A stretch of DNA of 64,000 nt from contig NZ_QTQI01000012.1 of NCBI RefSeq assembly GCF_003853705.1, positions 1 through 64,000 on the forward strand, written 5' to 3'. A program made the translations under genes and the position numbers. The stretch comes from Burkholderia sp. Bp8992. Its GTDB lineage: Bacteria > Pseudomonadota > Gammaproteobacteria > Burkholderiales > Burkholderiaceae. The notes below the pieces were generated by a model. That model ran no database searches and had not been told where the DNA came from. It saw only the letters and a list, made by a program, of their open reading frames with translations. This document shows positions 1 through 64,000 of this stretch, in pieces. Each line of letters starts with the position of its first letter. Positions within the stretch are counted from its first letter, which is position 1.

Positions 1-61
1 CTCGCTCAATCCGGTAGCCCGTCCAGCAGCCCAGCGCCTGTAGTGCTTTGCGATCCAGCAA
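1..61 (-). CDS. ISL3-family transposase, N-terminal fragment
   Basis: The first 20 residues of a protein starting at a TTG codon (59-61) read LLDRKALQALGCWTGYRIER. This matches my memory of the N-terminus of ISL3-family transposases, which begin with an LDRK-x-LQALG-x-W-x-GYR-x-ER stretch before a zinc-binding segment. Only about 20 codons are inside the window, so catalytic residues cannot be judged. The TTG start is chosen because the family motif begins there. It lies 3' of metG, reading the same way. The call depends on recalled similarity over a very short stretch. Confidence 0.45.
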   Translation of the reverse strand, partial: MLDRKALQALGCWTGYRIER

Positions 62-140
62 TTTGGCCTCCAACGCCCATTCCCATTGGCGTCAGGTTAC
101 CAACTGCAACGAAAGCTTCCACGGTTTCCCGCGATGAACC
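1..140 (-). mobile_element. End of an ISL3-like insertion sequence, cut by the window edge
   Basis: The left edge carries the beginning of a transposase reading leftwards out of the window. The element probably ends near 140, where the minus strand begins GGTTCATCGCGG right after a run of seven A residues on that strand (plus-strand T run at 141-147), an AT-rich target of the kind ISL3 elements favour. The partner end and the target duplication lie outside the window, so the exact boundary is inferred. Confidence 0.4.
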
Positions 141-171
141 TTTTTTTCGCGCAAGCGGCAGCGCGTTTGCC

Positions 172-2328
172 TTACTTCACGCGCATGCCGGGCTTCGCGC
201 CGCTGTGCGGCTCGAGGATGTAGAGACCCGGTTCCGCCTTCTCGTCGGTGGCCGACGCGGCGAGCACCATCCCTTCGGACAGGCCGAACTTCATCTTGCG
301 CGGCGCGAGGTTCGCGACCATCACCGTCAGCTTGCCGACGAGTTGCTCCGGCTGGTACGCGGACTTGATGCCCGAGAACACGTTGCGGGTCTTTTCCTCG
401 CCGACGTCGAGCGTGAGCTGCAGCAGCTTGTCCGAGCCTTCGACGGCCTGGCACGCGACGATCTTCGCGATGCGCAGGTCGATCTTCGCGAAATCGTCGA
501 TCGAGATCGGTGCGTCGTCGGCGCCGTTCACGACGGCCGGCTTCGCGTTCGCCTTCGCGTTGTTCTTCGCGTCCTTCGCGGCGTTAGCGCTCGCGGCGGC
601 GGCTCCGGTGGCCTCGGCCTGCAGCGAATCGCGGTTCGCGGCGAGCAGCGCCTCGATCTGCTTCGGATCGACGCGCGTCATCAGGTGCTGGTACGCCTTG
701 ATCGGCTGCTCCGACGACAGCGGCTTCGCGGCATCGGCCCACGCGAGCGGCGCAATGCCGAAGAACGCCTCGACGGCTTCGGCGACACGCGGCATCACCG
801 GCTTCAGCGCGAGCGACAGCAGGCGGAACGACTCGAGGCTCACGCTGCAGGTTTCATGCAGCGCGACCGCGTTGGCCGGATCCTTCGCGAGATCCCACGG
901 CTTCGCGCCGTCGACGTACGCGTTCACTTCGTCCGCGAGCTCCATCGTGTGGCGCAGCGCGCGGCCGTATTCGCGTGCTTCGTAGTGCGCGGCGATCTGC
1001 GGAATCGCATCGCGCAGCTTCGCGACGAGCGGGTGGTTCATCGCGCTGTCCTGCACGCGGCCGTCGAAACGCTTGATCAGGAAGCCGGCCGCGCGGCTCG
1101 CGATGTTCACGTACTTGCCGACGAGGTCGCTGTTCACGCGCGCCTGGAAGTCGTCGAGGTTCAGGTCGATGTCTTCCATCGTCGCATTCAGCTTCGCGGC
1201 GAAGTAGTAGCGCAGCCACTCGGGGTTCAGGCCCGTGTCGATGTAGCTCTGCGCGGTGATGAACGTGCCGCGCGACTTCGACATCTTCGCGCCGTCGACC
1301 GTCAGGAAGCCGTGCGCGAACACGTTGGTCGGCGTGCGGTGGCCCGAGAACTCGAGCATCGCGGGCCAGAACAGCGTGTGGAAGTACAGGATGTCCTTGC
1401 CGATGAAGTGGTACTGCTCGGCCTTCGTGCCCGGACGGATCCATGCATCGAAGTCGATGCCGTTGCGGTCGCACAGGTTCTTGAAGCTCGCGTAGTAGCC
1501 GACCGGCGCGTCGAGCCACACGTAGAAGTACTTGCCGGGCGCGCCCGGGATCTCGAAGCCGAAGTACGGCGCGTCGCGCGAGATGTCCCAGTCGGCGAGC
1601 TTGGCTTCGCCGGCGTCGCCGAGCCATTCGCGCATCTTGTTGGTCGCTTCGGGCTGCGCGAGGCCGCTCACCCATTCGCGCAGGAACGACTCGCAGCGCG
1701 GGTCGGACAGGCGGAAGAAGTAGTGCTTCGACGTCTTGCGCACCGGCGTCGCGCCCGACACGACCGAATACGGGTTCAGCAGTTCGGTCGGCAGGTAGGT
1801 CGAGCCGCACACTTCGCAGTTGTCGCCGTATTGATCCTTCGCATGGCACTTCGGGCATTCGCCCTTGATGAAGCGGTCCGGCAGGAACATTTCCTTGACC
1901 GGGTCGTACGCCTGCTCGATCTCGCGCTCGGCGATCAGGCCGGCGTCCTGCAGCGCGAGGTAGATCTTCTCGCTCAGCACGCGGTTCTCGTCCGAATCGG
2001 TCGAGTAGAAGTTGTCGAACGACACGCCGAAGCTGTCGAAGTCGCGCTTGTGTTCGGTCCACACGCGGTCGATCAGCTGCTTCGGGGTCAGGCCTTCCTT
2101 CTCCGCACGCAGCATGATCGGCGTGCCGTGCGTGTCGTCGGCACCGATGTAGTAGACCTCATGGCCATGCATTCGCAGCGTCCGCACCCAGATGTCGGTC
2201 TGGATGTACTCGACCAGGTGGCCGATGTGGATCTGCCCGTTGGCATAGGGCAGTGCGGACGTGACGAGGATCTGGCGGCTGCCTTGCGGCGCCGCAGCCT
2301 GCACGGAAGTGAGGTCGGATGCGGACAT
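172..2328 (-). CDS. metG: Methionyl-tRNA synthetase
   Basis: Cytoplasmic class I aminoacyl-tRNA synthetase that charges tRNA-Met with methionine. The 718-residue product shows the HIGH-type motif in [14 protein letters not shown], a zinc-binding pair of knuckles (CPKCHAKDQ and CEVCG), and the KMSKS motif in KMSKSRGTF. An Ala/Asn/Lys-rich linker (about residues 585-615) joins the catalytic core to a C-terminal Trbp111/EMAP-type tRNA-binding domain starting at [12 protein letters not shown]. The ATG at 2328 (MSASDLTS) is chosen because an extended -10 promoter element sits about 45 bases upstream, which places the longer in-frame start too near the transcript start. Length is normal for the long, dimeric MetG class. 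Confidence 0.97.
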
Positions 2329-2370
2329 AGGGTCGGTAGAGGAACAGCGGAAAAACAACGGGAAAGTGCG

Positions 2371-2379
2371 ATTCTAGCA
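2371..2379 (-). promoter_or_regulatory. Extended -10 element ahead of metG
   Basis: On the minus strand the bases read TGCTAGAAT, an extended -10 (TGn followed by TAGAAT), about 43 bases upstream of the metG start. No convincing -35 is visible, which is normal for extended -10 promoters. The same nine bases occur ahead of argH. Confidence 0.5.
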
Positions 2380-2463
2380 GGGGCGCGCGCCAGCGCGGCG
2401 GGCGGGCGCCGCAGACCGGGCGCCGAAGCGGGCGAGGCCGCGCAAGCGGCGTGCCCGATGGTC

Positions 2464-2484
2464 TTATGCTGCGATGCAGCATAA
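2464..2484. repeat. Perfect inverted repeat upstream of metG
   Basis: TTATGCTGC-GAT-GCAGCATAA: two perfect 9-base arms around a 3-base loop. It lies between the metG promoter and the terminator at 2496-2524. There is no T run on either side, so an operator is more likely than a terminator. Confidence 0.5.
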
Positions 2485-2495
2485 ATTCTGCGGGC

Positions 2496-2524
2496 AAAAA
2501 AAACCGGGGCGGATACGGCCCCGG
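2496..2524 (-). terminator. Rho-independent terminator downstream of the OmpA-like gene
   Basis: On the minus strand a CCGGGGC/GCCCCGG stem is followed by eight T residues. It lies about 180 bases past the stop of the OmpA-like gene and separates that transcript from metG. A second strong hairpin without a T tail (GGGGCTGCACG/CGTGCAGCCCC, about 2658-2686) lies between. Confidence 0.8.
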
Positions 2525-2703
2525 AGCAACAACGACAAGAGGAGAATGGTGACGCGCCGGCAGCGCCAGCCGCGTACCGTAAATACTGACCGCGGCCTGC
2601 GACAGAAGTTCGAAAATTTTTTCGATTTGTTACCGGACCCGCCGGAAGCCTTGTCCGGCGGGGCTGCACGCCACGTGCAGCCCCGCTCCTCTCGTGGCGA
2701 TGC

Positions 2704-3345
2704 TTACTGCTGCGCGGCGCGCAGGTAGATTTCGACGCGACGGTTTTGTGCGCGGCCTGCTTCGGTCGCATTGTCCGCGATCGGGTTCGACGGGCCCATG
2801 CCCTGTGCCGCCAGGCGGCCGCCGGCGACGCCGCGCTGCACCAGCGCGTTGACGACGCTCTGCGCACGGTTCTGCGACAGCGTCTGGTTCAGCTGCTGCG
2901 AACCCGTGCTGTCCGTATAGCCGACGACCGAAGCCGTCACTTGCGGGTTCTGGTTCAGCGTCGTGGCCAGGTCGTTCAGCAGCGGCGTGAAGGCCGGCGT
3001 GATCGCGTACTGGTTCGTCGCGAACGTGACCGAGCTCGGCACGTTCAGCTTCAGCGAGCCGTCCGGCTGTTCGGTGACCTGCGTGCCCGTCTTCGCTGCC
3101 GACGGTGCGAGCTTGTTCTTGATCGCCTGCCAGTTGTAGCCCGTCACGCCGCCGACCAGTGCGCCGACGCCTGCGCCGATCGCCGCACCCTTGCCGCCGC
3201 CCGCCAGCGCGCCGATGCCCGCGCCCAGCGCCGCACCCGTGCCGGTACCGACAGCGGTGTTGTTGCCTTGCTGCGTGGCGCAGCCTGCCAGCAGTGCGCC
3301 GGCCAATGCGAAGACGGACAAGCGGGTCGCGATTTTCATGTTCAT
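2704..3345 (-). CDS. OmpA-family glycine-zipper lipoprotein
   Basis: A 213-residue envelope lipoprotein. It has a signal peptide ending in the lipobox LLAGC, then a glycine-zipper segment rich in GAxxGAxxG (about residues 30-70), then a C-terminal OmpA-like peptidoglycan-binding domain (about 105-205). That domain keeps the Asp (GYTDSTG) and Arg (NRRVEI) that bind diaminopimelate. It probably sits in the outer membrane and contacts the cell wall, like YiaD. The ATG at 3345 is preferred because AGAGAGGAA lies eight bases upstream. It is a single-gene unit divergent from apbC. Confidence 0.92.
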   Translation of the reverse strand: MNMKIATRLSVFALAGALLAGCATQQGNNTAVGTGTGAALGAGIGALAGGGKGAAIGAGVGALVGGVTGYNWQAIKNKLAPSAAKTGTQVTEQPDGSLKLNVPSSVTFATNQYAITPAFTPLLNDLATTLNQNPQVTASVVGYTDSTGSQQLNQTLSQNRAQSVVNALVQRGVAGGRLAAQGMGPSNPIADNATEAGRAQNRRVEIYLRAAQQ

Positions 3346-3696
3346 CTTGGATTCCTCTCTTGGTTGAACGAGTCGACAACGACGACAACAACAGTTACGG
3401 CTCCCTGCGCGGGCCGCCCGAAAAAGGAGGGCAGCCCTGCGCTCGCGGCAGCCGCCGAGGTGGCCGCATGCCCTGTCCATCAGCGTGGCTGTTCGGGCAG
3501 TGCGACGCGTCAGCCTCTACAATATAGGCGGTAGGTGGCCGATTTGGCCCCATAGCATGCCGCACGCGAAGATTGCGCCGGGTCGCGCGTTCGCGCAATG
3601 GCGTGCAACAGATTCTTTCACTTTTCCCGCTTTTCGCAGCGTAATTTGATATTTTTTGACGATTACACGCGAGAAAAACGTTTTCACGGAGTTTCG
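3346..3696. other. Divergent promoter region between the OmpA-like gene and apbC
   Basis: No gene is supported here. Two AT-richer patches stand out: 3517-3533 (CTACAATATAGG, with a TATATT -10-like hexamer on the minus strand) and 3640-3690, which precedes apbC and contains TTGATA and TTGACG hexamers. These probably hold the two divergent promoters; exact starts cannot be fixed by eye. Confidence 0.4.
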
Positions 3697-4788
3697 ATGA
3701 GCATTGACCGGGCACAAGTCGACGCCGCACTGGCGGCAGTCGTCGACCCCAATACCGGCCGCCCGTATGCGGCGAACAAGGGCGTGCGCAATGTCGCGAT
3801 CGACGGCGATGTCGTGACGCTCGACGTGGTGCTCGGGTACCCCGCGCGCAGCCAGCACGACGACGTGCGTGCACGCGTCGTCGCGGCGCTCCAGGGCGTG
3901 CCGGGCGTTCGCGACGCACGCGTCGCCGTGTCGCAGGAGATCGTCGCGCACACGGTGCAGCGCGGCGTGAAGCTGTTGCCGAACGTGAAGAACATCGTCG
4001 CGGTCGCGTCGGGCAAGGGCGGCGTCGGCAAGAGCACGACGGCCGTGAACCTCGCGCTCGCGCTCGCCGCGGAAGGCGCGTCGGTCGGCATCCTCGACGC
4101 CGACATCTACGGCCCGTCGCTGCCGACGATGCTCGGCATCCACGGCCAGCGCCCCGAGTCGCCGGACAACCAGTCGATGAACCCGCTCGTCGGCCACGGG
4201 CTGCAGGCGAACTCGATCGGCTTCCTGATCGAGGAAGACAACCCGATGGTGTGGCGCGGCCCGATGGCGACCTCCGCGCTCGAACAGCTGCTGCGCCAGA
4301 CCAACTGGCGCGACCTCGACTACCTGATCGTCGACATGCCGCCCGGCACCGGCGACATCCAGCTCACGCTCGCGCAGCGCGTGCCCGTCACGGGCGCGGT
4401 GATCGTCACGACGCCGCAGGACATCGCGCTGCTCGACGCGAAGAAGGGGCTGAAGATGTTCGAGAAGGTCGGGATCCCGATTCTCGGCATCGTCGAGAAC
4501 ATGAGCATCCACATCTGCTCGAACTGCGGCCACGAAGAGCACATCTTCGGCGCCGGCGGCGCGGAGCGGATGGCGAAGGATTACGACGTGAACGTGCTCG
4601 GCAGCCTGCCGCTCGACATCGCGATCCGCGAGCGCGCCGACAGCGGCACGCCGACGGTGGCGGCCGATTCCGAAGGCGCGCTGGCGCGCCGCTACCGCGA
4701 TATCGCGCGCGGCGTCGCGCTGGCGATTGCCGAGCGATCGCGCGACATGACGTCGAAGTTCCCGTCGATCGTTGTTCAAAATACGTAA
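3697..4788 (+). CDS. apbC: Iron-sulfur cluster carrier ATPase ApbC/Mrp
   Basis: Cytoplasmic P-loop ATPase of the Mrp/NBP35 group that binds a 4Fe-4S cluster and passes it to apo-enzymes. The 363-residue product has an N-terminal MIP18-like domain (about residues 5-80), the deviant Walker A GKGGVGKST, a switch region DADIYGPS, and the Cys pair CSNC that bridges the cluster at the dimer interface. The start at 3697 follows CACGGAG at a normal ribosome-binding distance; an in-frame ATG about 100 bases upstream gives a non-conserved extension. Mrp-type genes often neighbour metG, as here. Confidence 0.95.
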   Translation: MSIDRAQVDAALAAVVDPNTGRPYAANKGVRNVAIDGDVVTLDVVLGYPARSQHDDVRARVVAALQGVPGVRDARVAVSQEIVAHTVQRGVKLLPNVKNIVAVASGKGGVGKSTTAVNLALALAAEGASVGILDADIYGPSLPTMLGIHGQRPESPDNQSMNPLVGHGLQANSIGFLIEEDNPMVWRGPMATSALEQLLRQTNWRDLDYLIVDMPPGTGDIQLTLAQRVPVTGAVIVTTPQDIALLDAKKGLKMFEKVGIPILGIVENMSIHICSNCGHEEHIFGAGGAERMAKDYDVNVLGSLPLDIAIRERADSGTPTVAADSEGALARRYRDIARGVALAIAERSRDMTSKFPSIVVQNT

Positions 4789-4921
4789 AACCCTTGCGGG
4801 GCGGGGCCTCACGCTGTTTACGGCGCCGCGAGGCGCGGTATCATGGCGACTTTTCCCGGGTCCCTTTTCCCGCCCGGCGCGGCCGTCGTGTCAAGCGGCC
4901 GCCAGCCGGCATGAGGATCGA

Positions 4922-5458
4922 ATGAAACAACGACATCACGGCGTGCGCGCCGGCCGCGCGCAGCGCGCGCTGCTGGCCGCCGCCGCGCTGGGCCTGCTGG
5001 CCGGCTGTACCTCCTTTTCCTCGTCGCACGAAAAACGGGCCGACGCACAACTGCAGCCGACGGTCGGCGCGCAGGCGCGCGGCGCGGTGACGTTCGTCGA
5101 GCGCCCGGACGGCGTCCAGGTCACCTACAACCTGGCCGGCCTGCCGCCAAACAGCGATCATGCGCTGCAGGTGCACGAACGCGGCGACTGCAACGCGGGC
5201 GACGGCTCGAGCGCCGGCCAGGTGTTCGCACCGGCCGCCGACCGCCTGCGCGCCGGTGCGCGCGTCGCCGGCGATCTCGGCAACATCCATGCGGACGCGA
5301 ACGGCGTCGCGGCCGGTTTCATCGTCGCGCCCGATCTGGCCCTCGACGGCGTGCGCTCGGCGATGAACCGGGCGGCGCTGGTGCACCGCGACCCGAGCGA
5401 TCCCGCGTTTCCGCAGCATGGCGCGGGGCCCGCGCTGGCCTGCGGCGTGATCCGCTGA
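4922..5458 (+). CDS. SodC-like lipoprotein with most metal ligands lost
   Basis: A 178-residue exported protein with lipobox LLAGC and the Cu,Zn superoxide dismutase fold signatures: LPPNSDHA, VHERGDC, GDLGNI and the C-terminal ACGVI, including both disulfide cysteines (GDC and ACG). The metal site is not intact. The copper-binding HxH reads QVH, the bridging His (GGH in active enzymes) reads GQV, the zinc-loop His-Gly segment is shortened, and the His before GDL is Val. The second Cu His, the late VH and the GDL Asp remain. I infer a structural or binding role rather than dismutase activity. GAGGATCGA precedes the start. Confidence 0.8.
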   Translation: MKQRHHGVRAGRAQRALLAAAALGLLAGCTSFSSSHEKRADAQLQPTVGAQARGAVTFVERPDGVQVTYNLAGLPPNSDHALQVHERGDCNAGDGSSAGQVFAPAADRLRAGARVAGDLGNIHADANGVAAGFIVAPDLALDGVRSAMNRAALVHRDPSDPAFPQHGAGPALACGVIR

Positions 5459-5570
5459 CGGCCGCCGCGTGCGCCGGCCGATGATCGCGTAAAATGTGCG
5501 CCTTTCCCGGCCGCCGCCTCGCGCGAGCGGCCCTCCCTGAGAGCTACGCAGCGTTTCCTGGCGCCCCGAT

Positions 5571-6140
5571 ATGAGTATCAAGTCCGACAAATGGATTCGG
5601 CGCATGGCCGAAGAGCACAAGATGATCGAGCCGTTCGTGCCCGATCAGGTTCGCGCGTCCGAGGACGGCCGCCGGATCGTCAGCTACGGCACGTCGAGCT
5701 ACGGCTACGACATCCGCTGCGCGGACGAATTCAAGATCTTCACGAACATCAACTCGACGATCGTCGATCCGAAGAACTTCGACGAAGGTTCGTTTGTCGA
5801 TTTCAAGGGCGACGTGTGCATCATCCCGCCGAATTCGTTCGCGCTGGCCCGCACCGTCGAATATTTCCGCATCCCGCGCACCGTGCTGACGGTCTGCCTC
5901 GGCAAGTCGACCTATGCGCGCTGCGGGATCATCGTCAACGTGACGCCGTTCGAACCCGAGTGGGAAGGCTACGTCACGCTGGAATTCTCGAACACCACGC
6001 CGCTGCCCGCGAAGATCTACGCGAACGAAGGCGTCGCGCAGGTGCTCTTCTTCGAAAGCGACGAAGTGTGCGACGTGTCGTACGCCGATCGCGGCGGCAA
6101 GTATCAGGGGCAGCGTGGTGTCACGCTGCCGAAAACCTGA
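5571..6140 (+). CDS. dcd: dCTP deaminase
   Basis: Converts dCTP to dUTP in the cytoplasm, feeding dUMP and then dTTP synthesis. The 189-residue length matches the homotrimeric bacterial enzyme. The nucleotide-binding and catalytic segment GKSTYARCG (the GRSSxxRxG motif of the family) and the downstream EFSN with the catalytic Glu are present, as is the C-terminal GGKYQGQ that closes over the triphosphate. A TAAAAT hexamer at about 5488 may be its -10. It is followed by a strong terminator hairpin. Confidence 0.96.
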
Positions 6141-6173
6141 TCTGGTTGCATAACGTCTCACCAGTTTCCGGGT

Positions 6174-6209
6174 GACCGCTGCGCGTGACGCGCCGCGGTC
6201 GTTCTTTTT
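6174..6209 (+). terminator. Intrinsic terminator running into the decarboxylase ribosome-binding site
   Basis: GACCGC and GCGCG pair with CGCGC and GCGGTC (6174-6200), followed by GTTCTTTTT. The T run passes directly into GGAGAA, the ribosome-binding site of the next gene. It ends dcd transcription and could act as an attenuator for the decarboxylase. Confidence 0.75.
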
Positions 6210-6221
6210 GGAGAATCGCCC

Positions 6222-8501
6222 ATGAAGTTTCGTTTCCCCGTCGTCATCATCGACGAAGATTTCCGCTCCGAGAACATCTCGGGCTCCGGCATCCGGGCGT
6301 TGGCCGAAGCGATCGAGAAGGAGGGCGTCGAAGTCCTCGGCCTGACGAGCTACGGCGATCTGACGTCGTTCGCGCAGCAGTCGAGCCGCGCGTCGTGCTT
6401 CATCCTGTCGATCGACGACGACGAACTCATGCTCGGCGAGACCGGCCAGGACGGCGAACTGCCCGAGCTCGCGACCGCGATCATCGAGCTGCGCGCGTTC
6501 GTCACCGAAGTGCGCCGCCGCAACGCGGACATCCCGATCTTCCTGTACGGCGAAACGCGCACGTCGCGCCATCTGCCGAACGACATCCTGCGCGAACTGC
6601 ACGGCTTCATCCACATGTTCGAGGACACGCCGGAGTTCGTCGCGCGCCACATCATCCGTGAAGCGAAGGTCTATCTCGACTCGCTCGCGCCGCCGTTCTT
6701 CAAGGAACTCGTCAAGTACGCCGACGAAGGCTCGTACTCGTGGCACTGCCCGGGCCACTCGGGCGGCGTCGCGTTCCTGAAGAACCCGCTCGGCCAGATG
6801 TTCCACCAGTTCTTCGGCGAGAACATGCTGCGCGCGGACGTCTGCAACGCGGTGGACGAACTCGGCCAGCTGCTCGACCACACCGGCCCGGTCGCGGCAT
6901 CCGAGCGCAATGCGGCGCGCATCTTCAGCGCCGACCACCTGTTCTTCGTGACCAACGGCACGTCGACGTCGAACAAGATCGTCTGGCACGCGACCGTCGC
7001 GCCGGGCGACATCGTGCTGGTCGACCGCAACTGCCACAAGTCGATCCTGCATGCGATCACGATGACGGGCGCGATCCCCGTGTTCCTGACGCCGACGCGC
7101 AACCATTTCGGCATCATCGGGCCGATCCCGCGCGACGAATTCAAGCCGGAGAACATCCGCAAGAAGATCGAGGCGAACCCGTTCGCGCGCGAAGCGATGC
7201 GTGCGAACCCGGACATGAAGCCGCGGATTCTGACGATCACGCAGAGCACGTACGACGGCGTCGTCTACAACGTCGAGATGATCAAGGACCTGCTCGGCGA
7301 CCTGCTCGACACGCTGCACTTCGACGAAGCGTGGCTGCCGCACGCGACGTTCCACGATTTCTACCGCGACATGCACGCGATCGGCGACGGCCGTCCGCGC
7401 ACGGGCGCGCTCGTGTTCGCGACGCACTCGACGCACAAGCTGCTCGCAGGCATCTCGCAGGCGTCGCAGATCGTCGTGCAGGATTCGGAGAACCGCACGT
7501 TCGACAAGCACCGCTTCAACGAGGCGTACCTGATGCACACGTCGACGAGCCCGCAGTACGCGATCATCGCGTCGTGCGACGTCGCGGCCGCGATGATGGA
7601 GCCGCCGGGCGGCACCGCGCTCGTCGAGGAATCGATCGCCGAGGCGATCGACTTCCGCCGCGCGATGCGCAAGGTCGACGCCGAATACGGCGACGACTGG
7701 TTCTTCAGCGTATGGGGCCCGGACAGCCTGTCCGAGGAAGGCATCGGTTCGCGCGAAGACTGGATGCTGAAGCCGAACGACCACTGGCACGGCTTCGGCC
7801 CGCTCGCGGAAGGCTTCAACATGCTCGACCCGATCAAGGCGACGATCATCACGCCGGGGCTCGACGTCGACGGCGAGTTCGGCGAGACGGGCATTCCGGC
7901 CGCGATCGTCACGAAGTACCTGGCCGAGCACGGGATCATCGTCGAGAAGACCGGCCTGTACTCGTTCTTCATCATGTTCACGATCGGCATCACGAAGGGC
8001 CGCTGGAACTCGATGGTGACCGAGCTGCAGCAGTTCAAGGACGACTACGACAACAACCAGCCGCTGTGGCGCGTGCTGCCGGAATTCGTCGCGCAGCATC
8101 CGCGCTACGAGCGCGTCGGCCTGCGCGACCTGTGCACGCAGATCCACGACGTGTACCGCGCGAACGACATCGCGCGCCTGACGACGGAGATGTACCTGTC
8201 GGACATGGAGCCGGCGATGAAGCCGTCGGACGCGTTCGCGAAGCTCGCGCACCGCAAGATCGACCGCGTGCCGCTCGACGAGCTCGAAGGCCGCGTGACG
8301 AGCATCCTGCTGACGCCGTACCCGCCGGGCATTCCGTTGCTGATCCCGGGCGAGCGCTTCAACAAGACGATCGTGAACTACCTGCGGTTCGCGCGCGACT
8401 TCAACGAGCGTTTCCCGGGCTTCCACACCGACATCCACGGCCTCGTCGCGGAAGAGGTGAACGGCCGCGTCGAGTACTTCGTCGACTGCGTGCGCGACTG
8501 A
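6222..8501 (+). CDS. PLP-dependent Orn/Lys/Arg decarboxylase (fold-type I)
   Basis: A 759-residue biodegradative amino acid decarboxylase that produces a polyamine or cadaverine/agmatine and consumes a proton. An N-terminal wing domain of receiver-like fold (about 1-130, beginning VVIIDEDFRSENISGSGI) precedes the PLP domain. Visible PLP-site features are HxGHSGG-like CPGHSGG, the DEAW segment and the Schiff-base lysine in THSTHKLLAG. The C-terminal domain follows from about residue 600. Substrate (Lys, Arg or Orn) cannot be fixed from sequence; Burkholderia homologues are usually annotated as arginine or lysine decarboxylases. Its ribosome-binding site GGAGAA abuts the upstream terminator. 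Confidence 0.93.
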   Translation: MKFRFPVVIIDEDFRSENISGSGIRALAEAIEKEGVEVLGLTSYGDLTSFAQQSSRASCFILSIDDDELMLGETGQDGELPELATAIIELRAFVTEVRRRNADIPIFLYGETRTSRHLPNDILRELHGFIHMFEDTPEFVARHIIREAKVYLDSLAPPFFKELVKYADEGSYSWHCPGHSGGVAFLKNPLGQMFHQFFGENMLRADVCNAVDELGQLLDHTGPVAASERNAARIFSADHLFFVTNGTSTSNKIVWHATVAPGDIVLVDRNCHKSILHAITMTGAIPVFLTPTRNHFGIIGPIPRDEFKPENIRKKIEANPFAREAMRANPDMKPRILTITQSTYDGVVYNVEMIKDLLGDLLDTLHFDEAWLPHATFHDFYRDMHAIGDGRPRTGALVFATHSTHKLLAGISQASQIVVQDSENRTFDKHRFNEAYLMHTSTSPQYAIIASCDVAAAMMEPPGGTALVEESIAEAIDFRRAMRKVDAEYGDDWFFSVWGPDSLSEEGIGSREDWMLKPNDHWHGFGPLAEGFNMLDPIKATIITPGLDVDGEFGETGIPAAIVTKYLAEHGIIVEKTGLYSFFIMFTIGITKGRWNSMVTELQQFKDDYDNNQPLWRVLPEFVAQHPRYERVGLRDLCTQIHDVYRANDIARLTTEMYLSDMEPAMKPSDAFAKLAHRKIDRVPLDELEGRVTSILLTPYPPGIPLLIPGERFNKTIVNYLRFARDFNERFPGFHTDIHGLVAEEVNGRVEYFVDCVRD

Positions 8502-9331
8502 TGGCGACGCATGGACGAATCCGGGCGATGCGCGCGGCGCTGGCCGCGCTCGTCGTCTGGGCGGCAGGCGCGGCGGGGCTGGCAGGGTCGGGCGTCGCGC
8601 ACGCGGAAGTCGCGGCGGCCGACCCGATCGACGTCGCGATGCGGCAATGCCTTGCACGGCGCGACCGGTCGTCGCCGGCCGGCCAGATCCAGTGCATGGG
8701 CGAAGCGCAGCAGCAGTGGCAGGCAGTGATGGACGGCGCGTACCAGCGCCTGTTGAAGGATGCGCCGGCCGATGCGAAGCGCGGCTGGCAGGACAGCCAG
8801 CGCCATTGGCTCACGTGGCGCAAGGACGAAGTGCTTTTGCTGAAGGCCGTGTACGACACGACGCGCGGCACGTCGTATGCGATGTCGAGCGCCGACCTTC
8901 AGCTGCAGCCCGTGCGCGATCGCGCGCTGGCGCTGCGCGGCGCGGCGGATCGCTATGCGCCGCCGCCCGCGGCGGCCCCGGTCGCGGCCGTGAGCGGCGC
9001 GCAGGGCGGCACGAGCACGGTCCAGGCGGCGGCCACGTCGAATGCCAAGCCGGCGGCGAACGCGCCGCGCGATCCGGCCGTGCGCCGCGTGCGGCCGTGC
9101 GAACAGGACGCCGCGTGCGAGCACGCGCTGTTCGACCTGAACCGCTATTACCAGAAGCTGCGTCGCAAGATGCCGGCGCATTCGGCCGCGACGCTCGTCC
9201 GCGCGCAGCGCGCGTGGGTCGGGTTCCGCGATGCGACGGCGCCGCTCGTCGGCGAGGACGGGCGCGTCGACCTGATCGGCGCGCGCATCGCGACGATGAA
9301 GCGGCTGTCGGAGACGGCCGGCAACAAGTAA
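8501..9331 (+). CDS. Secreted protein with two LprI/DUF1311 domains
   Basis: A 276-residue exported protein whose start overlaps the decarboxylase stop by one base (TGATG), so the two are probably co-translated. A signal peptide (hydrophobic core AALVVWAAGAAGLAG, cleavage near AHA) is followed by two copies of the LprI-type domain: residues about 45-145 (QCLARR through LRGAADRY) and about 190-270 (PCEQDA through MKRLSE), joined by an Ala/Pro/Thr linker. Each has the Cys pair and the AQRAW-x-x-R signature or a variant. LprI proteins are lysozyme inhibitors, but that role is only inferred. An ATG at 8528 is an alternative start. Confidence 0.85.
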   Translation: MATHGRIRAMRAALAALVVWAAGAAGLAGSGVAHAEVAAADPIDVAMRQCLARRDRSSPAGQIQCMGEAQQQWQAVMDGAYQRLLKDAPADAKRGWQDSQRHWLTWRKDEVLLLKAVYDTTRGTSYAMSSADLQLQPVRDRALALRGAADRYAPPPAAAPVAAVSGAQGGTSTVQAAATSNAKPAANAPRDPAVRRVRPCEQDAACEHALFDLNRYYQKLRRKMPAHSAATLVRAQRAWVGFRDATAPLVGEDGRVDLIGARIATMKRLSETAGNK

Positions 9332-9378
9332 CGACCGTCGACGGCTGCGATCGTGCGGCGATGAAACGAAACGGGCAC

Positions 9379-9382
9379 CCAG
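9379..9382 (+). repeat. Target-site duplication CCAG, left copy
   Basis: CCAG directly precedes the left IS end and recurs at 10090-10093 directly after the right end. A 3-4 bp duplication is normal for IS3-family elements. Confidence 0.8.
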
Positions 9383-10089
9383 TGAACTGAACCCCAGAAG
9401 TTGGACGGTTCAGGAATGCTAGGCCAGCCGGGGCTGGGTTCTGTATTGAACAGGACTCAGCCCTTTTAGCTTCAGCCGGATACGTTCGTGGTTGTAGTAA
9501 TGGATGTACTGCTGGATACCGGCCTGCAATTGTTCGACGCTGTCGAACTCGTTCAGGTGGAAGAACTCGGCCTTGAGGGTACCAAAGAAGCTCTCTATGG
9601 CGGCGTTGTCCAGGCAGTTGCCTTTGCGTGACATGCTCTGGCGAACGGCGCGCTGATCCAGCAAGCGACGATAGGCTGGCATCTGATACTGCCAGCCCTG
9701 ATCGGAATGCAGCAACGGACGTTCGCCGCGCGTCAGCCTTGAGAAGGCCTTCTTGAGCATGCTGCTGATCAAATCGAAGCTCGCTCGGGTAGCACTGTGC
9801 CAGGCGATGATTTCGCCGTTATACAAGTGTTCCAGCGCCTCCAGCTTGAACTGTGCGCTGTACTTCACGTGCCCTTGGCGCCGTAATCCATCGGCACCAT
9901 GGCGCTTGTAGCTGGCAACCCATTGCTCCACCTGTGTGCTGCCCACCCCAAACTCTCTCGCAAGCGCTTTGTACCCTTTGTCGCCAGACAGATACCACTG
10001 CACCACTTCAAGCTTGAACCGCTCGTCGTATTTCGTCATGAAAAAACCCCAAGGGTCGGATCTATGTCCAACTCTTGGGGTTCAGTTCA
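9383..10089 (-). mobile_element. Internally deleted IS3-family (IS150-like) element, 707 bp
   Basis: Terminal inverted repeats of 24 bases begin TGAACTGAACCCCA at both ends and match at 22 of 24 positions. The ends start with TGA/TCA as in IS3 elements, and a CCAG duplication flanks the insertion. Intact relatives are about 1.2-1.5 kb, so about half is missing; the internal coding region has collapsed into one open frame on the minus strand. It probably cannot transpose on its own but could be mobilised if an intact copy supplies transposase. Confidence 0.9.
9419..10039 (-). pseudogene. IS3-family transposase, OrfA N-terminus fused to OrfB C-terminus
   Basis: The 206-residue frame joins an OrfA helix-turn-helix (residues 1-73, MTKYDERFKLEVV to LEALEH) directly to the C-terminal half of an OrfB integrase core (from LYNGEIIAWH). 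The second catalytic Asp (HSDQGWQYQ) and the Glu (ESFFGTLKAEF) remain, but the first Asp of the DDE triad, the rest of OrfA with its frameshift site and the start of OrfB are gone. The deletion kept frame, so a stable hybrid DNA-binding protein could be made. No transposase activity is expected. The element's own left and right repeats flank it. Confidence 0.88.
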
Positions 10090-10093
10090 CCAG
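10090..10093 (+). repeat. Target-site duplication CCAG, right copy
   Basis: Second copy of the CCAG that flanks the IS element (first copy at 9379-9382). Confidence 0.8.
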
Positions 10094-10130
10094 CGGTGCC
10101 CGTTTTGCTTTGTGCGGCGTGTGCTGATGC

Positions 10131-10823
10131 CTACATACGCTGCGACGTGTGCTGCAGGCCGAACCACGACGGCACGAGCGCGACCGCCTCGTCGAGCGAC
10201 GCGAGCACGTGCAGGCTCAGCGCGATGATCTCGGGTGTCGGCGCCTTCAGGTCGGGCACGGTGATGACCGATGCGCCGGCGCCGGCGGCCGACTGCGCGC
10301 CGAAGTCGCTGTCCTCGAATGCCACGCACCGGTGCGCCGGCACGCCGAGGCGTTCGGCCGCGAGCCGGTAGACGGCCGGGTCGGGCTTGCCGCGCGCGAC
10401 TTCGTCGCCGCCCGCGATCGCGCGGAAGAACGGCAGCACGCCGACCGCATCGAGCCGCGCGCGGATCACGTCGCCCGCGGACGACGACGCGACCGCGCAC
10501 GGAATGCCGGCCTGCGCGAGTGCTTCGAGCAGCGCGAGCGCGCCGGGTTTCAGCGGAAACTTCGGATGCGGCTCCGGCGCCGCGAGCTGTTCGCGCACGC
10601 GGGTGCGTACCGCGTCGAACGTATCGGGATGGCCGATCAGCCGCGCCAGGATGACCTGGCCTTCGGCGAACGAGCGGCCGACGATCTGCAGGTAGTCGGT
10701 GACGGTCAGCGCGACACCGTGCGCGTTCGACACGTCGATCCACGTGTTCATGATGGTCCGCTCTGAATCGACGAGCAGGCCGTCCATGTCGAAGAGCGCG
10801 GCGGAAAAGATCATCGGCGGCAT
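10131..10823 (-). CDS. HAD-superfamily phosphatase (beta-phosphoglucomutase/YniC-like)
   Basis: A 230-residue cytoplasmic haloacid-dehalogenase hydrolase. It has motif I DMDGLLVDSE with the nucleophile Asp, motif II ASSS, motif III Lys (GKPDPAVY) and motif IV EDSDFGAQSA. The GLLVDSE cap insertion resembles phosphoglycolate or 2-deoxyglucose-6-phosphate phosphatases. The start at 10823 (MPPMIF) or 10814 (MIF) is preferred; a longer frame would run through the argH terminator. It lies just downstream of argH on the same strand but past that terminator. Its substrate is unknown. Confidence 0.88.
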   Translation of the reverse strand: MPPMIFSAALFDMDGLLVDSERTIMNTWIDVSNAHGVALTVTDYLQIVGRSFAEGQVILARLIGHPDTFDAVRTRVREQLAAPEPHPKFPLKPGALALLEALAQAGIPCAVASSSAGDVIRARLDAVGVLPFFRAIAGGDEVARGKPDPAVYRLAAERLGVPAHRCVAFEDSDFGAQSAAGAGASVITVPDLKAPTPEIIALSLHVLASLDEAVALVPSWFGLQHTSQRM

Positions 10824-10870
10824 CCGGGAAGCAGGGCAGGCGATGGACGGCGCAACGGCCGCCCGAATGA

Positions 10871-10893
10871 AAAACGGACGCCGAAGGCGTCCG
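10871..10893 (-). terminator. Rho-independent terminator of argH
   Basis: On the minus strand GGACGCC-TTC-GGCGTCC is followed by GTTTTTC, about 20 bases past the argH stop. Confidence 0.85.
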
Positions 10894-10910
10894 TCCATGA
10901 CAGCAGGCTG

Positions 10911-12320
10911 TTACTCGCCCAGTGCGGCGCGGGCTGCCTTGACGGCCGCGCGCACCTGGTCGGGCGCGGTGCCGCCCGGATGGTTGCGGCTGGCGACCGA
11001 ACCCTCGAGCGTCAGGTAGCCGAACACGTCGTCGCCGATCAGGTGCGCGACGTTCGGCAGTTCCTGCTTCATCTCGTCGAGCGTCAGGTCGGCGAGATCG
11101 ATGCCGCGGTCGTCGCAGATCTTCACCGCGTGCGCGACGGCTTCGTGCGCATCGCGGAACGGCAAGCCGCGCTTCACGAGGTAGTCGGCGAGGTCGGTGG
11201 CGGTCGAGAAGCCCTGCAGCGCGGCCGCGCGCATCGCGTCCGGCTTCACGGTGATGCCCGCGACCATCTCGGCGAAGATCCGCAGCGTGTCGGCAACGGT
11301 GTCGACCGTGTCGAACAGCGGCTCCTTGTCTTCCTGGTTGTCCTTGTTGTACGCGAGCGGCTGGCCCTTCATCAGCGTCAGCAGCGCCATCAGGTGGCCG
11401 TTCACGCGGCCCGTCTTGCCGCGCGCGAGCTCGGGCACGTCCGGGTTCTTCTTCTGCGGCATGATCGAGCTGCCGGTGCAGAAGCGGTCGGCGATGTCGA
11501 TGAAGCCGACGCGCGGGCTCATCCACAGCACGAGTTCTTCGGAGAAGCGCGACACGTGCGTCATCACCAGAGCGGACGCCGCCGTGAATTCGATCGCGAA
11601 ATCGCGATCGGACACGGCGTCGAGCGAGTTCGCGCAGATGCCGTCGAAGCCGAGCGTCTTCGCTACTGCATGACGGTCGATCGGGTAGCTCGTGCCCGCG
11701 AGCGCGGCCGCGCCGAGCGGCAGGCGGTTCACGCGCGTACGGCAGTCGCGCATGCGTTCCGCGTCGCGCGTGAACATCTCGACGTACGCGAGCAGGTGGT
11801 GGCCGAACGTGACGGGTTGCGCGACCTGCAGGTGCGTGAAGCCCGGCATGATCGTGTCGGCATTCTGTTCCGCGAGGTCGAGCAGCGCGCCGCGCAGGTC
11901 GTTCAGCAGGCCGCCGATGCGGTCGATCTCGCCGCGCAGCCAAAGGCGGATGTCGGTCGCGACCTGGTCGTTGCGCGAGCGGCCCGTGTGCAGGCGCTTG
12001 CCGGCATCGCCGATCAGTGCGGTCAGGCGCGCCTCGATGTTCAGGTGCACGTCTTCCAGGTCGAGCTGCCATTCGAATTCGCCGCGCTCGATCTCGCCCT
12101 TGATCTGCGCCATCCCGCGTTCGATCGCGGCCAGGTCGTCGGCGCTGATGATCTTCTGCGCGGCGAGCATGTTCGCGTGCGCGAGCGAGCCGGCGATGTC
12201 GACGAGCGCGAGGCGCTTGTCGAAAAACACCGACGACGTGTAGCGCTTGACCAGTTCCGACATCGGTTCCGAGAAGCGGGCCGACCAGGCCTCGCCCTTT
12301 TTGTGCAGTTGGGACGTCAT
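10911..12320 (-). CDS. argH: Argininosuccinate lyase
   Basis: Last step of arginine synthesis: splits argininosuccinate into arginine and fumarate in the cytoplasm. The 469-residue length is typical of the homotetramer. The fumarase/aspartase-superfamily signature [12 protein letters not shown], which carries the catalytic Ser loop, is intact, as are [12 protein letters not shown] and [13 protein letters not shown]. The ATG at 12320 ([10 protein letters not shown]) is chosen over an upstream in-frame ATG because the family begins here. A TGCTAGAAT extended -10 lies about 55 bases upstream on the minus strand. Confidence 0.97.
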
Positions 12321-12373
12321 GGCGATTCTTCGAAGGGGAGTTGGGCGGCGTGCGCCGCCGAGGGAATCCTGCA

Positions 12374-12382
12374 ATTCTAGCA
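12374..12382 (-). promoter_or_regulatory. Extended -10 element ahead of argH
   Basis: The minus strand reads TGCTAGAAT, identical to the element ahead of metG. It is positioned to give a leader of about 45 bases. Confidence 0.5.
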
Positions 12383-12423
12383 TTCGCGGGCCTGCCGGCC
12401 GTGGCCCGCACGGGTCGGTCCGC

Positions 12424-13230
12424 TCAGTCGCGCACCAGCACGACGAGCTTCAGGTCCTCGCGGTGCGCGGGTTTCAGCGTGATCTGCTGGTACACGAGGC
12501 GGCCGTCGGCCGGATGGTCGAATTCGCGCAGCCCGCCTTCGCGTTCGAACACGTCCTGCGACGCCCAGTACTGCGCGAACGCGTCGCTGCCGGCGGTCAG
12601 CGCGTCGATCAGCGCGCGCGTCGGCGCGTCGGCCAGGTGGCGGATCGAATCGGCGCGGAATTCGGCCGCGAGCCGCCGGGCGCGGGTTTCCCAGTCGACA
12701 ATCAGCGTGCGCGCGGCCGGCGACATGAACGTGAAGCGCAGCAGGTTGCGGTCGTGCTCGCCGTCGAGCCAGCCGGAAAATAGCGCGGCGGCCGGCGCGT
12801 TCCACGCGAGCGCGTTCCATTGCCGGTCGAGCACGTACGCCGGTGTGGCGATTGCCGCGACGGTCGCGGCGAGCGTCGGCGGCAGGTCGCCGCCGGCGAC
12901 GTCGGGTTCGGCCGGGTCGCGCTGCGCGGCCAGCTCGAACAGGTACGCGCGCTCGGCCTTCGACAGCTGCAGCGCGACGGCAATACGCGCGAGCGCGTCG
13001 GCCGACGCCGACACCGGGCGGCCCTGTTCGATCCACGTGTACCAGGTCGGGCTGACGCCGCACAGCTGCGCGACTTCCTCGCGCCGCAACCCCGGCGTGC
13101 GGCGGCGCGGGCCGGGCGGCAGGCCGACGGCCTGCGGCGACAGCCGCTCGCGGTGGGCGCGGATGAATTCGCCGAGCGCGCGGGCGGGCGTGGCGTCGAG
13201 CGGCGGGACGGAGGAGGACGGCTGGTTCAT
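12424..13230 (-). CDS. XRE-family regulator with MmyB-like ligand-binding domain
   Basis: A 268-residue DNA-binding regulator. The N-terminal helix-turn-helix (about residues 20-85) has the [28 protein letters not shown] sequence typical of this group, written here only as [17 protein letters not shown]. The C-terminal MmyB-type domain (about 110-265, [11 protein letters not shown] onward) is PAS-like and may bind a fatty acid or similar ligand. It is transcribed away from a SAM-methyltransferase gene, with a palindrome over the latter's -35. I infer that it controls that gene. The ATG at 13230 (MNQPSS) fits the family; upstream sequence is non-conserved. Confidence 0.87.
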
Positions 13231-13306
13231 GCGGAAACGGCGAAAGGGCCGCGGGGACGCGGCAAGGTTCAGACAGGTGGATCGAATACCAGAATAACTG
13301 CTTAAC

Positions 13307-13335
13307 TTGTACTGGTACAGGCGCGGGCCTATTGT
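13307..13335 (+). promoter_or_regulatory. Promoter with overlapping palindrome, methyltransferase gene
   Basis: TTGTAC (13307-13312), 17 bases, TATTGT (13330-13335) form a sigma-70-like promoter. The palindrome TGTAC-TG-GTACA (13308-13319) covers the -35, a good place for repression by the divergent XRE regulator. Confidence 0.55.
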
Positions 13336-13447
13336 AGCGTCTCGCGCGCTGGCAGGGCAGCGGGCGTCCCCCACAACGCGTTGCACGGGGCCGGAACACG
13401 CGCGGAAGCGCCCATGCCGGCCGCTGCATCAAGGAAAGGAGCGAACG

Positions 13448-14200
13448 ATGAAACACCACGACCAGGTCGCCGACGCATTCGGCACGACGGCCGCCGCCTA
13501 TCTGACGAGCACGGTTCATGCGACGGGCGCCGACCTGCAGGCGCTCGCCGATGCGGTGAGCGCGACGCCCGATGCGACGGTGCTCGATCTCGGTTGCGGC
13601 GCCGGCCACGCGAGCTTCGCGGTCGCGCCGCACGTGCGCGCCGTGGTCGCCTACGATCTCGCCGCGCCGATGCTCGCGACCGTCGACGCGGCCGCGCGCG
13701 AGCGCGGGCTCGCGAACATCCGCACGCAGCAGGGGCCGGCCGAGCGGCTGCCGTTCGACACGGCGACGTTCGACTGGGTCGTGAGCCGCATGAGCGCGCA
13801 TCACTGGCACGACATGCGCGCGGCGCTCGCCGAGGTGCGCCGCGTGCTGAAGCCGGGCGGCCGCGTGCTGATGATCGACATCGCCGGCAACGACCATCCG
13901 CTCCTCGACACGTACCTGCAGGCCGCGGAAGTGCTGCGCGACGCGTCGCACGTGCGCGACTACCGTGCCGACGAATGGCTCGCGATGTTCCGCGAGGCCG
14001 GCTTCGACGCGCAGGTGCACAGCCGCTGGCGGCTGCCGATCGATTTCGACACGTGGGTCGCGCGGATTCGCACGCCGGCCGACAGCGTGACGGGCATTCG
14101 CGCGCTGTGGGCGCATGCCCCCGACGAAGTGCGCGCCTACTACGCGGTGCAGCCCGACGGTTCGTTCGAGCACGACGGGCTGCTGATCGACGCGCATTGA
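13448..14200 (+). CDS. Class I SAM-dependent methyltransferase (YafE-like)
   Basis: A 250-residue cytoplasmic methyltransferase. SAM-binding motif I reads VLDLGCGAGH (about 41-50), motif II DLAAPML, and the post-motif SAHHWHDMRAAL is characteristic of E. coli YafE, of which this is a full-length homologue. Motif III is VLKPGGRVLMIDI. The methyl acceptor is unknown; similar proteins act on small molecules. AAGGAAAGGAG lies upstream of the ATG at 13448, which decides the start. It is divergent from the XRE regulator and ends at a shared terminator with ppc. Confidence 0.88.
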   Translation: MKHHDQVADAFGTTAAAYLTSTVHATGADLQALADAVSATPDATVLDLGCGAGHASFAVAPHVRAVVAYDLAAPMLATVDAAARERGLANIRTQQGPAERLPFDTATFDWVVSRMSAHHWHDMRAALAEVRRVLKPGGRVLMIDIAGNDHPLLDTYLQAAEVLRDASHVRDYRADEWLAMFREAGFDAQVHSRWRLPIDFDTWVARIRTPADSVTGIRALWAHAPDEVRAYYAVQPDGSFEHDGLLIDAH

Positions 14201-14224
14201 CGGGCGGCGCGCCGTGGCATGAAA

Positions 14225-14260
14225 AAAGCCGCGATACGCATGATCGCGTCTCGCGGCTTT
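14225..14260. terminator. Bidirectional terminator between the methyltransferase gene and ppc
   Basis: AAAGCCGCGA and TCGCGGCTTT are perfect 10-base arms around a 16-base loop, with an A run before and T residues inside the arm, so it can serve both convergent genes. Confidence 0.75.
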
Positions 14261-14303
14261 CACGATGCAGGCCGGCGCGCAACGCGTGCGCGCCGCACGC
14301 GGA

Positions 14304-17300
14304 TCAGCCCGTGTTGCGCAGGCCGGCCGCGATCCCGTTGATCGTCAGGTGAATCCCGCGACGCAGCCGCGCGTTCGTGTCGCCCGCGCGGTGACGCTTG
14401 ATCAGCTCGACCTGCAGGTGGTTCAGCGGATCGAGATACGGGAAGCGGTTCTTGATCGAGCGTGCGAGCAGCGGGTTGGTCGCAAGGCGGCCTTCGTGCC
14501 CGGTGATTTCCGCGAGCGCCTGCGACGTGCGCTCCCATTCCGCGACGATCCGCTCGAACACGTGCTTGCGCAGCTTGCGGTCGGACACGAGCTGCGCGTA
14601 GCGCGACGCGACCGCGAGATCGGTCTTCGCGAGCACCATGTCCATGTTCGACATCAGGTTCGAGAAGAACGGCCAGGTCTTGTTCATCTTCTTCAGCAGC
14701 GCGACGCGCTTCGTGCGCTCGGCGTCGTCCTGCGCGCTGTCGAGATACGCGCTCACCGCGCTGCCGAAGCCGTACCAGCCGGTCAGCAGCAGCCGGCACT
14801 GGCCCCACGAGAAGCCCCACGGAATCGCGCGCAGGTCCTCGATCTTGCGCTGCTTCGGATCCTGCAGCTTGCGCGACGCCGGGCGGCTGCCGATGTTCAG
14901 CTCGGCGATCTCGGTGATCGGCGTCGACGAGAAGAAGTAGTCGGTGAAGCCCGGGGTTTCATAGACGAGCGCGCGGTACGCGGCCATCGCCGAGTCGGAC
15001 AGCGTCTGCATCGCGGCTTCGAACGCGGGCAGCTGCGCCGGCGCGTTCGACTGCGGCAGCAGCGAGGCTTCGAGCGTCGCGGCGACGACCGTCTCGAGGT
15101 TGCGCCGGCCGATCTCGGGGTTCGCGAACTTGCTCGCGATCACCTCGCCCTGTTCGGTCAGGCGGATCTGGCCGTTCACGGTGCCCGGCGGCTGCGACAG
15201 GATCGCCTGGTAGGTCGGGCCGCCGCCGCGGCCGACCGTGCCGCCGCGGCCGTGGAACAGCCGCAGCGTGATCTTGCGGTCGCGGAACAGGTCGACGAGC
15301 GCGAGTTCCGCGCGATACAGCTCCCAGTTCGACGTGAGGAAGCCGCCGTCCTTGTTGCTGTCCGAGTAGCCGAGCATCACTTCCTGCTCGGCGCCCTGGT
15401 GCGCGATCAGCGCGTCGATGCCCGGCAGTGCGAAGTATTCGCGCATGATGCGCGCGGCGTCGCGCAGGTCGGGAATCGTCTCGAACAGCGGGATCACCAT
15501 CAGGCTGTTGCGCGCGTCGCCGCCCGGCACGCCGAGCGTGCCTTCGAGCAGGCCCGTCTCCTTCTGCAGCAGCAGGACTTCGACGAGGTCGCTGACGGTT
15601 TCCGTATGCGAAATGATGTAGTTGCGCACCGCGCGCGCGCCGAATTGCGCACGGACTTCGCGCGCCTTCTCGAACACGCCGAGCTCGCTCTGCGCGAGCG
15701 CCGAGTATTCGAAGTACGGCGAGCGCAGCGGACGCGGGTCGGCCAGCGCGGCCAGCAGCACGCGCAGCTTGTCTTCCTCGGCGAGCGCCGCGTAGTCGGC
15801 TTCGACGCCCGCGCGCGCGAACAGCTCGGCGACCACCGCTTCGTGGATGTCGGAGCTCTGGCGCAGGTCGATGCTCGCGAGATGGAAGCCGAACACTTCG
15901 GCCGCGCGCACGAGCGGCGCGAGGCGCGGCGCGGCGAGCGACGTGCCGTGGTGCTCGTCGAGCGACGCGGTCAGCACCTTCAGGTCGGCGACGAACGCTT
16001 CGGAATCCGGATACGGGATCGCGCGCACGGGCGGGGCGCCGCGGCCCGCGCTGCGCACGGGCACCGTGCCTTCGCCGACGCGCACGCGCGCGCTCGCCGC
16101 GAGCCGCGTGTAGATGCCGATCAGCGCACGGCGATACGGTTCGTCGACGCGGTGCGGCGACTGGTCGGGCGAGGCGGCCGCGAGCGCCTTCACGGCGTCG
16201 TTCGCGCCGACGAGCAGGTTCGATACCGACAGCTCGGCGCCGAGCTTGTGCACCTGTTCCAGGTAGTGCTCGAGGATCACCGCGGCCTGGCGGTTGATCG
16301 CTTCGTCGAGCGTCGGCGCGGTCACGTTCGGGTTGCCGTCGCGGTCGCCGCCGATCCAGCTGCCCATCTGGAAGAACGCGGGCACGCGGGCGGACAGGCC
16401 GTGCTCGGCGAGCGCGGCCTCGATGTCGCCGTACAGCGCGGGCAGTTCGTCGAGGAACGTCGCGCGGTAGTACGACAGCGCGTTCTCGATCTCGTCGCCG
16501 ACCGTCAGGCGCGAGTCGCGCAGCATGCGCGTCTGCCACAGCGCGGTCACGCGCGCACGCAGCATCGCTTCGTTGTACTGGCGCTCGCGCGCGGTCAGTT
16601 CCTGGTCGCGCTCGGCGAGCAGGCGCGCGATGTCGTGTTGCGCGTCGAGGATGCTCTTGCGCTGTACTTCGGTCGGGTGCGCGGTCAGCACGGGCACGAT
16701 CAGCGCGTCGTCGAAGAAGCGCTGCAGCAGGCGCTTCGACGCGTTGCCGGTCGTCTTCAGCTGTTCGAGCGCGTACGCGACCGTGCCCGGTTGCGCTGCC
16801 GAGCCGGCCAGCGCGTGGATGCGGCGGCGGCGGTTGTGGTGGCGGTCTTCCGCGATGTTCGCCAGGTGCGAGAAATAGCTGAACGCGCGCACGACGCTCA
16901 CCGTCTGCTCCGGCGTCAGCTTGCGCAGCTTCTTCTCGAGCGTCTGTGCGGCTTCGCTGTCGTCCTCGCGGCGGAACTTGACCGCGGTCTGGCGGATCGT
17001 CTCGACGACGTCGAATACCGTATCGCCTTCCTGTTCGCGCACGACGTCGCCAAGCAGGCGGCCGAGGAAGCGGATGTCCTCGAACAGCGGACGGTCCTTG
17101 TCGTCGCGCGTGCGCGTGCCGGCCTTCGGCGCGGCGGCCTTGCGGGCAGCGGGGCCGGCGGCTTTGGCCGCGCGTTTCGTCTGACGTATCGGGTCTTTCG
17201 GTTTCGTTGCCGTTTTCGCACGGCCGTTCGCGGCGGTGGCGACGATGTCCGTCGAGGCGTCGGAGGAGGACAGGGCAGCATTGCGGCGCGCCGTACGCGC

Positions 17301-17318
17301 CGATCCGGAAGACTTCAC
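14304..17318 (-). CDS. ppc: Phosphoenolpyruvate carboxylase
   Basis: Anaplerotic cytoplasmic enzyme making oxaloacetate from PEP and bicarbonate. The product is 1004 residues. A basic, Ala/Lys-rich N-terminal tail (about 1-75) precedes the catalytic body starting at [16 protein letters not shown]. Catalytic and substrate motifs include [12 protein letters not shown] (catalytic His), [22 protein letters not shown] and the C-terminal tetramer motif ending RNTG. The GTG at 17318 is chosen because AAGGAAA sits nine bases upstream. The basic tail is longer than in E. coli Ppc and looks disordered. Confidence 0.96.
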
Positions 17319-17352
17319 GATGGGTTTCCTTGGGAAAGCTCGAGTCAAAAGG

Positions 17353-17378
17353 AACTGCGGAAACTGCGGGAACTGCGG
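17353..17378. repeat. Three tandem AACTGCGG units between ppc and hemC
   Basis: AACTGCGG occurs at 17353-17360, 17362-17369 and 17371-17378, a 9-base period, upstream of ppc and about 150 bases before hemC. It may be a binding site or simple replication slippage. Confidence 0.5.
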
Positions 17379-17526
17379 TCAAGCAACCAGCTACGTGCGG
17401 CACATCCGCGCATCGGCGCCGCGACCCGCACAGGGGCAGGCCGGGCGCAGGCTCCGGGCCCGGGCGGGCCGGGGCGTGCGTGCTACCATTGTTCGATCTT
17501 CAATCCCGTCCTTCGATGTTCCAGCA

Positions 17527-18531
17527 ATGAATTCCGAGACCCCTGCGGCCGGGCCGCAACAGGCACAGCCGCCCGCGACGTTGACGATTGCTTCGCGAGA
17601 GAGCCGCCTGGCGATGTGGCAAGCCGAACATGTGCGTGATGCGCTGCGCAAATTATATCCAGCTTGTGACGTGAAAATCCTCGGGATGACGACCCGCGGC
17701 GATCAGATTCTCGATCGCACGCTGTCGAAGGTCGGCGGCAAGGGCCTGTTCGTGAAGGAACTGGAAAGCGCGCTGGCCGACGGCCGCGCCGATCTCGCCG
17801 TGCATTCGCTGAAGGATGTGCCGATGGCGCTGCCCGACGGCTTCACGCTCGCCGCGATCATGGAGCGCGAAGACCCGCGCGATGCATTCGTGTCGAACGA
17901 CTTCGCGTCGCTCGACGCACTGCCGGCCGGCGCGGTCGTCGGCACCTCGAGCCTGCGCCGTGAAGCGATGCTGCGTTCGCGCTATCCGCATCTGGAAGTC
18001 CTGCCGCTGCGCGGCAACCTCGACACGCGTCTCGCGAAGCTCGACCGCGGCGACTACGCGGCGATCATCCTCGCGGCCGCCGGCCTGAAACGCCTCGGCC
18101 TCGAAGCGCGCATTCGCACGCTGCTCGACGTCGAGGCCAGCCCGCCCGCGGCCGGCCAGGGTGCGCTCGGCATCGAGATCGCCGCGCACCGCGACGACGT
18201 CGCCGCGTGGCTCGCGCCGCTGCACGACCCGCAGACCGCGCTCGCGGTCGAGGCCGAGCGGATGGTGTCGCGCGCGCTCGGCGGCAGCTGCGAGGTGCCG
18301 CTTGCCGCGCACGCGGTGTGGCGCGCGGGCGAACTGTACCTGACGGGCCGCGTGTCGACGACCGACGGCAAGCGCGTGCTGACGGCCGAGGAGTGCGGCG
18401 CCGTGATGACCGTCGCCGATGCGCTCGCGCTCGGCCGCGCGGTATCCGACGAGCTCGAGGCGCAAGGCGCGCTCGACATCGTCCAGGCACTGCTCGCCGG
18501 CTCGCAGGCCGCGGGCAAGGGCGACGCCTGA
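17527..18531 (+). CDS. hemC: Hydroxymethylbilane synthase (porphobilinogen deaminase)
   Basis: Polymerises four porphobilinogens into hydroxymethylbilane in tetrapyrrole synthesis. It is 334 residues. Visible are the substrate-binding Asp/Arg segments [29 protein letters not shown] and [11 protein letters not shown], and the dipyrromethane cofactor cysteine in [10 protein letters not shown]. The ATG at 17527 lies after a leader that also carries the divergent ppc promoter. It is the first gene of a haem operon; its stop overlaps the next ATG by one base. Confidence 0.97.
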
Positions 18532-20501
18532 TGGCGGGCGGCGCGCGCGCGTTCACCGCTGTCCTGACGCGTCCGGACGGCCAGTCCGATGCGCTCGCGT
18601 CGCAACTCGCCGATGCCGGTTGCGACGTGCTCGAATTTCCGCTGATCGACATTGCGCCGGTCGACGATCCGGCACCGCTCGACGCCGCGTTCGCGGCGCT
18701 TGCCGACTACGCGCTGGTGATTTTCGTGTCGCCGAACGCGATCGACCGCGCGCTCGCGCAGTACGGCGCGATCTGGCCGAACGCGCTGCCGGTCGGCGTG
18801 GTCGGGCCCGGCAGCGTCGCGGCGCTCGAGCGTCACGGCATCGCGGCACCCGCGCATCGCGTGATCGCGCCGCAGGCGCCGGCCGACGGCGGCGTCCCCC
18901 ATTACGATTCCGAGAGCCTGTTCGCGTGCATCGAGGCCGCGTTCGGCGGCGTGCAGGCGCTGGCGTCCAAGCGCGTGCTGATCGTGCGCGGCGACGGCGG
19001 GCGCGAATGGCTCGCCGAGCGCCTGCGCGAGGCCGGCGCGGACGTCACGCTCGTCGCCGCCTACCGGCGCGTCGTGCCGGAGCCGCGCGTCGGCGCGTGG
19101 GAGCGCGTGCACGCGCTGCTCGACGGCCAGCCGCATGCGTGGCTCGTCACGAGCTCGGAAGGCGTGCGCAACCTGCACGAACTCGCGCGGGCGCACCTGA
19201 ACGATGCCGAGATCGACGCGCTGAAGCATGCGCCGGTCGTCACGCCGCACCCGCGGATCGAGCAGACCGCTCGCGCATTGGGTTTTGATAGGATTACGCT
19301 GACCGGCGCGGGCGATGAGCGCATCGTCCGCGCGTTTCGAACGATGGCCGACGAGGCCGTCCAACCGGCGACAGCCGCACCGGTGACTAAACGCATGACA
19401 GATACCAACGATTCCAAAAGCGTCGCTTCCCAGCCGGCCGCTGCATCCGCGCCGCCGTCCAGTCCCCCTTATCGCGCGCCCGAGCCGCCCGCGCGCCGCG
19501 GCGGCAGCGCAGTGCTGTGGTTCGTCGTCGTCGTGCTCGGTTGCGCGGCCGGTGTCGGCGGCTACGCGCTGAACCGCAAGATCGACCGCCTCGACGGCAC
19601 GTTCGTCACGCGCCAGAAGGCGCTCGACGCGCAGGCGGCCGAAACGCGCATGAAGACCGAGCAGGCGCTCGCGAGCACGCACCAGGTCGACACGCAGCTC
19701 GCGCAGCTCGACGGCAAGCTCGCCGACGCGCAGAGCGCGCAGCAGGCGCTGCAGCAGCAATACCAGGACCTGTCGCGCAACCGCGACGCGTGGATGCTCG
19801 AGGAAGTCGACCAGATGCTGTCGAGCGCGAGCCAGCAGCTCCAGCTGACCGGCAACACGCAGCTCGCGCTGATCGCGCTGCAGAACGCCGACGCGCGTCT
19901 CGCGACGTCGCAGAGCGCGCAGGCCGTCACGGTGCGCAAGGCGCTCGCGCTGGACATCGAGAAGCTGAAGGCCGCGCCGGCCGCCGATCTCACGGGCCTC
20001 GCGATCAAGCTCGACGACGCGATCGCGAAGATCGACGCGCTGCCGCTGTCCGGCGAGGCGATCGTGCCGCACGCGGAGCCGAAGGCTGCGCCGGCCGAGC
20101 CCGCATCGCCGGCCGTGGCCGGCGAGCCGCGCTGGAAGGTGTGGTGGCACGACTTCTCGGCCGGCCTCGGCCAGCAGCTGAAGAGCCTCGTGCAGGTGCG
20201 CCGGATCGACAACGCGGACGCGATGCTCGCGTCGCCCGACCAGGGCTACTTCGTGCGCGAGAACGTGAAGCTGCGCCTGCTCACCGCGCGGCTGTCGCTG
20301 CTCGCGCGCAACGACAGCGCGATGAAGGCCGACCTGCACGCCGCGCAGGCGTCGCTCGGGAAGTATTTCGATCAGGCGTCGAAGGACACGCAGACCGTCG
20401 AGGATCTGCTCAAGCAGGTTGACGGCGCATCGCTGACGGTTGCGGTGCCGAACCTGAACACGAGCCTGAACGCCGTTCAGCAGTTCAAGAGCCGGGGGTA
20501 A
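18531..20501 (+). CDS. hemD: Fused uroporphyrinogen-III synthase HemD and membrane protein HemX
   Basis: One 656-residue frame joins two haem-pathway proteins. Residues 1 to about 265 are HemD, which cyclises and inverts ring D of hydroxymethylbilane; it has two Rossmann-like lobes (FVSPNAIDRAL; VLIVRGDGGREWLAERL). From about 289 (MTDTNDSK, where a stand-alone HemX would begin) comes a Pro-rich linker, one membrane helix (about 327-347, AVLWFVVVVLGCAAGVGGYA) and a periplasmic coiled-coil region rich in Gln/Ala, which is HemX. The fusion is known in Burkholderia. The start overlaps the hemC stop (TGATG), so translation is coupled. Confidence 0.94.
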   Translation: MAGGARAFTAVLTRPDGQSDALASQLADAGCDVLEFPLIDIAPVDDPAPLDAAFAALADYALVIFVSPNAIDRALAQYGAIWPNALPVGVVGPGSVAALERHGIAAPAHRVIAPQAPADGGVPHYDSESLFACIEAAFGGVQALASKRVLIVRGDGGREWLAERLREAGADVTLVAAYRRVVPEPRVGAWERVHALLDGQPHAWLVTSSEGVRNLHELARAHLNDAEIDALKHAPVVTPHPRIEQTARALGFDRITLTGAGDERIVRAFRTMADEAVQPATAAPVTKRMTDTNDSKSVASQPAAASAPPSSPPYRAPEPPARRGGSAVLWFVVVVLGCAAGVGGYALNRKIDRLDGTFVTRQKALDAQAAETRMKTEQALASTHQVDTQLAQLDGKLADAQSAQQALQQQYQDLSRNRDAWMLEEVDQMLSSASQQLQLTGNTQLALIALQNADARLATSQSAQAVTVRKALALDIEKLKAAPAADLTGLAIKLDDAIAKIDALPLSGEAIVPHAEPKAAPAEPASPAVAGEPRWKVWWHDFSAGLGQQLKSLVQVRRIDNADAMLASPDQGYFVRENVKLRLLTARLSLLARNDSAMKADLHAAQASLGKYFDQASKDTQTVEDLLKQVDGASLTVAVPNLNTSLNAVQQFKSRG

Positions 20502-20503
20502 CG

Positions 20504-21691
20504 ATGACGCTTCGAGGAATCGTCTGGCTCGCGGTCCTGTTCGCGATCGCCGCGGCGCTCGCCACCGTCGGCCGTTTCGACGCGGGGCAGGTGCTGCTCG
20601 TCTATCCGCCGTACCGGATCGACGTGTCGCTGAACCTGTTCGTGATCGCCATCGTCGTGCTGTTCATCGTCATGTACGCGCTGCTGCGCATCGTGCGCAA
20701 CATCTGGCGCATGCCGCAGCGGGTCGCCGCGTATCGTGCGCGTTCGCGCAACGAGAAGGCACAGGCGTCGCTGCGCGACGCCATTTCGAACCTGTACGCA
20801 GGCCGCTTCTCGCGCGCGGAGAAGGCCGCGCGTGAAGCGTTGACGGTCGATGCGAACCTGGGCGCCGCGAGTCTCGTCGCGGCCACCGCCGCGCACCGGA
20901 TGCACGAGTACACGCGCCGCGACGACTGGCTGTCGAAGGTCGACGCGCCCGAATGGCAGGACGCACGGCTGCTCGCGGCGGCCGACATGCGCGCGGACGC
21001 GCGTGACGCCGACGGTGCGCTCGCCGCGCTGGCCGACATGCAGGCCGGCGGCAAGCGCATTCATGCGCAGCAGGTCGCGCTGCGCGCGCAGCAGCAACTG
21101 AAGAACTGGGCCGAGGTGCTGAAGCTCGCGAAGGCGCTCGAAAAGCGCGAGGCGCTGCATCCGGCCGCGGCCGTGCGGCTGCGCCAGCAGGCTGCAGAGA
21201 ACCTGTTGCGCGAACGCCGGCACGACCCCGATGCCCTGCTCGAAGTGTGGCAGTCGCTGTCGCCGGTCGAGCGCCAGTCGCCGCGTCTGGCCGATCTCGC
21301 GGCCGACCTGCTGGTGCCGCTCGAGCGTCGCAACGAAGCGCGTCGCATCGTCGAGGACGCGCTCGCGCACAACTGGGATGCCCGTCTGCTGCGCCGTTAC
21401 CCGGACACGGCCGGCGCCGATGCGCTGCCGCTGATCCAGAAGGCCGAAGGGTGGAAGAAGGATCATCCGGACGATGCCGACCTGCTGTTCGCGCTCGGCC
21501 GCCTCTGCCAGCAGCAGCAGCTGTGGGGCAAGGCGCAGTCGTTCCTCGAAGCGGCGCTGAAACTGGCCGACAACGAGGCGCTGAAGGTGCGCGCGCATCG
21601 CGCGCTCGCGCGCCTGTTCGAGCATCTCGGCGAAACCGACAAGGCCGCGAAGCACTACCGCGAAAGCGCGCTCGCGATCACCGTGGTCTGA
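20504..21691 (+). CDS. hemY: HemY, TPR inner-membrane protein of haem biosynthesis
   Basis: A 395-residue membrane-anchored protein of the HemY_N/TPR type, co-transcribed with haem genes in gamma- and betaproteobacteria; it is not the protoporphyrinogen oxidase also called HemY. Two membrane helices (about 5-24 and 44-64) form the HemY N-terminal domain. The rest is alpha-helical tetratricopeptide repeats, for example around LAALADMQ and FALGRLCQQQQLWGKAQ. Only two bases separate it from the hemDX stop. A strong terminator follows. Its biochemical role is unsettled; a link to haem flux is known only from context. Confidence 0.92.
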   Translation: MTLRGIVWLAVLFAIAAALATVGRFDAGQVLLVYPPYRIDVSLNLFVIAIVVLFIVMYALLRIVRNIWRMPQRVAAYRARSRNEKAQASLRDAISNLYAGRFSRAEKAAREALTVDANLGAASLVAATAAHRMHEYTRRDDWLSKVDAPEWQDARLLAAADMRADARDADGALAALADMQAGGKRIHAQQVALRAQQQLKNWAEVLKLAKALEKREALHPAAAVRLRQQAAENLLRERRHDPDALLEVWQSLSPVERQSPRLADLAADLLVPLERRNEARRIVEDALAHNWDARLLRRYPDTAGADALPLIQKAEGWKKDHPDDADLLFALGRLCQQQQLWGKAQSFLEAALKLADNEALKVRAHRALARLFEHLGETDKAAKHYRESALAITVV

Positions 21692-21715
21692 CAGCGGCGC
21701 TGTACTGCACGGCGT

Positions 21716-21754
21716 AAAAGCCCCGAACGCCCAGCGGCCTTCGGGGCCTTTTTT
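21716..21754 (+). terminator. Rho-independent terminator of the haem operon
   Basis: GCCCCGAA (21720-21727) pairs with TTCGGGGC (21740-21747), followed by CTTTTTT. It lies 25 bases past the hemY stop. Confidence 0.88.
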
Positions 21755-21785
21755 CGTCCCATCTTTTCGTCCCTTTTTTCGTCCG

Positions 21786-23012
21786 TTATGCGCCGAGCCT
21801 GCGCAGCAGGTCGTCTTCGTTCGCGACGAACCAGACCGACTGTCCGCGATTGGATTCGCGAACGAGCGCGCGCAGCGCTTCGCTGCGCGCGAGCCAGCGG
21901 TCGATGTCGCCGACCACACCGAGCCGGACGCCGTAGTTGACGAGTTTCTGCAGCACGGTGCCGGCCAGCCCGCTGTCGAGCCGGTAGAAATCATCGTGCA
22001 GCGCGTCGGCGGGGATCGCGATCCAGTCGGCTTCGTGCTCGTGCGCGAGCGCGACGAGCTCGAGCGCATCGCTTTCCCGATGCACGAGGGCGGCGAAAGG
22101 ATCGCGGACCAGCACACGGCTGCCGGCTGCCTGAATGATTCGGTGGTGCATGTGGGTAGGTTCCGTCGATGCGAGAAACGCGCGCACGTTGTCGCGCTGC
22201 CCGCGGATGAAATGGGGCTGCTCCGGAAGAAACAGGACCTGCGCGTGCGGCACGAGGCGCGTCAGGCGATCGCGCGTGTCGCGTGAATCGAGCATCACGT
22301 CGCGGCCGCCGACGATCGCCAGTACGGGCGTGGACAACGTGCGGAGCGTCGCGTCGTCGAATACCGGGATCGGTTCGAGGCGCGGGCGGAAGCCGCGGTC
22401 GATCGCGCGCATCAGTGCGAGCGCGTCACGCGCCGCCGGCGTGGACGGCCGCGGCAGGCGGCCGAGTACGCGCCGCCGCACGCAGGCGCGCCCGGCATCG
22501 CCGAGCAGCAGCAGCGGCAGCGCCCACCACAGAAACGGCTTCTGCCGGCCGATCCCCGACGGGCAGAGCAGCGCGAGCCGCGTCACGCGCGCGGGGCGCC
22601 GCAGCGCGAAATCGAGCGCCGTTCGCGCGCCGAGCGAGATGCCGACGAACGCGACGCGCGACACCTGCAGGCCGTCCAGCACGTCGTCGAGCCACTGCGC
22701 GTACGCGTCGCCCGCGAGCGGCGGCCGTGACGGCGCGCTCGGTCCGGCTTCGCCGATCACGTCGATCGCGTAGAGCCGGAAGTGCGTCGCCCATTCGGCC
22801 GCATCGTGCTGCCAGCTTGCCGCCGTCGTCTGCGCACCGTGGATCAGCACGACCGGCGGCGCGTGTTCGGGCCCGCAGGCGATCACGTGCGTCGGCCCGT
22901 GGCGCGTTTGCACCGTGATGCGCCGATGCCCGGCCGGCCAGTGCGACAGCGCGGCCGCGTAAGCGGCGCGAATCGCGCGCGCGTGGCGCGGCGACCGGAA
23001 GACCGTGCTCAT
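21786..23012 (-). CDS. Alpha/beta-hydrolase fused to a DUF4180 domain
   Basis: A 408-residue protein of two parts. Residues about 1-285 are an alpha/beta-hydrolase: oxyanion segment VLIHGAQ, nucleophile elbow GISLGARTA, acid in GGRDVML and catalytic His in PEQPHFIRG. From MHHRIIQAAG (about 289) to the end is a DUF4180-like domain, recognised by LDSGLAGTVLQKLVNYGVRL, VVGDID and RESNRG-x-x-VWFV-x-NEDDLLRRL, which match my memory of that family. DUF4180 is normally a stand-alone protein of about 120 residues. Its start overlaps the stop of the upstream HTH gene by four bases (ATGA), so the two are coupled. Substrate unknown. Confidence 0.82.
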   Translation of the reverse strand: MSTVFRSPRHARAIRAAYAAALSHWPAGHRRITVQTRHGPTHVIACGPEHAPPVVLIHGAQTTAASWQHDAAEWATHFRLYAIDVIGEAGPSAPSRPPLAGDAYAQWLDDVLDGLQVSRVAFVGISLGARTALDFALRRPARVTRLALLCPSGIGRQKPFLWWALPLLLLGDAGRACVRRRVLGRLPRPSTPAARDALALMRAIDRGFRPRLEPIPVFDDATLRTLSTPVLAIVGGRDVMLDSRDTRDRLTRLVPHAQVLFLPEQPHFIRGQRDNVRAFLASTEPTHMHHRIIQAAGSRVLVRDPFAALVHRESDALELVALAHEHEADWIAIPADALHDDFYRLDSGLAGTVLQKLVNYGVRLGVVGDIDRWLARSEALRALVRESNRGQSVWFVANEDDLLRRLGA

Positions 23013-23422
23013 GTGCCGCTTTTCTGCAGCAGCATGTCGAGCGACGACATCAGCGCAGCCGTGTCGGCCGGCGTCGCGGCGACGACGACCTTGACGAGGC
23101 TCGATGCGGGATCGAACGTGACGTCGATCCGCACGGGGTCGACATACGACGTGCGGCCGGACGCCATCGCGTGCAGCGACCGCGACAGGTACTGGTGCAG
23201 CGACTGCGACGCGTCCGGAACGTCGACGATGCTGGTGACGCGCACCGCACGCGGCACGGGCGCGGCCGGCGTCGTGGGCGCGAACGCGGCGAGATCGGTG
23301 TCGAGGATGCGGTATGCGCGGCCGACCCGCGTCGCGCGCAGCTTGCCGTCGCGAATGAACCGCAGGACGGTCTTCGGGTGAACGCGCAGGCGGGCGGCGG
23401 TGTCTTCGACGGTGTGGAACAT
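23009..23422 (-). CDS. Helix-turn-helix (excisionase/MerR-like) DNA-binding protein
   Basis: A 137-residue protein. Residues 1-50 are an HTH_17/excisionase-type winged helix: VEDTAARLRVHPKTVLRFIR with the wing RATRVGRAYRI. The rest (about 60-137) is an unassigned alpha/beta domain containing VDPVRIDVTFDP and VVVAATPADTAALMSSLDMLL. It is translationally coupled to the hydrolase-DUF4180 gene and probably regulates its own two-gene unit. An AT-rich stretch upstream (23445-23500) carries TATACT and TTATTTATAT on the minus strand, a likely promoter. The ATG at 23422 starts the HTH directly. Confidence 0.8.
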   Translation of the reverse strand: MFHTVEDTAARLRVHPKTVLRFIRDGKLRATRVGRAYRILDTDLAAFAPTTPAAPVPRAVRVTSIVDVPDASQSLHQYLSRSLHAMASGRTSYVDPVRIDVTFDPASSLVKVVVAATPADTAALMSSLDMLLQKSGT

Positions 23423-23562
23423 GGTCGGCAATTGATTCCCTTGATGTTCTTTATTGTTCCATATAAATAAGAGTATAGGGGAGTAATTTGGCGAATAAGG
23501 TGCCATCATCCAGCCGGCGTGGCAGCTGCCCGATCCGGGGCGCGCCTGCCCGGAATGGAAAA

Positions 23563-23601
23563 CGCCCCGGCGACCGGAGGGATTCCGGTTGCCGGGGCGT
23601 G
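23563..23601 (-). terminator. Terminator after the MFS gene
   Basis: On the minus strand CGCCCCGGC and the following ACCGGA segment pair with TCCGGT and GCCGGGGCG, ending in GTTTTCC. The stem is long and GC-rich. It closes the ALDH-SDR-MFS unit about 55 bases after the MFS stop. Confidence 0.75.
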
Positions 23602-23653
23602 CCGGGGGCCGGCAGTCGGCCGGCGTGTCCGGTGAGACGCTATGCGCCGCGCA

Positions 23654-24958
23654 TCACTTGTCGACCAGCCGTTTCGGCACCGACAGCGCGAGCAATCCGC
23701 CGAGCACGAGGAACGCGGCGAGCATATACATGCCCGCATCGTTGGCGCCCGTCGCCTGCTTGAGCCAGCCCATCAGGTACGGGCTCAGGAAACCGGCGAG
23801 GTTGCCGATCGAATTGATCATTGCGATGCCGGCCGCGGCGGCCGCGCCGCCGAGGAATGCGGTCGGCAGGCTCCAGAACAGCGGCAGCGTCGTCAGGATG
23901 CCGATCGTCGCGAGCGTGAGGCCGAGCATCGCGAGTGCGGTCTGGTGCGCCCAGATCACCGACAACACGAGCCCGAGCGCGCCGATCGCGGCCGGAATCG
24001 CGAGGTGCCAGCGGCGTTCGCGGCGCTTGTCCGCGCTGCGCGCGATCAGGATCATCGCGACCACCGCGGCCGCGTACGGAATCGCCGACAGCAGGCCGAT
24101 CATGATCGTGTCGGTCACGCCCGTCGCCTTGATGATCGTCGGCAGCCAGAAGCCGACGCCGTAGAGTCCCATCACGAACGAGAAATAGATCAGCGCCATC
24201 AGCCACACGCGCGGGCTCGACATCACCGCGCCGAGCGGCAGGTCTTCCTTGGTGGCTTCTTCCGCGTCGACGTTGCGGGTGAGCAGCGCCTTTTCCTCGT
24301 CGGTGAGCCACGTTGCCTTCGCGATCCGCTCGTCGAGCGTGAAGAACACGAGCACGCCGGCGAGCACCGACGGGATGCCTTCGAGCAGGAACAGCCATTG
24401 CCAGCCGTGCCAGCCGCTCACGCCGTCGAACGCCTTCAGGATGAAGCCCGAGATCGGCCCGCCGATCACGCCGGACAGCGCGACGGCCGTCATGAAGAAC
24501 GTCGTCATCCGGCCGCGCCGGTGCGCGGGATACCAGTACGTGAGGTAGAGGATCACGCCGGGGAAGAAGCCCGCTTCGGCGACGCCGAGCAGGAAGCGCA
24601 TCACGTAGAACATCGCGGGCGTCGTGACGAACATCGTCAGGATCGAGATCACGCCCCAGGTCGCCATGATGCGCGCGATCCATACGCGCGCGCCGACCTT
24701 GTGCAGGATGATGTTGCTCGGCACTTCGAACAGGAAATAGCCGAAGAAGAAGATTCCGGCGCCGAGCCCGTACACGGTGTCGCTCAGGTTCAGGTCGCTC
24801 GCCATCTGCAGCTTCGCGAACCCGACGTTCACGCGGTCGAGATACGCGACCACGTAGCACAGCAGCAGGAGCGGCACGAGCCGCCACGATACCTTTCGGT
24901 AGGTTGCTTCCTCGAATGCGCCGGACGAGCCCGGCAGCGATTGCGTCGATGTTGCCAT
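23654..24958 (-). CDS. MFS transporter, anion:cation symporter (ACS) family
   Basis: A 434-residue inner-membrane transporter with twelve predicted helices. Family features include DRVNVGFA near the N-terminus and, after helix 4, RFLLGVAEAGFFPGVILYL; this RFLLGxxEAGFFPG motif is typical of the ACS family (hexuronate, tartrate, phthalate carriers). A central loop (about 205-235, DERIAKATWLTDEEKALL) separates the halves. AGGAG precedes the start. It is last in a minus-strand set with an SDR and an ALDH, which suggests uptake of an organic acid or sugar acid used by those enzymes. Three hairpin repeats lie just upstream. Confidence 0.9.
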   Translation of the reverse strand: MATSTQSLPGSSGAFEEATYRKVSWRLVPLLLLCYVVAYLDRVNVGFAKLQMASDLNLSDTVYGLGAGIFFFGYFLFEVPSNIILHKVGARVWIARIMATWGVISILTMFVTTPAMFYVMRFLLGVAEAGFFPGVILYLTYWYPAHRRGRMTTFFMTAVALSGVIGGPISGFILKAFDGVSGWHGWQWLFLLEGIPSVLAGVLVFFTLDERIAKATWLTDEEKALLTRNVDAEEATKEDLPLGAVMSSPRVWLMALIYFSFVMGLYGVGFWLPTIIKATGVTDTIMIGLLSAIPYAAAVVAMILIARSADKRRERRWHLAIPAAIGALGLVLSVIWAHQTALAMLGLTLATIGILTTLPLFWSLPTAFLGGAAAAAGIAMINSIGNLAGFLSPYLMGWLKQATGANDAGMYMLAAFLVLGGLLALSVPKRLVDK

Positions 24959-24971
24959 GTTGTCTCCTGTC

Positions 24972-25110
24972 GATCCAAGTTAGCGCTTTAGCGGTTACTT
25001 GGATCCCATGCTTCGCGGTCGATCCAAGTTAGCGCTTTAGCGGTTACTTGGATCCCATGCTTTGCGGTCGATCCAAGTTAGCGCTTTAGCGGTTGCTTGG
25101 ATTCCATGTA
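24972..25110. repeat. Three direct 49-bp repeats, each holding a hairpin
   Basis: Units begin at 24972, 25021 and 25070 with GATCCAAGTTAGCGCTTTAG. In the first two, the arms GATCCAAGT and ACTTGGATC are perfect 9-base complements around a 16-base loop; the third has two changes in its right arm and is truncated. The loop contains TTAGCGCTTT, which resembles the central part of LacI/GalR-type operators. The array fills the gap between the SDR stop and the MFS ribosome-binding site. It may be an operator array, mRNA processing hairpins, or a small repetitive element. Confidence 0.85.
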
Positions 25111-25203
25111 CCGCTGTCCTTGTAGTTGGCCGGAGCAGACGCAGCGGCGTGTCCGATCCGGTTTCGTGTGAAGCAAGAAGGGTAATCGTGCCGCCTGTTA
25201 CAG

Positions 25204-25962
25204 CTAGATGCAGCGCCCGCCGTCGACTTCGAGGCAGACGCCGGTGATGAATTCGGCTTCGTCGGACGCAAGGTACAGCGCGGCGTTCGCGATGTCCTGC
25301 GGCGTCGAGAAGCGGCCGAGCGGGATCGTCGCGAGGAAGCGACTGCGATTTTCCGGCGTGTCCTCGCAGCCCATGAACTCGGTCATCAGCGCCGTCTCGC
25401 CGAGCACGGGGTTGATGCAGTTCACGCGGATGCGGTCGGCACCGAGTTCGGCCGCGAGCGACTTGCTCGCGGTGATCATCGCGCCCTTCGTGCTGTTGTA
25501 CCAGACGAGGCCCGGGCGCGGCCGCACGCCGGCCGTCGACGCGACGTTCACGAACACGCCGCCGCCCTGTGCACGGAAGTACGGCACGAGGGTCTGCACG
25601 CACCAGAACAGGCTCTTCATGTTGACCGCGTATACGCGGTCGAACTCGGCTTCCGTCACGTCGAGCACGGGCTTGTTGCGGTGCGTGGTGCCCGCGTTGT
25701 TCACGACGATCTGCACCGCGTGGAAATCGTCGAGCGCGGCCTGCAGCAGCGCATGCCAGTCTTCCTGCCTCGACACGTCGCCGGCCACCGCGATCGCCTT
25801 GCCGCCCGCGAGCGCGATCTCGCTCGCGACGCGCTCGGCTGCCGCGCCGTTCAGGTCGTTGACGACGACGTTCGCGCCTTCGCGCGCATACGTCTTCGCG
25901 ATGCCTTCGCCGAAACCCGAGCCGCCGCCCGTGACGATGGCCGTCTTGCCGCTCAACCGCAT
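25204..25962 (-). CDS. Short-chain dehydrogenase/reductase
   Basis: A 252-residue NAD(P)-dependent oxidoreductase. The Rossmann glycine motif is TGGGSGFGEGIA (residues about 11-22), NNAG follows at about 89, and the catalytic Ser, Tyr and Lys are in NVASTAG and WYNSTKGA. An Asp in VVNDLN after beta-2 suggests NAD preference. AGGAG lies upstream of the ATG at 25962. It sits between an aldehyde dehydrogenase and an ACS transporter, so it probably oxidises an alcohol or sugar acid whose product the ALDH handles; the substrate is not known. Confidence 0.9.
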   Translation of the reverse strand: MRLSGKTAIVTGGGSGFGEGIAKTYAREGANVVVNDLNGAAAERVASEIALAGGKAIAVAGDVSRQEDWHALLQAALDDFHAVQIVVNNAGTTHRNKPVLDVTEAEFDRVYAVNMKSLFWCVQTLVPYFRAQGGGVFVNVASTAGVRPRPGLVWYNSTKGAMITASKSLAAELGADRIRVNCINPVLGETALMTEFMGCEDTPENRSRFLATIPLGRFSTPQDIANAALYLASDEAEFITGVCLEVDGGRCI

Positions 25963-26037
25963 GGTGTGTCTCCTGTGCTGGTTATGAGAGTCGTCGCGTG
26001 TCGCGATGCGGCCGGCCGCGTATCGCGCGCCGCGCGT

Positions 26038-27477
26038 TCAGCCGTGGCGGATCGCGATCGTCTTCAGCGCGGTGAAGCCGTACAGTGCCTCGAAGCCTTT
26101 TTCGCGGCCGTGGCCCGAGTGGCCGACGCCGCCGAACGGCAGTTCGACGCCGCCGCCCGCGCCATAGTTGTTGATGAACACCTGGCCCGCGCGCAGGCGC
26201 CGCGCAAGACGCATCTGGCGCGCACCGTCGCGCGTCCAGATGCCCGCGACGAGGCCGTACGGCGTGCCGTTCGCGAGCGCGACGGCTTCGTCTTCGTCGA
26301 CGAAACGCATCGCGGCGAGCACGGGGCCGAACACTTCTTCCTGTGCGAGGCGGTGCGACGGCGGTACGTCGCGCAACAGCGCAGGGGCCTGGTAGAAGCC
26401 GCTTTCGGGTGCGTCGGCGACGACCTGCCCGTGCGCGGCCATCGGAATGCCGTCGTGCTGCGCGTCGGACAGGAAATCCCACACGCGCTGTTGCTGCTTC
26501 GCGTTGATCAGCGGGCCGCAGTCGAGATCGGCTCGGCTCGGGCCGACACGCAGGCCGTTGAACGCGGTGGCGAGGCGCTCGACGAGCGGCTCGTACACCG
26601 CGCGCTCGATCAGCACGCGGCTGCCGGCCGAGCAGGTCTGCCCGCCGTTCTGCACGATCGCCGACACGAGCACGGGCAGCGCCGCTTCGAGATCGGCATC
26701 GGCGAACACGATCTGCGGCGACTTGCCGCCGAGCTCGAGCGTGACGGGCACGTGGTTCTCGGCCGCCATCTGCGCGACCAGCTTGCCGGTGGCCGGCGAA
26801 CCCGTAAACGAGATGTGGTCGATGCCAGGATGGCGCGCGAGTGCGGCGCCGGCTTCATGGCCGTAGCCGGTGACGATGTTGAGCGCGCCGGCCGGCAGCC
26901 CGGCTTCGGCGGCGAGCTCGGCGACGCGCAGCACGGACAGGCACGCGTCCTCGGCCGGCTTGACGACGCAGGCGTTGCCGGCCGCGAGCGCCGCGCCGAC
27001 GCTGCGCCCGAAGATCTGCATCGGGTAGTTCCACGGCACGATGTGGCCCGTGACGCCGTGCGGCTCGCGCACCGTCAGCACCGTGTAGCCGGCCTGGTAG
27101 GGGAGGGTTTCGCCGTGCAGCTTGTCGGCGGCGCCCGCGTAGAACTCGAAGTAGCGCGCGAGCGCGGCCGCGTCGGCGCGCGCCTGCTTCAGCGGCTTGC
27201 CGGTGTCGCGCGCCTCGATCGCGGCGAGTTCCTCGATCGAATCGGCGACGCGCGCCGACAGCCGCATCAGCACGCGGCCGCGCTCGGCTGCGCTCGTGGC
27301 GCCCCACGGGCCCGCGAAGGCGTCGCGGGCCGCGGCGACCGCGCGCTCGATGTCGGGTGCGGTACCGCGGGCGATCGTCGCGAACGGCTGGCCGTCGGAC
27401 GGATCGACGACCGCGATGGTTTCCAGTTGTGCGGGCAACGTCCATTCGCCCGCAATGAAGTGCTTCGCCTCTTCCAT
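26038..27477 (-). CDS. NAD(P)-dependent aldehyde dehydrogenase
   Basis: A 479-residue ALDH-superfamily enzyme oxidising an aldehyde to the acid. It has the N-terminal Asn in VPWNYP, cofactor motif FTGSPATGK, general-base Glu in LELGGKSP and catalytic Cys in NGGQTCSAGSR, all in the expected order. The C-terminal LPFGGVGHSGHGREKG is typical of betaine/aminoaldehyde and related dehydrogenases. ACAGGAG precedes the ATG; the SDR and MFS genes carry the same ribosome-binding site. First gene of the three-gene catabolic unit; the true substrate is unknown. Confidence 0.92.
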   Translation of the reverse strand: MEEAKHFIAGEWTLPAQLETIAVVDPSDGQPFATIARGTAPDIERAVAAARDAFAGPWGATSAAERGRVLMRLSARVADSIEELAAIEARDTGKPLKQARADAAALARYFEFYAGAADKLHGETLPYQAGYTVLTVREPHGVTGHIVPWNYPMQIFGRSVGAALAAGNACVVKPAEDACLSVLRVAELAAEAGLPAGALNIVTGYGHEAGAALARHPGIDHISFTGSPATGKLVAQMAAENHVPVTLELGGKSPQIVFADADLEAALPVLVSAIVQNGGQTCSAGSRVLIERAVYEPLVERLATAFNGLRVGPSRADLDCGPLINAKQQQRVWDFLSDAQHDGIPMAAHGQVVADAPESGFYQAPALLRDVPPSHRLAQEEVFGPVLAAMRFVDEDEAVALANGTPYGLVAGIWTRDGARQMRLARRLRAGQVFINNYGAGGGVELPFGGVGHSGHGREKGFEALYGFTALKTIAIRHG

Positions 27478-27742
27478 GCCTGCTCCTGTCCTGCGCTGAC
27501 TCGGTTTCCATGCGTTGCGGCCGGCCGGCCGACCGGCGACGGCGCTTCAGCGCCGAGGCAGGCCCCGTGCGACGCGGCCGGTGATTCGATGGCCGACCAT
27601 CCGGAACGATTATCGCGCCGATCGTCATCCGGACGCCACCGGTCGATTGGCTATAATGGCGCATTCCCTTGGGGGACGCCCGCGGCGGTGCAACGGCCGC
27701 GGCGCCCTGTACCGAATTCCCATCGACCTACAGAGAGTGCTC

Positions 27743-28270
27743 ATGAGCTTCAATCATGTTCCGGCCGGCAAGGACCTGCCGCAAGATTTCAACGTGATCA
27801 TCGAGATTCCCGCGCAAAGCGATCCGGTGAAGTACGAGGCGGACAAGGAACTGGGCCTTCTCGTCGTCGACCGCTTCATCGGCACGGGCATGCGCTATCC
27901 GGTGAACTACGGCTACATTCCGCAGACGCTGTCGGGTGACGGCGATCCGGTCGACGTGCTGGTGATCACGCCGTTCCCGCTGCTGGCCGGCTCGATCGTG
28001 CGTTCGCGCGTGCTCGGCATGCTGCAGATGACCGACGAGTCGGGCGTCGACGCGAAGCTGGTTGCCGTGCCGCACGACAAGGTCTGCCCGATGACGGCGA
28101 ACCTGAAGTCGATCGACGACGTGCCCGAGTACCTGAAGGACCAGATCAAGCACTTCTTCGAGCAATACAAGGCGCTCGAGAAGGGCAAGTGGGTGAAGGT
28201 CGAAGGCTGGGCCGGCATCGAAGCCGCGCACAAGGAAATCACCGACGGCGCCGCGAACTACAAGAAGTAA
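27743..28270 (+). CDS. ppa: Inorganic pyrophosphatase
   Basis: Soluble family I pyrophosphatase that hydrolyses PPi and pulls biosynthetic reactions forward. The 175-residue length and the signature DGDPVDVLV with its metal-binding Asp residues are those of the hexameric bacterial enzyme. Further active-site parts seen are [22 protein letters not shown] and the late AKLVAVP and WVKVEGW. It is monocistronic, convergent with the GIY-YIG gene, and closed by a strong terminator. Confidence 0.97.
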
Positions 28271-28308
28271 GCGGCGTACCGGCCGGCGGCCGGTTCGTAC
28301 GGAACGCA

Positions 28309-28348
28309 AACCGCGCGTGTCTCCTCAGGAGGCCGCGCGGTTTTGTTT
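28309..28348 (+). terminator. Rho-independent terminator of ppa
   Basis: AACCGCGCG (28309-28317) pairs with CGCGCGGTT (28334-28342), followed by TTGTTTTG. The hairpin overlaps the last codons of the convergent GIY-YIG gene. Confidence 0.85.
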
Positions 28349-29143
28349 TGTGCGCGCGGGTTTCTTGCGTGCGGGTGTGGGGGCCGGCGGGGGCGAGGCG
28401 ACCGGTGAACCCTTCGTGCGTTTTACGCGGGGCGCGGTAACGGAGGGCGCGATCTCTTTCACGGCTTTCGCGGCCGACGAACGGCGACGAGCCGGTGCGG
28501 GCGCGGCGTCTTCGCGGCCGTTCGCGACGGGTTTGCCGGCGGCGACCGGGGTTTTCCTTTTCGATGACGCGGATCCGGACGTGTTGGTCTTCTTTACCGA
28601 CGCGCTACCCGGCGAGGTCTTTTTTGCGACTGTGTCGGCGCCGGTTTTCTCACGTTTCGTGTCCGGCGTGGCCTTCGTGGCCTTCGGGGCTTGCGTGCCT
28701 TTTGCAGGCTTCGCAGACTTGGCGACTTTCCCGGTCGTCGCGTTTTTGCCGGCAACCGGATCCGTTGCAACCGCCTGCGCCGTATCGTCGGCGGCTTCCG
28801 CCTTTACCTTCTTCCGTCTGCGCGTGCCAGCCTTCAACCCGGCCGCGTGTTCGCTTTCATCGAGCGTCACCACGACTGGCAACACCGATTCGAGCGTCCG
28901 CAATCCGGTCGCCAGCTCGCGCTTCTGCGCGGCCGTGAGCTGCTTCACCCAGTACTCGGCGCGCGACGCACTCGACCGGTCGGGCAACGGAAACGATGCG
29001 AGCACCGCGCGCGGCTTGCGCGAGCGCGTGTAGCGCGCGCCCTTGCCGGACGCGTGTTCGTCGAAGCGCGCGGCAACGTCGGTCGTGATGCCCGTGTAGA
29101 CGCTGTCGTCGGCGCATTCGATCAGGTACAGAAACCAGGACAT
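28325..29143 (-). CDS. GIY-YIG domain protein with long basic C-terminal tail
   Basis: A 272-residue protein. Residues 1-95 are a small GIY-YIG nuclease-fold domain of the YhbQ/UPF0213 type (FLYLIECADDSVYTGITTDV, HASGKGARYTRSRKP, AEYWVKQL). Residues about 100-272 are a low-complexity tail rich in Lys, Ala, Thr, Ser and Pro, resembling histone H1-like or AlgP-like tails and likely disordered and DNA-binding. Single-domain relatives are only about 90-100 residues. The stop lies inside the ppa terminator hairpin. Nuclease activity is not assured; the fold is clear. Confidence 0.85.
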   Translation of the reverse strand: MSWFLYLIECADDSVYTGITTDVAARFDEHASGKGARYTRSRKPRAVLASFPLPDRSSASRAEYWVKQLTAAQKRELATGLRTLESVLPVVVTLDESEHAAGLKAGTRRRKKVKAEAADDTAQAVATDPVAGKNATTGKVAKSAKPAKGTQAPKATKATPDTKREKTGADTVAKKTSPGSASVKKTNTSGSASSKRKTPVAAGKPVANGREDAAPAPARRRSSAAKAVKEIAPSVTAPRVKRTKGSPVASPPPAPTPARKKPARTKQNRAAS

Positions 29144-29192
29144 GGCAGGGCGGCGGGATGCGAAGCCGCCAGTGTCTCAGAAAAAGCGCCCG

Positions 29193-30227
29193 TCAACGCC
29201 ACCGGTCGCCGTGCCCGTCGCGAAAGCGGCTCGGCGCCGCACCGAGTTCGCGGGTGAAGAAGCGCGTGAATGCGCTCGTCGACCGGAAGCCGACGCGCAC
29301 GCCGATCTCGCCGATCGGCAGCTGTGTGTTCAGCAGCAGGTCGCGCGCTTCGCCGAGCCGCGCCTGCGCGACGAGCGCATGAAACCCGACGGCCTCGCGA
29401 TGCAGCCGCCGGCGCAGCGTCCAGCGCGACATCGCGAAGCGCGTGCACACGTGCTGCATCAGCGTGTCGGTCGGCACGTCGACCTCGTCGGACGTGCGCA
29501 GCCAGTCGCGCACGCATTGCGCGACCGACGAGCCGAACGTCGAGCGCGCACGCACGCGCTCGCGAGCGGCGTCGGCCGCGTGACGCTGGATGCCGGCGAG
29601 CGGCGCGTTGTAGCGCTCGAACGGCGTGTCGAAGTGCGCGGAGCGCAGCACGAGGCGGTTGTGCGCGGCGTCGAACGATACCGGTGCGCCGAGCATGTCG
29701 CGCAGCGCGGCAACGGGCGCGAACGCGCGGCCGGCGAATTCGGCGTCGTCGATGCGGGCGTGCGGATCGTACAGGCGCGCGAGCGCCGCGAGGATCGCGA
29801 GGTTCGTGAATGCGCTGCCCGCGTGCCGGCCGTCGCCTTCGTTCACGTATTCGAGCGCGATCGCGTCGCCGTTCTCGTGCGCGAACACCCAGTCGACGTT
29901 GCCGATCAGCTCGCGATAGTGCAGGTAGCCGTGCAGTGCGTCGCGCAGCGTCGCCGCATTGCACGTGACGCCCGCGAGTTCCGGGAACGGCACGAGCCAC
30001 GGCACGACCTGCGGCGGCGGCCGATGCCACGACAGCGGCCAGCCGCTCGTCAGCTGCATGGCGGCCACATGCCGGTCGCCCGCGATGCGGCGCGTGTCGT
30101 CGGCGAGTTCGGCCGGTCCGATGCCGAGCGTGTCGAAGAGCGGTGCGGGATCGATGCCGTTCGCGCGCGCGTCTTCGCACAGCCAGCGGTAGATCCGGAC
30201 GGATACCGATTTCTGTTGCAACTCCAT
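29193..30227 (-). CDS. AraC-family transcriptional regulator
   Basis: A 344-residue regulator. An N-terminal Arabinose_bd-type sensing domain (about 20-200) precedes a C-terminal double helix-turn-helix (about 240-335) seen in MSRWTLRRRLHREAVGFHAL and IGEIGVRVGFRSTSAFTRFF, the second being the canonical AraC signature. GGGAGACAGAC precedes the ATG at 30227. It is divergent from the GH3 glucosidase gene, and direct repeats of CCGGTCAA lie between them, so it probably controls that gene in response to an unknown ligand. Confidence 0.88.
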   Translation of the reverse strand: MELQQKSVSVRIYRWLCEDARANGIDPAPLFDTLGIGPAELADDTRRIAGDRHVAAMQLTSGWPLSWHRPPPQVVPWLVPFPELAGVTCNAATLRDALHGYLHYRELIGNVDWVFAHENGDAIALEYVNEGDGRHAGSAFTNLAILAALARLYDPHARIDDAEFAGRAFAPVAALRDMLGAPVSFDAAHNRLVLRSAHFDTPFERYNAPLAGIQRHAADAARERVRARSTFGSSVAQCVRDWLRTSDEVDVPTDTLMQHVCTRFAMSRWTLRRRLHREAVGFHALVAQARLGEARDLLLNTQLPIGEIGVRVGFRSTSAFTRFFTRELGAAPSRFRDGHGDRWR

Positions 30228-30293
30228 GTCTGTCTCCCTGTCGTCATGCCGTTCGGGTTTGTCCCCGCTGCGAGAGGTCAACGCATGCTCCTG

Positions 30294-30318
30294 CCGGTCA
30301 AGCGTGGTGACCGGTCAA
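30294..30318. promoter_or_regulatory. Candidate AraC-type operator between the regulator and glucosidase genes
   Basis: CCGGTCAA occurs at 30294-30301 and again at 30311-30318, direct repeats 17 bases apart. They also form an inverted repeat CCGGTCA-N7-TGACCGG. Direct half-sites fit AraC-family binding; which promoter they serve is inferred. Confidence 0.5.
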
Positions 30319-30372
30319 TTTTTAGACTCTGGAGTCGAGCCACAAGTACAACAGAACGATTCTGGAGGATCA

Positions 30373-32619
30373 ATGAAAACTTCGCTGTTCCGGTGTTCGA
30401 CGATTGCGTCCGCGTGCGCGCTCACGGTGCTGCTCGCATCGTGCGGCGGCGACGACATCCACGCCCCGGCCGACCCCGATGCGGCGGCCGACCAGCGCGC
30501 GGCCGCGCTCGTCGCGCAACTGACGACCGACGAGAAGCTGCAGCTCGTGCACGGCACGGGCATGCCCGCACTCGACCTGGGCGGCCCGTTCCCGGCCGGC
30601 GCGCTGAACGGCGCGAGCTACATCCCGGGCGTGCCGCGGCTCGGCATTCCGGCGGTCAGCAGCGCCGATTCGGCGGGCGGCGTGAACGTGAAGAACGCGC
30701 GCGTGACCGCGCTGCCGGCGCCGGTCGCGCTCGCGGCGACGTGGGACCCGGCGCTCGCGGACACCTACGGCACGCGCATCGCGCTCGAATTGCGTGCGCT
30801 CGGTTTCGCGGAAGGGCTCGGCGGCGGCGTGAACCTCGCGCGCGAGCCGCGCAACGGCCGCACGTTCGAATACATGGGCGAGGATCCGGTGCTCGCGGGC
30901 ACGCTGAGTGCCGCGCGCACGCAGGCGACGCAGGCGCAGAAGGTGATCGCGACGATCAAGCATTTCGCGTTCAACGACCAGGAAACCAACCGGATGACGA
31001 TCGATTCGGTCGTCGACGAGCGGACCATGCGCGAGGCCGAACTCCTCGCGTTCGAGATCGGCGTGAAGGACGGCCAGCCGGGCAACGTGATGTGCGCGTA
31101 CAACAAGCTCAACGGCGTGTATGCGTGCGAGAACCCGACTCTGCTGACGACCGTGCTGAAGAACGAATGGGGCTTCAAGGGCGTCGTGCAGTCGGACTGG
31201 GGCGCGACGCATTCGACCGTCGCGGCCGTGCAGGCCGGGCTCGACGAGGAGCAGCCCGGCGCGGCCGACGACGGCAACGCGCCGCTCGGCTCGTACTTCA
31301 ACGCGAAGCTGCGCGCGGCGCTGCAGGCCGGCAGCGTGTCGGCCGCGCGGCTGAACGACATGGTGCAGCGCAAGCTGCGCACGCTGATCCGCATCGGCGT
31401 GATGGACGCTCCGCCGAAGGCGGGCGGCGCGATCGACGAGGCCGCCGGCAACGCCGATGCGCTTGCGATCGCGCGGCAGTCCGCCGTGCTGCTGAAGAAC
31501 GCAGCCGCGCCGGGCGATGCGCAGCCCGTGCTGCCGCTCGCGGCCGGCGCGCTCAAGTCGGTCGTCGTGATCGGCGGCCATGCGGACGCGGGCGTGCTGT
31601 CGGGCGGCGGCTCGGGCGCGGTGCCGGCGATCGACGGCAACGCGGTGACGACCTGCCAGCAACCGGCCGACATGCTGTTCGGCGGCTGCGCGACCTGGTA
31701 CAAGTCCGCGCCGCTCGCGGCGATCCGCGCGAAGGCGCCGAACGCATCGGTCAGCTATCTCGACGGCACCGACGCGAATGCCGCGGCGAGCGCGGCCGCG
31801 CAGGCCGATGTCGCGATCGTGTTCGCGACGCAGTGGCAGACGGAAGGGCTTGACCTCGCGAGCCTGTCGCTGCCCGATGCGAAGGCCGATCCGTACAACC
31901 AGCAATACGACCAGAACGCGCTGATCGCGGCCGTCGCCGCGAAGGCGAAGCGCGTGATCGTCGTGCTCGAGAACGGCAGCCTCGTGCTGATGCCGTGGCT
32001 CGCGAACGTGCATGGCGTGCTCGATGCGTGGTATCCGGGTGCGCAAGGCGGCCAGGCGATCGCCGACCTGTTGTTCGGCGACGCGAACCCGTCGGGCCGG
32101 TTGCCGCTGACGTTCCCGAAGCAGGAGGCCGACCTGCCGCAGCCGACGATCGATCCGTCGCGCACGCAGACCGTCTATGCGGAAGGCCTCGCATACGGCT
32201 ATCGCTGGTTCGATGCGAAGGCGATCGAGCCGCTGTTCCCGTTCGGCTACGGGCTGTCGTACACGACGTACGGGTTGTCGGCGATGTCGGCAACGGCCGA
32301 CGCATCGGGCAACGTGACGGTCGGCGTGACGGTGACGAACACGGGCGCGCGGGCCGGCGCGCAGACGGTGCAGATCTACGCGGCGTTGCCGGCGTCGCTC
32401 GGCGAGCCGCCGAAGCGGCTCGTCGGCTGGACCAAGGTTGCGCTGCAGCCGGGCGAGGCCCGCACGGTCAGCGTCGCTGTGCCGGCGCAGCGCTTCGCGG
32501 TCTGGGATGCGAATGCGCATGCGTGGCGGATCGGCGCGGGCAGCTACACGCTGTCGGCGGCCGCGTCGTCGCGCGATCCGCAGGCGCTGTCGCAGGCGGT
32601 GACGCTCGCCGCGCACTGA
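30373..32619 (+). CDS. Glycoside hydrolase family 3 beta-glucosidase, lipoprotein
   Basis: A 748-residue exported enzyme. The signal peptide ends in lipobox LLASC followed by GGD, so it is likely an outer-membrane lipoprotein. The GH3 TIM-barrel (about 40-340) has KHFAFNDQETNR and the nucleophile Asp in VVQSDWGATHS. The second alpha/beta domain (about 370-600) starts at SAVLLKN, and a fibronectin-III-like domain closes the protein (PFGYGLSYTTY onward). GGAGG lies just before the ATG at 30373. It probably trims beta-glucosides outside the cytoplasm; the exact sugar is unknown. Control by the divergent AraC protein is likely. Confidence 0.92.
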   Translation: MKTSLFRCSTIASACALTVLLASCGGDDIHAPADPDAAADQRAAALVAQLTTDEKLQLVHGTGMPALDLGGPFPAGALNGASYIPGVPRLGIPAVSSADSAGGVNVKNARVTALPAPVALAATWDPALADTYGTRIALELRALGFAEGLGGGVNLAREPRNGRTFEYMGEDPVLAGTLSAARTQATQAQKVIATIKHFAFNDQETNRMTIDSVVDERTMREAELLAFEIGVKDGQPGNVMCAYNKLNGVYACENPTLLTTVLKNEWGFKGVVQSDWGATHSTVAAVQAGLDEEQPGAADDGNAPLGSYFNAKLRAALQAGSVSAARLNDMVQRKLRTLIRIGVMDAPPKAGGAIDEAAGNADALAIARQSAVLLKNAAAPGDAQPVLPLAAGALKSVVVIGGHADAGVLSGGGSGAVPAIDGNAVTTCQQPADMLFGGCATWYKSAPLAAIRAKAPNASVSYLDGTDANAAASAAAQADVAIVFATQWQTEGLDLASLSLPDAKADPYNQQYDQNALIAAVAAKAKRVIVVLENGSLVLMPWLANVHGVLDAWYPGAQGGQAIADLLFGDANPSGRLPLTFPKQEADLPQPTIDPSRTQTVYAEGLAYGYRWFDAKAIEPLFPFGYGLSYTTYGLSAMSATADASGNVTVGVTVTNTGARAGAQTVQIYAALPASLGEPPKRLVGWTKVALQPGEARTVSVAVPAQRFAVWDANAHAWRIGAGSYTLSAAASSRDPQALSQAVTLAAH

Positions 32620-32681
32620 GCCGGGGCGGCCGTGCGTGATGTGGCGAGGCCAGTCGCGGCCTCGCTGCGTCTTTGCCGATG

Positions 32682-33860
32682 CTACGCGCTGCCGCGCCGG
32701 AACGGATCGTGTTCGCGCAGTTCGTCGACGTACGCGTGGATATGCTCGGTCTCGCGTTCGAGAAAGCGTGCGACCGCGTCGGAAAACGCCGGGTGCGCGA
32801 GCCAGTGCGCGGAGCGCGTGACGGTCGGCAGGAAACCGCGTGCGAGCTTGTGTTCGCCCTGCGCGCCGCCTTCGAACGTATCGAGCCCGGCCTCGATGCA
32901 GAATTCGAGCAACTGGTAGTAGGCCGTTTCGAAATGCAGGCAGGGCACGTGCTCGATCGCCCCCCAGTAGCGGCCGTACAGCGTGCCGCCGCCGTGCTCG
33001 CCGCGCCGGTACACGGCGAGCGCGCTCGCGATCGGCCGGCCGTCGGCTTCCGCGATCACGAGCAGCAGGTTCTCGGGCATCGTCGCGCCGATCGTGCGGA
33101 AGAAATCGAGGTTCAGGTACGGGCTCGAAAAGTGCTCGCGGTAGGTCTGCCGGTAGCAGCGCGAGAAGAAGCGCCAGTCGGCGTCGGTAATCTGGTCGCC
33201 GGTCAGCCGCCGGAACGTTACGCCCGCATCGTGCACCTTGCGCCGCTCCGCGCGGATGTTCTTGCGCTTCTTCTGCTCGAGCGTGCCGAGGAAATCGTCG
33301 AAGTGGCGGTAGCCGTCGTTGAGCCAGTGGAACTGCACGCCTTCGCGCAGCATCATCCCCATCGATTCGAGCAGCCGCGCTTCGTCGCCGGTCGGGAACA
33401 GCACGTGCAGCGACGACACGTCGCTCTGCTCGGCGAAGGCGAGCAGCGTGGCCGCGAGCCGGCGGCGCGCGTCGTCGTCGGCCGCGAGCAGGCGCGTGCC
33501 CTGCACGGGCGTGAACGGCACCGCGCACAGCAGCTTCGGGTAGTAGGGCAGGTCGTTGCGCTGGTACGCGTCGGCCCACGCCCAGTCGAACACGTATTCG
33601 CCGTACGAATGCTGTTTCGCGTAAACCGGCGCGGCGGCGGCGAGACGGCCGGTGCGCTCGTCGGTCAGCGTGACGAAGTGCGGCGACCAGCCGGTATCGT
33701 CGACCGCGCAGCGTGCGACGTGCAGCGCGTCGAGGAATTCGTGGCGCAGGAACGGCGTCGGCTGCGCGTCGCGTGCGAGCAGCGCGTTCCATTCGTCGGC
33801 CGGCACCTCGGCGGGGGACGACAGGATGCCCGTGCGATAATCGATGCGTTCGTGTTTCAA
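32682..33860 (-). CDS. FemAB-like GNAT-fold acyltransferase (DUF482 family)
   Basis: A 392-residue cytoplasmic protein of the DUF482/COG3146 group, which has the double-GNAT fold of FemAB aminoacyltransferases. Recognisable stretches are PFLRHEFLDAL near the N-terminus, YGEYVFDWAWADAY, QKKRKNIRAERRKV, and the late YYQLLEFCIEAGLDTFEGGAQGEHK; in the last the GGAQGEHKLARGF segment is the family hallmark. Function is unproven; peptidoglycan or peptide modification is often suggested. It is divergent from nadE. Confidence 0.87.
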   Translation of the reverse strand: MKHERIDYRTGILSSPAEVPADEWNALLARDAQPTPFLRHEFLDALHVARCAVDDTGWSPHFVTLTDERTGRLAAAAPVYAKQHSYGEYVFDWAWADAYQRNDLPYYPKLLCAVPFTPVQGTRLLAADDDARRRLAATLLAFAEQSDVSSLHVLFPTGDEARLLESMGMMLREGVQFHWLNDGYRHFDDFLGTLEQKKRKNIRAERRKVHDAGVTFRRLTGDQITDADWRFFSRCYRQTYREHFSSPYLNLDFFRTIGATMPENLLLVIAEADGRPIASALAVYRRGEHGGGTLYGRYWGAIEHVPCLHFETAYYQLLEFCIEAGLDTFEGGAQGEHKLARGFLPTVTRSAHWLAHPAFSDAVARFLERETEHIHAYVDELREHDPFRRGSA

Positions 33861-33969
33861 GCGTGAATCCGTACCGTTGGATGTTGCCGGATGCGTGCCG
33901 CCATGGCGCGCGTCCGGGCCGATTTCGTCAGCCGTTCAGGGCGCGCCGCCGGGCTGCGCCGATCCCGCC

Positions 33970-35688
33970 ATGAAGACCCGACTCGCACTTGCCCAGATCA
34001 ACGTCACCGTCGGCGACTTCGCCGGCAACGTCGCGCGGATCGTCGCGGCCGCGCGCGCCGCGCACAACGATGGTGCGCAGCTGATGGTCGCGCCCGAACT
34101 CGCGCTGTCCGGCTATCCGCCGGAAGACCTGCTGCTGCGGCCCGCGTTCTACGCGGCGGCGGCCGCCGCGCTCGATGCCCTGGCCGATGCGCTGAAGGCG
34201 TTCGACGGGCTCGCGGTGCTGGTCGGCCATCCGTTGCGCGGTCCGGGCAGGGGGCCGGGCGGCGATGCGCGCGCGCCAGCCGTCGATGGTAATGCAAACC
34301 GCCCGATCGAGCGCGGCGTGCCGCCCACCGATACCTTCAATGCCGTGTCGCTGATCGTCGGCGGCGAGATCGTCGGCACCTACCGCAAGCAGGATCTGCC
34401 GAACGCCGAGGTGTTCGACGAGAAACGCTACTTCGCGACCGACACCGAGCCGCTCGTGTTCGAGCTGAACGGCGTGAAATACGGCGTGATCATCTGCGAG
34501 GACGCATGGCATGCCTCGGCCGCGCAGATCGCGAAGGCGGCCGGCGCGCAGGTGCTGCTGATCCCGAACGGCTCGCCGTACCACATGAACAAGGAAGCGG
34601 TGCGCGTCGACATCCTGCGCGCGCGGATCCGCGAGACCGGGCTGCCGATGGTGTACGTGAACCTCGTCGGCGGCCAGGACGAGCTCGTGTTCGACGGCGG
34701 CTCGTTCGTGCTCGACGGCGAGGGCGCGCTCGTCGCGAAGATGCCGCAGTTCGACGAAGGCCATGCGATCGTCGAATTCGACGGTGCGCGGCCGCTGCCG
34801 GGCGCGATCGCGCCCGAGCTGTCGACGGATGCGCAGGTGTACCGTGCGCTCGTGACCGGCGTGCGCGACTACATCGGCAAGAACGGTTTTCCCGGCGTGC
34901 TGATCGGGTTGTCGGGCGGTGTCGATTCGGCGCTGGTGCTGGCCGTCGCGTGCGATGCGCTCGGGCCCGGACGCGTGCGCGCGGTGATGATGCCGTCGCG
35001 CTTCACGGCCGACATCTCGACCACCGATGCGGCGGAGATGGCGCGGCGCGTCGGCGTGCGCTACGACGAGATCGCGATCGCGCCGATGTTCGACGCGTTC
35101 CGCGCGGCGCTCGCCGACGAGTTCGCGGGCCGCGCGGAAGACGCGACGGAGGAGAACATCCAGGCGCGCATCCGCGGCACGCTGCTGATGGCGCTGTCGA
35201 ACAAGTTCGGCTCGATCGTGCTGACGACCGGCAACAAGAGCGAGATGGCGGTCGGCTACTGCACGCTGTACGGCGACATGGCCGGCGGTTTCGCGGTGAT
35301 CAAGGACATCGCGAAGACGCTCGTGTACCGGCTCTGCCGCTATCGGAACGAAACGGCGGACTACCCGCTGCGCGACGTGATCCCCGAGCGGATCCTGACG
35401 CGCGCGCCGTCGGCCGAGCTGCGCGAGAACCAGACCGACCAGGACAGCCTGCCGCCGTACGACGTGCTCGACGCGATCATGCGGATGTACATGGAAGAAG
35501 ACCGGCCGCTCGCCGAGATCGTCGCGGCCGGTTACGCGCAGGCCGACGTCGAGCGCGTGACGCGGCTCATCAAGGTCAACGAATACAAGCGCCGCCAGGC
35601 ACCGATCGGCATCCGCGTCACGCACCGCGCATTCGGGCGCGACTGGCGCTACCCGATCACGTCGCGGTTTACCGAACGTCTCGATTGA
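33970..35688 (+). CDS. nadE: Glutamine-dependent NAD+ synthetase
   Basis: Final step of NAD synthesis, amidating nicotinic acid adenine dinucleotide with glutamine nitrogen. The 572-residue protein has an N-terminal nitrilase-type glutaminase domain with triad Glu (APELALSGYPPEDL), Lys (YRKQDLPN) and Cys (IICEDAW), then a C-terminal synthetase domain (from about 285) with the PP-loop LSGGVDSALVLAV and TGNKSEMAVGY. The ATG at 33970 starts the nitrilase domain (MKTRLALAQIN); the upstream in-frame extension is not conserved. glnB follows 83 bases later. Confidence 0.96.
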   Translation: MKTRLALAQINVTVGDFAGNVARIVAAARAAHNDGAQLMVAPELALSGYPPEDLLLRPAFYAAAAAALDALADALKAFDGLAVLVGHPLRGPGRGPGGDARAPAVDGNANRPIERGVPPTDTFNAVSLIVGGEIVGTYRKQDLPNAEVFDEKRYFATDTEPLVFELNGVKYGVIICEDAWHASAAQIAKAAGAQVLLIPNGSPYHMNKEAVRVDILRARIRETGLPMVYVNLVGGQDELVFDGGSFVLDGEGALVAKMPQFDEGHAIVEFDGARPLPGAIAPELSTDAQVYRALVTGVRDYIGKNGFPGVLIGLSGGVDSALVLAVACDALGPGRVRAVMMPSRFTADISTTDAAEMARRVGVRYDEIAIAPMFDAFRAALADEFAGRAEDATEENIQARIRGTLLMALSNKFGSIVLTTGNKSEMAVGYCTLYGDMAGGFAVIKDIAKTLVYRLCRYRNETADYPLRDVIPERILTRAPSAELRENQTDQDSLPPYDVLDAIMRMYMEEDRPLAEIVAAGYAQADVERVTRLIKVNEYKRRQAPIGIRVTHRAFGRDWRYPITSRFTERLD

Positions 35689-35759
35689 GCCGTGCTGGGC
35701 CGGATGCGGCTCGCCGGCTTACAATCGGGAACGCGATTTTTCATCCAAACGAGCATTGA

Positions 35760-36110
<351 letters not shown>

Positions 36111-36159
36111 GCGCCGCGTTCGTCACCGGGCCGTACCAAGTCGGTCCCGCCGAATAAAA

Positions 36160-36193
36160 AACGGTGCGGATACCCGGTTGGGTACCGCACCGA
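36160..36193 (-). terminator. Rho-independent terminator of the porin gene
   Basis: CGGTGCGG-TACCC and its complement form an almost perfect 13-base stem; on the minus strand GTTTTTTATT follows. No T run on the plus side, so it serves the porin. Confidence 0.85.
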
Positions 36194-36252
36194 TACGCGC
36201 CTCTCGCAGCAGCGTGGAAAGTGTTGTCGAATCGTTCTTTGACGGCGCCTGA

Positions 36253-37329
36253 TCAGAACAGGTGCTGGATACCGGCGTAGACGCCGGTCTGGCTGCCGCC
36301 CGGATTCGGGTTGCCCGTCGACACGGCCGTACCGGCGCCGTTCGCGTTCAGGCCGAAGTTGGCGTTCTTGCTGTTGCGCACCGTTGCGACCTGCAGGTCG
36401 AACAGCGTGCGCTTCGAGATGTTGTACGAGCCGCCGACCGTGTAGATGTTCGCGTTGCCGCCGCCGTGGTTCGCGTTCACGTGATACACGGCTGCGATCA
36501 GCGCCGCTGCCGGCGTGGCCTGCCACGTCACGCCGCCCCACACCTGCTGGGTGCCCGTCACGCCGGCGTTCACTGCCGGGCCGCCGCTGCCGTCGGCGCG
36601 CGATGCCTGGTAAGCCGCCTGAACCTTGAACTGGCCGAGGAACACGTTCACGCCCGCGAAGTATTCACGCGAGTAGTTGAACACGTCCGAGAAGCGGCCG
36701 TTGCTGTCGCGCGTTTCGTCGTAGATGCCGCGCAACTGGAACAGCGAGTTCGTATAGGTGACCTGACCGCCCATTGCACGGCCCGGTTGGCCGGCCGTCG
36801 TGTTGCCGTTGAAGCTGGTCGAGTTCGAGAACGAGAACTGGCCGTAGAAGTCGAGGCCGTAGAGCGAAGGCGACTGGTACGACACGTTGTTGCTGGTCTT
36901 GTTCCAGTTGCGGCCGCGCACCAGCGAGGCCGTCGACCAGGCCGACTGGCCGAACGGGTCGAAGTCCCACACGCCGTTGGCGATCGCGAGTTCGCGACCC
37001 AGCAGCAGCGTACCGTAGCGGTCGTTGGAGATGCCGACAGTCGCGAAACGATCCCAGATCGAGCCGCTGAAGCCGCCCGTCATCGTGTTGAACGCGCCTT
37101 CGAGGTGGAACAGGACCTTGTTGCCGCCGCCGATGTCCTCGCTACCCTTCAAGCCCCACAGGCTCGTGCCCCAGTCGCCGCTTTCCGCGCGCACTTGGTG
37201 GCCGTTTTGCAGGCCGTTCAGGTACTCAAGGCCGGCATCCAGGCGACCATACAGCGTGACGCTGCTCTGCGCGTGCGCCGTCACCACCCCAGCAGCCATC
37301 AGCGCGGCCGCGACCAAAGCTTTCTTCAT
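36253..37329 (-). CDS. Gram-negative general porin (OpcP/OmpC-like)
   Basis: A 358-residue outer-membrane trimeric beta-barrel porin. The signal peptide (MKKALVAAALMAAGVVTAHA) is followed by the mature start QSSVTLYGRLDAGLEY, typical of Burkholderia/Neisseria-type porins. Features include the RxxxWGLKGSEDIGGGNK segment in strand 2-3, a constriction loop region around GRELAIANGVWDFD, and the terminal GVYAGIQHLF ending in Phe, the BAM-recognition residue. The third ATG (37329) is chosen because GGAGG sits five bases upstream; two earlier ATGs (37332, 37341) overlap the ribosome-binding site. It is a single-gene unit with a long upstream region. Confidence 0.94.
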   Translation of the reverse strand: MKKALVAAALMAAGVVTAHAQSSVTLYGRLDAGLEYLNGLQNGHQVRAESGDWGTSLWGLKGSEDIGGGNKVLFHLEGAFNTMTGGFSGSIWDRFATVGISNDRYGTLLLGRELAIANGVWDFDPFGQSAWSTASLVRGRNWNKTSNNVSYQSPSLYGLDFYGQFSFSNSTSFNGNTTAGQPGRAMGGQVTYTNSLFQLRGIYDETRDSNGRFSDVFNYSREYFAGVNVFLGQFKVQAAYQASRADGSGGPAVNAGVTGTQQVWGGVTWQATPAAALIAAVYHVNANHGGGNANIYTVGGSYNISKRTLFDLQVATVRNSKNANFGLNANGAGTAVSTGNPNPGGSQTGVYAGIQHLF

Positions 37330-37876
37330 CATCTCCTCCATACCCTGTCAAAAAGTCAACCCAGACTGCACGAGATGCCCGGAGCGCGAGCGCCGGGCAA
37401 AAGCGGGATAACCAGGGAGACCTCGTGCAGGGCCGGTAAGCGCGGCACGCGGGCAAGCAGACGGAAAACCGTTGAGCGGTCCCGCGCAGCCGGGTCGGCC
37501 TGCGGGGTCTCCTTGTTGTGTCGTGAAGCTAAACTACATTTCACGAACTTCGTTTTGCTACTTTGGTTACTAATTTAGCAAAAATACAATTTTGTGGCGA
37601 TGGAAATCGTTGTTTGACTAACCGCTGTCGCCAAATTGCCATGCAACACGGTGCGCAACAGGTGCACCTGGGGTTGGCGATTACCGGAAAACCCTTGTCC
37701 TGCAAGGGAGACACGAATTCCGCGAATAGGGGTCAAGGATTGCCACTATTGACGTTGCGAAAGCGCGGGCGTAAGCGCGAAAGTCGCGAAATTGGTAAGT
37801 ATTTCGTAATGATTCGGGCAGTTTCGGCGATCGCCGGGTGGCGCCTGAAACGCCCGCCGCGCAAGGCGTGCGGCAC
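37330..37876. other. Long non-coding region upstream of the porin gene
   Basis: About 550 bases without a supported gene. The segment 37520-37625 is markedly AT-rich compared with its surroundings and probably holds the porin promoter and regulator sites on the minus strand; 37720-37830 is also less GC-rich. No clear -35/-10 pair or terminator could be assigned. A long 5' leader or small RNA is possible, but nothing specific supports it. Confidence 0.4.
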
Positions 37877-38803
37877 TCAGTCCGGGCCCGGCCGCGCGGC
37901 GAGCAACTGCGCGCGAATCCAGCGGTGCGCATCGGTGCGTGCATGCTTCGCGTGCGAGTAGACCTTCACCGTGTAGCGCGGAATCTCGAACGGCGCCGGA
38001 AACAGGCGGATCGGCGCCGCGTGCCGCAGCGCCTGCGCGGCGCGGTTCGGCACGGTCATCAGCAGTTCGGATTCCGCGATCACGAACGGCGCGGCCAGCA
38101 CCGTCGGCAACTGCACGGCGACGTGCCGCGCGAGGCCGAGCCGGTCGAGCACGTAGTCGACCACGCCGCGCGATTCGTTCCACGGCGTGACGATGACGTG
38201 GCGGGCGGCCAGGTACTGATCGAGCGTCAGCCGCCGGCGGATCGCCGGATGCGCGGCGCTCGCGATCACGACGTAGTCGTCGGAGAACCAGTCGAAATCC
38301 TCGATGCCCGGCGCGTCGGCCGCCGATTCCTCGTGATAGCCGAGCGCGAAGTCGATGCGGCCGGCCGCGAGCTCGTCCACGGATATCTTCCGGTCGGAAT
38401 GCACGACGCGGATCCGCAGGTGCGGTGCGACGTGCTGGATCCGCGCGAGGAATGCCGGCAGCACCGCGAACGTGGTGTAGTCGGTCGCGGCGAACACGAA
38501 CGTGCGGTCGCTGTGCGCGGGATCGAAGCGGCGCGCGCGGGCGAGCCCCTTCGACATCGCGTCGAGCGCGTCGCCGGCCCACGTGGCGATGTCGTCGGCG
38601 CGCACGGTCGGCTGCATTTCGTTGCCGAGGCGCACGAACAGCGCGTCGCCGATCGCGTCGCGCAGCCGCGCGAGCGCGTGGCTCAACGCGGACGGGCTCA
38701 ATGCGAGCTCGTGCGCGGCCGCCGCGACCGACCGGTGGCGGTACAGCGCGTCGAACACGAGCAGCAGGTTCAGGTCGAGGCGGCGCAGTTCAGGATGCAT
38801 CAT
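37877..38803 (-). CDS. LysR-family transcriptional regulator
   Basis: A 308-residue regulator. The N-terminal winged HTH (about 5-65) reads LRRLDLNLLLVFDALYRHRS then AAHELALSPSALSHALARLR, the group with LDLNLL that includes NodD/LinR/PcpR-like proteins. The effector-binding periplasmic-binding-protein-like domain spans about 95-300. The tandem ATGs at 38803 and 38800 start the domain directly. It is divergent from a GNAT gene with only about 130 bases between them, and upstream of the porin on the same strand; which of these it regulates is not clear. Confidence 0.88.
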   Translation of the reverse strand: MMHPELRRLDLNLLLVFDALYRHRSVAAAAHELALSPSALSHALARLRDAIGDALFVRLGNEMQPTVRADDIATWAGDALDAMSKGLARARRFDPAHSDRTFVFAATDYTTFAVLPAFLARIQHVAPHLRIRVVHSDRKISVDELAAGRIDFALGYHEESAADAPGIEDFDWFSDDYVVIASAAHPAIRRRLTLDQYLAARHVIVTPWNESRGVVDYVLDRLGLARHVAVQLPTVLAAPFVIAESELLMTVPNRAAQALRHAAPIRLFPAPFEIPRYTVKVYSHAKHARTDAHRWIRAQLLAARPGPD

Positions 38804-38936
38804 GTTCAGGTAAGGATGAAGAAACTGCACTTCCTGCAGGCATGGCATGAACGTAGCATGACGGTTCGATCGGTGCCAGCGCACGCGCATGGCGTCGCTT
38901 TCCGTTTCAAGTCCGGGCCGGAGGAGGGCTCAACCC

Positions 38937-39434
38937 GTGCAAATCGATATCCGTTCCGCCACCGTCGCCGACGTGCCGCTGATCCTGCGGTTCATTACCG
39001 AGCTGGCCGTCTACGAGAAGGCGGAGCATGAAGTGATCGCGACGCCCGCGTCGCTCGAACGCAGCCTGTTCGGCGAAGGCTCGCCGGCGCGTGCGCTGGT
39101 CTGCGAGGTCGACGGCGAGCCGGCCGGCTTCGCCATCTATTTCTTCTCGTATTCGACCTGGCTCGCGCGGCAGGGCCTGTATCTCGAGGATCTGTACGTG
39201 TCGCCGCGTTTTCGCGGGGCGGGCGCCGGGCTGCGGCTGTTGAAGACGCTCGCGCGGATCGCGGTCGAGTCGGGCTGCGGCCGGTTCGAATGGAGCGTGC
39301 TCGACTGGAACGAACCGGCGATCCGCTTCTACGAGAGCGTCGGCGCGGCGCCGCAGAGCGAATGGGTGCGTTACCGGCTGGCGGGCGATGCACTGCGCGC
39401 ATTCGCCGACGGCGCGCCGGTGAGCGCCGCGTAA
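38937..39434 (+). CDS. GNAT-family N-acetyltransferase
   Basis: A 165-residue acetyl-CoA-dependent acyltransferase. The fold is clear: IDIRSATVADVPLILRFI at the N-terminus, LYLEDLYVSPRFRGAGAGLRLL with the R/Q-x-x-G-x-G/A acetyl-CoA loop, then DWNEPAIRFYESVGA. The WSVLDWNEPAI segment is close to the diamine (spermidine/spermine) acetyltransferase subgroup. A GTG at 38937 is used because GAGGAGGG lies eight bases upstream; an in-frame ATG further up gives a poor extension. Substrate unproven. Confidence 0.87.
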   Translation: MQIDIRSATVADVPLILRFITELAVYEKAEHEVIATPASLERSLFGEGSPARALVCEVDGEPAGFAIYFFSYSTWLARQGLYLEDLYVSPRFRGAGAGLRLLKTLARIAVESGCGRFEWSVLDWNEPAIRFYESVGAAPQSEWVRYRLAGDALRAFADGAPVSAA

Positions 39435-39439
39435 ACGCA

Positions 39440-39465
39440 AAACGGGCGCCGCGGGGCGCCCGTTC
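39440..39465. terminator. Terminator between the GNAT gene and hisP
   Basis: ACGGGCGCC and GGCGCCCGT are perfect 9-base arms; on the minus strand TTTTGCGTTT follows, so it mainly closes the amino acid transporter operon. Confidence 0.75.
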
Positions 39466-39488
39466 GAACGGCGTGCGTTTCGTGCGGG

Positions 39489-40271
39489 TTACTTGAGGCT
39501 GCCGGACAGGAACCCGCGCAGGCGTTCGCTCTTCGGGTTGGCAAACACCTCGGACGGCACGCCTTCTTCCTCGACGCGGCCCTGGTGCAGGAACATCACG
39601 TGGTTCGACACGTTGCGCGCGAAGCCCATCTCGTGCGTGACGACGATCATGGTGCGGCCTTCCTCGGCGAGCTTCTGCATCACCTTCAGCACTTCGCCGA
39701 CGAGTTCCGGGTCGAGCGCCGACGTCGGCTCGTCGAACAGCATCACGTCCGGATGCATCGCGAGCGCGCGGGCGATCGCCACGCGCTGCTGCTGGCCGCC
39801 GGACAAATGCGACGGATACTGCTTCTCGACGCGCGGTGCGAGGCCGACCTTCTCGAGATACTCGCGCGCGCGATCCTCGGCTTCCTTCTTCGGGATGCCG
39901 AGCACGTTCACGGGCGCTTCCATCACGTTCTCGAGCACGTTCATGTGCGACCACAGGTTGAAGTGCTGGAACACCATCGACAGCTTGGTGCGCACGCGCT
40001 GCAGCTGTTTCGTATCGGCCGCGCGCAGCGCGCCCGTCTTGTCGAGCGCGGTGCGCACTTCCTCGCCGTCGACGAAGATGCGGCCCGCGTTCGGCTGCTC
40101 GAGGAAGTTGATACAGCGCAGCATCGTGCTCTTGCCGGAGCCGGACGAGCCGATCACGCTGATCACGTCGCCCGAGTTCGCCCTCAGCGACACGCCTTTG
40201 AGCACCTCGTTGTCGCCGTACCGCTTGTGGAGTTCGTCGACGAAAAGCTTCTGGGTCTGGGAATTCATCAA
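39489..40271 (-). CDS. hisP: Polar amino acid ABC transporter ATPase (HisP-like)
   Basis: A 260-residue ATP-binding subunit on the inner face of the membrane. Walker A is GSSGSGKST, the signature LSGGQQQR, Walker [13 protein letters not shown] and the switch His in [10 protein letters not shown]. The sequence [17 protein letters not shown] and the insertion [16 protein letters not shown] are typical of the histidine/lysine/arginine/ornithine group rather than generic GlnQ. AGGA precedes the first of two tandem ATGs. It is last in the operon, 15 bases after hisM, and powers uptake with hisQ, hisM and the binding protein. Confidence 0.94.
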
Positions 40272-40286
40272 TATTCCTGCGAAAAC

Positions 40287-41000
40287 TTACTTGCCTTGCG
40301 GGCGCAGATACGCGAGCCAGCGGCGCTCGGCCTGGCGGAACAGCCACACGAGCGTGAACGAGATCACGAGATAGAGCAGGGCGGCGATGCCGAACGCGTG
40401 GAACGACATGTAGGTCGCCGAGTTGACGTCGCGCGCGATTTTCAGGATGTCCGGCACGGTCGCGGTGAACGCGACGGTGGTCGCATGCAGCATCAGGATC
40501 ACTTCGTTGCTGTACAGCGGCAGCGCGCGGCGCAGCGCCGACGGCAGGATCACGCGGCGATACATCGTGAACGTGGACATCCCGTACGCGCGCGCGGCTT
40601 CGATCTCGCCGTACGACGTCGCCTTGATCGCGCCGGCGAAGATCTCGGTGGTGTACGCGCAGGTGTTCAGCGTGAACGCGAGCAGCGTGCAGTGCATCCC
40701 GTCGCGGAAGAACGCATCGAGCATCGGCGTGCCGCGTACGGCCTGCAGGCTGTAGAGGCCCGTGTAGCAGAGCAGCAGCTGCACGTAGAGCGGCGTGCCG
40801 CGGAACACGTACGTGTACAGCCACACGGCGCTCGACAGCCACTTCTTCTTCGACACGCGCGCCACGGCGAGCGGTATCGACAGGCAGAAGCCGAGGCCGA
40901 TCGACACGACGAGCAGCCACAGCGTGATCGCGACACCGGTGATGCGATAGCCGTCGGTGTAGAGATAGTTGCGCCAGTATTCTTGGATGAGTTCGATCAT
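40287..41000 (-). CDS. hisM: Amino acid ABC transporter permease HisM-like
   Basis: A 237-residue inner-membrane subunit with about five helices. The N-terminal amphipathic start MIELIQEYWRNYL, FRGTPLYVQLLL and the cytoplasmic coupling loop EAARAYGMSTFTMYRRVILP (EAA motif) are characteristic of HisM. Its ATG overlaps the hisQ stop by four bases (ATGA), so the two permease subunits are made at equal levels. It pairs with hisQ to form the pore. Confidence 0.94.
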   Translation of the reverse strand: MIELIQEYWRNYLYTDGYRITGVAITLWLLVVSIGLGFCLSIPLAVARVSKKKWLSSAVWLYTYVFRGTPLYVQLLLCYTGLYSLQAVRGTPMLDAFFRDGMHCTLLAFTLNTCAYTTEIFAGAIKATSYGEIEAARAYGMSTFTMYRRVILPSALRRALPLYSNEVILMLHATTVAFTATVPDILKIARDVNSATYMSFHAFGIAALLYLVISFTLVWLFRQAERRWLAYLRPQGK

Positions 41001-41686
41001 AGGTCAGCCTTGCGGACACCGGTCGAGTAGCGCTTTTCGAGCCACATCAGCACGAAGTTCGAGATCGTCGTGATGGCGAGATAGACCGCACCGGCGATCA
41101 GCGTGAAGAAGAAGAACCGCAGCGTGCCCTTGCCGGCATCCTGCGAGGCCTTCACGACGTCGGCCAGGCCGATGATCGACACGAGCGCGGTGGACTTCAC
41201 GAGCACCTGCCAGTTGTTGCCGATGCCCGGCAGCGCGAAGCGCATCATCTGCGGGAACATGATCCGCGTGAACACCTGCCAGTTCGTCATCCCGTATGCG
41301 CTGCCGGCTTCGAGCTGGCCGCGCGGGACCGACAGGAACGCGCCGCGGAACGTCTCGGTGAAGTACGCGCCGTAGATGAAGCCGAGCACGAGCACGCCGG
41401 CGAGGAACGGGTCGATGTCGATCTGGTCCCAGCCGAGCGCGTCGGTCGCGATGTTCAGCCAGATCTGCAGGCTGTAGAACAGCAGCAGCATCAACACGAG
41501 GTCGGGTACGCCGCGAATCAGCGTCGTGTAGACGGTGCCGACGCCGTTCGTCACGCGGTTGCGCGACAGCTTCGCGCCGGCGCCGAGCAGCCCCAGCAGG
41601 AACGACAGCGCGAGCGAAAGCACCGCCAGTTTGACGGTTTGCCAGGTGCCAGCGAGGATCAGCGGGCCGTAGCCTTGTAGAAACAT
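40997..41686 (-). CDS. hisQ: Amino acid ABC transporter permease HisQ-like
   Basis: A 229-residue inner-membrane subunit starting MFLQGYGPLILAGTWQTVKL. It has the LIRGVPDLVLMLLLF segment and the EAA coupling motif in LEAGSAYGMTNWQVFTRIMF. The ATG at 41686 follows AGGGACC and agrees with family length; an in-frame ATG 63 bases earlier adds an unrelated tail. It lies 229 bases after the binding-protein gene, a gap containing a small hairpin (41788-41805, CCCGGCA/TGCCGGG). Such gaps often lower expression of membrane subunits relative to the binding protein. Confidence 0.94.
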   Translation of the reverse strand: MFLQGYGPLILAGTWQTVKLAVLSLALSFLLGLLGAGAKLSRNRVTNGVGTVYTTLIRGVPDLVLMLLLFYSLQIWLNIATDALGWDQIDIDPFLAGVLVLGFIYGAYFTETFRGAFLSVPRGQLEAGSAYGMTNWQVFTRIMFPQMMRFALPGIGNNWQVLVKSTALVSIIGLADVVKASQDAGKGTLRFFFFTLIAGAVYLAITTISNFVLMWLEKRYSTGVRKADL

Positions 41687-41915
41687 ATGGGGTCCCTGGT
41701 GTGGTCCCTGAGGGCGCACGTCGTGCGCCGCGAAAGACGCGTCCGCCAAGCTGCGCGGAACGCCCCGTGCGTATCATGACCGTCCGCCCCGGCAACGGTG
41801 CCGGGCGAGCCCGTCGCGCGAGCGGCGGGCAAGGGGGCGGGCGGCGCGTGGTTGACTGCCTGTACTGCACGGATACGGGGCCGCCCCCGCATCCGTTGCT
41901 TCTTCCGGTCGGCGC

Positions 41916-42698
41916 TCAGCGGGCCGGAGCCGAATAGACGCTGAACGAGAAGTACTTGTGCGACAGCCGGTCGTACGTGCCGTCCTTGTGCATGTCGGCC
42001 AGTGCCTTGTTGATCTTGAGCTTCAGGTCCGTATCTTCCTTGCGCAGGCCGATCGCGGTGCCGTCGCCGATCGTCTTCGGATCCTTCACTTCCGGCCCGG
42101 CGAACGCGAAGCCCTTGCCGCGCGGCGTGCGCAGGAAGCCGTAGTCGGCCTGCAACTCGTCCTGCAGCGTCGCGTCGAGGCGGCCCGAGCCGAGATCGGT
42201 ATAGACCTGGTCCTGGTTCTGGTAAGGAATGATCGTCACGCCCTGCGGTTCCCAGTACGCCTTCGCGTAGGTTTCCTGCGTCGAGCCCTGCTCGACGCCG
42301 ACACGCTTGCCCTTCAGCGACGCGACCGTCGGCAGCAGCGGCGAGCCGGTCTTCGCGATCATCCGCGCCGGCGCGTCGTACACCTTGTCGGAGAAGTCGA
42401 TCTGCTCGCGGCGCTTGTCCGTGACCGTCAGCGACGACACGATGACGTCGTACTTCTTCGCTTTCAGCGCCGGGATGATCCCGTCGAGATCCTGCGCCAC
42501 CCACACGCATTTCACGTCGATCCGCTTGCAGATTTCCTTGGTGAGATCGACGTCGAAACCGACGATCTCGCCGCTCGGCGCGGTCGACTCGAACGGCGGG
42601 TAGCTGGCGTCGACGCCGATCCGCACGGTCTTCCACTCCTTCGCGAAGGCGCTGCCCGCCACGAGGGCGAGGGCGGCGCACAGGGCGGCCTTCTTCAT
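41916..42698 (-). CDS. Periplasmic lysine/arginine/ornithine/histidine-binding protein
   Basis: A 260-residue solute-binding protein. The signal peptide MKKAALCAALALVAGSAFA is followed by KEWKTVRIGVDASYPPFES, the standard start of the family. SBP family 3 features include GFDVDLTKEICKRIDVKC (with a likely disulfide to an upstream or internal Cys), IVSSLTVTDKRREQIDFSDK and the ligand-contacting VGVEQGSTQETY. AAGGA lies six to seven bases before the ATG at 42698. First gene of the transporter operon; ligand preference among basic amino acids is inferred from family. Confidence 0.93.
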   Translation of the reverse strand: MKKAALCAALALVAGSAFAKEWKTVRIGVDASYPPFESTAPSGEIVGFDVDLTKEICKRIDVKCVWVAQDLDGIIPALKAKKYDVIVSSLTVTDKRREQIDFSDKVYDAPARMIAKTGSPLLPTVASLKGKRVGVEQGSTQETYAKAYWEPQGVTIIPYQNQDQVYTDLGSGRLDATLQDELQADYGFLRTPRGKGFAFAGPEVKDPKTIGDGTAIGLRKEDTDLKLKINKALADMHKDGTYDRLSHKYFSFSVYSAPAR

Positions 42699-43062
42699 TT
42701 CCATCCTTCTGTTGCTGACTTTCCGGGGACGCTCGCGGCCGGTCGTATCGGGCGCCGCGGCGTATTCTAGATGGCCAAAATTCGCCGAACGGCGCTTGGG
42801 CATGGGCGGTCGCCGCAGCGGCGAACGCCAAAAGGGCGGTATTTTACCCGAACGCGATACCCGGAAAACCGCAATCCGGCGCGTTCGATCGATTCCTCGA
42901 TTCGGCTGTTGCGACAATCGCGATATTCGCAACGAATATTCTGGCGATTGGTTGCGCAAGCGCAACGATGCGGTGCGCCGACGGCGGATTGTGGTGCGTT
43001 CGGTGTCCCCCTACAGTGGAGGTAAACCCGAACAAGTAATCTGCCCCCGGAGTGTCCGCGCC
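42699..43062. other. Divergent regulatory region: transporter operon and pirin gene
   Basis: No gene is supported. A TAGAAT -10-like hexamer on the minus strand (42764-42769) sits 66 bases before the binding-protein start. Centrally there is a nested palindrome at 42915-42950 flanked by several TTGCG/CGCAA motifs. The right end carries the pirin ribosome-binding site. Confidence 0.5.
42915..42950. repeat. Nested inverted repeat in the divergent control region
   Basis: The inner palindrome ATATTCG-CAA-CGAATAT (42923-42939) is perfect. Outer arms CAATCGC (42915-42921) and GCGATTG (42944-42950) are also perfect complements. A further TTGCG-CAAG-CGCAA palindrome lies at 42952-42965. Looks like an operator for one or both divergent genes. 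Confidence 0.6.
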
Positions 43063-43761
43063 ATGTTCCAGATCCGCCGCGCCGAAGACCGCTGCCACAC
43101 GCGCCAAGGCTGGCTCGAATCGCGTCACAGCTTTTCGGCCGCCGGCCGCGCCGCGAACGCGCATCCGCCGGTCGGCGCGCTGCACGTGCTGAGCGAGGAC
43201 CTGATCGCGCCGACGCGCGGTTTCGGAATGCAGCCGCGGCGCGACGTGGAGATCGTGACCTGCGTGCTGGACGGCACGCTCGCGCACCGCGACAGCCTCG
43301 GCTGCGGCGCGATCGTCCGCGCCGGTGGTATCCAGCGGATGAGCGCCGGGACGGGGCTCATGCACAGCGAAACCAACGCGTCGCGCGACCGTCCGCTGCA
43401 TCTGCTGCAGATCTGGCTGCAGCCGGCCGAGCGGGGCGGGCGGCCGGGCTACGAGGAACGGCATTTCGCCGACGACGAGAAACGCGGCCGGCTGCGGCTC
43501 GTCGCGGCGCCGGACGGCGGCGGCGGTGCGCTGACGATGCGCTCGGACGCCCGCATCTTCGCGGGGCTGATCGACGGCGAAGAGACGGCGACGTTCGACG
43601 TGCGCGCCGGGCGCAGCACCTACGTGCACGTGGTGCGCGGCGACGTCGAGGTCAACGGCCGTGCGCTGGCCGCCGGCGACGGCGCGCGGATCGGCGGCGT
43701 GGACGCGGTGGCGTTCGCGCGCGGCCGGGCGGCCGAGGTGCTGCTGTTCGACGTCGCCTGA
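43063..43761 (+). CDS. Pirin-family protein with altered metal site
   Basis: A 232-residue bicupin of the YhhW type. The N-terminal cupin has GFGMQPRRDVEIVTCVLDGT and, further on, GGIQRMSAGTGLMHSETN. In pirins the first motif is normally HPHRD, whose two His residues ligate Fe; here they are Gln and Arg. The His and Glu of HSE remain. E. coli YhhW has quercetinase activity in vitro, but with two of four ligands replaced this protein may be catalytically inactive. The C-terminal cupin (about 125-232) looks intact. The start is the first Met of the cupin domain. Confidence 0.85.
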   Translation: MFQIRRAEDRCHTRQGWLESRHSFSAAGRAANAHPPVGALHVLSEDLIAPTRGFGMQPRRDVEIVTCVLDGTLAHRDSLGCGAIVRAGGIQRMSAGTGLMHSETNASRDRPLHLLQIWLQPAERGGRPGYEERHFADDEKRGRLRLVAAPDGGGGALTMRSDARIFAGLIDGEETATFDVRAGRSTYVHVVRGDVEVNGRALAAGDGARIGGVDAVAFARGRAAEVLLFDVA

Positions 43762-43768
43762 AACGAAA

Positions 43769-43800
43769 CAGGGGACGCGGGCCGGTGCCCGCGTCCCCTC
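43769..43800. terminator. Hairpin between pirin and cpxP-like genes
   Basis: GGGGACGCGGGC pairs perfectly with GCCCGCGTCCCC around a four-base loop. On the minus strand TGTTTCGTTTC follows, so it likely ends the convergent cpxP-like transcript and perhaps pirin too. Confidence 0.7.
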
Positions 43801-43830
43801 CGGTGCCGCTCCGGGAAGCGGCTTGCCGGC

Positions 43831-44382
43831 TTACTGCGCCGGCGCCGATGCGCCCTTGGCGGCGCGATGCTGCTCCCAGCGCTCCTTCATCTTCTCGTGG
43901 CGCTGCTCCATCTTCGCGAACTGCTGCTTGAGCGCCGTGCTGACCATCGTCTTCTGCTGGTCGTTCAGCCCGTTGTAGAACGTGAGCCACGCGGCGGACG
44001 TCTGCTCGCGCAGTTGCGCGTTCTGCGCCTCCGCCTGCTGGCGCGCCGAATGCATCGCGCTCAGGTCGAGGATCGGCTGGTTCTGCTGCGCCTTGAACTG
44101 CTCGCGCATCTGCTCGTGGCTCTTGCGCATCGCGTCATGGTTCTGCTTCATCGTGCTGACGGCCGCCTGCCATTGCTGTTCCTGCGACGCGTTGAGCTTC
44201 AGCTGGTCGTGCAGTTTCATGATCGCGCCGAACGGGCCGCCTTCGTGCCCGCCGTGCATCTGGTGCATGCCGGGGCCGCCCGGAGGCGGCATGTCGTCGG
44301 GCTGCGCGGCGTGCGCGGTGCCGAATGCGAGAGCGAGCACGGTGGCGGCCGCAATGGCCACGCGGGAAGTCTTCTTATACAT
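43831..44382 (-). CDS. CpxP/Spy-like periplasmic stress protein
   Basis: A 183-residue exported protein with signal peptide MYKKTSRVAIAAATVLALAFGTAHA. The mature part starts with a His/Met/Gly-rich stretch (MHQMHGGHEGG) that could bind metal, then long amphipathic helices with two LTxxQ-like motifs (LNASQEQQW and LNDQQKTMV), the hallmark of CpxP/Spy chaperones. AAGGAG precedes the ATG. It is divergent from an OmpR-type response regulator and its kinase, as cpxP is from cpxRA in enterobacteria. I infer a periplasmic inhibitor or chaperone under control of that pair. Confidence 0.85.
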   Translation of the reverse strand: MYKKTSRVAIAAATVLALAFGTAHAAQPDDMPPPGGPGMHQMHGGHEGGPFGAIMKLHDQLKLNASQEQQWQAAVSTMKQNHDAMRKSHEQMREQFKAQQNQPILDLSAMHSARQQAEAQNAQLREQTSAAWLTFYNGLNDQQKTMVSTALKQQFAKMEQRHEKMKERWEQHRAAKGASAPAQ

Positions 44383-44484
44383 TTCAGAAACTCCTTGAAT
44401 CCAAAGGGTCCGGCGATGCGGTGCCGGGAAAGCCAGGTACCGCATCCGGTAAGACGCAGGTTAGCGATGCAGGCTCCGGCCGGT

Positions 44485-44549
44485 GTTACGTGGGGCGGCG
44501 GCCCGGTTACCGCGCATTACAGTTCCCTTGCGCGGTAACCCGCAGTAAC
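44485..44549. promoter_or_regulatory. Candidate response-regulator binding sites (CpxR-box-like)
   Basis: GTAAC-CCGCA-GTAAC (44535-44549) fits the direct-repeat, five-base-spacer design of the CpxR box (GTAAA-N5-GTAAA). Two GTTAC motifs (44485-44489, 44506-44510) lie in the opposite orientation 21 bases apart. A perfect 11-base inverted repeat, GGTTACCGCGC and GCGCGGTAACC (44505-44515, 44530-44540), ties them together. Confidence 0.6.
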
Positions 44550-44606
44550 CCTTTCGTCCCTTTGTTTCGTTCTTCGACTCCGCCCTCGCGCGGTAAACTT
44601 CGAGCC

Positions 44607-45332
44607 ATGACTACCCAGATCCTCATCGTCGACGACGACCAAGAACTCCGAGACCTGCTGCGCGACTATCTCGTGCGCCAGGGGATGGAAGTGTCCGTGC
44701 TGCACGACGCGGCGACGCTCGAGAAGCGCCTCGAGCGCGAGCGGCCCGACCTGATCGTGCTGGACCTGATGATGCCGGGCGTGGACGGCCTGACCGCGCT
44801 GCGCCAGCTGCGCGCGGCCGGCGACGACATCCCCGTGATCATGCTCACGGCACGCGCGGACGACGTCGACCGCATCGTCGGGCTCGAGCTCGGCGCGGAC
44901 GACTACCTCGGCAAGCCGTTCAACCCGCGCGAGCTGCTCGCGCGCGTGCAGGCCGTGCTGCGCCGCCGCCGCGCGACGCCGTCGGCGGCCGCGCCCGAGC
45001 AGCGCGAGCCGTTCGCGTTCGGCCGTTTCCTGCTCGACTTCCAGGCGCGCACGCTGTCGGTCGACGGCAAGCCGGCCACGCTGTCGAGCAGCGAATTCGC
45101 GCTGCTGAAGATCTTCGTGAACCATGCGCTGCGCACGCTCACGCGCGAGCGCCTGCTCGAGCTGCTGCACGGGCCCGAGTACGACGGTACCGACCGCGGC
45201 ATCGATGTCCAGGTGTGGCGCCTGCGCCGCATCCTCGAAACGGATCCGTCGACGCCGCGCTTCATCCAGACGGTGCGCGGGCGCGGCTACGTGTTCGTGC
45301 CCGACGGCGAGGCTCATGCGCAAACCCATTGA
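44607..45332 (+). CDS. OmpR-family response regulator (CpxR/OmpR-like)
   Basis: A 241-residue two-component regulator. The receiver domain (about 1-120) has the acidic pair DDD, phospho-acceptor Asp in LIVLDLMMPG, the Thr in MLTARAD and Lys in LGKPFNPREL. The C-terminal winged-helix domain (about 140-235) contains LSSSEFALLKIFVNHALRTL and DRGIDVQVWRLRRILE. It overlaps the kinase gene by 17 bases. The position divergent from a CpxP/Spy-like gene with GTAAC boxes between suggests an envelope-stress regulator. It could instead be named OmpR by general similarity. Confidence 0.9.
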   Translation: MTTQILIVDDDQELRDLLRDYLVRQGMEVSVLHDAATLEKRLERERPDLIVLDLMMPGVDGLTALRQLRAAGDDIPVIMLTARADDVDRIVGLELGADDYLGKPFNPRELLARVQAVLRRRRATPSAAAPEQREPFAFGRFLLDFQARTLSVDGKPATLSSSEFALLKIFVNHALRTLTRERLLELLHGPEYDGTDRGIDVQVWRLRRILETDPSTPRFIQTVRGRGYVFVPDGEAHAQTH

Positions 45333-46632
45333 TTCACTGTTCGGGCGGCTGGCGCTGCTCGTCATCGGTGTCCTGCTCCTGTCGCACTTCGCGTGGTTCT
45401 TCGCGATGCGGCTCGAGCGCAACCAGATGCAGACGCGTTATGCGGTCGAGGAGGCCGCCTTCCTCGTCGACGCCGTGCGCCAGCACGTCGCGCGCACGCC
45501 GGACCAGCCGCTGCCGTCGCGCGTGCGGCTGGTGTCGCCGGACAGTGCCGACGTGCCGAAGGGCGGCAATGCGGGGCTGCCGCCGCCGCTCAAGCGGTTT
45601 CGCGACGACGTCAGCGAGCGCATGCCGCCCGGCACCCAGGTCGAGATCGGCACACCCGGTCATCCGCCCGTGCTGTGGGTGAAGGAGCCGGCCGACCGCA
45701 ACTGGATCGTCGTGCCCGTGCAGCCGCTGCGGCCGCCGCGTTCGCTCGACCGGATGCTTTTGTGGCTCGGCACGATTTTCTCGGCCGGCGTGATCGCCGC
45801 GCTGTTCGCGGCCTGGCAACTGCAGCAGCCGCTGCGTTCGCTCGCCCGCGCGGTCGCGCGGTTCGGCCGCGGGCAGCCGGTGCCGCCGCTGCGCGAGCGC
45901 GGCCCGCGCGAGCTGCGCCAGCTCACGCACGGCTTCAACCAGATGGTGGAGCAGGTGTCGCAGGCCGAGAGCGATCGCGCGGTGATGCTGGCGGGCGTCG
46001 CGCACGACTTGCGCACGCCGCTGGCGCGGATGCGCCTGCGGGCGGAAATGATGGACGACGCACGGTTGCGCGACGGCGTCGTGCGCGACGTCGACTCGAT
46101 GTCGCACATCGTCGATCAGTTCCTGGTGTTTGCGCACGGCGGGGCCGATCGCAGCGAACCGGTGCCGGTCGATCAGGCATGCGAGCGGATCGCACGCAGC
46201 TATCGCGCCGTCGCGCCGAACGCACCCACGGTCCAGACGCGGTTGGAGGCCGATCCAGGCTTCCGGCTGCCGACCGCGACGCTCGACCGGATCCTGTCGA
46301 ACCTGCTGGACAACGCGCATGCGTATGGCGCACCGCCCGTGCTCGTCGAGACGGCGCGCACGCCGGCCGGCTACGTATTGTCGGTCAGTGACAGCGGCGG
46401 CGGGATTGCGCCGCGCGACCTCGCGGCCGCCACGCGGCCGTTCGTCCGGCTCGACCCCGCGCGCGGCGGGAACGGCCATAGCGGGCTCGGGCTTGCGATC
46501 GTGGAGCGGCTGGTGCTCAGGCTGGGCGGCGCATGCGACATCGGCAACCGCCCCGAAGGCGGCCTGCGCGTCGCGATGACGTTCCCGTTCGAGGCCGTGC
46601 CGAAGGACGAACCCCACGCACAGGCCGCGTAA
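45316..46632 (+). CDS. Envelope sensor histidine kinase (CpxA/EnvZ-like)
   Basis: A 438-residue inner-membrane kinase. Two membrane helices (about 9-30 and 152-172) bound a periplasmic sensor of about 120 residues, then a HAMP domain (from QQPLRSLARAVARFGRG), the dimerisation box VAHDLRTPLARMRLR with the phosphorylated His, and the ATPase domain with N box LSNLLDNAHAYG, G1 DSGGGIAP and G2 GHSGLGLAIV. The ATG at 45316 lies inside the 3' end of the regulator gene. It presumably phosphorylates that regulator in response to an envelope signal. Confidence 0.92.
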   Translation: MRKPIDSLFGRLALLVIGVLLLSHFAWFFAMRLERNQMQTRYAVEEAAFLVDAVRQHVARTPDQPLPSRVRLVSPDSADVPKGGNAGLPPPLKRFRDDVSERMPPGTQVEIGTPGHPPVLWVKEPADRNWIVVPVQPLRPPRSLDRMLLWLGTIFSAGVIAALFAAWQLQQPLRSLARAVARFGRGQPVPPLRERGPRELRQLTHGFNQMVEQVSQAESDRAVMLAGVAHDLRTPLARMRLRAEMMDDARLRDGVVRDVDSMSHIVDQFLVFAHGGADRSEPVPVDQACERIARSYRAVAPNAPTVQTRLEADPGFRLPTATLDRILSNLLDNAHAYGAPPVLVETARTPAGYVLSVSDSGGGIAPRDLAAATRPFVRLDPARGGNGHSGLGLAIVERLVLRLGGACDIGNRPEGGLRVAMTFPFEAVPKDEPHAQAA

Positions 46633-46674
46633 GCGGCTGCGGCGCCTGCCCGGCCGGGCGGGCGCCGCGCGGCA

Positions 46675-46941
46675 TCATTCGCCGAACAGCGTGCCGAGCG
46701 TCTCGGCCGCGTTGCTGTCGATCGTGTTGTAGGTCACGGTCGTGGCCTCGAAGATGTAGACGGTCGTATACCGGCCGAGGCGCTCCAGGATTTCCTCCTG
46801 CAGCGATTCCGGTACGACGTTCATGTTCAGGTACCACGCCGTCGACGACAGCCGCGTCTGGAACGACCCGTACTCCTGCATCAGTTCGTAGAACGCGTCG
46901 GCATCCTGATCGCGGCAGACGATCACCAAGTTTCCTGCCAT
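46675..46941 (-). CDS. Small protein of possible ferredoxin-like (SinR/Cas2-type) fold
   Basis: An 88-residue protein of unknown function. AGGAAAGGGA precedes the ATG at 46941. The predicted order is strand (NLVIVCRD), helix (DADAFYELMQEYG), strand (TAWYLNMN), helix (SLQEEILERLGRY), strand (VYIFEATTVTY). That pattern, with the turn GSFQTRLSSTAWYL, resembles SinR/Cas2-like beta-alpha-beta-beta-alpha-beta proteins in my reading. No cas genes are nearby. The fold is an inference; a simple conserved hypothetical is the safe call. It is convergent with the kinase gene. Confidence 0.7.
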   Translation of the reverse strand: MAGNLVIVCRDQDADAFYELMQEYGSFQTRLSSTAWYLNMNVVPESLQEEILERLGRYTTVYIFEATTVTYNTIDSNAAETLGTLFGE

Positions 46942-47385
46942 TCCCTTTCCTCCCGCTCGTCGATCGATCCCCAAGGGGGCTAGCCCCGATCATACCCGCT
47001 TCGCTGCATCCGGCTCGTGACGCCCGACACGGTTTGCGCCCGCGTGCGGCTGGCGGGTTCCCGACCGGGCCGGATCACGGCATAATTCGGGCCTGCTGCC
47101 GGCCGAAGGTCTCAGGCCGGGTTGCGCCATGCCGCGCACCGGCCGTCCGCCCGCACGTCGGGCACGGTCCGTGCGCCGGCCCCGGACGGTTGTACCTGAA
47201 ATACAGGTTGGTGTAGTGTCGTGCCGTCGCGGGCCGACGCGCCCGGGATCGCGGGCGCAGCTTGCACGCACGGCGCATCGCGCGTGCGCGAGATCGTCAG
47301 TCAATCGAATTACCGCGCCCGTGCGCTTTGCCATGAATCAACATCGACTGCCGGCTTCGTTCGGCCTTACCGGGGAGGGCGCCTG
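46942..47385. other. Non-coding region ahead of the tandem-permease gene
   Basis: About 440 bases with no convincing gene. It includes the leader of the small minus-strand gene, a CATAATTCGGG patch near 47080, and the promoter-like pair at 47190-47219. In-frame extensions of the permease gene through this stretch are not conserved-looking. Confidence 0.45.
47190..47219 (+). promoter_or_regulatory. Candidate promoter with inverted repeat for the tandem-permease operon
   Basis: TTGTAC (47190-47195), 18 bases, TAGTGT (47214-47219). The inverted repeat ACCTG-AAATA-CAGGT (47194-47208) occupies the spacer, so an operator is plausible. It gives a leader of about 160 bases. Confidence 0.45.
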
Positions 47386-49143
47386 ATGAACGTCGGATTC
47401 TTCAATCCGAACCGGACCGCCAACGCGTCCGCGTGGCGCGTGCTGCCGAACCGGTGGGACTTCATCGCGTTTCCGCTGATCATCTGCCTGATCGCGATGG
47501 CGGTCGTCGGTTTCCACGAAACGATGGCGCCGATCGCGACGCTGCAGACGCAGAAGATCTCGCTCGATCCGTCGAACCTGCCCGAATACGCGTTGCGCAC
47601 CACGCTGCGGATGCTCGCCGCGATGGTCGCGTCGCTCGCGTTCACGCTCGTCTACGGCACGCTCGCGGCCAAGAGCCGTCGCGCGGGCATGGTCCTGATC
47701 CCGATCCTCGACATCCTGCAGTCGGTGCCGGTGCTCGGCTTCATCTCGTTTACCGTCACGTTCTTCCTCGCGCTGTTCCCGAGCCGCGTGCTCGGCGCCG
47801 AGCTCGCGGCGATCTTCGCGATCTTCACGAGCCAGGCGTGGAACATGACGTTCAGCTTCTACCAGTCGCTGCGCACGGTGCCGCGCGACCTCGACGAAGT
47901 GGCGCGGAGTTTCCACCTGACGTCGTGGCAGCGCTTCTGGAAGCTCGAGGTGCCGTTCTCGATGCCGGGCCTGATCTGGAACATGATGATGTCGATGTCG
48001 GGCGGCTGGTTCTTCGTCGTCGCGTCGGAGGCGATCACCGTCGGCAACCAGACCATCACGCTGCCGGGCATCGGTGCGTATCTCGCGCAGGCGATCTCGG
48101 ACAAGAACCTCGGCGCGATCGGCTGGGTGATCGTCACGATGACGGTCGTGATCCTGGCCTATGACCAGTTCCTGTTCCGCCCGCTCATCGCGTGGGCCGA
48201 CAAGTTCCGGATGGAGAACACCGCGTCGGGCGATGCGCCGCAGTCCTGGCTGCTCGACCTCGTGCGCCGCACGCGCCTGATTCATCAACTGCTCGTGCCG
48301 GCCGGCTGGTTCTTCGCGAAGGCCGCGCGGATTCCGCTGCGCCTGCCGCTGTCGGGCGCGATGCGCTTCTCGCTGCCGAAAGTCGAGAAGAAGGCGTCGC
48401 GCACCGTCGACATCACGTGGGCGATCCTCGTGCTGCTCGGCACGGCCTATATCGTGTGGCGCGTCGTCAGCTTCGTGTCGACCGGCGTGACGATGGCCGA
48501 GGTCGGCCACGTGATCGTGCTCGGGCTCATCACGCTGCTTCGCGTGGTCGTGCTGATCACGATTGCTTCCTTGATCTGGGTGCCGATCGGCGTGTGGGTC
48601 GGGCTGCGTCCGAAGCTGGCCGAGAAGCTGCAGCCGCTCGCGCAGTTCCTCGCCGCGTTCCCGGCGAACCTGCTGTTCCCGGTGTTCGTGATCGTGATCG
48701 CGCGCTTCCACCTGAACGCCGACATCTGGCTGTCGCCGCTGATCGTGCTCGGCACGCAGTGGTATATCCTGTTCAACGTGATCGCCGGTGCAACCTCCTA
48801 CCCGAACGACTATCGCGAAGCGGCGACGAACTTCCGCATCCGTGGCTGGCAGTGGTGGCGGCAGGCGATCCTGCCCGGCATCTTCCCGTACTACGTGACG
48901 GGCGCGATCACCGCGTCGGGCGGCGCGTGGAACGCGAGCATCGTGTCGGAAGCCGTGCAGTGGGGCAACACCAGGATCGAGGCGCATGGCCTCGGCGCGT
49001 ACATCGCGCAGACCACGGCCGCCGGCGATTTCCCGAAGATCATCCTGGGCATCGCCGTGATGTCCCTGTTCGTCACCCTGTTCAACCGCCTGCTGTGGCG
49101 CCCGCTGTATGCCTTCGCCGAAGCGAAGCTGCGGCTCGACTGA
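47386..49143 (+). CDS. ABC transporter permease with duplicated membrane domain
   Basis: A 585-residue inner-membrane protein consisting of two fused binding-protein-dependent permease domains (about 60-300 and 345-580). Each has its own coupling motif: DEVARSFHLTSWQRFWKLEV and REAATNFRIRGWQWWRQAIL. Single-domain relatives serve nitrate, sulfonate, taurine or bicarbonate uptake; the fused form would provide both halves of the pore from one gene. GGGGAGGG lies before the ATG at 47386, deciding the start. The ATPase gene follows 22 bases later; no periplasmic binding-protein gene is next to them. Confidence 0.9.
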   Translation: MNVGFFNPNRTANASAWRVLPNRWDFIAFPLIICLIAMAVVGFHETMAPIATLQTQKISLDPSNLPEYALRTTLRMLAAMVASLAFTLVYGTLAAKSRRAGMVLIPILDILQSVPVLGFISFTVTFFLALFPSRVLGAELAAIFAIFTSQAWNMTFSFYQSLRTVPRDLDEVARSFHLTSWQRFWKLEVPFSMPGLIWNMMMSMSGGWFFVVASEAITVGNQTITLPGIGAYLAQAISDKNLGAIGWVIVTMTVVILAYDQFLFRPLIAWADKFRMENTASGDAPQSWLLDLVRRTRLIHQLLVPAGWFFAKAARIPLRLPLSGAMRFSLPKVEKKASRTVDITWAILVLLGTAYIVWRVVSFVSTGVTMAEVGHVIVLGLITLLRVVVLITIASLIWVPIGVWVGLRPKLAEKLQPLAQFLAAFPANLLFPVFVIVIARFHLNADIWLSPLIVLGTQWYILFNVIAGATSYPNDYREAATNFRIRGWQWWRQAILPGIFPYYVTGAITASGGAWNASIVSEAVQWGNTRIEAHGLGAYIAQTTAAGDFPKIILGIAVMSLFVTLFNRLLWRPLYAFAEAKLRLD

Positions 49144-49165
49144 GTCCGATTGAGAGCGAAACGCG

Positions 49166-50503
49166 ATGCACAATCCGAATGCTGTAAACGCCCCCGTCCA
49201 GACGTCCCAGCCGCCGCGCCTCGGTGAGGAAATCCTGCGGGTCGATCACGTCTGCCGCGGCTTCAACAAGACGCAGGGCGAACTGCTCGTGCTCGACGAC
49301 GCGAACCTGTCGCTGCGTGAAGGCGAGATCGTCGGGCTGCTCGGCCGGTCCGGCTCGGGCAAGTCGACGCTGCTGCGCATCATCGCCGGCCTGATCGAGC
49401 CGACCGGCGGCGAAGTGACCTACCTCGGCAAGCCGCTGAGCGGCCCGGCCGAAGGTGTCGCGATGGTGTTCCAGACCTTCGCGCTGTTCCCGTGGCTCAC
49501 CGTGCTGCAGAACGTGGAAGCCGGGCTGGAGGCGCTCGGCGTCGGCGCACGCGAGCGGCGCGAGCGCGCGCTGGCCGCGATCGACCTGATCGGCCTCGAC
49601 GGTTTCGAGAACGCGTACCCGCGCGAGCTGTCGGGCGGCATGCGCCAGCGCGTGGGCTTTGCGCGCGCGCTCGTCGTCGATCCGACGATCCTGCTGATGG
49701 ACGAGCCGTTCTCGGCGCTCGACGTGCTGACCGCCGAGACGCTGCGTACCGACCTGCTCGACCTGTGGACGCAGGGCCGCATGCCGATCAAGTCGGTACT
49801 GATCGTCACGCACAACATCGAGGAAGCCGTGTTCATGTGCGACCGGATCCTCGTGCTGTCGTCGAACCCCGGCCGCGTGATCGCCGAGATCAAGGTGCCG
49901 TTCAAGCATCCGCGCAACCGGCTCGACCCGGCGTTCCGCAAGCTCGTCGACGACATCTACGCGAAGATGACCGCGCGCCAGACCGGCGAAGCGACGAAGA
50001 AGGGGCTCGAACTCGGCAGCTGGCTGCCGCAGGTGTCGACCAACCTGATGGCCGGCCTGATCGAAACGCTCGCGATGGCGCCGTACCACGGCCGTGCGGA
50101 CATGCCGGAAATCGCGCGCACGCTGCATCTGGAAGTCGACGACCTGTTCCCGATCGCCGAAGTGCTGCAGTACCTCGGCTTCGCGGACGTGCGCGAAGGC
50201 GACGTATTCCTGACGCCGCCGGGGCGCGTGTTCGCGGAATTCGGCACGCAGGAGCGCAAGCTGATGTTCGCGGATCACCTGCTGAAGCACGTGCCGCTGG
50301 CTGCACGGATCAAGAAGGTGCTGAACGAGCGTCCGGGCCATCGCGCGCCGCGCGTGCGCTTCGAGCAGGAGCTCGAGGATTTCCTGTCCGACGGTGCGGC
50401 CGAGGAAACGCTCGACGCGGTGATCGACTGGGGCCGTTACGGCGAGATCTTCTCGTACAACGACCAGACCGAGATCTTCAGTCTCGAGGACGTCGAGTCC
50501 TGA
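49166..50503 (+). CDS. Nitrate/sulfonate-type ABC ATPase with C-terminal AAA-associated domain
   Basis: A 445-residue protein. The ATPase (about 20-265) has Walker A GRSGSGKST, Q-loop MVFQTFALFPW, signature LSGGMRQR, Walker B ILLMDEPFSALD and switch VTHNIEEAV. From about 300 to 430 there is an extra AAA-associated C-terminal domain (LPQVSTNLMAGLIETLA, DLFPIAEVLQYLGFADV) that relatives use for regulation or dimer contacts. It forms an operon with the tandem permease. The substrate could be nitrate, sulfonate or a related anion; nothing in the sequence fixes it. Confidence 0.91.
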   Translation: MHNPNAVNAPVQTSQPPRLGEEILRVDHVCRGFNKTQGELLVLDDANLSLREGEIVGLLGRSGSGKSTLLRIIAGLIEPTGGEVTYLGKPLSGPAEGVAMVFQTFALFPWLTVLQNVEAGLEALGVGARERRERALAAIDLIGLDGFENAYPRELSGGMRQRVGFARALVVDPTILLMDEPFSALDVLTAETLRTDLLDLWTQGRMPIKSVLIVTHNIEEAVFMCDRILVLSSNPGRVIAEIKVPFKHPRNRLDPAFRKLVDDIYAKMTARQTGEATKKGLELGSWLPQVSTNLMAGLIETLAMAPYHGRADMPEIARTLHLEVDDLFPIAEVLQYLGFADVREGDVFLTPPGRVFAEFGTQERKLMFADHLLKHVPLAARIKKVLNERPGHRAPRVRFEQELEDFLSDGAAEETLDAVIDWGRYGEIFSYNDQTEIFSLEDVES

Positions 50504-50568
50504 AATAGGCGGGGCCTAGGCGGGGCCCCGCGGTTTCCGGCGAGGCGAGCGCGCCGCGCATCGCGCCG

Positions 50569-51063
50569 TTACTGCAAATTCCCCCACCGGTCGACCGCCG
50601 GTTCCGCCGACGCCCACTTCCAGTGCGTGCCTTGCTGGCACGCATTCGCGAAATACCAGCTGGCCTTGTCGCCGTCCTTCACCGAGAACGTGAATTCCTT
50701 GCACAGCGCGAGCGGCGTCGAATAAGCGCGCGCGACGCGCACTTCGCCTTCGCCGTTTTCCAGCGGCAGCGTGTTCTTCACCTTCCACGGCTTCACCTCG
50801 CCGACGGCCAGGCTGCCGGCCACCTTCGCGATCGCATCCTGCTGGTTCTGATGGAGCTGCTTCATCGTGCGGTTGACGGCCTCGTCGGTCGCGGCCTGCA
50901 CGGCGATCCCGACGCCGACGCCGACCGCCGGGTTCGCGGTGACGAGGCCCGTCGCCGCGCCGGCCAGTGCGCCGCTCGCGGCGCCGACCGAGCCGCAGCC
51001 CGACAGCGCGGCCGTCGCCGCGCACAGTGCGCCGATGGCCGCGAGACGGATCGCGACGCTCAT
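50569..51063 (-). CDS. Small lipoprotein, paralogue of its upstream neighbour
   Basis: A 164-residue exported lipoprotein (lipobox ALSGC). A glycine/alanine-rich segment (about 22-60) is followed by a domain ending CQQGTHWKWASAEPAVDRWGNLQ. The upstream gene ends in the same pattern (VWKWASAEPA-x-x-RWG-x-LQ), so they are paralogues. Its ATG overlaps the upstream stop by four bases (ATGA). I do not recognise a function; conserved Cys pairs (LALCKEF and NACQQ) may form a disulfide. Confidence 0.8.
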   Translation of the reverse strand: MSVAIRLAAIGALCAATAALSGCGSVGAASGALAGAATGLVTANPAVGVGVGIAVQAATDEAVNRTMKQLHQNQQDAIAKVAGSLAVGEVKPWKVKNTLPLENGEGEVRVARAYSTPLALCKEFTFSVKDGDKASWYFANACQQGTHWKWASAEPAVDRWGNLQ

Positions 51064-51611
51064 TGCAGCGCACCCCAGCGTTCGGTCGCCGGCTCGGCCG
51101 AGGCCCATTTCCATACGGCGCCGTCGCGGCAGAGGGTCGCGACGTAGAACGCGGATTGCGCGGGCTTGTCGGGTTTCGCGGGCGTGTCGACTGCGAACAC
51201 GATTTCCTTGCAGTCGAGCGGGCCGACGCTGATCATCCGGCTCACCGTCACGCGGCCCTGTTCGTCGTCCTCGATCGGGAAGGAGTGGTGCGTCGACCAC
51301 GGCGCGACGCCGCCGACGTCGAGCGGCCCGGCCGCCTTCGCGATCTGTTCCTGGGTGTAACGGTGTGCGACGCGCTGCGAGTACTGGACGCCGGCCCGCG
51401 CGCCGGCCACGGCGCCGAGGCCGATGCCCGTCGCGACGGCGGCGTTGTTCGTGACCTTGGAAGCGATCGCGGCGCCCGCGATACCGGCGCCGGCTGTCGC
51501 GCCTTCGCTGTACAGCGAGTTGCAGCCCGACAGCAGTGCGGCCGTGGCGATGACGGCCAGCACGACGCGCGCCGGCATGGCCCGACGCGACGATTCGAAA
51601 CGAATGTTCAT
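51060..51611 (-). CDS. Small lipoprotein, first of a paralogous pair
   Basis: A 183-residue exported lipoprotein with lipobox LLSGC followed by NSLYSEGATAGAGIAGAAIA, a glycine-zipper-like stretch. A conserved C-terminal region (from about 100) contains GPLDCKEIVFAVDT and TLCRDGAVWKWASAEPATERWGALQ, matching the next gene. A good promoter lies upstream (TTGTCA-N17-TATGAC on the minus strand). An in-frame ATG at 51578 is an alternative start. Function unknown. Confidence 0.8.
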   Translation of the reverse strand: MNIRFESSRRAMPARVVLAVIATAALLSGCNSLYSEGATAGAGIAGAAIASKVTNNAAVATGIGLGAVAGARAGVQYSQRVAHRYTQEQIAKAAGPLDVGGVAPWSTHHSFPIEDDEQGRVTVSRMISVGPLDCKEIVFAVDTPAKPDKPAQSAFYVATLCRDGAVWKWASAEPATERWGALQ

Positions 51612-51684
51612 CCCTGAGTGCAAGTCCTGTCTGGGTGAGCGGCGGCGCATGCACGCCCTGATGCCGCATCATTGTTTCGCAATT

Positions 51685-51713
51685 GTCATAGGAAAACTGC
51701 AAAGCTTTGACAA
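51685..51713 (-). promoter_or_regulatory. Sigma-70-like promoter of the lipoprotein pair
   Basis: On the minus strand TTGTCA (51708-51713), 17 bases, TATGAC (51685-51690). It is the clearest promoter in the window and gives a leader of about 65 bases to the ATG at 51611. A CAAAGCTTTG palindrome (51700-51709) overlaps the -35. Confidence 0.65.
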
Positions 51714-51796
51714 ATCGCCGGCCGGCATGTCGCGTGCGCACGCGCGGCGCTATTGTCGGATAGATGGTTGGCCCGGGGTCGAAACGTTACAAATTG

Positions 51797-51813
51797 AAGG
51801 TAATTGTTACCTT
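51797..51813. repeat. Perfect inverted repeat in the region upstream of otsA
   Basis: AAGGTAA-TTG-TTACCTT, 7-base arms around a 3-base centre. It may be an operator for the small plus-strand frame and otsA. Confidence 0.5.
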
Positions 51814-51884
51814 GGCGTGCAAGGATCCGACCTAGACTGTTTTGTTATGGAATGTTTCTACGACGGCTTCGAGCCGCGCCGCAC

Positions 51885-52097
51885 ATGAGACACCCAGCCA
51901 TGCGTCGTTCAAAACGGTTGTCACACCGGCCACCTGACACGGGGGCAGACCGCCCGCGTCCGCAGACCGACGCGCCGTCGGCACCGCCTGCCGGCGCGCC
52001 CGACGAGACGCCGTCCGACGGCGATCACAACCAGGGCGGCGCTCGCCCGGAAGGGCTCGACTACCAACGCGATCTCGGCCAGGAGCAGGACGCCTGA
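51885..52097 (+). CDS. Possible small Pro/Asp-rich protein upstream of otsA
   Basis: A 70-residue frame (ATG at 51885, or 51900) that ends 138 bases before otsA. The product is hydrophilic, Pro/Asp/Gly-rich (DRPRPQTDAPSAPPAGAPDE) with a C-terminal GLDYQRDLGQEQDA, and looks disordered. Codon use is similar to the neighbours. No ribosome-binding site stands out and I do not recognise the family, so this is a weak call. Confidence 0.4.
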   Translation: MRHPAMRRSKRLSHRPPDTGADRPRPQTDAPSAPPAGAPDETPSDGDHNQGGARPEGLDYQRDLGQEQDA

Positions 52098-52235
52098 TGC
52101 TGTCGTCGCCGCATTCCATCGCCGTATTTCATTGCATTTCTCGGAACTGAATCGCCGCACGGCCGCCTTCGGGCAGTCGTGCCCGCTTGGGCGCGCGTCG
52201 CGCGCCAGCCAATCGAATCGAGGAGGGGAAGCCGC

Positions 52236-53657
52236 ATGAGCAGATTGATCGTGGTATCGAACCGTGTCGCCGCCGGCGAGGACACGCGCCCGAGCGCGGG
52301 CGGCCTGGCCGTCGGCGTGATGGATGCGCTGAAGGAAAGCGGCGGCGTCTGGTTCGGCTGGAACGGCGAGATCGTCGGTGCGCCCGACGCCGAACCCGCG
52401 ATCCAGCGGGATGGCAACGTCACGTATGCGACGGTCGGGCTGACCCGGCGCGATTACGATCAGTACTACCGCGGTTTCTCGAACGCGACGCTGTGGCCGG
52501 TGTTCCACTACCGCGGCGATCTCGCGCGCTTCGATCGTCAGGAGTACGCCGGTTATCTGCGCGTGAACGCGATGCTCGCGAAGCAGCTAGCCGCGCTGCT
52601 GCGGCCCGACGACCTGATCTGGGTACACGACTATCATTTGCTGCCGTTCGCGCATTACCTGCGCGAGCTCGGCGTGAGGAACCCGATCGGTTTCTTCCTG
52701 CACATCCCTTTTCCGTCGTCCGACATGCTGCGCCTCGTGCCGCCGCACGAGGAACTCGTGAAGTTCATGTGCGCGTACGACGTCGCAGGCTTCCAGACCG
52801 AGGCCGACAAGCAGGCATTTACCGACTACATCGAACGGCGCGGGATCGGCGCGGCAAGCGACGACGGGATGCTGCACGCGCACGGCCGGGTCGTGAAGGT
52901 CGCGGCTTATCCGATCGGCGTGCATCCCGACGCGATCGCGCAGGCGGCCGTCCAGTACGGCACGCGCAAACCCGTGAAGATGCTGCGCGAGGCGCTCGAC
53001 GGCCGCAAGCTCGTGATGAGCGTCGACCGTCTCGACTACTCGAAGGGGCTCGTCGAGCGCTTCCAGTCGTTCGAGCGGATGCTCGCGAACGCGCCGGGCT
53101 GGCAGGGGCGCGTGTCGCTGTTGCAGATCGCGCCGCCGACGCGTTCCGACGTGCAGACCTACCAGGACATTCGCGAGACGCTCGAAGGCGAAGCCGGCCG
53201 CATCAACGGCCGTTTCTCGCAACTCGACTGGACGCCGATCCAGTACCTGAACCGCAAGTACGAGCGCAACCTGCTGATGGCGTTCTTCCGGATGTCGCAG
53301 GTCGGCTACGTGACGCCGCTGCGCGACGGGATGAATCTCGTCGCGAAGGAGTACGTCGCATCGCAGGACCCGGCCGATCCGGGCGTGCTCGTGCTGTCGG
53401 AGTTCGCCGGTGCGGCGGCCGAGTTGACCGGCGCGCTGCTCGTCAATCCGTACGATCTGTCGCAGATGGCCGAGGCGCTGGAACGTGCGCTGTCGATGCC
53501 GCTCGCGGAGCGGCAGGCGCGTCATGAGGAGAATCTCGCGCGGCTCCGTGACAACGACCTGTCGGTCTGGCGCGACACGTTCGTCGCCGACCTGCGCAGT
53601 GTCGCGGCGGCTGCGTCGGTCACGCAGCGTGCGGGCCGGCGGGTTGCGCATGCGTGA
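52236..53657 (+). CDS. otsA: Trehalose-6-phosphate synthase
   Basis: GT20 glycosyltransferase that joins UDP-glucose and glucose-6-phosphate to trehalose-6-phosphate in the cytoplasm; trehalose is an osmo- and stress protectant. The 473-residue length equals E. coli OtsA. Conserved parts include SNRVA at the N-terminus, [32 protein letters not shown] and [20 protein letters not shown] precedes the ATG at 52236. The 3' end overlaps the P-loop gene by eight bases. No otsB is in the window. Confidence 0.96.
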
Positions 53658-54243
53658 GTTCGCACCGGGCGCCGGTGCCGAGGACGAGGCGACGGACGCT
53701 GCCGTCGGCCGCTTCTTCGTCGTGACGGGCGGCCCGGGTTCGGGCAAGAGCACGCTGCTCGATGCGCTGGAGCGTGCCGGCTTTGCGCGCTCGCAGGAAG
53801 CCGGGCGCGGCGTGATCCGCGACCAGATGGCCATCGACGGCCTCGCGCTGCCGTGGCGCGACCCGGCGGCGTTCGCCGAATTGATGCTGAGCTGGGAGTT
53901 GCGTTCGTATCACCTCGCGCGGCAGGCGCGCGGGCCCGTGTTCTTCGATCGCGGCGTGCCGGACGTGGTCGGCTACCTGCGGCTGACTGGCCTGCCGGTT
54001 CCCGCGCATGCGGAAGCGGCGGCCCGCCGTTTCCGCTATCACCGCCGCGTGTTCATCGCGCCGCCGTGGCCCGAGATCTATGCGCAGGACACCGAGCGCC
54101 GGCAGGATTTCGCGGAAGCCGAGCGGACCTACGACGCGATGGTCGATTGCTACACGTCATATGGTTACCGGCTGATCGAGTTGCCGCGCGTCGGCGTAAA
54201 GGCGCGCGTGCGCTTCGTGATGGACGCGCTCGACGCCGCGTGA
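53650..54243 (+). CDS. P-loop AAA-type ATPase overlapping otsA
   Basis: A 197-residue predicted nucleotide-binding protein of the AAA_28/NadR-kinase-like group. The P-loop is VVTGGPGSGKST (about 24-35), and FFDRGVPDVVGYLRL follows the central region, with an Asp that may be the general base. FAEAERTYDAMVDCYTSYGYRLIELP near the end is typical of these small ATPases. Its ATG lies in the last codons of otsA, suggesting coupled translation, but no direct link to trehalose metabolism is known to me. Confidence 0.85.
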   Translation: MREFAPGAGAEDEATDAAVGRFFVVTGGPGSGKSTLLDALERAGFARSQEAGRGVIRDQMAIDGLALPWRDPAAFAELMLSWELRSYHLARQARGPVFFDRGVPDVVGYLRLTGLPVPAHAEAAARRFRYHRRVFIAPPWPEIYAQDTERRQDFAEAERTYDAMVDCYTSYGYRLIELPRVGVKARVRFVMDALDAA

Positions 54244-54280
54244 CGCTCGTCGTGCGTGCGGTGCGTGGCGCATGGCCGCG

Positions 54281-55648
54281 TCAGGTCGCCGCGTCCGGCC
54301 GTGGCGACGTGATGCGCAGCATGCTCACGACGGCCGCCACCGCAGCGAATGCCGTCGCGACATAGAGCGCGATCGTCGGCCCGCGATCGGGCGACAGGCC
54401 GAAAATCAGGGCGACCAGTGCCGCGCCGAGCGTCTGGCCGGTCAGGCGCGCGGTGCTCAGCATGCCGCCCGCGCCGCCGCTGCGCTCGCGCGGCGCCGAC
54501 GACAGCATCGCGCGGTTGTTCGGCGACTGGAACAGCCCGAAGCCCGCACCGCACAGCGCCATCCGCCACACGATGTCGACGGTACCCGGATGCGGGCCGA
54601 TCGTCGCGAGCGACAGCAGACCGGCCGCAAACAGCGCAAGCCCGATCCCGCCGAGGATGCCGGCCGAATAGCGGTCCGACAGCACGCCCGCGAGCGGCGC
54701 GGCGAACACGATCACGAGCGGCCACGGCGTCATGTAGAGCCCCGTCTCGACCTGCGAGAAGCCGAGCGAATTCTGCAGCCAGAACGGCAGCGCGACGAAC
54801 GCGAGCATCTGCGACGTGAACGACGCCGTCGACGTGTAGACCGACAACGCAAACATCGGGATGCGCATCAGGTCGACGGGCAGGAGCGGCGCCGGCTGCG
54901 ACAATTGACGCTTCACGAAGAAGTAGCCGACGACGACCGCGACCGCCAGCTCGGCCGCGACGTACGCGTGACCCTCGCCGTGGCCGAGCCCGTCGACGGC
55001 CGTGATCAGCAGGCCGAACACGCACGCGTTCATCAGCGCGCTCGGGAAATCGTACGGCGCGTCGTGCAGCGGGTTGGCCGGCAGTGCGCGCACGCTGCCG
55101 AGAACCGCGGCGATGCCGATCGGCACGTTGACCGCGAACAGCCACGGCCACGATGCGAACGACAGGATCGCGGACGCGACCGTCGGCCCGATCGCCGACG
55201 ACAGCGCGACGACCATCGCATTGATCGATAGCCCGCGCCCGAGCATCGACGACGGATAGATCATCCGCACGAGCGCCGCGTTGACGCTCATGATGCCGGC
55301 CGCGCCGAACCCCTGGATCACGCGCATCACGGCCAGCATCGGCAGCGAGCCGGCAAGGGCGCAGCCGAGCGAGGCCGCGGTGAACAGCGCGAGCCCGGCG
55401 ATGTAGATGCGGCGATAGCCGATGCGCTCGCCGAGCGACGCGAGCGGCAGCAGCGTGATCGTGACTGCGAGCTGGTACGCGTTGACGATCCAGATCGACG
55501 CGGCGTCGGATGCATGCAGGTCGTGCGCGATCGTCGGCAGTGCGACGTTCGCGATCGCGCCGTCGAGCACGGCGAGCGTGATGCCCAGTGCGACGCAGAC
55601 GATCGCCCAGTAGCGTTGCGGAAGCGGCAGGCCGGTATCGGCGTTCAT
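54281..55648 (-). CDS. MFS drug-type efflux transporter (DHA2-like)
   Basis: A 455-residue inner-membrane transporter with about 12-14 helices. The N-terminal LAVLDGAIANVALPTIAHDLHAS, with its Asp in helix 1 and PTI, is the DHA2/EmrB-QacA signature; GERIGYRRIYIAGLALFT is motif A; motif C-type glycine/proline sequence appears around SSAIGPTVASAIL. The ATG at 55648 (MNADTGLP) is used because upstream sequence is not conserved-looking. It probably exports a toxic compound. It faces away from the DUF5594-like gene on the same strand; no regulator is adjacent. Confidence 0.9.
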   Translation of the reverse strand: MNADTGLPLPQRYWAIVCVALGITLAVLDGAIANVALPTIAHDLHASDAASIWIVNAYQLAVTITLLPLASLGERIGYRRIYIAGLALFTAASLGCALAGSLPMLAVMRVIQGFGAAGIMSVNAALVRMIYPSSMLGRGLSINAMVVALSSAIGPTVASAILSFASWPWLFAVNVPIGIAAVLGSVRALPANPLHDAPYDFPSALMNACVFGLLITAVDGLGHGEGHAYVAAELAVAVVVGYFFVKRQLSQPAPLLPVDLMRIPMFALSVYTSTASFTSQMLAFVALPFWLQNSLGFSQVETGLYMTPWPLVIVFAAPLAGVLSDRYSAGILGGIGLALFAAGLLSLATIGPHPGTVDIVWRMALCGAGFGLFQSPNNRAMLSSAPRERSGGAGGMLSTARLTGQTLGAALVALIFGLSPDRGPTIALYVATAFAAVAAVVSMLRITSPRPDAAT

Positions 55649-55814
55649 GACGGGAGCCAGAGCGTGGTTGTCCGCGCGCCCGCTTGCCGGTTGCGTGCGC
55701 AACCATGCGAAAAGGGTGGAGGCGGCGATGAACGGCCCGGCCGGCGCGGCTGCACCGGATCGGGGCCGGTCGAGTGTATCACCGGGCCGCGTGACGTGAC
55801 GCCGACGCGCGCAC

Positions 55815-56195
55815 TCAGCCTTCGAAGTCGAGACCGCCGAGCCGCACGAGCGGTTCGGCCTGCGTGCGCGACGCGAGATCGATGTCGCGTGCGCCCTGCC
55901 ATGCACCCAGCTTCTTCGGCAGCGCGGCGAGGTAGTGCTCGAAGCGCTGCGGGCCGTCCTGCGACATCAGCCGCTCGATTTCGTCGGTGTCCCAGGTCAG
56001 CTCGAGATTCAGCGGATGCTCGAAGCCGCTCACATGTTCGTGCGGCGCGCTGCGGATCTGCACGCGCGTCGGATGCCCGTGGCCGCCGTACGGGACGACG
56101 TCGGTCAGCACGTGCTCGGCGAAGAAGGCGGCGATGGCCTGCGCGATGCGCGGCGCGAATTCGGTATCGAAACGGCGGGCGGTTTCGGGCTGCAT
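55815..56195 (-). CDS. DUF5594-like protein
   Basis: A 126-residue cytoplasmic protein of unknown function. I recognise MQPETARRFDTEFAPRIAQA, VVPYGGHGHPTRVQI, LTWDTDEIERLMS and the end LVRLGGLDFEG as a small family seen in Burkholderia and, I believe, named DUF5594. AGGAGACGCC precedes the ATG at 56195. There is no signal peptide or membrane segment. It precedes the MFS gene on the same strand with a 166-base gap. Confidence 0.7.
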   Translation of the reverse strand: MQPETARRFDTEFAPRIAQAIAAFFAEHVLTDVVPYGGHGHPTRVQIRSAPHEHVSGFEHPLNLELTWDTDEIERLMSQDGPQRFEHYLAALPKKLGAWQGARDIDLASRTQAEPLVRLGGLDFEG

Positions 56196-56351
56196 GAAGG
56201 CGTCTCCTGTATGCCGAAAATCGTAGCACGGCGGCACGGCGTTCCGGTGGGCGTGATGCCGGTAATCGCGCGTTACCACTTGCTGCATCTATTACGGCCG
56301 CGTGCCGCCACAATGCATTGCATCCAGTACCACTTCGCGTGGGAGTCCATC

Positions 56352-56714
56352 ATGAAAAAGATTGCCGCAGTGTGTGTCCTCGCCGGTTCGCTCGCCGTCG
56401 CGGGCCCGGCGTCCGCGCATGGCCGCGACGGCGGCGCCGTCATCGGCGCCTTGATCGGCGGCGCGGTGCTGGGCGCGATCGTGACGTCCGCGATGAATCC
56501 GCCCGTCGCGTATCAGGCGCCCGTGTACCAGGCACCGGCCTATCAGCCGCCGACGTACTACCAGGCGCCGGCGTACCAGCAGCCTGCGTATCCCACCTAT
56601 CAGCAGGCGCAGTATCAGGACGACGGCCCGAACTATTGCTACGACCGCTATCAGCGCGCGTACGTGTGCGGCGCGCCGGTGCAGGGCGGCTACGCGCAGC
56701 TGGCTGGGTGGTAG
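56352..56714 (+). CDS. Secreted glycine-zipper protein with Tyr-Gln-Ala-Pro repeats
   Basis: A 120-residue exported protein. The signal peptide MKKIAAVCVLAGSLAVAGPASA ends at AHG. A short glycine zipper (GAVIGALIGGAVLGAIV, about 29-45) could insert into a membrane. It is followed by about nine Tyr/Pro/Gln-rich repeats of YQAP type (about 52-85) and a C-terminal region with two Cys (YCYDRYQRAYVC) likely disulfide-bonded. An envelope role is likely. A strong terminator follows; the next gene is convergent. Confidence 0.82.
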   Translation: MKKIAAVCVLAGSLAVAGPASAHGRDGGAVIGALIGGAVLGAIVTSAMNPPVAYQAPVYQAPAYQPPTYYQAPAYQQPAYPTYQQAQYQDDGPNYCYDRYQRAYVCGAPVQGGYAQLAGW

Positions 56715-56790
56715 GCGGGCGTATGCGACGCGTGAACGGGCAGGGCGCCGGCCGGCACCCGCCGACGTTCATGTCGCGGGACCGGACGAC

Positions 56791-56828
56791 AAAAGGCCCT
56801 CGCTTCCTGCGAGGGCCTTTGCTTTTGT
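56791..56828. terminator. Terminator between two convergent small envelope genes
   Basis: AAAGGCCCTCGC and GCGAGGGCCTTT are perfect 12-base arms with a 5-base loop; GCTTTT follows on the plus strand and TTGTCG on the minus, after T residues in the arm. Serves the plus-strand gene, possibly both. Confidence 0.85.
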
Positions 56829-56907
56829 GCGGCTGTCCGTTCGCTTGCGTGATCCGCGGCCGGCCATCGGCGGGCCGTGCGCGGATACAAACGGTTGCAA
56901 TTGCGCG

Positions 56908-57228
56908 TCAGTGGCGATGACCGCCACCGTCGTCACCGCGCCCGCCGCCGTCGTTCCAGTCGCCGCGGCGGCCGCCGCGTCCCCAGCCATTGCCGCGGTT
57001 GCCGCGATCGCCGTCCCAGCGATGGTAGTCGCGCCGGCCGCGATCCCAGTCGCGTCCGCCGCCGCCACCCCAGATGTTGACCGTACCGTACACGGGGGAC
57101 GGCGCGTACGCGTAGCCGGGATCGGAATAGTAGGGCTGCCCGTAACCGTAGCCGTATCCGGCGTCCGGGGCGACGACGCAGCCGGCCAGCAAGGTCGCGA
57201 CGCCGGCGGCAGCAATGAGCTTCAGCAT
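56908..57228 (-). CDS. Gly/Arg/Asp-rich small lipoprotein
   Basis: A 106-residue exported lipoprotein with lipobox LLAGC. After a Tyr/Pro-rich part (YGYGYGQPYYSDPGYAY, about 24-45), residues 53-106 are very rich in Gly, Arg and Asp (GGGGGRDWDRGRR then GRGGRRGDWNDGGG) and end HRH. This is low-complexity and probably disordered. GGAGA precedes the ATG. Function unknown; it could bind nucleic acid or metal, but nothing shows it. Confidence 0.8.
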   Translation of the reverse strand: MLKLIAAAGVATLLAGCVVAPDAGYGYGYGQPYYSDPGYAYAPSPVYGTVNIWGGGGGRDWDRGRRDYHRWDGDRGNRGNGWGRGGRRGDWNDGGGRGDDGGGHRH

Positions 57229-57371
57229 GATGTTCTCCGTTGATTGCCATATAAGTACCGCGCGCGCGAACCGGCAGCTGTTTGCAATTGTGTCGGCAAA
57301 TTACAGTGGCGTAAGGTCCTGATGCGAAAGTGTTAGCATCCGGGGCTCATTTGTTTTTCAGGAGCACATCG

Positions 57372-57872
57372 ATGAAATTCGCGATCCGGGCCGCGCTGGC
57401 CGCTTTCTGCGTCACGACTGCCGCCGCGTGCATGGCGAGCCCCGCATCGGCGCCCGCCGTGCCGGCCGAGTCGATCAAGATGTTTCCGCAGGCGGCGGCC
57501 GGCCAGCAGCGCGTCGTGATCGGGCTGCCCGCGCTCGAGAACGAAGGCGATGCGCGCGTCGAGCTGATGATCGGCAAGACGCTGCAGACCGATTGCAACC
57601 AGCAGTGGTTCGGCGGCGAGCTGACCGCCGAGGACGTGAAGGGCTGGGGCTATACGTATTACCAGCTCACCGACGTGAAGGGGCCGGCTTCGACGCTGAT
57701 GGCGTGTCCGGGCCAGGCGCCGCAGCAGCGGTTCGTGCAGGTACGCGGCGACGGCCAGCTGCTGCGCTATAACAGCCGCCTGCCGCTCGTCGTCTACGTG
57801 CCGGACGGCTTCGAGGTGCGCTATCGCGTGTGGCATGCGTCGAAGGACGTGCAGCACGCAGCGAAGCAGTAA
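57372..57872 (+). CDS. eco: Ecotin, periplasmic serine protease inhibitor
   Basis: A 166-residue exported inhibitor of trypsin-like proteases including elastase and host proteases. After the signal peptide (about 1-26), landmarks are VELMIGKTLQTDCN, GWGYTYYQL, the reactive loop GPASTLMACP, and RYNSRLPLVVYVPDGFEVRYRVW. The disulfide cysteines flank as in E. coli. The P1 residue is Leu where E. coli has Met (STMMAC to STLMAC), so specificity may shift toward chymotrypsin- or elastase-like enzymes. AGGAG precedes the ATG. Confidence 0.95.
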   Translation: MKFAIRAALAAFCVTTAAACMASPASAPAVPAESIKMFPQAAAGQQRVVIGLPALENEGDARVELMIGKTLQTDCNQQWFGGELTAEDVKGWGYTYYQLTDVKGPASTLMACPGQAPQQRFVQVRGDGQLLRYNSRLPLVVYVPDGFEVRYRVWHASKDVQHAAKQ

Positions 57873-57908
57873 CCTGCCGACGCGGTCGCGCGCGGCGATG
57901 TCCTGCCG

Positions 57909-58532
57909 CTACGCGCCGCCCGTGCCGCACGCGCCGACGAGCGCCGGCCATGCGGCCAGCGCGGCTTGCGCGACGGCCTCCAGATCGCGGCGGCTCGCGC
58001 CGTCGCGCGCCTGGATCGACATGCCTTGCTGAACCGTCACGTAGTACCGCGCGATCGCGTCGAGGTCCGCGTCCGCCGAGATCTCGCCGGTCGCGACGCC
58101 CTGCCGCAGACAATCCCGCAACGCCTCGACCGTGCGCTCGCGCATCGCGATCAGCGTTTGACGGACCGTATCGGAACGCTCGGCCGGATGCAGCGCCGAC
58201 AGCACGATCAGGCAGCCGGCTGGCTTCGAGCGCCGCGTGAACACGCGCGCGGTATCCATCAAGTAGTTCCGTATTGCGTCGTGCGCGCTGCCGGCGTGTT
58301 CGACGCCATCCCAGATTTCCCGTCCCTCCGTCGCGCGGTAGTGCTCGAGCGCCTGCCGGAACAACGCTTCCTTGCTGCCGAACGCCGCATACAGGCTCGG
58401 CGACGCGATGCCCATCGCGGCCGTCAGGTCCGTCATCGACGCACCTTCGTAGCCGAGACGCCAGAACACCTCCATCGCGCGATCCAGCGCCGCTTCCTTG
58501 TCGAAGCTTCTCGGTCGGCCCCGTTCAGCCAT
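57909..58532 (-). CDS. TetR-family repressor
   Basis: A 207-residue repressor. The N-terminal HTH (about 8-55) reads GRPRSFDKEAALDRAMEVFW, then GASMTDLTAAMGIASPSLYAAFGSKEALF; the C-terminal ligand-binding domain follows. It belongs to the AcrR-like group with YxxFGSKEALF. It is divergent from an SDR gene, with a 12-base palindrome between them, so it most likely represses the SDR and itself. The ligand is unknown. Confidence 0.9.
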   Translation of the reverse strand: MAERGRPRSFDKEAALDRAMEVFWRLGYEGASMTDLTAAMGIASPSLYAAFGSKEALFRQALEHYRATEGREIWDGVEHAGSAHDAIRNYLMDTARVFTRRSKPAGCLIVLSALHPAERSDTVRQTLIAMRERTVEALRDCLRQGVATGEISADADLDAIARYYVTVQQGMSIQARDGASRRDLEAVAQAALAAWPALVGACGTGGA

Positions 58533-58558
58533 TGCGTCCGTCCCTTCGTCAATTTCTG

Positions 58559-58570
58559 TATCGATCGATA
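58559..58570. promoter_or_regulatory. Palindromic operator between TetR and SDR genes
   Basis: TATCGATCGATA is a perfect 12-base palindrome in the 115-base divergent gap, 27 bases from the TetR start. A TTGACT -35-like hexamer of the SDR promoter lies at 58582-58587. Confidence 0.6.
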
Positions 58571-58647
58571 AAATAAATCAATTGACTGTGGTGCGCAACT
58601 TGCCACATTCTGTGCCGGTCGTTACATAAATAAGGAAAGGAGCCGAC

Positions 58648-59388
58648 ATGAACCGACTTCAGGGTAAGCGTGCACTCATCACGGGCGGCAGCCGCGGCAT
58701 TGGCGCGGCGATCGCGAAACGGCTGGCGGCCGATGGTGCGGACGTTGCGATTACGTACGAAAAATCGGCCGAGCGGGCGCATGCCGTCGTCGCGAGCATC
58801 GAGGCGCTGGGCCGCCGTGCCGTCGCGATCCAGGCCGACAGTGCCGATCCGGTTGCGGTGCGCGACGCTGTCGACCGTGCAGCGGAGGCGTTCGGCGGGC
58901 TCGACATCCTCGTCAACAACGCGGGGATTTTCCGCGCCGGCGCGCTGGACGACCTCACGCTCGACGATATCGACGCGACGCTGAACGTGAACGTGCGCGC
59001 GGTGATCGTCGCGTCGCAGGCGGCGGCGCGGCATCTCGGGGAGGGCGGGCGCATCGTGTCGACCGGCAGTTGCCTCGCGACGCGCGTGCCCGACGCGGGG
59101 ATGAGCCTCTATGCGGCTAGCAAGGCCGCGCTGATCGGCTGGACGCAGGGGCTCGCGCGCGATCTCGGCTCGCGCGGCATCACGGTCAATATCGTGCATC
59201 CTGGATCGACCGATACCGACATGAATCCGGCCGACGGCGAGCACGCCAGTGCGCAGCGTTCGCGGATGGCGATTCCGCAGTACGGCAAGGCCGATGACGT
59301 CGCCGCGCTCGTGGCGTTCGTCGTCGGGCCGGAAGGAAGGTCGATCAATGGCACCGGGTTGACGATCGACGGCGGTGCGAACGCGTAA
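58648..59388 (+). CDS. Short-chain dehydrogenase controlled by TetR
   Basis: A 246-residue classical SDR. Glycine motif TGGSRGIGAAIA (about 11-22), NNAG, catalytic Ser in GSCLATRVPD and Tyr/Lys in SLYAASKAAL, and the C-terminal GLTIDGGANA are intact. Arg in GGSRG suggests NADPH. AAGGAAAGGAG precedes the ATG at 58648. It resembles 3-oxoacyl-ACP-reductase-like SDRs, but the TetR pairing suggests a detoxification or accessory reductase. Confidence 0.9.
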   Translation: MNRLQGKRALITGGSRGIGAAIAKRLAADGADVAITYEKSAERAHAVVASIEALGRRAVAIQADSADPVAVRDAVDRAAEAFGGLDILVNNAGIFRAGALDDLTLDDIDATLNVNVRAVIVASQAAARHLGEGGRIVSTGSCLATRVPDAGMSLYAASKAALIGWTQGLARDLGSRGITVNIVHPGSTDTDMNPADGEHASAQRSRMAIPQYGKADDVAALVAFVVGPEGRSINGTGLTIDGGANA

Positions 59389-59431
59389 GGACCGATGCCC
59401 GGCGCGATTCAGCCGGGCGGGGCGGGGTCCG

Positions 59432-59764
59432 TTATCGGCAGCCGAGCTGCCGATGCTCGGCTTCGAGGTCGGCCCGTTTGTCATAGGCGCGCAGTTCGTT
59501 GCGCGGCTTGCCGTCCGGGCCGAAGCCGCGCACGACCTTGTGGCCGCGGTCGGGCGCGTGCGTGACCGCGTCGATGCCCGCGGCCAGTTCGCGGCAGCGG
59601 GCGTCGGACGATGTGCTTTCCGGATGCGGTGCGGCTGCGGTCGTGACGTTGGCGATGCCCGGGCTGACATAGCGCGGCTTGGCGGGCGCCGTGCCGGTAT
59701 CGGTGGCGTTCGCCGGGCAGGTCAGGGCAGAAAGTATGGCCAGCGCCGCGAGGGTTCGAATCAT
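59432..59764 (-). CDS. Small secreted protein of unknown function
   Basis: A 110-residue protein with a signal peptide (MIRTLAALAILSALTCPANA). The mature part has a Pro/Thr-rich start and a C-terminal region with two Cys (DARCRELAAG and RQLGCR) that may form a disulfide. No known family comes to mind; its position convergent with the SDR and divergent from the beta-helix gene gives no further clue. Confidence 0.7.
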   Translation of the reverse strand: MIRTLAALAILSALTCPANATDTGTAPAKPRYVSPGIANVTTAAAPHPESTSSDARCRELAAGIDAVTHAPDRGHKVVRGFGPDGKPRNELRAYDKRADLEAEHRQLGCR

Positions 59765-59996
59765 GGTCGGGTCCGGATACGGGAAAAGGTTCGGGATTCT
59801 ACGCAATGCGCGGTGCCCGTCCGTGCCGATTGGACGAAGTGCGATCGCATGTCGCATGTCACGGCGATGAATCGGAGAGGATCGCCAACGATTTGTGCGT
59901 GCGACACACAGTGCGACGCGGAGCGGACGAAAGCCTCATTTACAAAGGTGCCGCGCGTACTTAGGATGGCGCCATCTCGGGCTCGTCGGAAATCCT

Positions 59997-61322
59997 ATGC
60001 GTACAGTCGATCGGGCGATGCTCGCCGCGTTTTGCCTTGGCCTCGCCGCGTGTGGCGGTGGCGGCGACAATGCGGCGCCGGCGGCGCAGACCGTTGTGGG
60101 CGCACCTGCCTCGCCCGCCGAACCTGCGCCGGCATCCAGCCCCGCCGGCACGACATCGGGCAACGCGCGCTTGCCCACGCAGGGTGCAAATTCCACGATC
60201 GTTGCGGACGTGACCGTCTATCCGGCCGCCGACGGCAGCGATCAGGCCGATGCGCTGCAAAAGGCATTCGACGGCCTGAAGGCCGGCCAGCGCCTGGTCA
60301 TCGCGCCGGGGCGTTACGTCGTCGGGCATTCGCTCACGGTGAGCGTGCCGCAGGCGGTGATTGCCGGATACGGCGCGACGCTGGCCGCCACGAATCCTGC
60401 GGACCAGACGATCTTGATGAGCGGCACCGGTTCGACGCTCGTCGGCGTGACGCTGGCCGGCACCGGCACGACGCGGCTCACGACGCCGGCCTCGACCAAG
60501 GTCGAGGTGACGGGAACGGGTGTCCAGGTGCTGCGCGTGACGATCGACGGCGGCGCGAGTGCGGGGATCTTCGTGTTCGGCGGCAACAGTGTCGCGATCG
60601 TCGGCAATACCGTCCACGCGACGCTGGCCGACGGCATCCACGCGACCAACGGATCGATCAACGTGCTCGTGCAGGACAATACGGTGACGGCCACCGGCGA
60701 CGACCTGATCGCCGTCGTCAGCTATATCGGCGACGGCCGTATCAGCAGCAATGTGCTGATCGACCATAACGCGGTGTCGGGCAATGCGTGGGGGCGCGGC
60801 ATTGCGGTGGTCGGCGGGCAGGCCGTGACGATCTCGAACAATACGGTCGACGGCGTGCAGAAGGCGGCGGGCATCCTGGTGGCGCAGGAGGACAGCTGGA
60901 ACTCGTATGGTGCGTCGAACGTCGCGATTACCGGCAACGTCGTGACCAACATCCAGAATTCGAACGTGAACAACAACGGGCTGCAGCCGACGCAGCAGGC
61001 GGCGCTCGAACTGGACACCTGGACGGGCACGGTGACGAACGTCGCGGTGACGGGCAACAGTGTGTCCGGCTCCGGTTATGCCGGTTTCCGCGCGTATGGG
61101 AACGTGTGTTCTTTCAGCGTGACGGGGAATACGTTCTCGGCGATCGCCGGTGCGCCGGTGTCGCTGCTGGCGAACGGGTGTGCGGCGAGCCAGATGGTCG
61201 TCGACGCGAACCGGCTGGGGGATGGCAGCTTGCTGGCGCTGCCGTCGGGGTCGTCGGCGAAGGGGACGTTTGCCGTGACCGGCGCGGATGCGAGTTTGAT
61301 GCCGCAGGTAAAGACATTCTGA
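59997..61322 (+). CDS. Right-handed parallel beta-helix lipoprotein
   Basis: A 441-residue exported lipoprotein (lipobox LAAC then GGGG). An Ala/Pro-rich linker (about 28-65) leads to a PL-6/PL-9/GH28-like beta-helix: APGRYVV-x-HSLTV, then many GNTV, SNNTV, TGNVVT turns (for example VAIVGNTVHATLADGIHATN). This NN/GN repeat pattern is that of parallel beta-helix repeat proteins acting on polysaccharide. No catalytic triad could be assigned by eye. It may be a polysaccharide lyase/hydrolase or a surface adhesin. Confidence 0.85.
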   Translation: MRTVDRAMLAAFCLGLAACGGGGDNAAPAAQTVVGAPASPAEPAPASSPAGTTSGNARLPTQGANSTIVADVTVYPAADGSDQADALQKAFDGLKAGQRLVIAPGRYVVGHSLTVSVPQAVIAGYGATLAATNPADQTILMSGTGSTLVGVTLAGTGTTRLTTPASTKVEVTGTGVQVLRVTIDGGASAGIFVFGGNSVAIVGNTVHATLADGIHATNGSINVLVQDNTVTATGDDLIAVVSYIGDGRISSNVLIDHNAVSGNAWGRGIAVVGGQAVTISNNTVDGVQKAAGILVAQEDSWNSYGASNVAITGNVVTNIQNSNVNNNGLQPTQQAALELDTWTGTVTNVAVTGNSVSGSGYAGFRAYGNVCSFSVTGNTFSAIAGAPVSLLANGCAASQMVVDANRLGDGSLLALPSGSSAKGTFAVTGADASLMPQVKTF

Positions 61323-61436
61323 TCGGCCGAGATCCCTCGCTTCCGCTGACTGCAGTAGCTTCTGCGCGATGTTCCGCAGGGAGTCCGCGTTGTCGCGACG
61401 CAGTCGGTTTCCCGCACGGAAGCGACGACAAATAAA

Positions 61437-61465
61437 AAGCCCGCTTGCTGTCGCAAAGCGGGCTT
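61437..61465 (-). terminator. Terminator of the tRNA-fMet gene
   Basis: AAGCCCGCTT and AAGCGGGCTT are 10-base perfect arms; on the minus strand TTTTTATTT follows. It lies just 3' of the tRNA and could also end the beta-helix transcript. Confidence 0.85.
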
Positions 61466-61471
61466 CGATGT

Positions 61472-61548
61472 TGGTTGCGGGGATAGGATTTGAACCTATG
61501 ACCTTCGGGTTATGAGCCCGACGAGCTGCCAGACTGCTCCACCCCGCG
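61472..61548 (-). tRNA. tRNA-fMet (anticodon CAT)
   Basis: A 77-base initiator tRNA with encoded CCA. It begins CGCGGGGTGGAGCAG and ends CCCCGCAACCA, so position 1 C faces A72, the unpaired acceptor end of initiator tRNAs. Three G-C pairs close the anticodon stem (GGG/CCC around CTCATAA); anticodon CAT is complement of 61512-61514. The T-loop reads TTCAAAT. Confidence 0.95.
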
Positions 61549-61833
61549 GCGCGAAGTGTACTCCATACTGTTGCAGTGCGTCAAACGACTGGCGACATGG
61601 CCGACGGCAGATATACATGCACCGGCCGGGTGACGAGAAACGGCCGGTCGTGATCCTGCTGGCAGACGACTGGAGAAATGGCCGATGACGTCGAACCTCG
61701 AGGCGGCGCGCGCGATGCTGCAGTTTACCGGGCGGACGAAATGTACGCGGCGGCGAAGTGATTCGGCGCTACGCCAAATTTACGCCAAACTCACCGATGA
61801 GGCTTGCGGTATAAGGCCGGGATGGAGTGTCGC
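61549..61833. other. Spacer between tRNA-fMet and tRNA-Arg
   Basis: No gene is supported. TACGCCAAA occurs twice (61770-61778, 61781-61789) 11 bases apart. The stretch lies 3' of tRNA-Arg, the side where integrative elements insert, but no integrase gene or repeated tRNA end is visible. Confidence 0.4.
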
Positions 61834-61908
61834 TGGTCCCCCCGACAGGAATCGAACCTGTATCTAGCGCTTAGGAGGCGCTTGTTCTATCCATTGAACT
61901 ACGGGGAG
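61834..61908 (-). tRNA. tRNA-Arg (anticodon CCT)
   Basis: A 75-base tRNA with encoded CCA. Acceptor arm CTCCCCG pairs with CGGGGGG (one T-G wobble), D-arm GTTC/GAAC, anticodon loop CTCCTAA with anticodon CCT for codon AGG, T-loop TTCGATT. All arms pair. Confidence 0.93.
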
Positions 61909-62054
61909 AGCCATGTCCGGGCAATCGCGCGCGAAACGCGAACCGGACGGCAGTGTGGACAGCGCGCAGAGTATAGCAAAGGCGCGGCGCGTCGGCGGGG
62001 CGGAATGCGCACCGACGCGCGTATCGCGTAATCAGCCGCGATCGAAACGAAAAA

Positions 62055-62237
62055 TCAGAAATCGACGACGACGAAATCTTCCTTGCCCACGTCGCACAGC
62101 GGGCAGCGCCAGTCGGCGGGGATGTCGGCGAAACGCGTGCCGGCCGCGATGCCTTCGTCGGGCAATCCTTCCGCTTCGTTGTACACCCACCCGCAAATCA
62201 GGCAGACCCAGCTCTGGTATTCGGTTACTTCGCTCAT
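62055..62237 (-). CDS. Rubredoxin
   Basis: A 60-residue electron-transfer protein with one Fe held by four Cys, in CLIC (residues 12-15) and CPLC (45-48). The aromatic/Gly core WVCLICGWVYNEAEGLP and GTRFADIPADWRCPLCDVGK is typical of rubredoxin. In Burkholderia it probably delivers electrons to an oxygenase or peroxide-reducing enzyme; no partner gene is adjacent. The start at 62237 gives the usual length. Only GAG is seen as a weak ribosome-binding site. Confidence 0.94.
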   Translation of the reverse strand: MSEVTEYQSWVCLICGWVYNEAEGLPDEGIAAGTRFADIPADWRCPLCDVGKEDFVVVDF

Positions 62238-62435
62238 GTAGCGCTCGGCAAAATGAAAATTCGGTGATGCCGTCCGCAGCCTCTTCGGCGGACGAAAGGC
62301 GCAATGGTACCGGAATTTCGCCGAACACCTCCGCAACGTCGTTTTAAACGTACGCATCGCGAACAACCGGCGTCGTCGCATGGGGTGGGCATGCAGTGTA
62401 TGCTTCGTGGGCCTGTCAATCTGTAGGAGGAAAGG

Positions 62436-62840
62436 ATGTTCAACAAAAAGTGGATCGCGGGTGCAGTGTGTGTCGCGGCGCTGGCCGTGTCGACGCTCGC
62501 GCGTGCCGAAGCGCGCGTGTTCTTCGTCGAGCCGCAGGACGGCGCGACGGTGTCGAGCCCCGTGCACGTGAAGTTCGGTCTGGAAGGCATGGCGCTCAAA
62601 CCGGCCGGCGACATGACGCCGGATACCGGCCACCATCACCTGCTGATCGACGGCAAGCCAGTGCCGAAGGGCGACGTGATCCCGGCGAGCGACCATTCGC
62701 TGCATTTCGGCAAGGGCCAGACCGAAACCGACGTGAAGCTGGCGCCCGGCCAGCACACGCTGACGCTGCAGCTCGGCGACGGCGCACACCGTTCCTACGG
62801 TCCCGAAATGAGCTCGACGATCACCGTCAACGTGAAGTAA
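62436..62840 (+). CDS. Exported DUF4399 protein
   Basis: A 134-residue exported protein. Signal peptide MFNKKWIAGAVCVAALAVSTLARA, then EARVFFVEPQDGATVSSPVHVKFGLEGMALKPAG and TGHHHLLIDG, which match the DUF4399 family. The HHH stretch and SDHSLHFGKGQTET suggest possible metal binding. AGGAGG is seven bases before the ATG. It is divergent from rubredoxin. Function unproven. Confidence 0.88.
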   Translation: MFNKKWIAGAVCVAALAVSTLARAEARVFFVEPQDGATVSSPVHVKFGLEGMALKPAGDMTPDTGHHHLLIDGKPVPKGDVIPASDHSLHFGKGQTETDVKLAPGQHTLTLQLGDGAHRSYGPEMSSTITVNVK

Positions 62841-62889
62841 TTGCACATCCGCGCGGGCGCCAGGCGCGCCGCGCGCGGAATGGCCGATC

Positions 62890-62920
62890 GGCCGGCCGCG
62901 GCGTATCGGGCCGGCCTTTG
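62890..62920 (+). terminator. Terminator after the DUF4399 gene
   Basis: GGCCGGC (62890-62896) and GCCGGCC (62910-62916), followed by TTTG. The T run is short. Confidence 0.55.
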
Positions 62921-63106
62921 TCCATTCGTGCAGGCATGCAACCTGCACGGCCGGTACCCAGCCGGAAACCGGCCGCCAGCCGTTCATCGCACCGCGCCTG
63001 CGCGCGTCGCGCGCCGATTGTGGCGCTCGTCCATCCGGCCAAGCCGGTGCCGGCGTCCGCGACCGGTACAATGGGCGCTTCCGATTCCTCTCTTCGCCGT
63101 CTCCCC

Positions 63107-64000
63107 ATGTCGCTCTATTCCATTACCGGCGCGCAGCTCGCGTTCGGTCACGTCGCGTTGCTCGATCACGCGGATTTCTCGCTGGAAGCCGGCGAGCGCG
63201 TCGGCCTGATCGGCCGCAACGGCGCGGGCAAGTCGTCGCTGCTGAAGATCGTCGCCGGCCTCGCGAAGCCCGACGACGGCCTGATCACGCGCCAGCAGGA
63301 ACTCGTGACCGTCTACGTGCCGCAGGAGCCCGAGTTCGAACCGGGCGCGACGATCTTCGACGCGGTCGCGTCGGGGCTCGCGCATACGCGCGAACTGCTC
63401 GAAGAATTCGATTCGATCGCGCACCGCCTCGCGGATATACCGGAAGGCGCCGAGCACGACGCGCTGCTCGCGCGGATGAATGCGCTGCAATCGTCGCTCG
63501 ACGCGCACGACGCGTGGAACTGGCGCACGCGCGTGTCGATGACGCTCGCGCAGATCGGCCTGGTAGACGGCGACGCGAGCGTCGACGCGCTGTCGGGCGG
63601 GATGCAGAAGCGTGTCGCGCTGGCACGCGCGCTGGTGCTGCAGCCCGACGTGCTGCTGCTCGACGAACCGACCAACCACCTCGACTTCGACGGCATCCGC
63701 TGGCTGGAAGAACTGCTCGTCTCGCAGCGCGCGGGGCTGCTGTTCATCACCCACGATCGCGCGTTCCTCGACCGCGTCGCGACGCGCATCGTCGAACTCG
63801 ATCGCGGCCGGCTGCTGTCGTATCCGGGCAATTTCTCCGCCTACCAGACGCGCAAGGCGCAGCAGCTCGAAGTCGAGCGCGTGGAAAACGACAAGTTCGA
63901 CAAGCTGCTCGCGCAGGAAGAAGTGTGGATCCGCAAGGGCGTCGAGGCGCGCCGCACGCGCAGCGTCGGCCGCATCGCGCGGCTCGTGCAGATGCGCAAC
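63107..64000 (+). CDS. uup: ABC-F ATPase Uup-like, N-terminal part (runs off the window)
   Basis: The first 298 codons of a soluble ABC-F protein. The first ATPase domain has Walker A GRNGAGKSS, signature LSGGMQKR, Walker B VLLLDEPTNHLD and the His switch ITHDRAFLDRVA. After the interdomain linker, which begins around SYPGNFSAYQTRK with the alpha-helical TARKLE-like stretch, the window ends. The WIRKGVEARRTRS sequence is characteristic of Uup, which acts in ribosome or DNA maintenance rather than transport. Confidence 0.93.
   Translation, partial: MSLYSITGAQLAFGHVALLDHADFSLEAGERVGLIGRNGAGKSSLLKIVAGLAKPDDGLITRQQELVTVYVPQEPEFEPGATIFDAVASGLAHTRELLEEFDSIAHRLADIPEGAEHDALLARMNALQSSLDAHDAWNWRTRVSMTLAQIGLVDGDASVDALSGGMQKRVALARALVLQPDVLLLDEPTNHLDFDGIRWLEELLVSQRAGLLFITHDRAFLDRVATRIVELDRGRLLSYPGNFSAYQTRKAQQLEVERVENDKFDKLLAQEEVWIRKGVEARRTRSVGRIARLVQMRN

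Follow-up and report, generated by a model that had tools for sequence, protein, structure and literature searches.

An apparently IS150-like lineage of IS3-family insertion sequences (ISs) very probably inserts at the centre of short palindromes, and above all into the hairpins of intrinsic terminators. The position of one such copy in Burkholderia, the orthologous empty site in its relatives and the recurrence of this placement across many species and elements are shown in the following sections.

A terminator hairpin split by an IS3-type element

The window (64,000 nucleotides of Burkholderia sp. Bp8992, contig NZ_QTQI01000012.1) contains a gene for an Orn/Lys/Arg decarboxylase (6222-8501, + strand; Pfam OKR_DC_1, _N and _C), the stop of which overlaps by 1 base with a gene for an LprI-domain protein (lprI, 8501-9331, + strand; Pfam LprI, 2e-20). 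Convergent with lprI is a gene for a HAD-family hydrolase (10131-10898, - strand; Pfam HAD_2, Hydrolase), and beyond it on the same - strand lies an argH-like gene for argininosuccinate lyase (10911-12383; Pfam Lyase_1, ASL_C2). Direct reading revealed that an IS3-type element of 707 bp (9383-10089, - strand) with the ends TGAACTG...CAGTTCA divides a hairpin between lprI and the HAD gene. The left arm, ACGGGCACC, is located at 9371-9379 (+ strand), and its last base (9379) is at the same time the first C of the left copy of the target duplication CCAG (9379-9382). The right copy of CCAG occupies 10090-10093, and the right arm with its T-tract 10095-10106 (+ strand; GGTGCCCGT at 10095-10103, TTTT at 10103-10106). 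A repeat search gave host arms of 16 nt with 88% complementarity (9364-9379 and 10095-10110). The initial annotation had described two stem halves with a T-tail and the IS with its CCAG duplication placed between them, and this was correct to the base.

The empty site was sought by searching 65 genomes of the genus with the HAD end of the locus. All genomes gave a match, part of them weak and non-orthologous, and the best 30 loci were read. In 29 of these 30 loci the hairpin was unbroken, with the arms ACGGGCACC and GGTGCCCG separated by a loop of 3-6 nt, and a different, unrelated sequence was not encountered. In these 29 loci, the distance of the hairpin to the HAD match is 54-84 bp, and that to the lprI match 46-59 bp. 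AAAA ahead of it or TTTT behind it was present at 27 of the 29 empty sites, and AAA on the left together with TTT on the right at 25. The folding energy of one empty site is -34.7 kcal/mol (z -3.85). The hairpin had initially been assigned to the decarboxylase-LprI unit; the two gene calls were right (OKR_DC_1, LprI), but since the flanking genes are convergent and most empty sites carry tracts on both sides, it may serve the HAD gene too.

At the thirtieth locus (L052, genome G014), the same IS end adjoins the right arm of the hairpin. As in the window, the distance is 5 nt, with CTGAG as intervening bases in G014 versus CCAGC in the window, and, aligned with the window copy, the IS pieces of G014 show 0 mismatches over 76 nt and 2 over 261 nt. 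As a DNA search did not find the lprI side of the locus in G014, a shared or rearranged insertion is possible there, and we do not claim a clear independent second insertion at this hairpin. All four IS flanks read in G014 (L086-L089) start with half a terminator of the form ACGGGC, one of which is the window hairpin.

The inverted repeats of the window element lie at 9383-9406 (orfB end, + strand) and 10066-10089 (orfA end, - strand), as defined by the repeat search and the end pattern; the repeat search itself gave 25 nt with 92% complementarity, and each end pattern occurs only once within the window. Between them, a 206-aa open frame (9419-10039, - strand) matches the IS3 model NF033516 transpos_IS3 with 192.8 bits (cut-off 160) and contains the Pfam domains rve, rve_2, rve_3 and HTH_Tnp_1. 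The TG...CA ends and the CCAG duplication agree with the IS3 family as well; for the named loci described below, TG/CA is not independent evidence because it was used in their end search. Translation and comparison with relatives showed that this frame begins as OrfA and continues, without a frame shift, into the later portion of the OrfB catalytic domain. Among the full-length genus copies listed, the majority have orfA and an overlapping orfB in separate frames, and the deletion in the window copy merges both into one. Most clear-ended relatives measure 1413-1586 bp; compared with the 1455-bp relative L178, about 749 bp are lost at a junction at 9828/9829 (261/262 when counting starts at the orfA end). 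The TDVTEF stretch of the relatives is absent from the 206-aa frame, while HSDQG and IESFF are present; we take these three stretches to hold the catalytic residues, TDVTEF the first Asp. The window copy therefore lacks a complete DDE triad as a deleted copy and not as a member of another family; with its ends intact, it is probably a remnant that is no longer autonomous.

Insertion sites across the lineage

Other copies were collected in two ways. When the IS ends were searched in the 65 genus genomes, 80 regions were read, 36 of which were without a complete pair of ends (they held a single recognised end, a contig end or, in two cases, a 52-bp scar). This resulted in 45 genus sites including the window, among them three long spans (L077, 4564 bp; L083, 2655 bp; L113, 2774 bp). 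In addition, 80 named loci were found with the window protein; 4 had no ends, 19 had unclear ends or a short flank, and 3 repeated genus sites, leaving 54 sites. Their hosts include Burkholderia, Cupriavidus, Halomonas, Mesorhizobium, Acinetobacter, Kluyvera, Herbaspirillum and one Clostridia assembly. Among the 99 distinct sites, the target duplication was 3 bp at 46, 4 bp at 31 and 5 bp at 6, and 16 had none.

Each site was given a stem score. In a first version that allowed loops of up to 9 nt, 35 of the 45 genus copies scored at least 18, compared to 15.9% of 881 mispaired flanks and 5.0% of 1800 random positions. Some of the misses proved to have longer loops, and the limit of 16 used in the survey was adopted after that, with the threshold of at least 18 and with its own controls for that loop width. 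Under these settings, 80 of the 83 duplication-flanked sites reached the score (genus 36/38, other 44/45), as did 285 of 3060 positions taken at random from the same flanks (9.3%) and 756 of 2943 mispaired flanks (25.7%), the latter because the arms are alike in composition. The three exceptions were L065, L074 and L148. The arms had a median of 13 positions, mismatches allowed, and at 65 of the 80 passing sites the duplication was 0-3 nt away from both of them. An A-run on the left or a T-run on the right of at least 4 nt was present within 32 nt at 77 of the 83 sites, in comparison with 11% of random positions. The initial annotation had suggested a structural target preference on the basis of the window copy and proposed that other copies be inspected for terminator hairpins; together with the orthologous empty site, these counts strongly support that preference. 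Chance or one-off placement is rejected by the survey, and insertion into hairpins looks like a habit of the lineage, not an accident.

The position profile of the 83 sites is symmetric: 1-7 bp outside the duplication the bases are mostly G+C, and 9-13 bp out they are A on the left side and T on the right. Symmetric positions paired at a frequency of 0.604, compared to 0.418 when flank pairs were reshuffled (sd 0.012, highest 0.452 of 200). One arm sequence common to all sites was not seen. In genome G008, two groups of elements (7 and 4 sites) differed in arm sequence (permutation p 0.003), and four other comparisons between groups were not significant (p 0.10-0.20). No bias was seen in how the IS is oriented with respect to the longer tract (40 versus 35, with 21 ties, of 96 sites), so that dictation of orientation by the T-tract was rejected.

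Half of the sites without a duplication (8/16) reached the score, and our guess is that several of the 16 are rearranged. Five solitary window-like ends were inspected by eye; three adjoin half a terminator, and two (L117, L119) do not clearly do so. At L115 and L116 (positions 301-352 of each), two IS ends 4 bp apart abut as a 52-bp palindrome, which at L115 is bordered by TAAC direct repeats. Such palindromes resemble either a junction of joined IS ends that became inserted or a very small mobile scar.

Two relatives from E. coli were also considered. For ISEcB1, the six loci represent two genomic sites read, both of them intergenic and in terminator-like loops. At L241, its duplication AATT lies in the loop of AATAAAAAACCGCCGAATTTGGCGGTTTTTTATT, the sseA terminator, the uninterrupted form of which is present in K-12. 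L221 and L222, for which no duplication was scored, have a left flank unlike that of L238 and L241; in L222 and L241, ISEcB1 sits in one and the same sseA terminator, with AATG in the left flank of the former and the duplicated AATT in the latter. Like the window lineage, ISEcB1 falls in the same tree and was scored with both of the built-in terminators described below; it is nevertheless a different element, with a best match to a Burkholderia relative of 66.7% over 36% of the query. A literature search by name found no paper on ISEcB1. IS150 behaves unlike the lineage: at all 13 E. coli loci sampled, several of them at one site, the score for a short hairpin was 11 or less, and the element was not scored with both built-in terminators. 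It nonetheless lies on a long branch inside our tree, in which the IS150 group was the single IS3 subgroup represented (fork support 96/63), and by eye the end of insK can fold into a similar hairpin. A hok-type gene is annotated in the stretch at 11 of the 13 IS150 loci (L223, L225-L236), and at some IS150 sites longer-range arms, AGCCCC...GGGGCT, were seen by eye around the insertion.

Predicted terminators at the element ends

The window copy carries a predicted terminator at each end, both facing inward. The one entered from the lprI side (9430-9467, + strand; -27.2 kcal/mol, z -5.48) is antisense to the end of orfB and consists of a hairpin followed by TTTT, only four T in a row. The one entered from the HAD side (10041-10082, - strand; -26.9 kcal/mol, z -6.12) is a hairpin followed by TTTTTT and lies just ahead of the orfA start. 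The initial annotation had concluded that the insertion broke the host terminator and may allow readthrough into the IS. While the host hairpin is indeed split, readthrough is doubtful and would not be expected in view of these two predicted terminators.

Out of 105 elements, 61 are distinct at their ends. Among these 61, a terminator was predicted at the 5' end in 53, at the 3' end in 56 and at both in 53, compared to 31 of 732 internal windows. The orfB-end hairpin overlaps the codons of KLKGLSPVQYRTQ, as seen at 9419-9470 of the window and also at the 3' ends of relatives. Within it, two bases change as a pair, one at the third position of the Gly codon and the other at the first position of the codon that follows YRTQ; they are G-C in 23, A-T in 11 and C-G in 8 of 45 distinct sequences, and unpaired in 3. 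The last amino acid of orfB (P, S or A) shifts largely in step with the Gly codon. For 14 pairs of this hairpin read on the antisense strand, 94.8% of cells pair, versus 87.7% after column shuffling (highest 89.7% of 1000); on the sense strand, the same pairs give 83.5% versus 77.9% (highest 80.0%). There are 84 cells with C-A on the sense strand, which are G-U on the antisense strand, and 13 with G-T on the sense strand. The better antisense pairing, measured against a shuffling control that ignores relatedness, points to a structure maintained on the antisense strand, as would be expected of an inward-facing terminator. According to PMC2965389, ISs are known to carry 5' and 3' terminators, and the 5' ones are said there to block IS expression driven from outside.

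We then compared the presence of this pair with the type of target for distinct elements having at least one duplication-flanked copy. The pair and a terminator target occurred together in 47 elements, the pair with a target that misses the strict rule in 5, a terminator target without the pair in 3, and neither in 5 (Fisher p 0.002, kinship ignored). The copy counts of this comparison contain some sites more than once, as well as nine IS150 copies. Twenty extra regions contributed 9 entries to it and 0 to the survey; 5 of them had no ends and several others had poor ends. Some relatives without the pair occupy palindromes lacking A/T-tracts at L151, L157 and L282, and are in no clear hairpin at L283 and L287. 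L157, L282 and L283, which come from different genomes and have no built-in terminators, lie at or beside one palindrome, ATAGGTGTCCACCT...AGGTGGACACCTAT.

In a tree of 70 catalytic segments, terminator targets are widely scattered. Six rows without the pair (L106, L157, L159, L170, L282 and L287) form one weakly supported group (87/75), with L151 near it and IS150, L204, L215 and L288 elsewhere. The terminator label requires 14 changes on the tree versus a mean of 17.6 after shuffling (8/500 as low), and all four target labels require 18 versus 19.1 (33/200 as low), so that clustering by target type is modest. The association between the pair and the target is a lead, since the statistics ignore kinship. 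Judged from these sequence patterns, it is a tentative reading, a little short of evenly balanced, that a widespread IS lineage may live by terminator exchange: it would split a host terminator, supply two of its own and thereby be nearly neutral, with target choice and built-in terminators having co-evolved.

Target recognition and significance

The best-supported explanation is that a symmetric transposase complex directs insertion to the dyad of a palindrome. Strand transfer would occur close to the loop edges, so that the 3-5 bp duplication would be the loop or nearly so, and the arms and the A- and T-tracts would be left flanking the IS. The complex would read both arms of the palindrome, in duplex DNA or in an extruded hairpin, and subfamilies may prefer their own arm sequence. 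The two predicted terminators of the element would then stop both neighbouring transcripts and shield the transposase gene.

It could also be that the transposase recognises a double-stranded motif of symmetric layout (A-tract, G+C arm, centre, G+C arm, T-tract) and that hairpin formation is irrelevant. This is a serious possibility, albeit less than probable: the profile is symmetric with fixed distances, and arm sequence differs between the two element groups of G008, but the arms pair beyond what their shared composition gives upon reshuffling, and plain palindromes without tracts are targeted as well (L151, L157, L282). Because natural terminators have both features, recognition of motif and of structure are inseparable in these data. 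The tract-less palindromes also bear on a transcription-coupled process, in which the complex would be drawn to RNA polymerase that has paused or is terminating, or else to the hairpin as it emerges. Such a process would fit terminator-like sites as the main target class, but it is unlikely given these palindromes and the lack of any orientation bias relative to the longer tract.

Two other readings concern where the copies come to lie. In PMC1525189, IS1397, ISKpn1 and ISPsy8 of the IS3 family are described as inserting in REP (palindromic unit) sequences, and one palindrome is common to L157 and L282; dispersed REP-like repeats might thus be the target rather than terminators as such. We consider this very unlikely, as arm sequences vary widely between sites, A- or T-runs accompany nearly all of them, and the window hairpin is an orthologous feature of a single gene junction in all but one of the relatives' loci read. 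Finally, insertion could be random and genic copies lost, the remainder being found in intergenic DNA, where terminators abound. All sites with inspected gene context (the window and both E. coli ISEcB1 sites) are indeed between genes. Such survivorship would leave the centring of the duplication between the arms unexplained, and on this ground it is unlikely to be the sole cause. Moreover, random positions in the same flanks, not limited to intergenic DNA, seldom reach the score, and the 13 E. coli IS150 loci (fewer distinct sites) all stay far below it. Altogether, survivorship appears very improbable.

Among the papers listed in searches of open literature, without closed papers or remarks in databases, we found no report that IS3-family elements insert into the loops of terminators; one may nonetheless exist. 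Group IIC introns insert at intrinsic terminators and are retroelements with a reverse transcriptase. Unlike them, the window element encodes a DDE-type transposase. The REP-targeting elements IS1397, ISKpn1 and ISPsy8 resemble the window lineage, judged by their published description, in belonging to the IS3 family and inserting inside short palindromes; they use repetitive REP sequences, whereas the window lineage, found in many genera, mostly uses hairpins of the terminator type, the arms of which vary. Insertion at palindrome centres is already known, and here terminators would stand in for REP sequences. IS1272 of Staphylococcus likewise targets inverted repeats of varied sequence, but according to PMC5678879 it replaces the stem-loop without a duplication, whereas the window copy keeps both arms and its CCAG is duplicated. 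"Mobile attenuators", as PMC2965389 presents them, are IS-borne terminators spread almost randomly over the genome; in the lineage described here, terminators serve as the target, and the orfB-end hairpin faces inward on the antisense strand.

The preference for palindrome centres would provide an ordinary, well-defined target for a large IS group, the members of which come here mainly from Pseudomonadota, plus isolated cases from elsewhere. It would also suggest how such ISs stay harmless, and their copies would be natural markers of terminators. ISEcB1 in laboratory E. coli would offer a simple system for studying by what means a DDE transposase locates a palindrome's centre, via the sequence of the arms or via an extruded structure.
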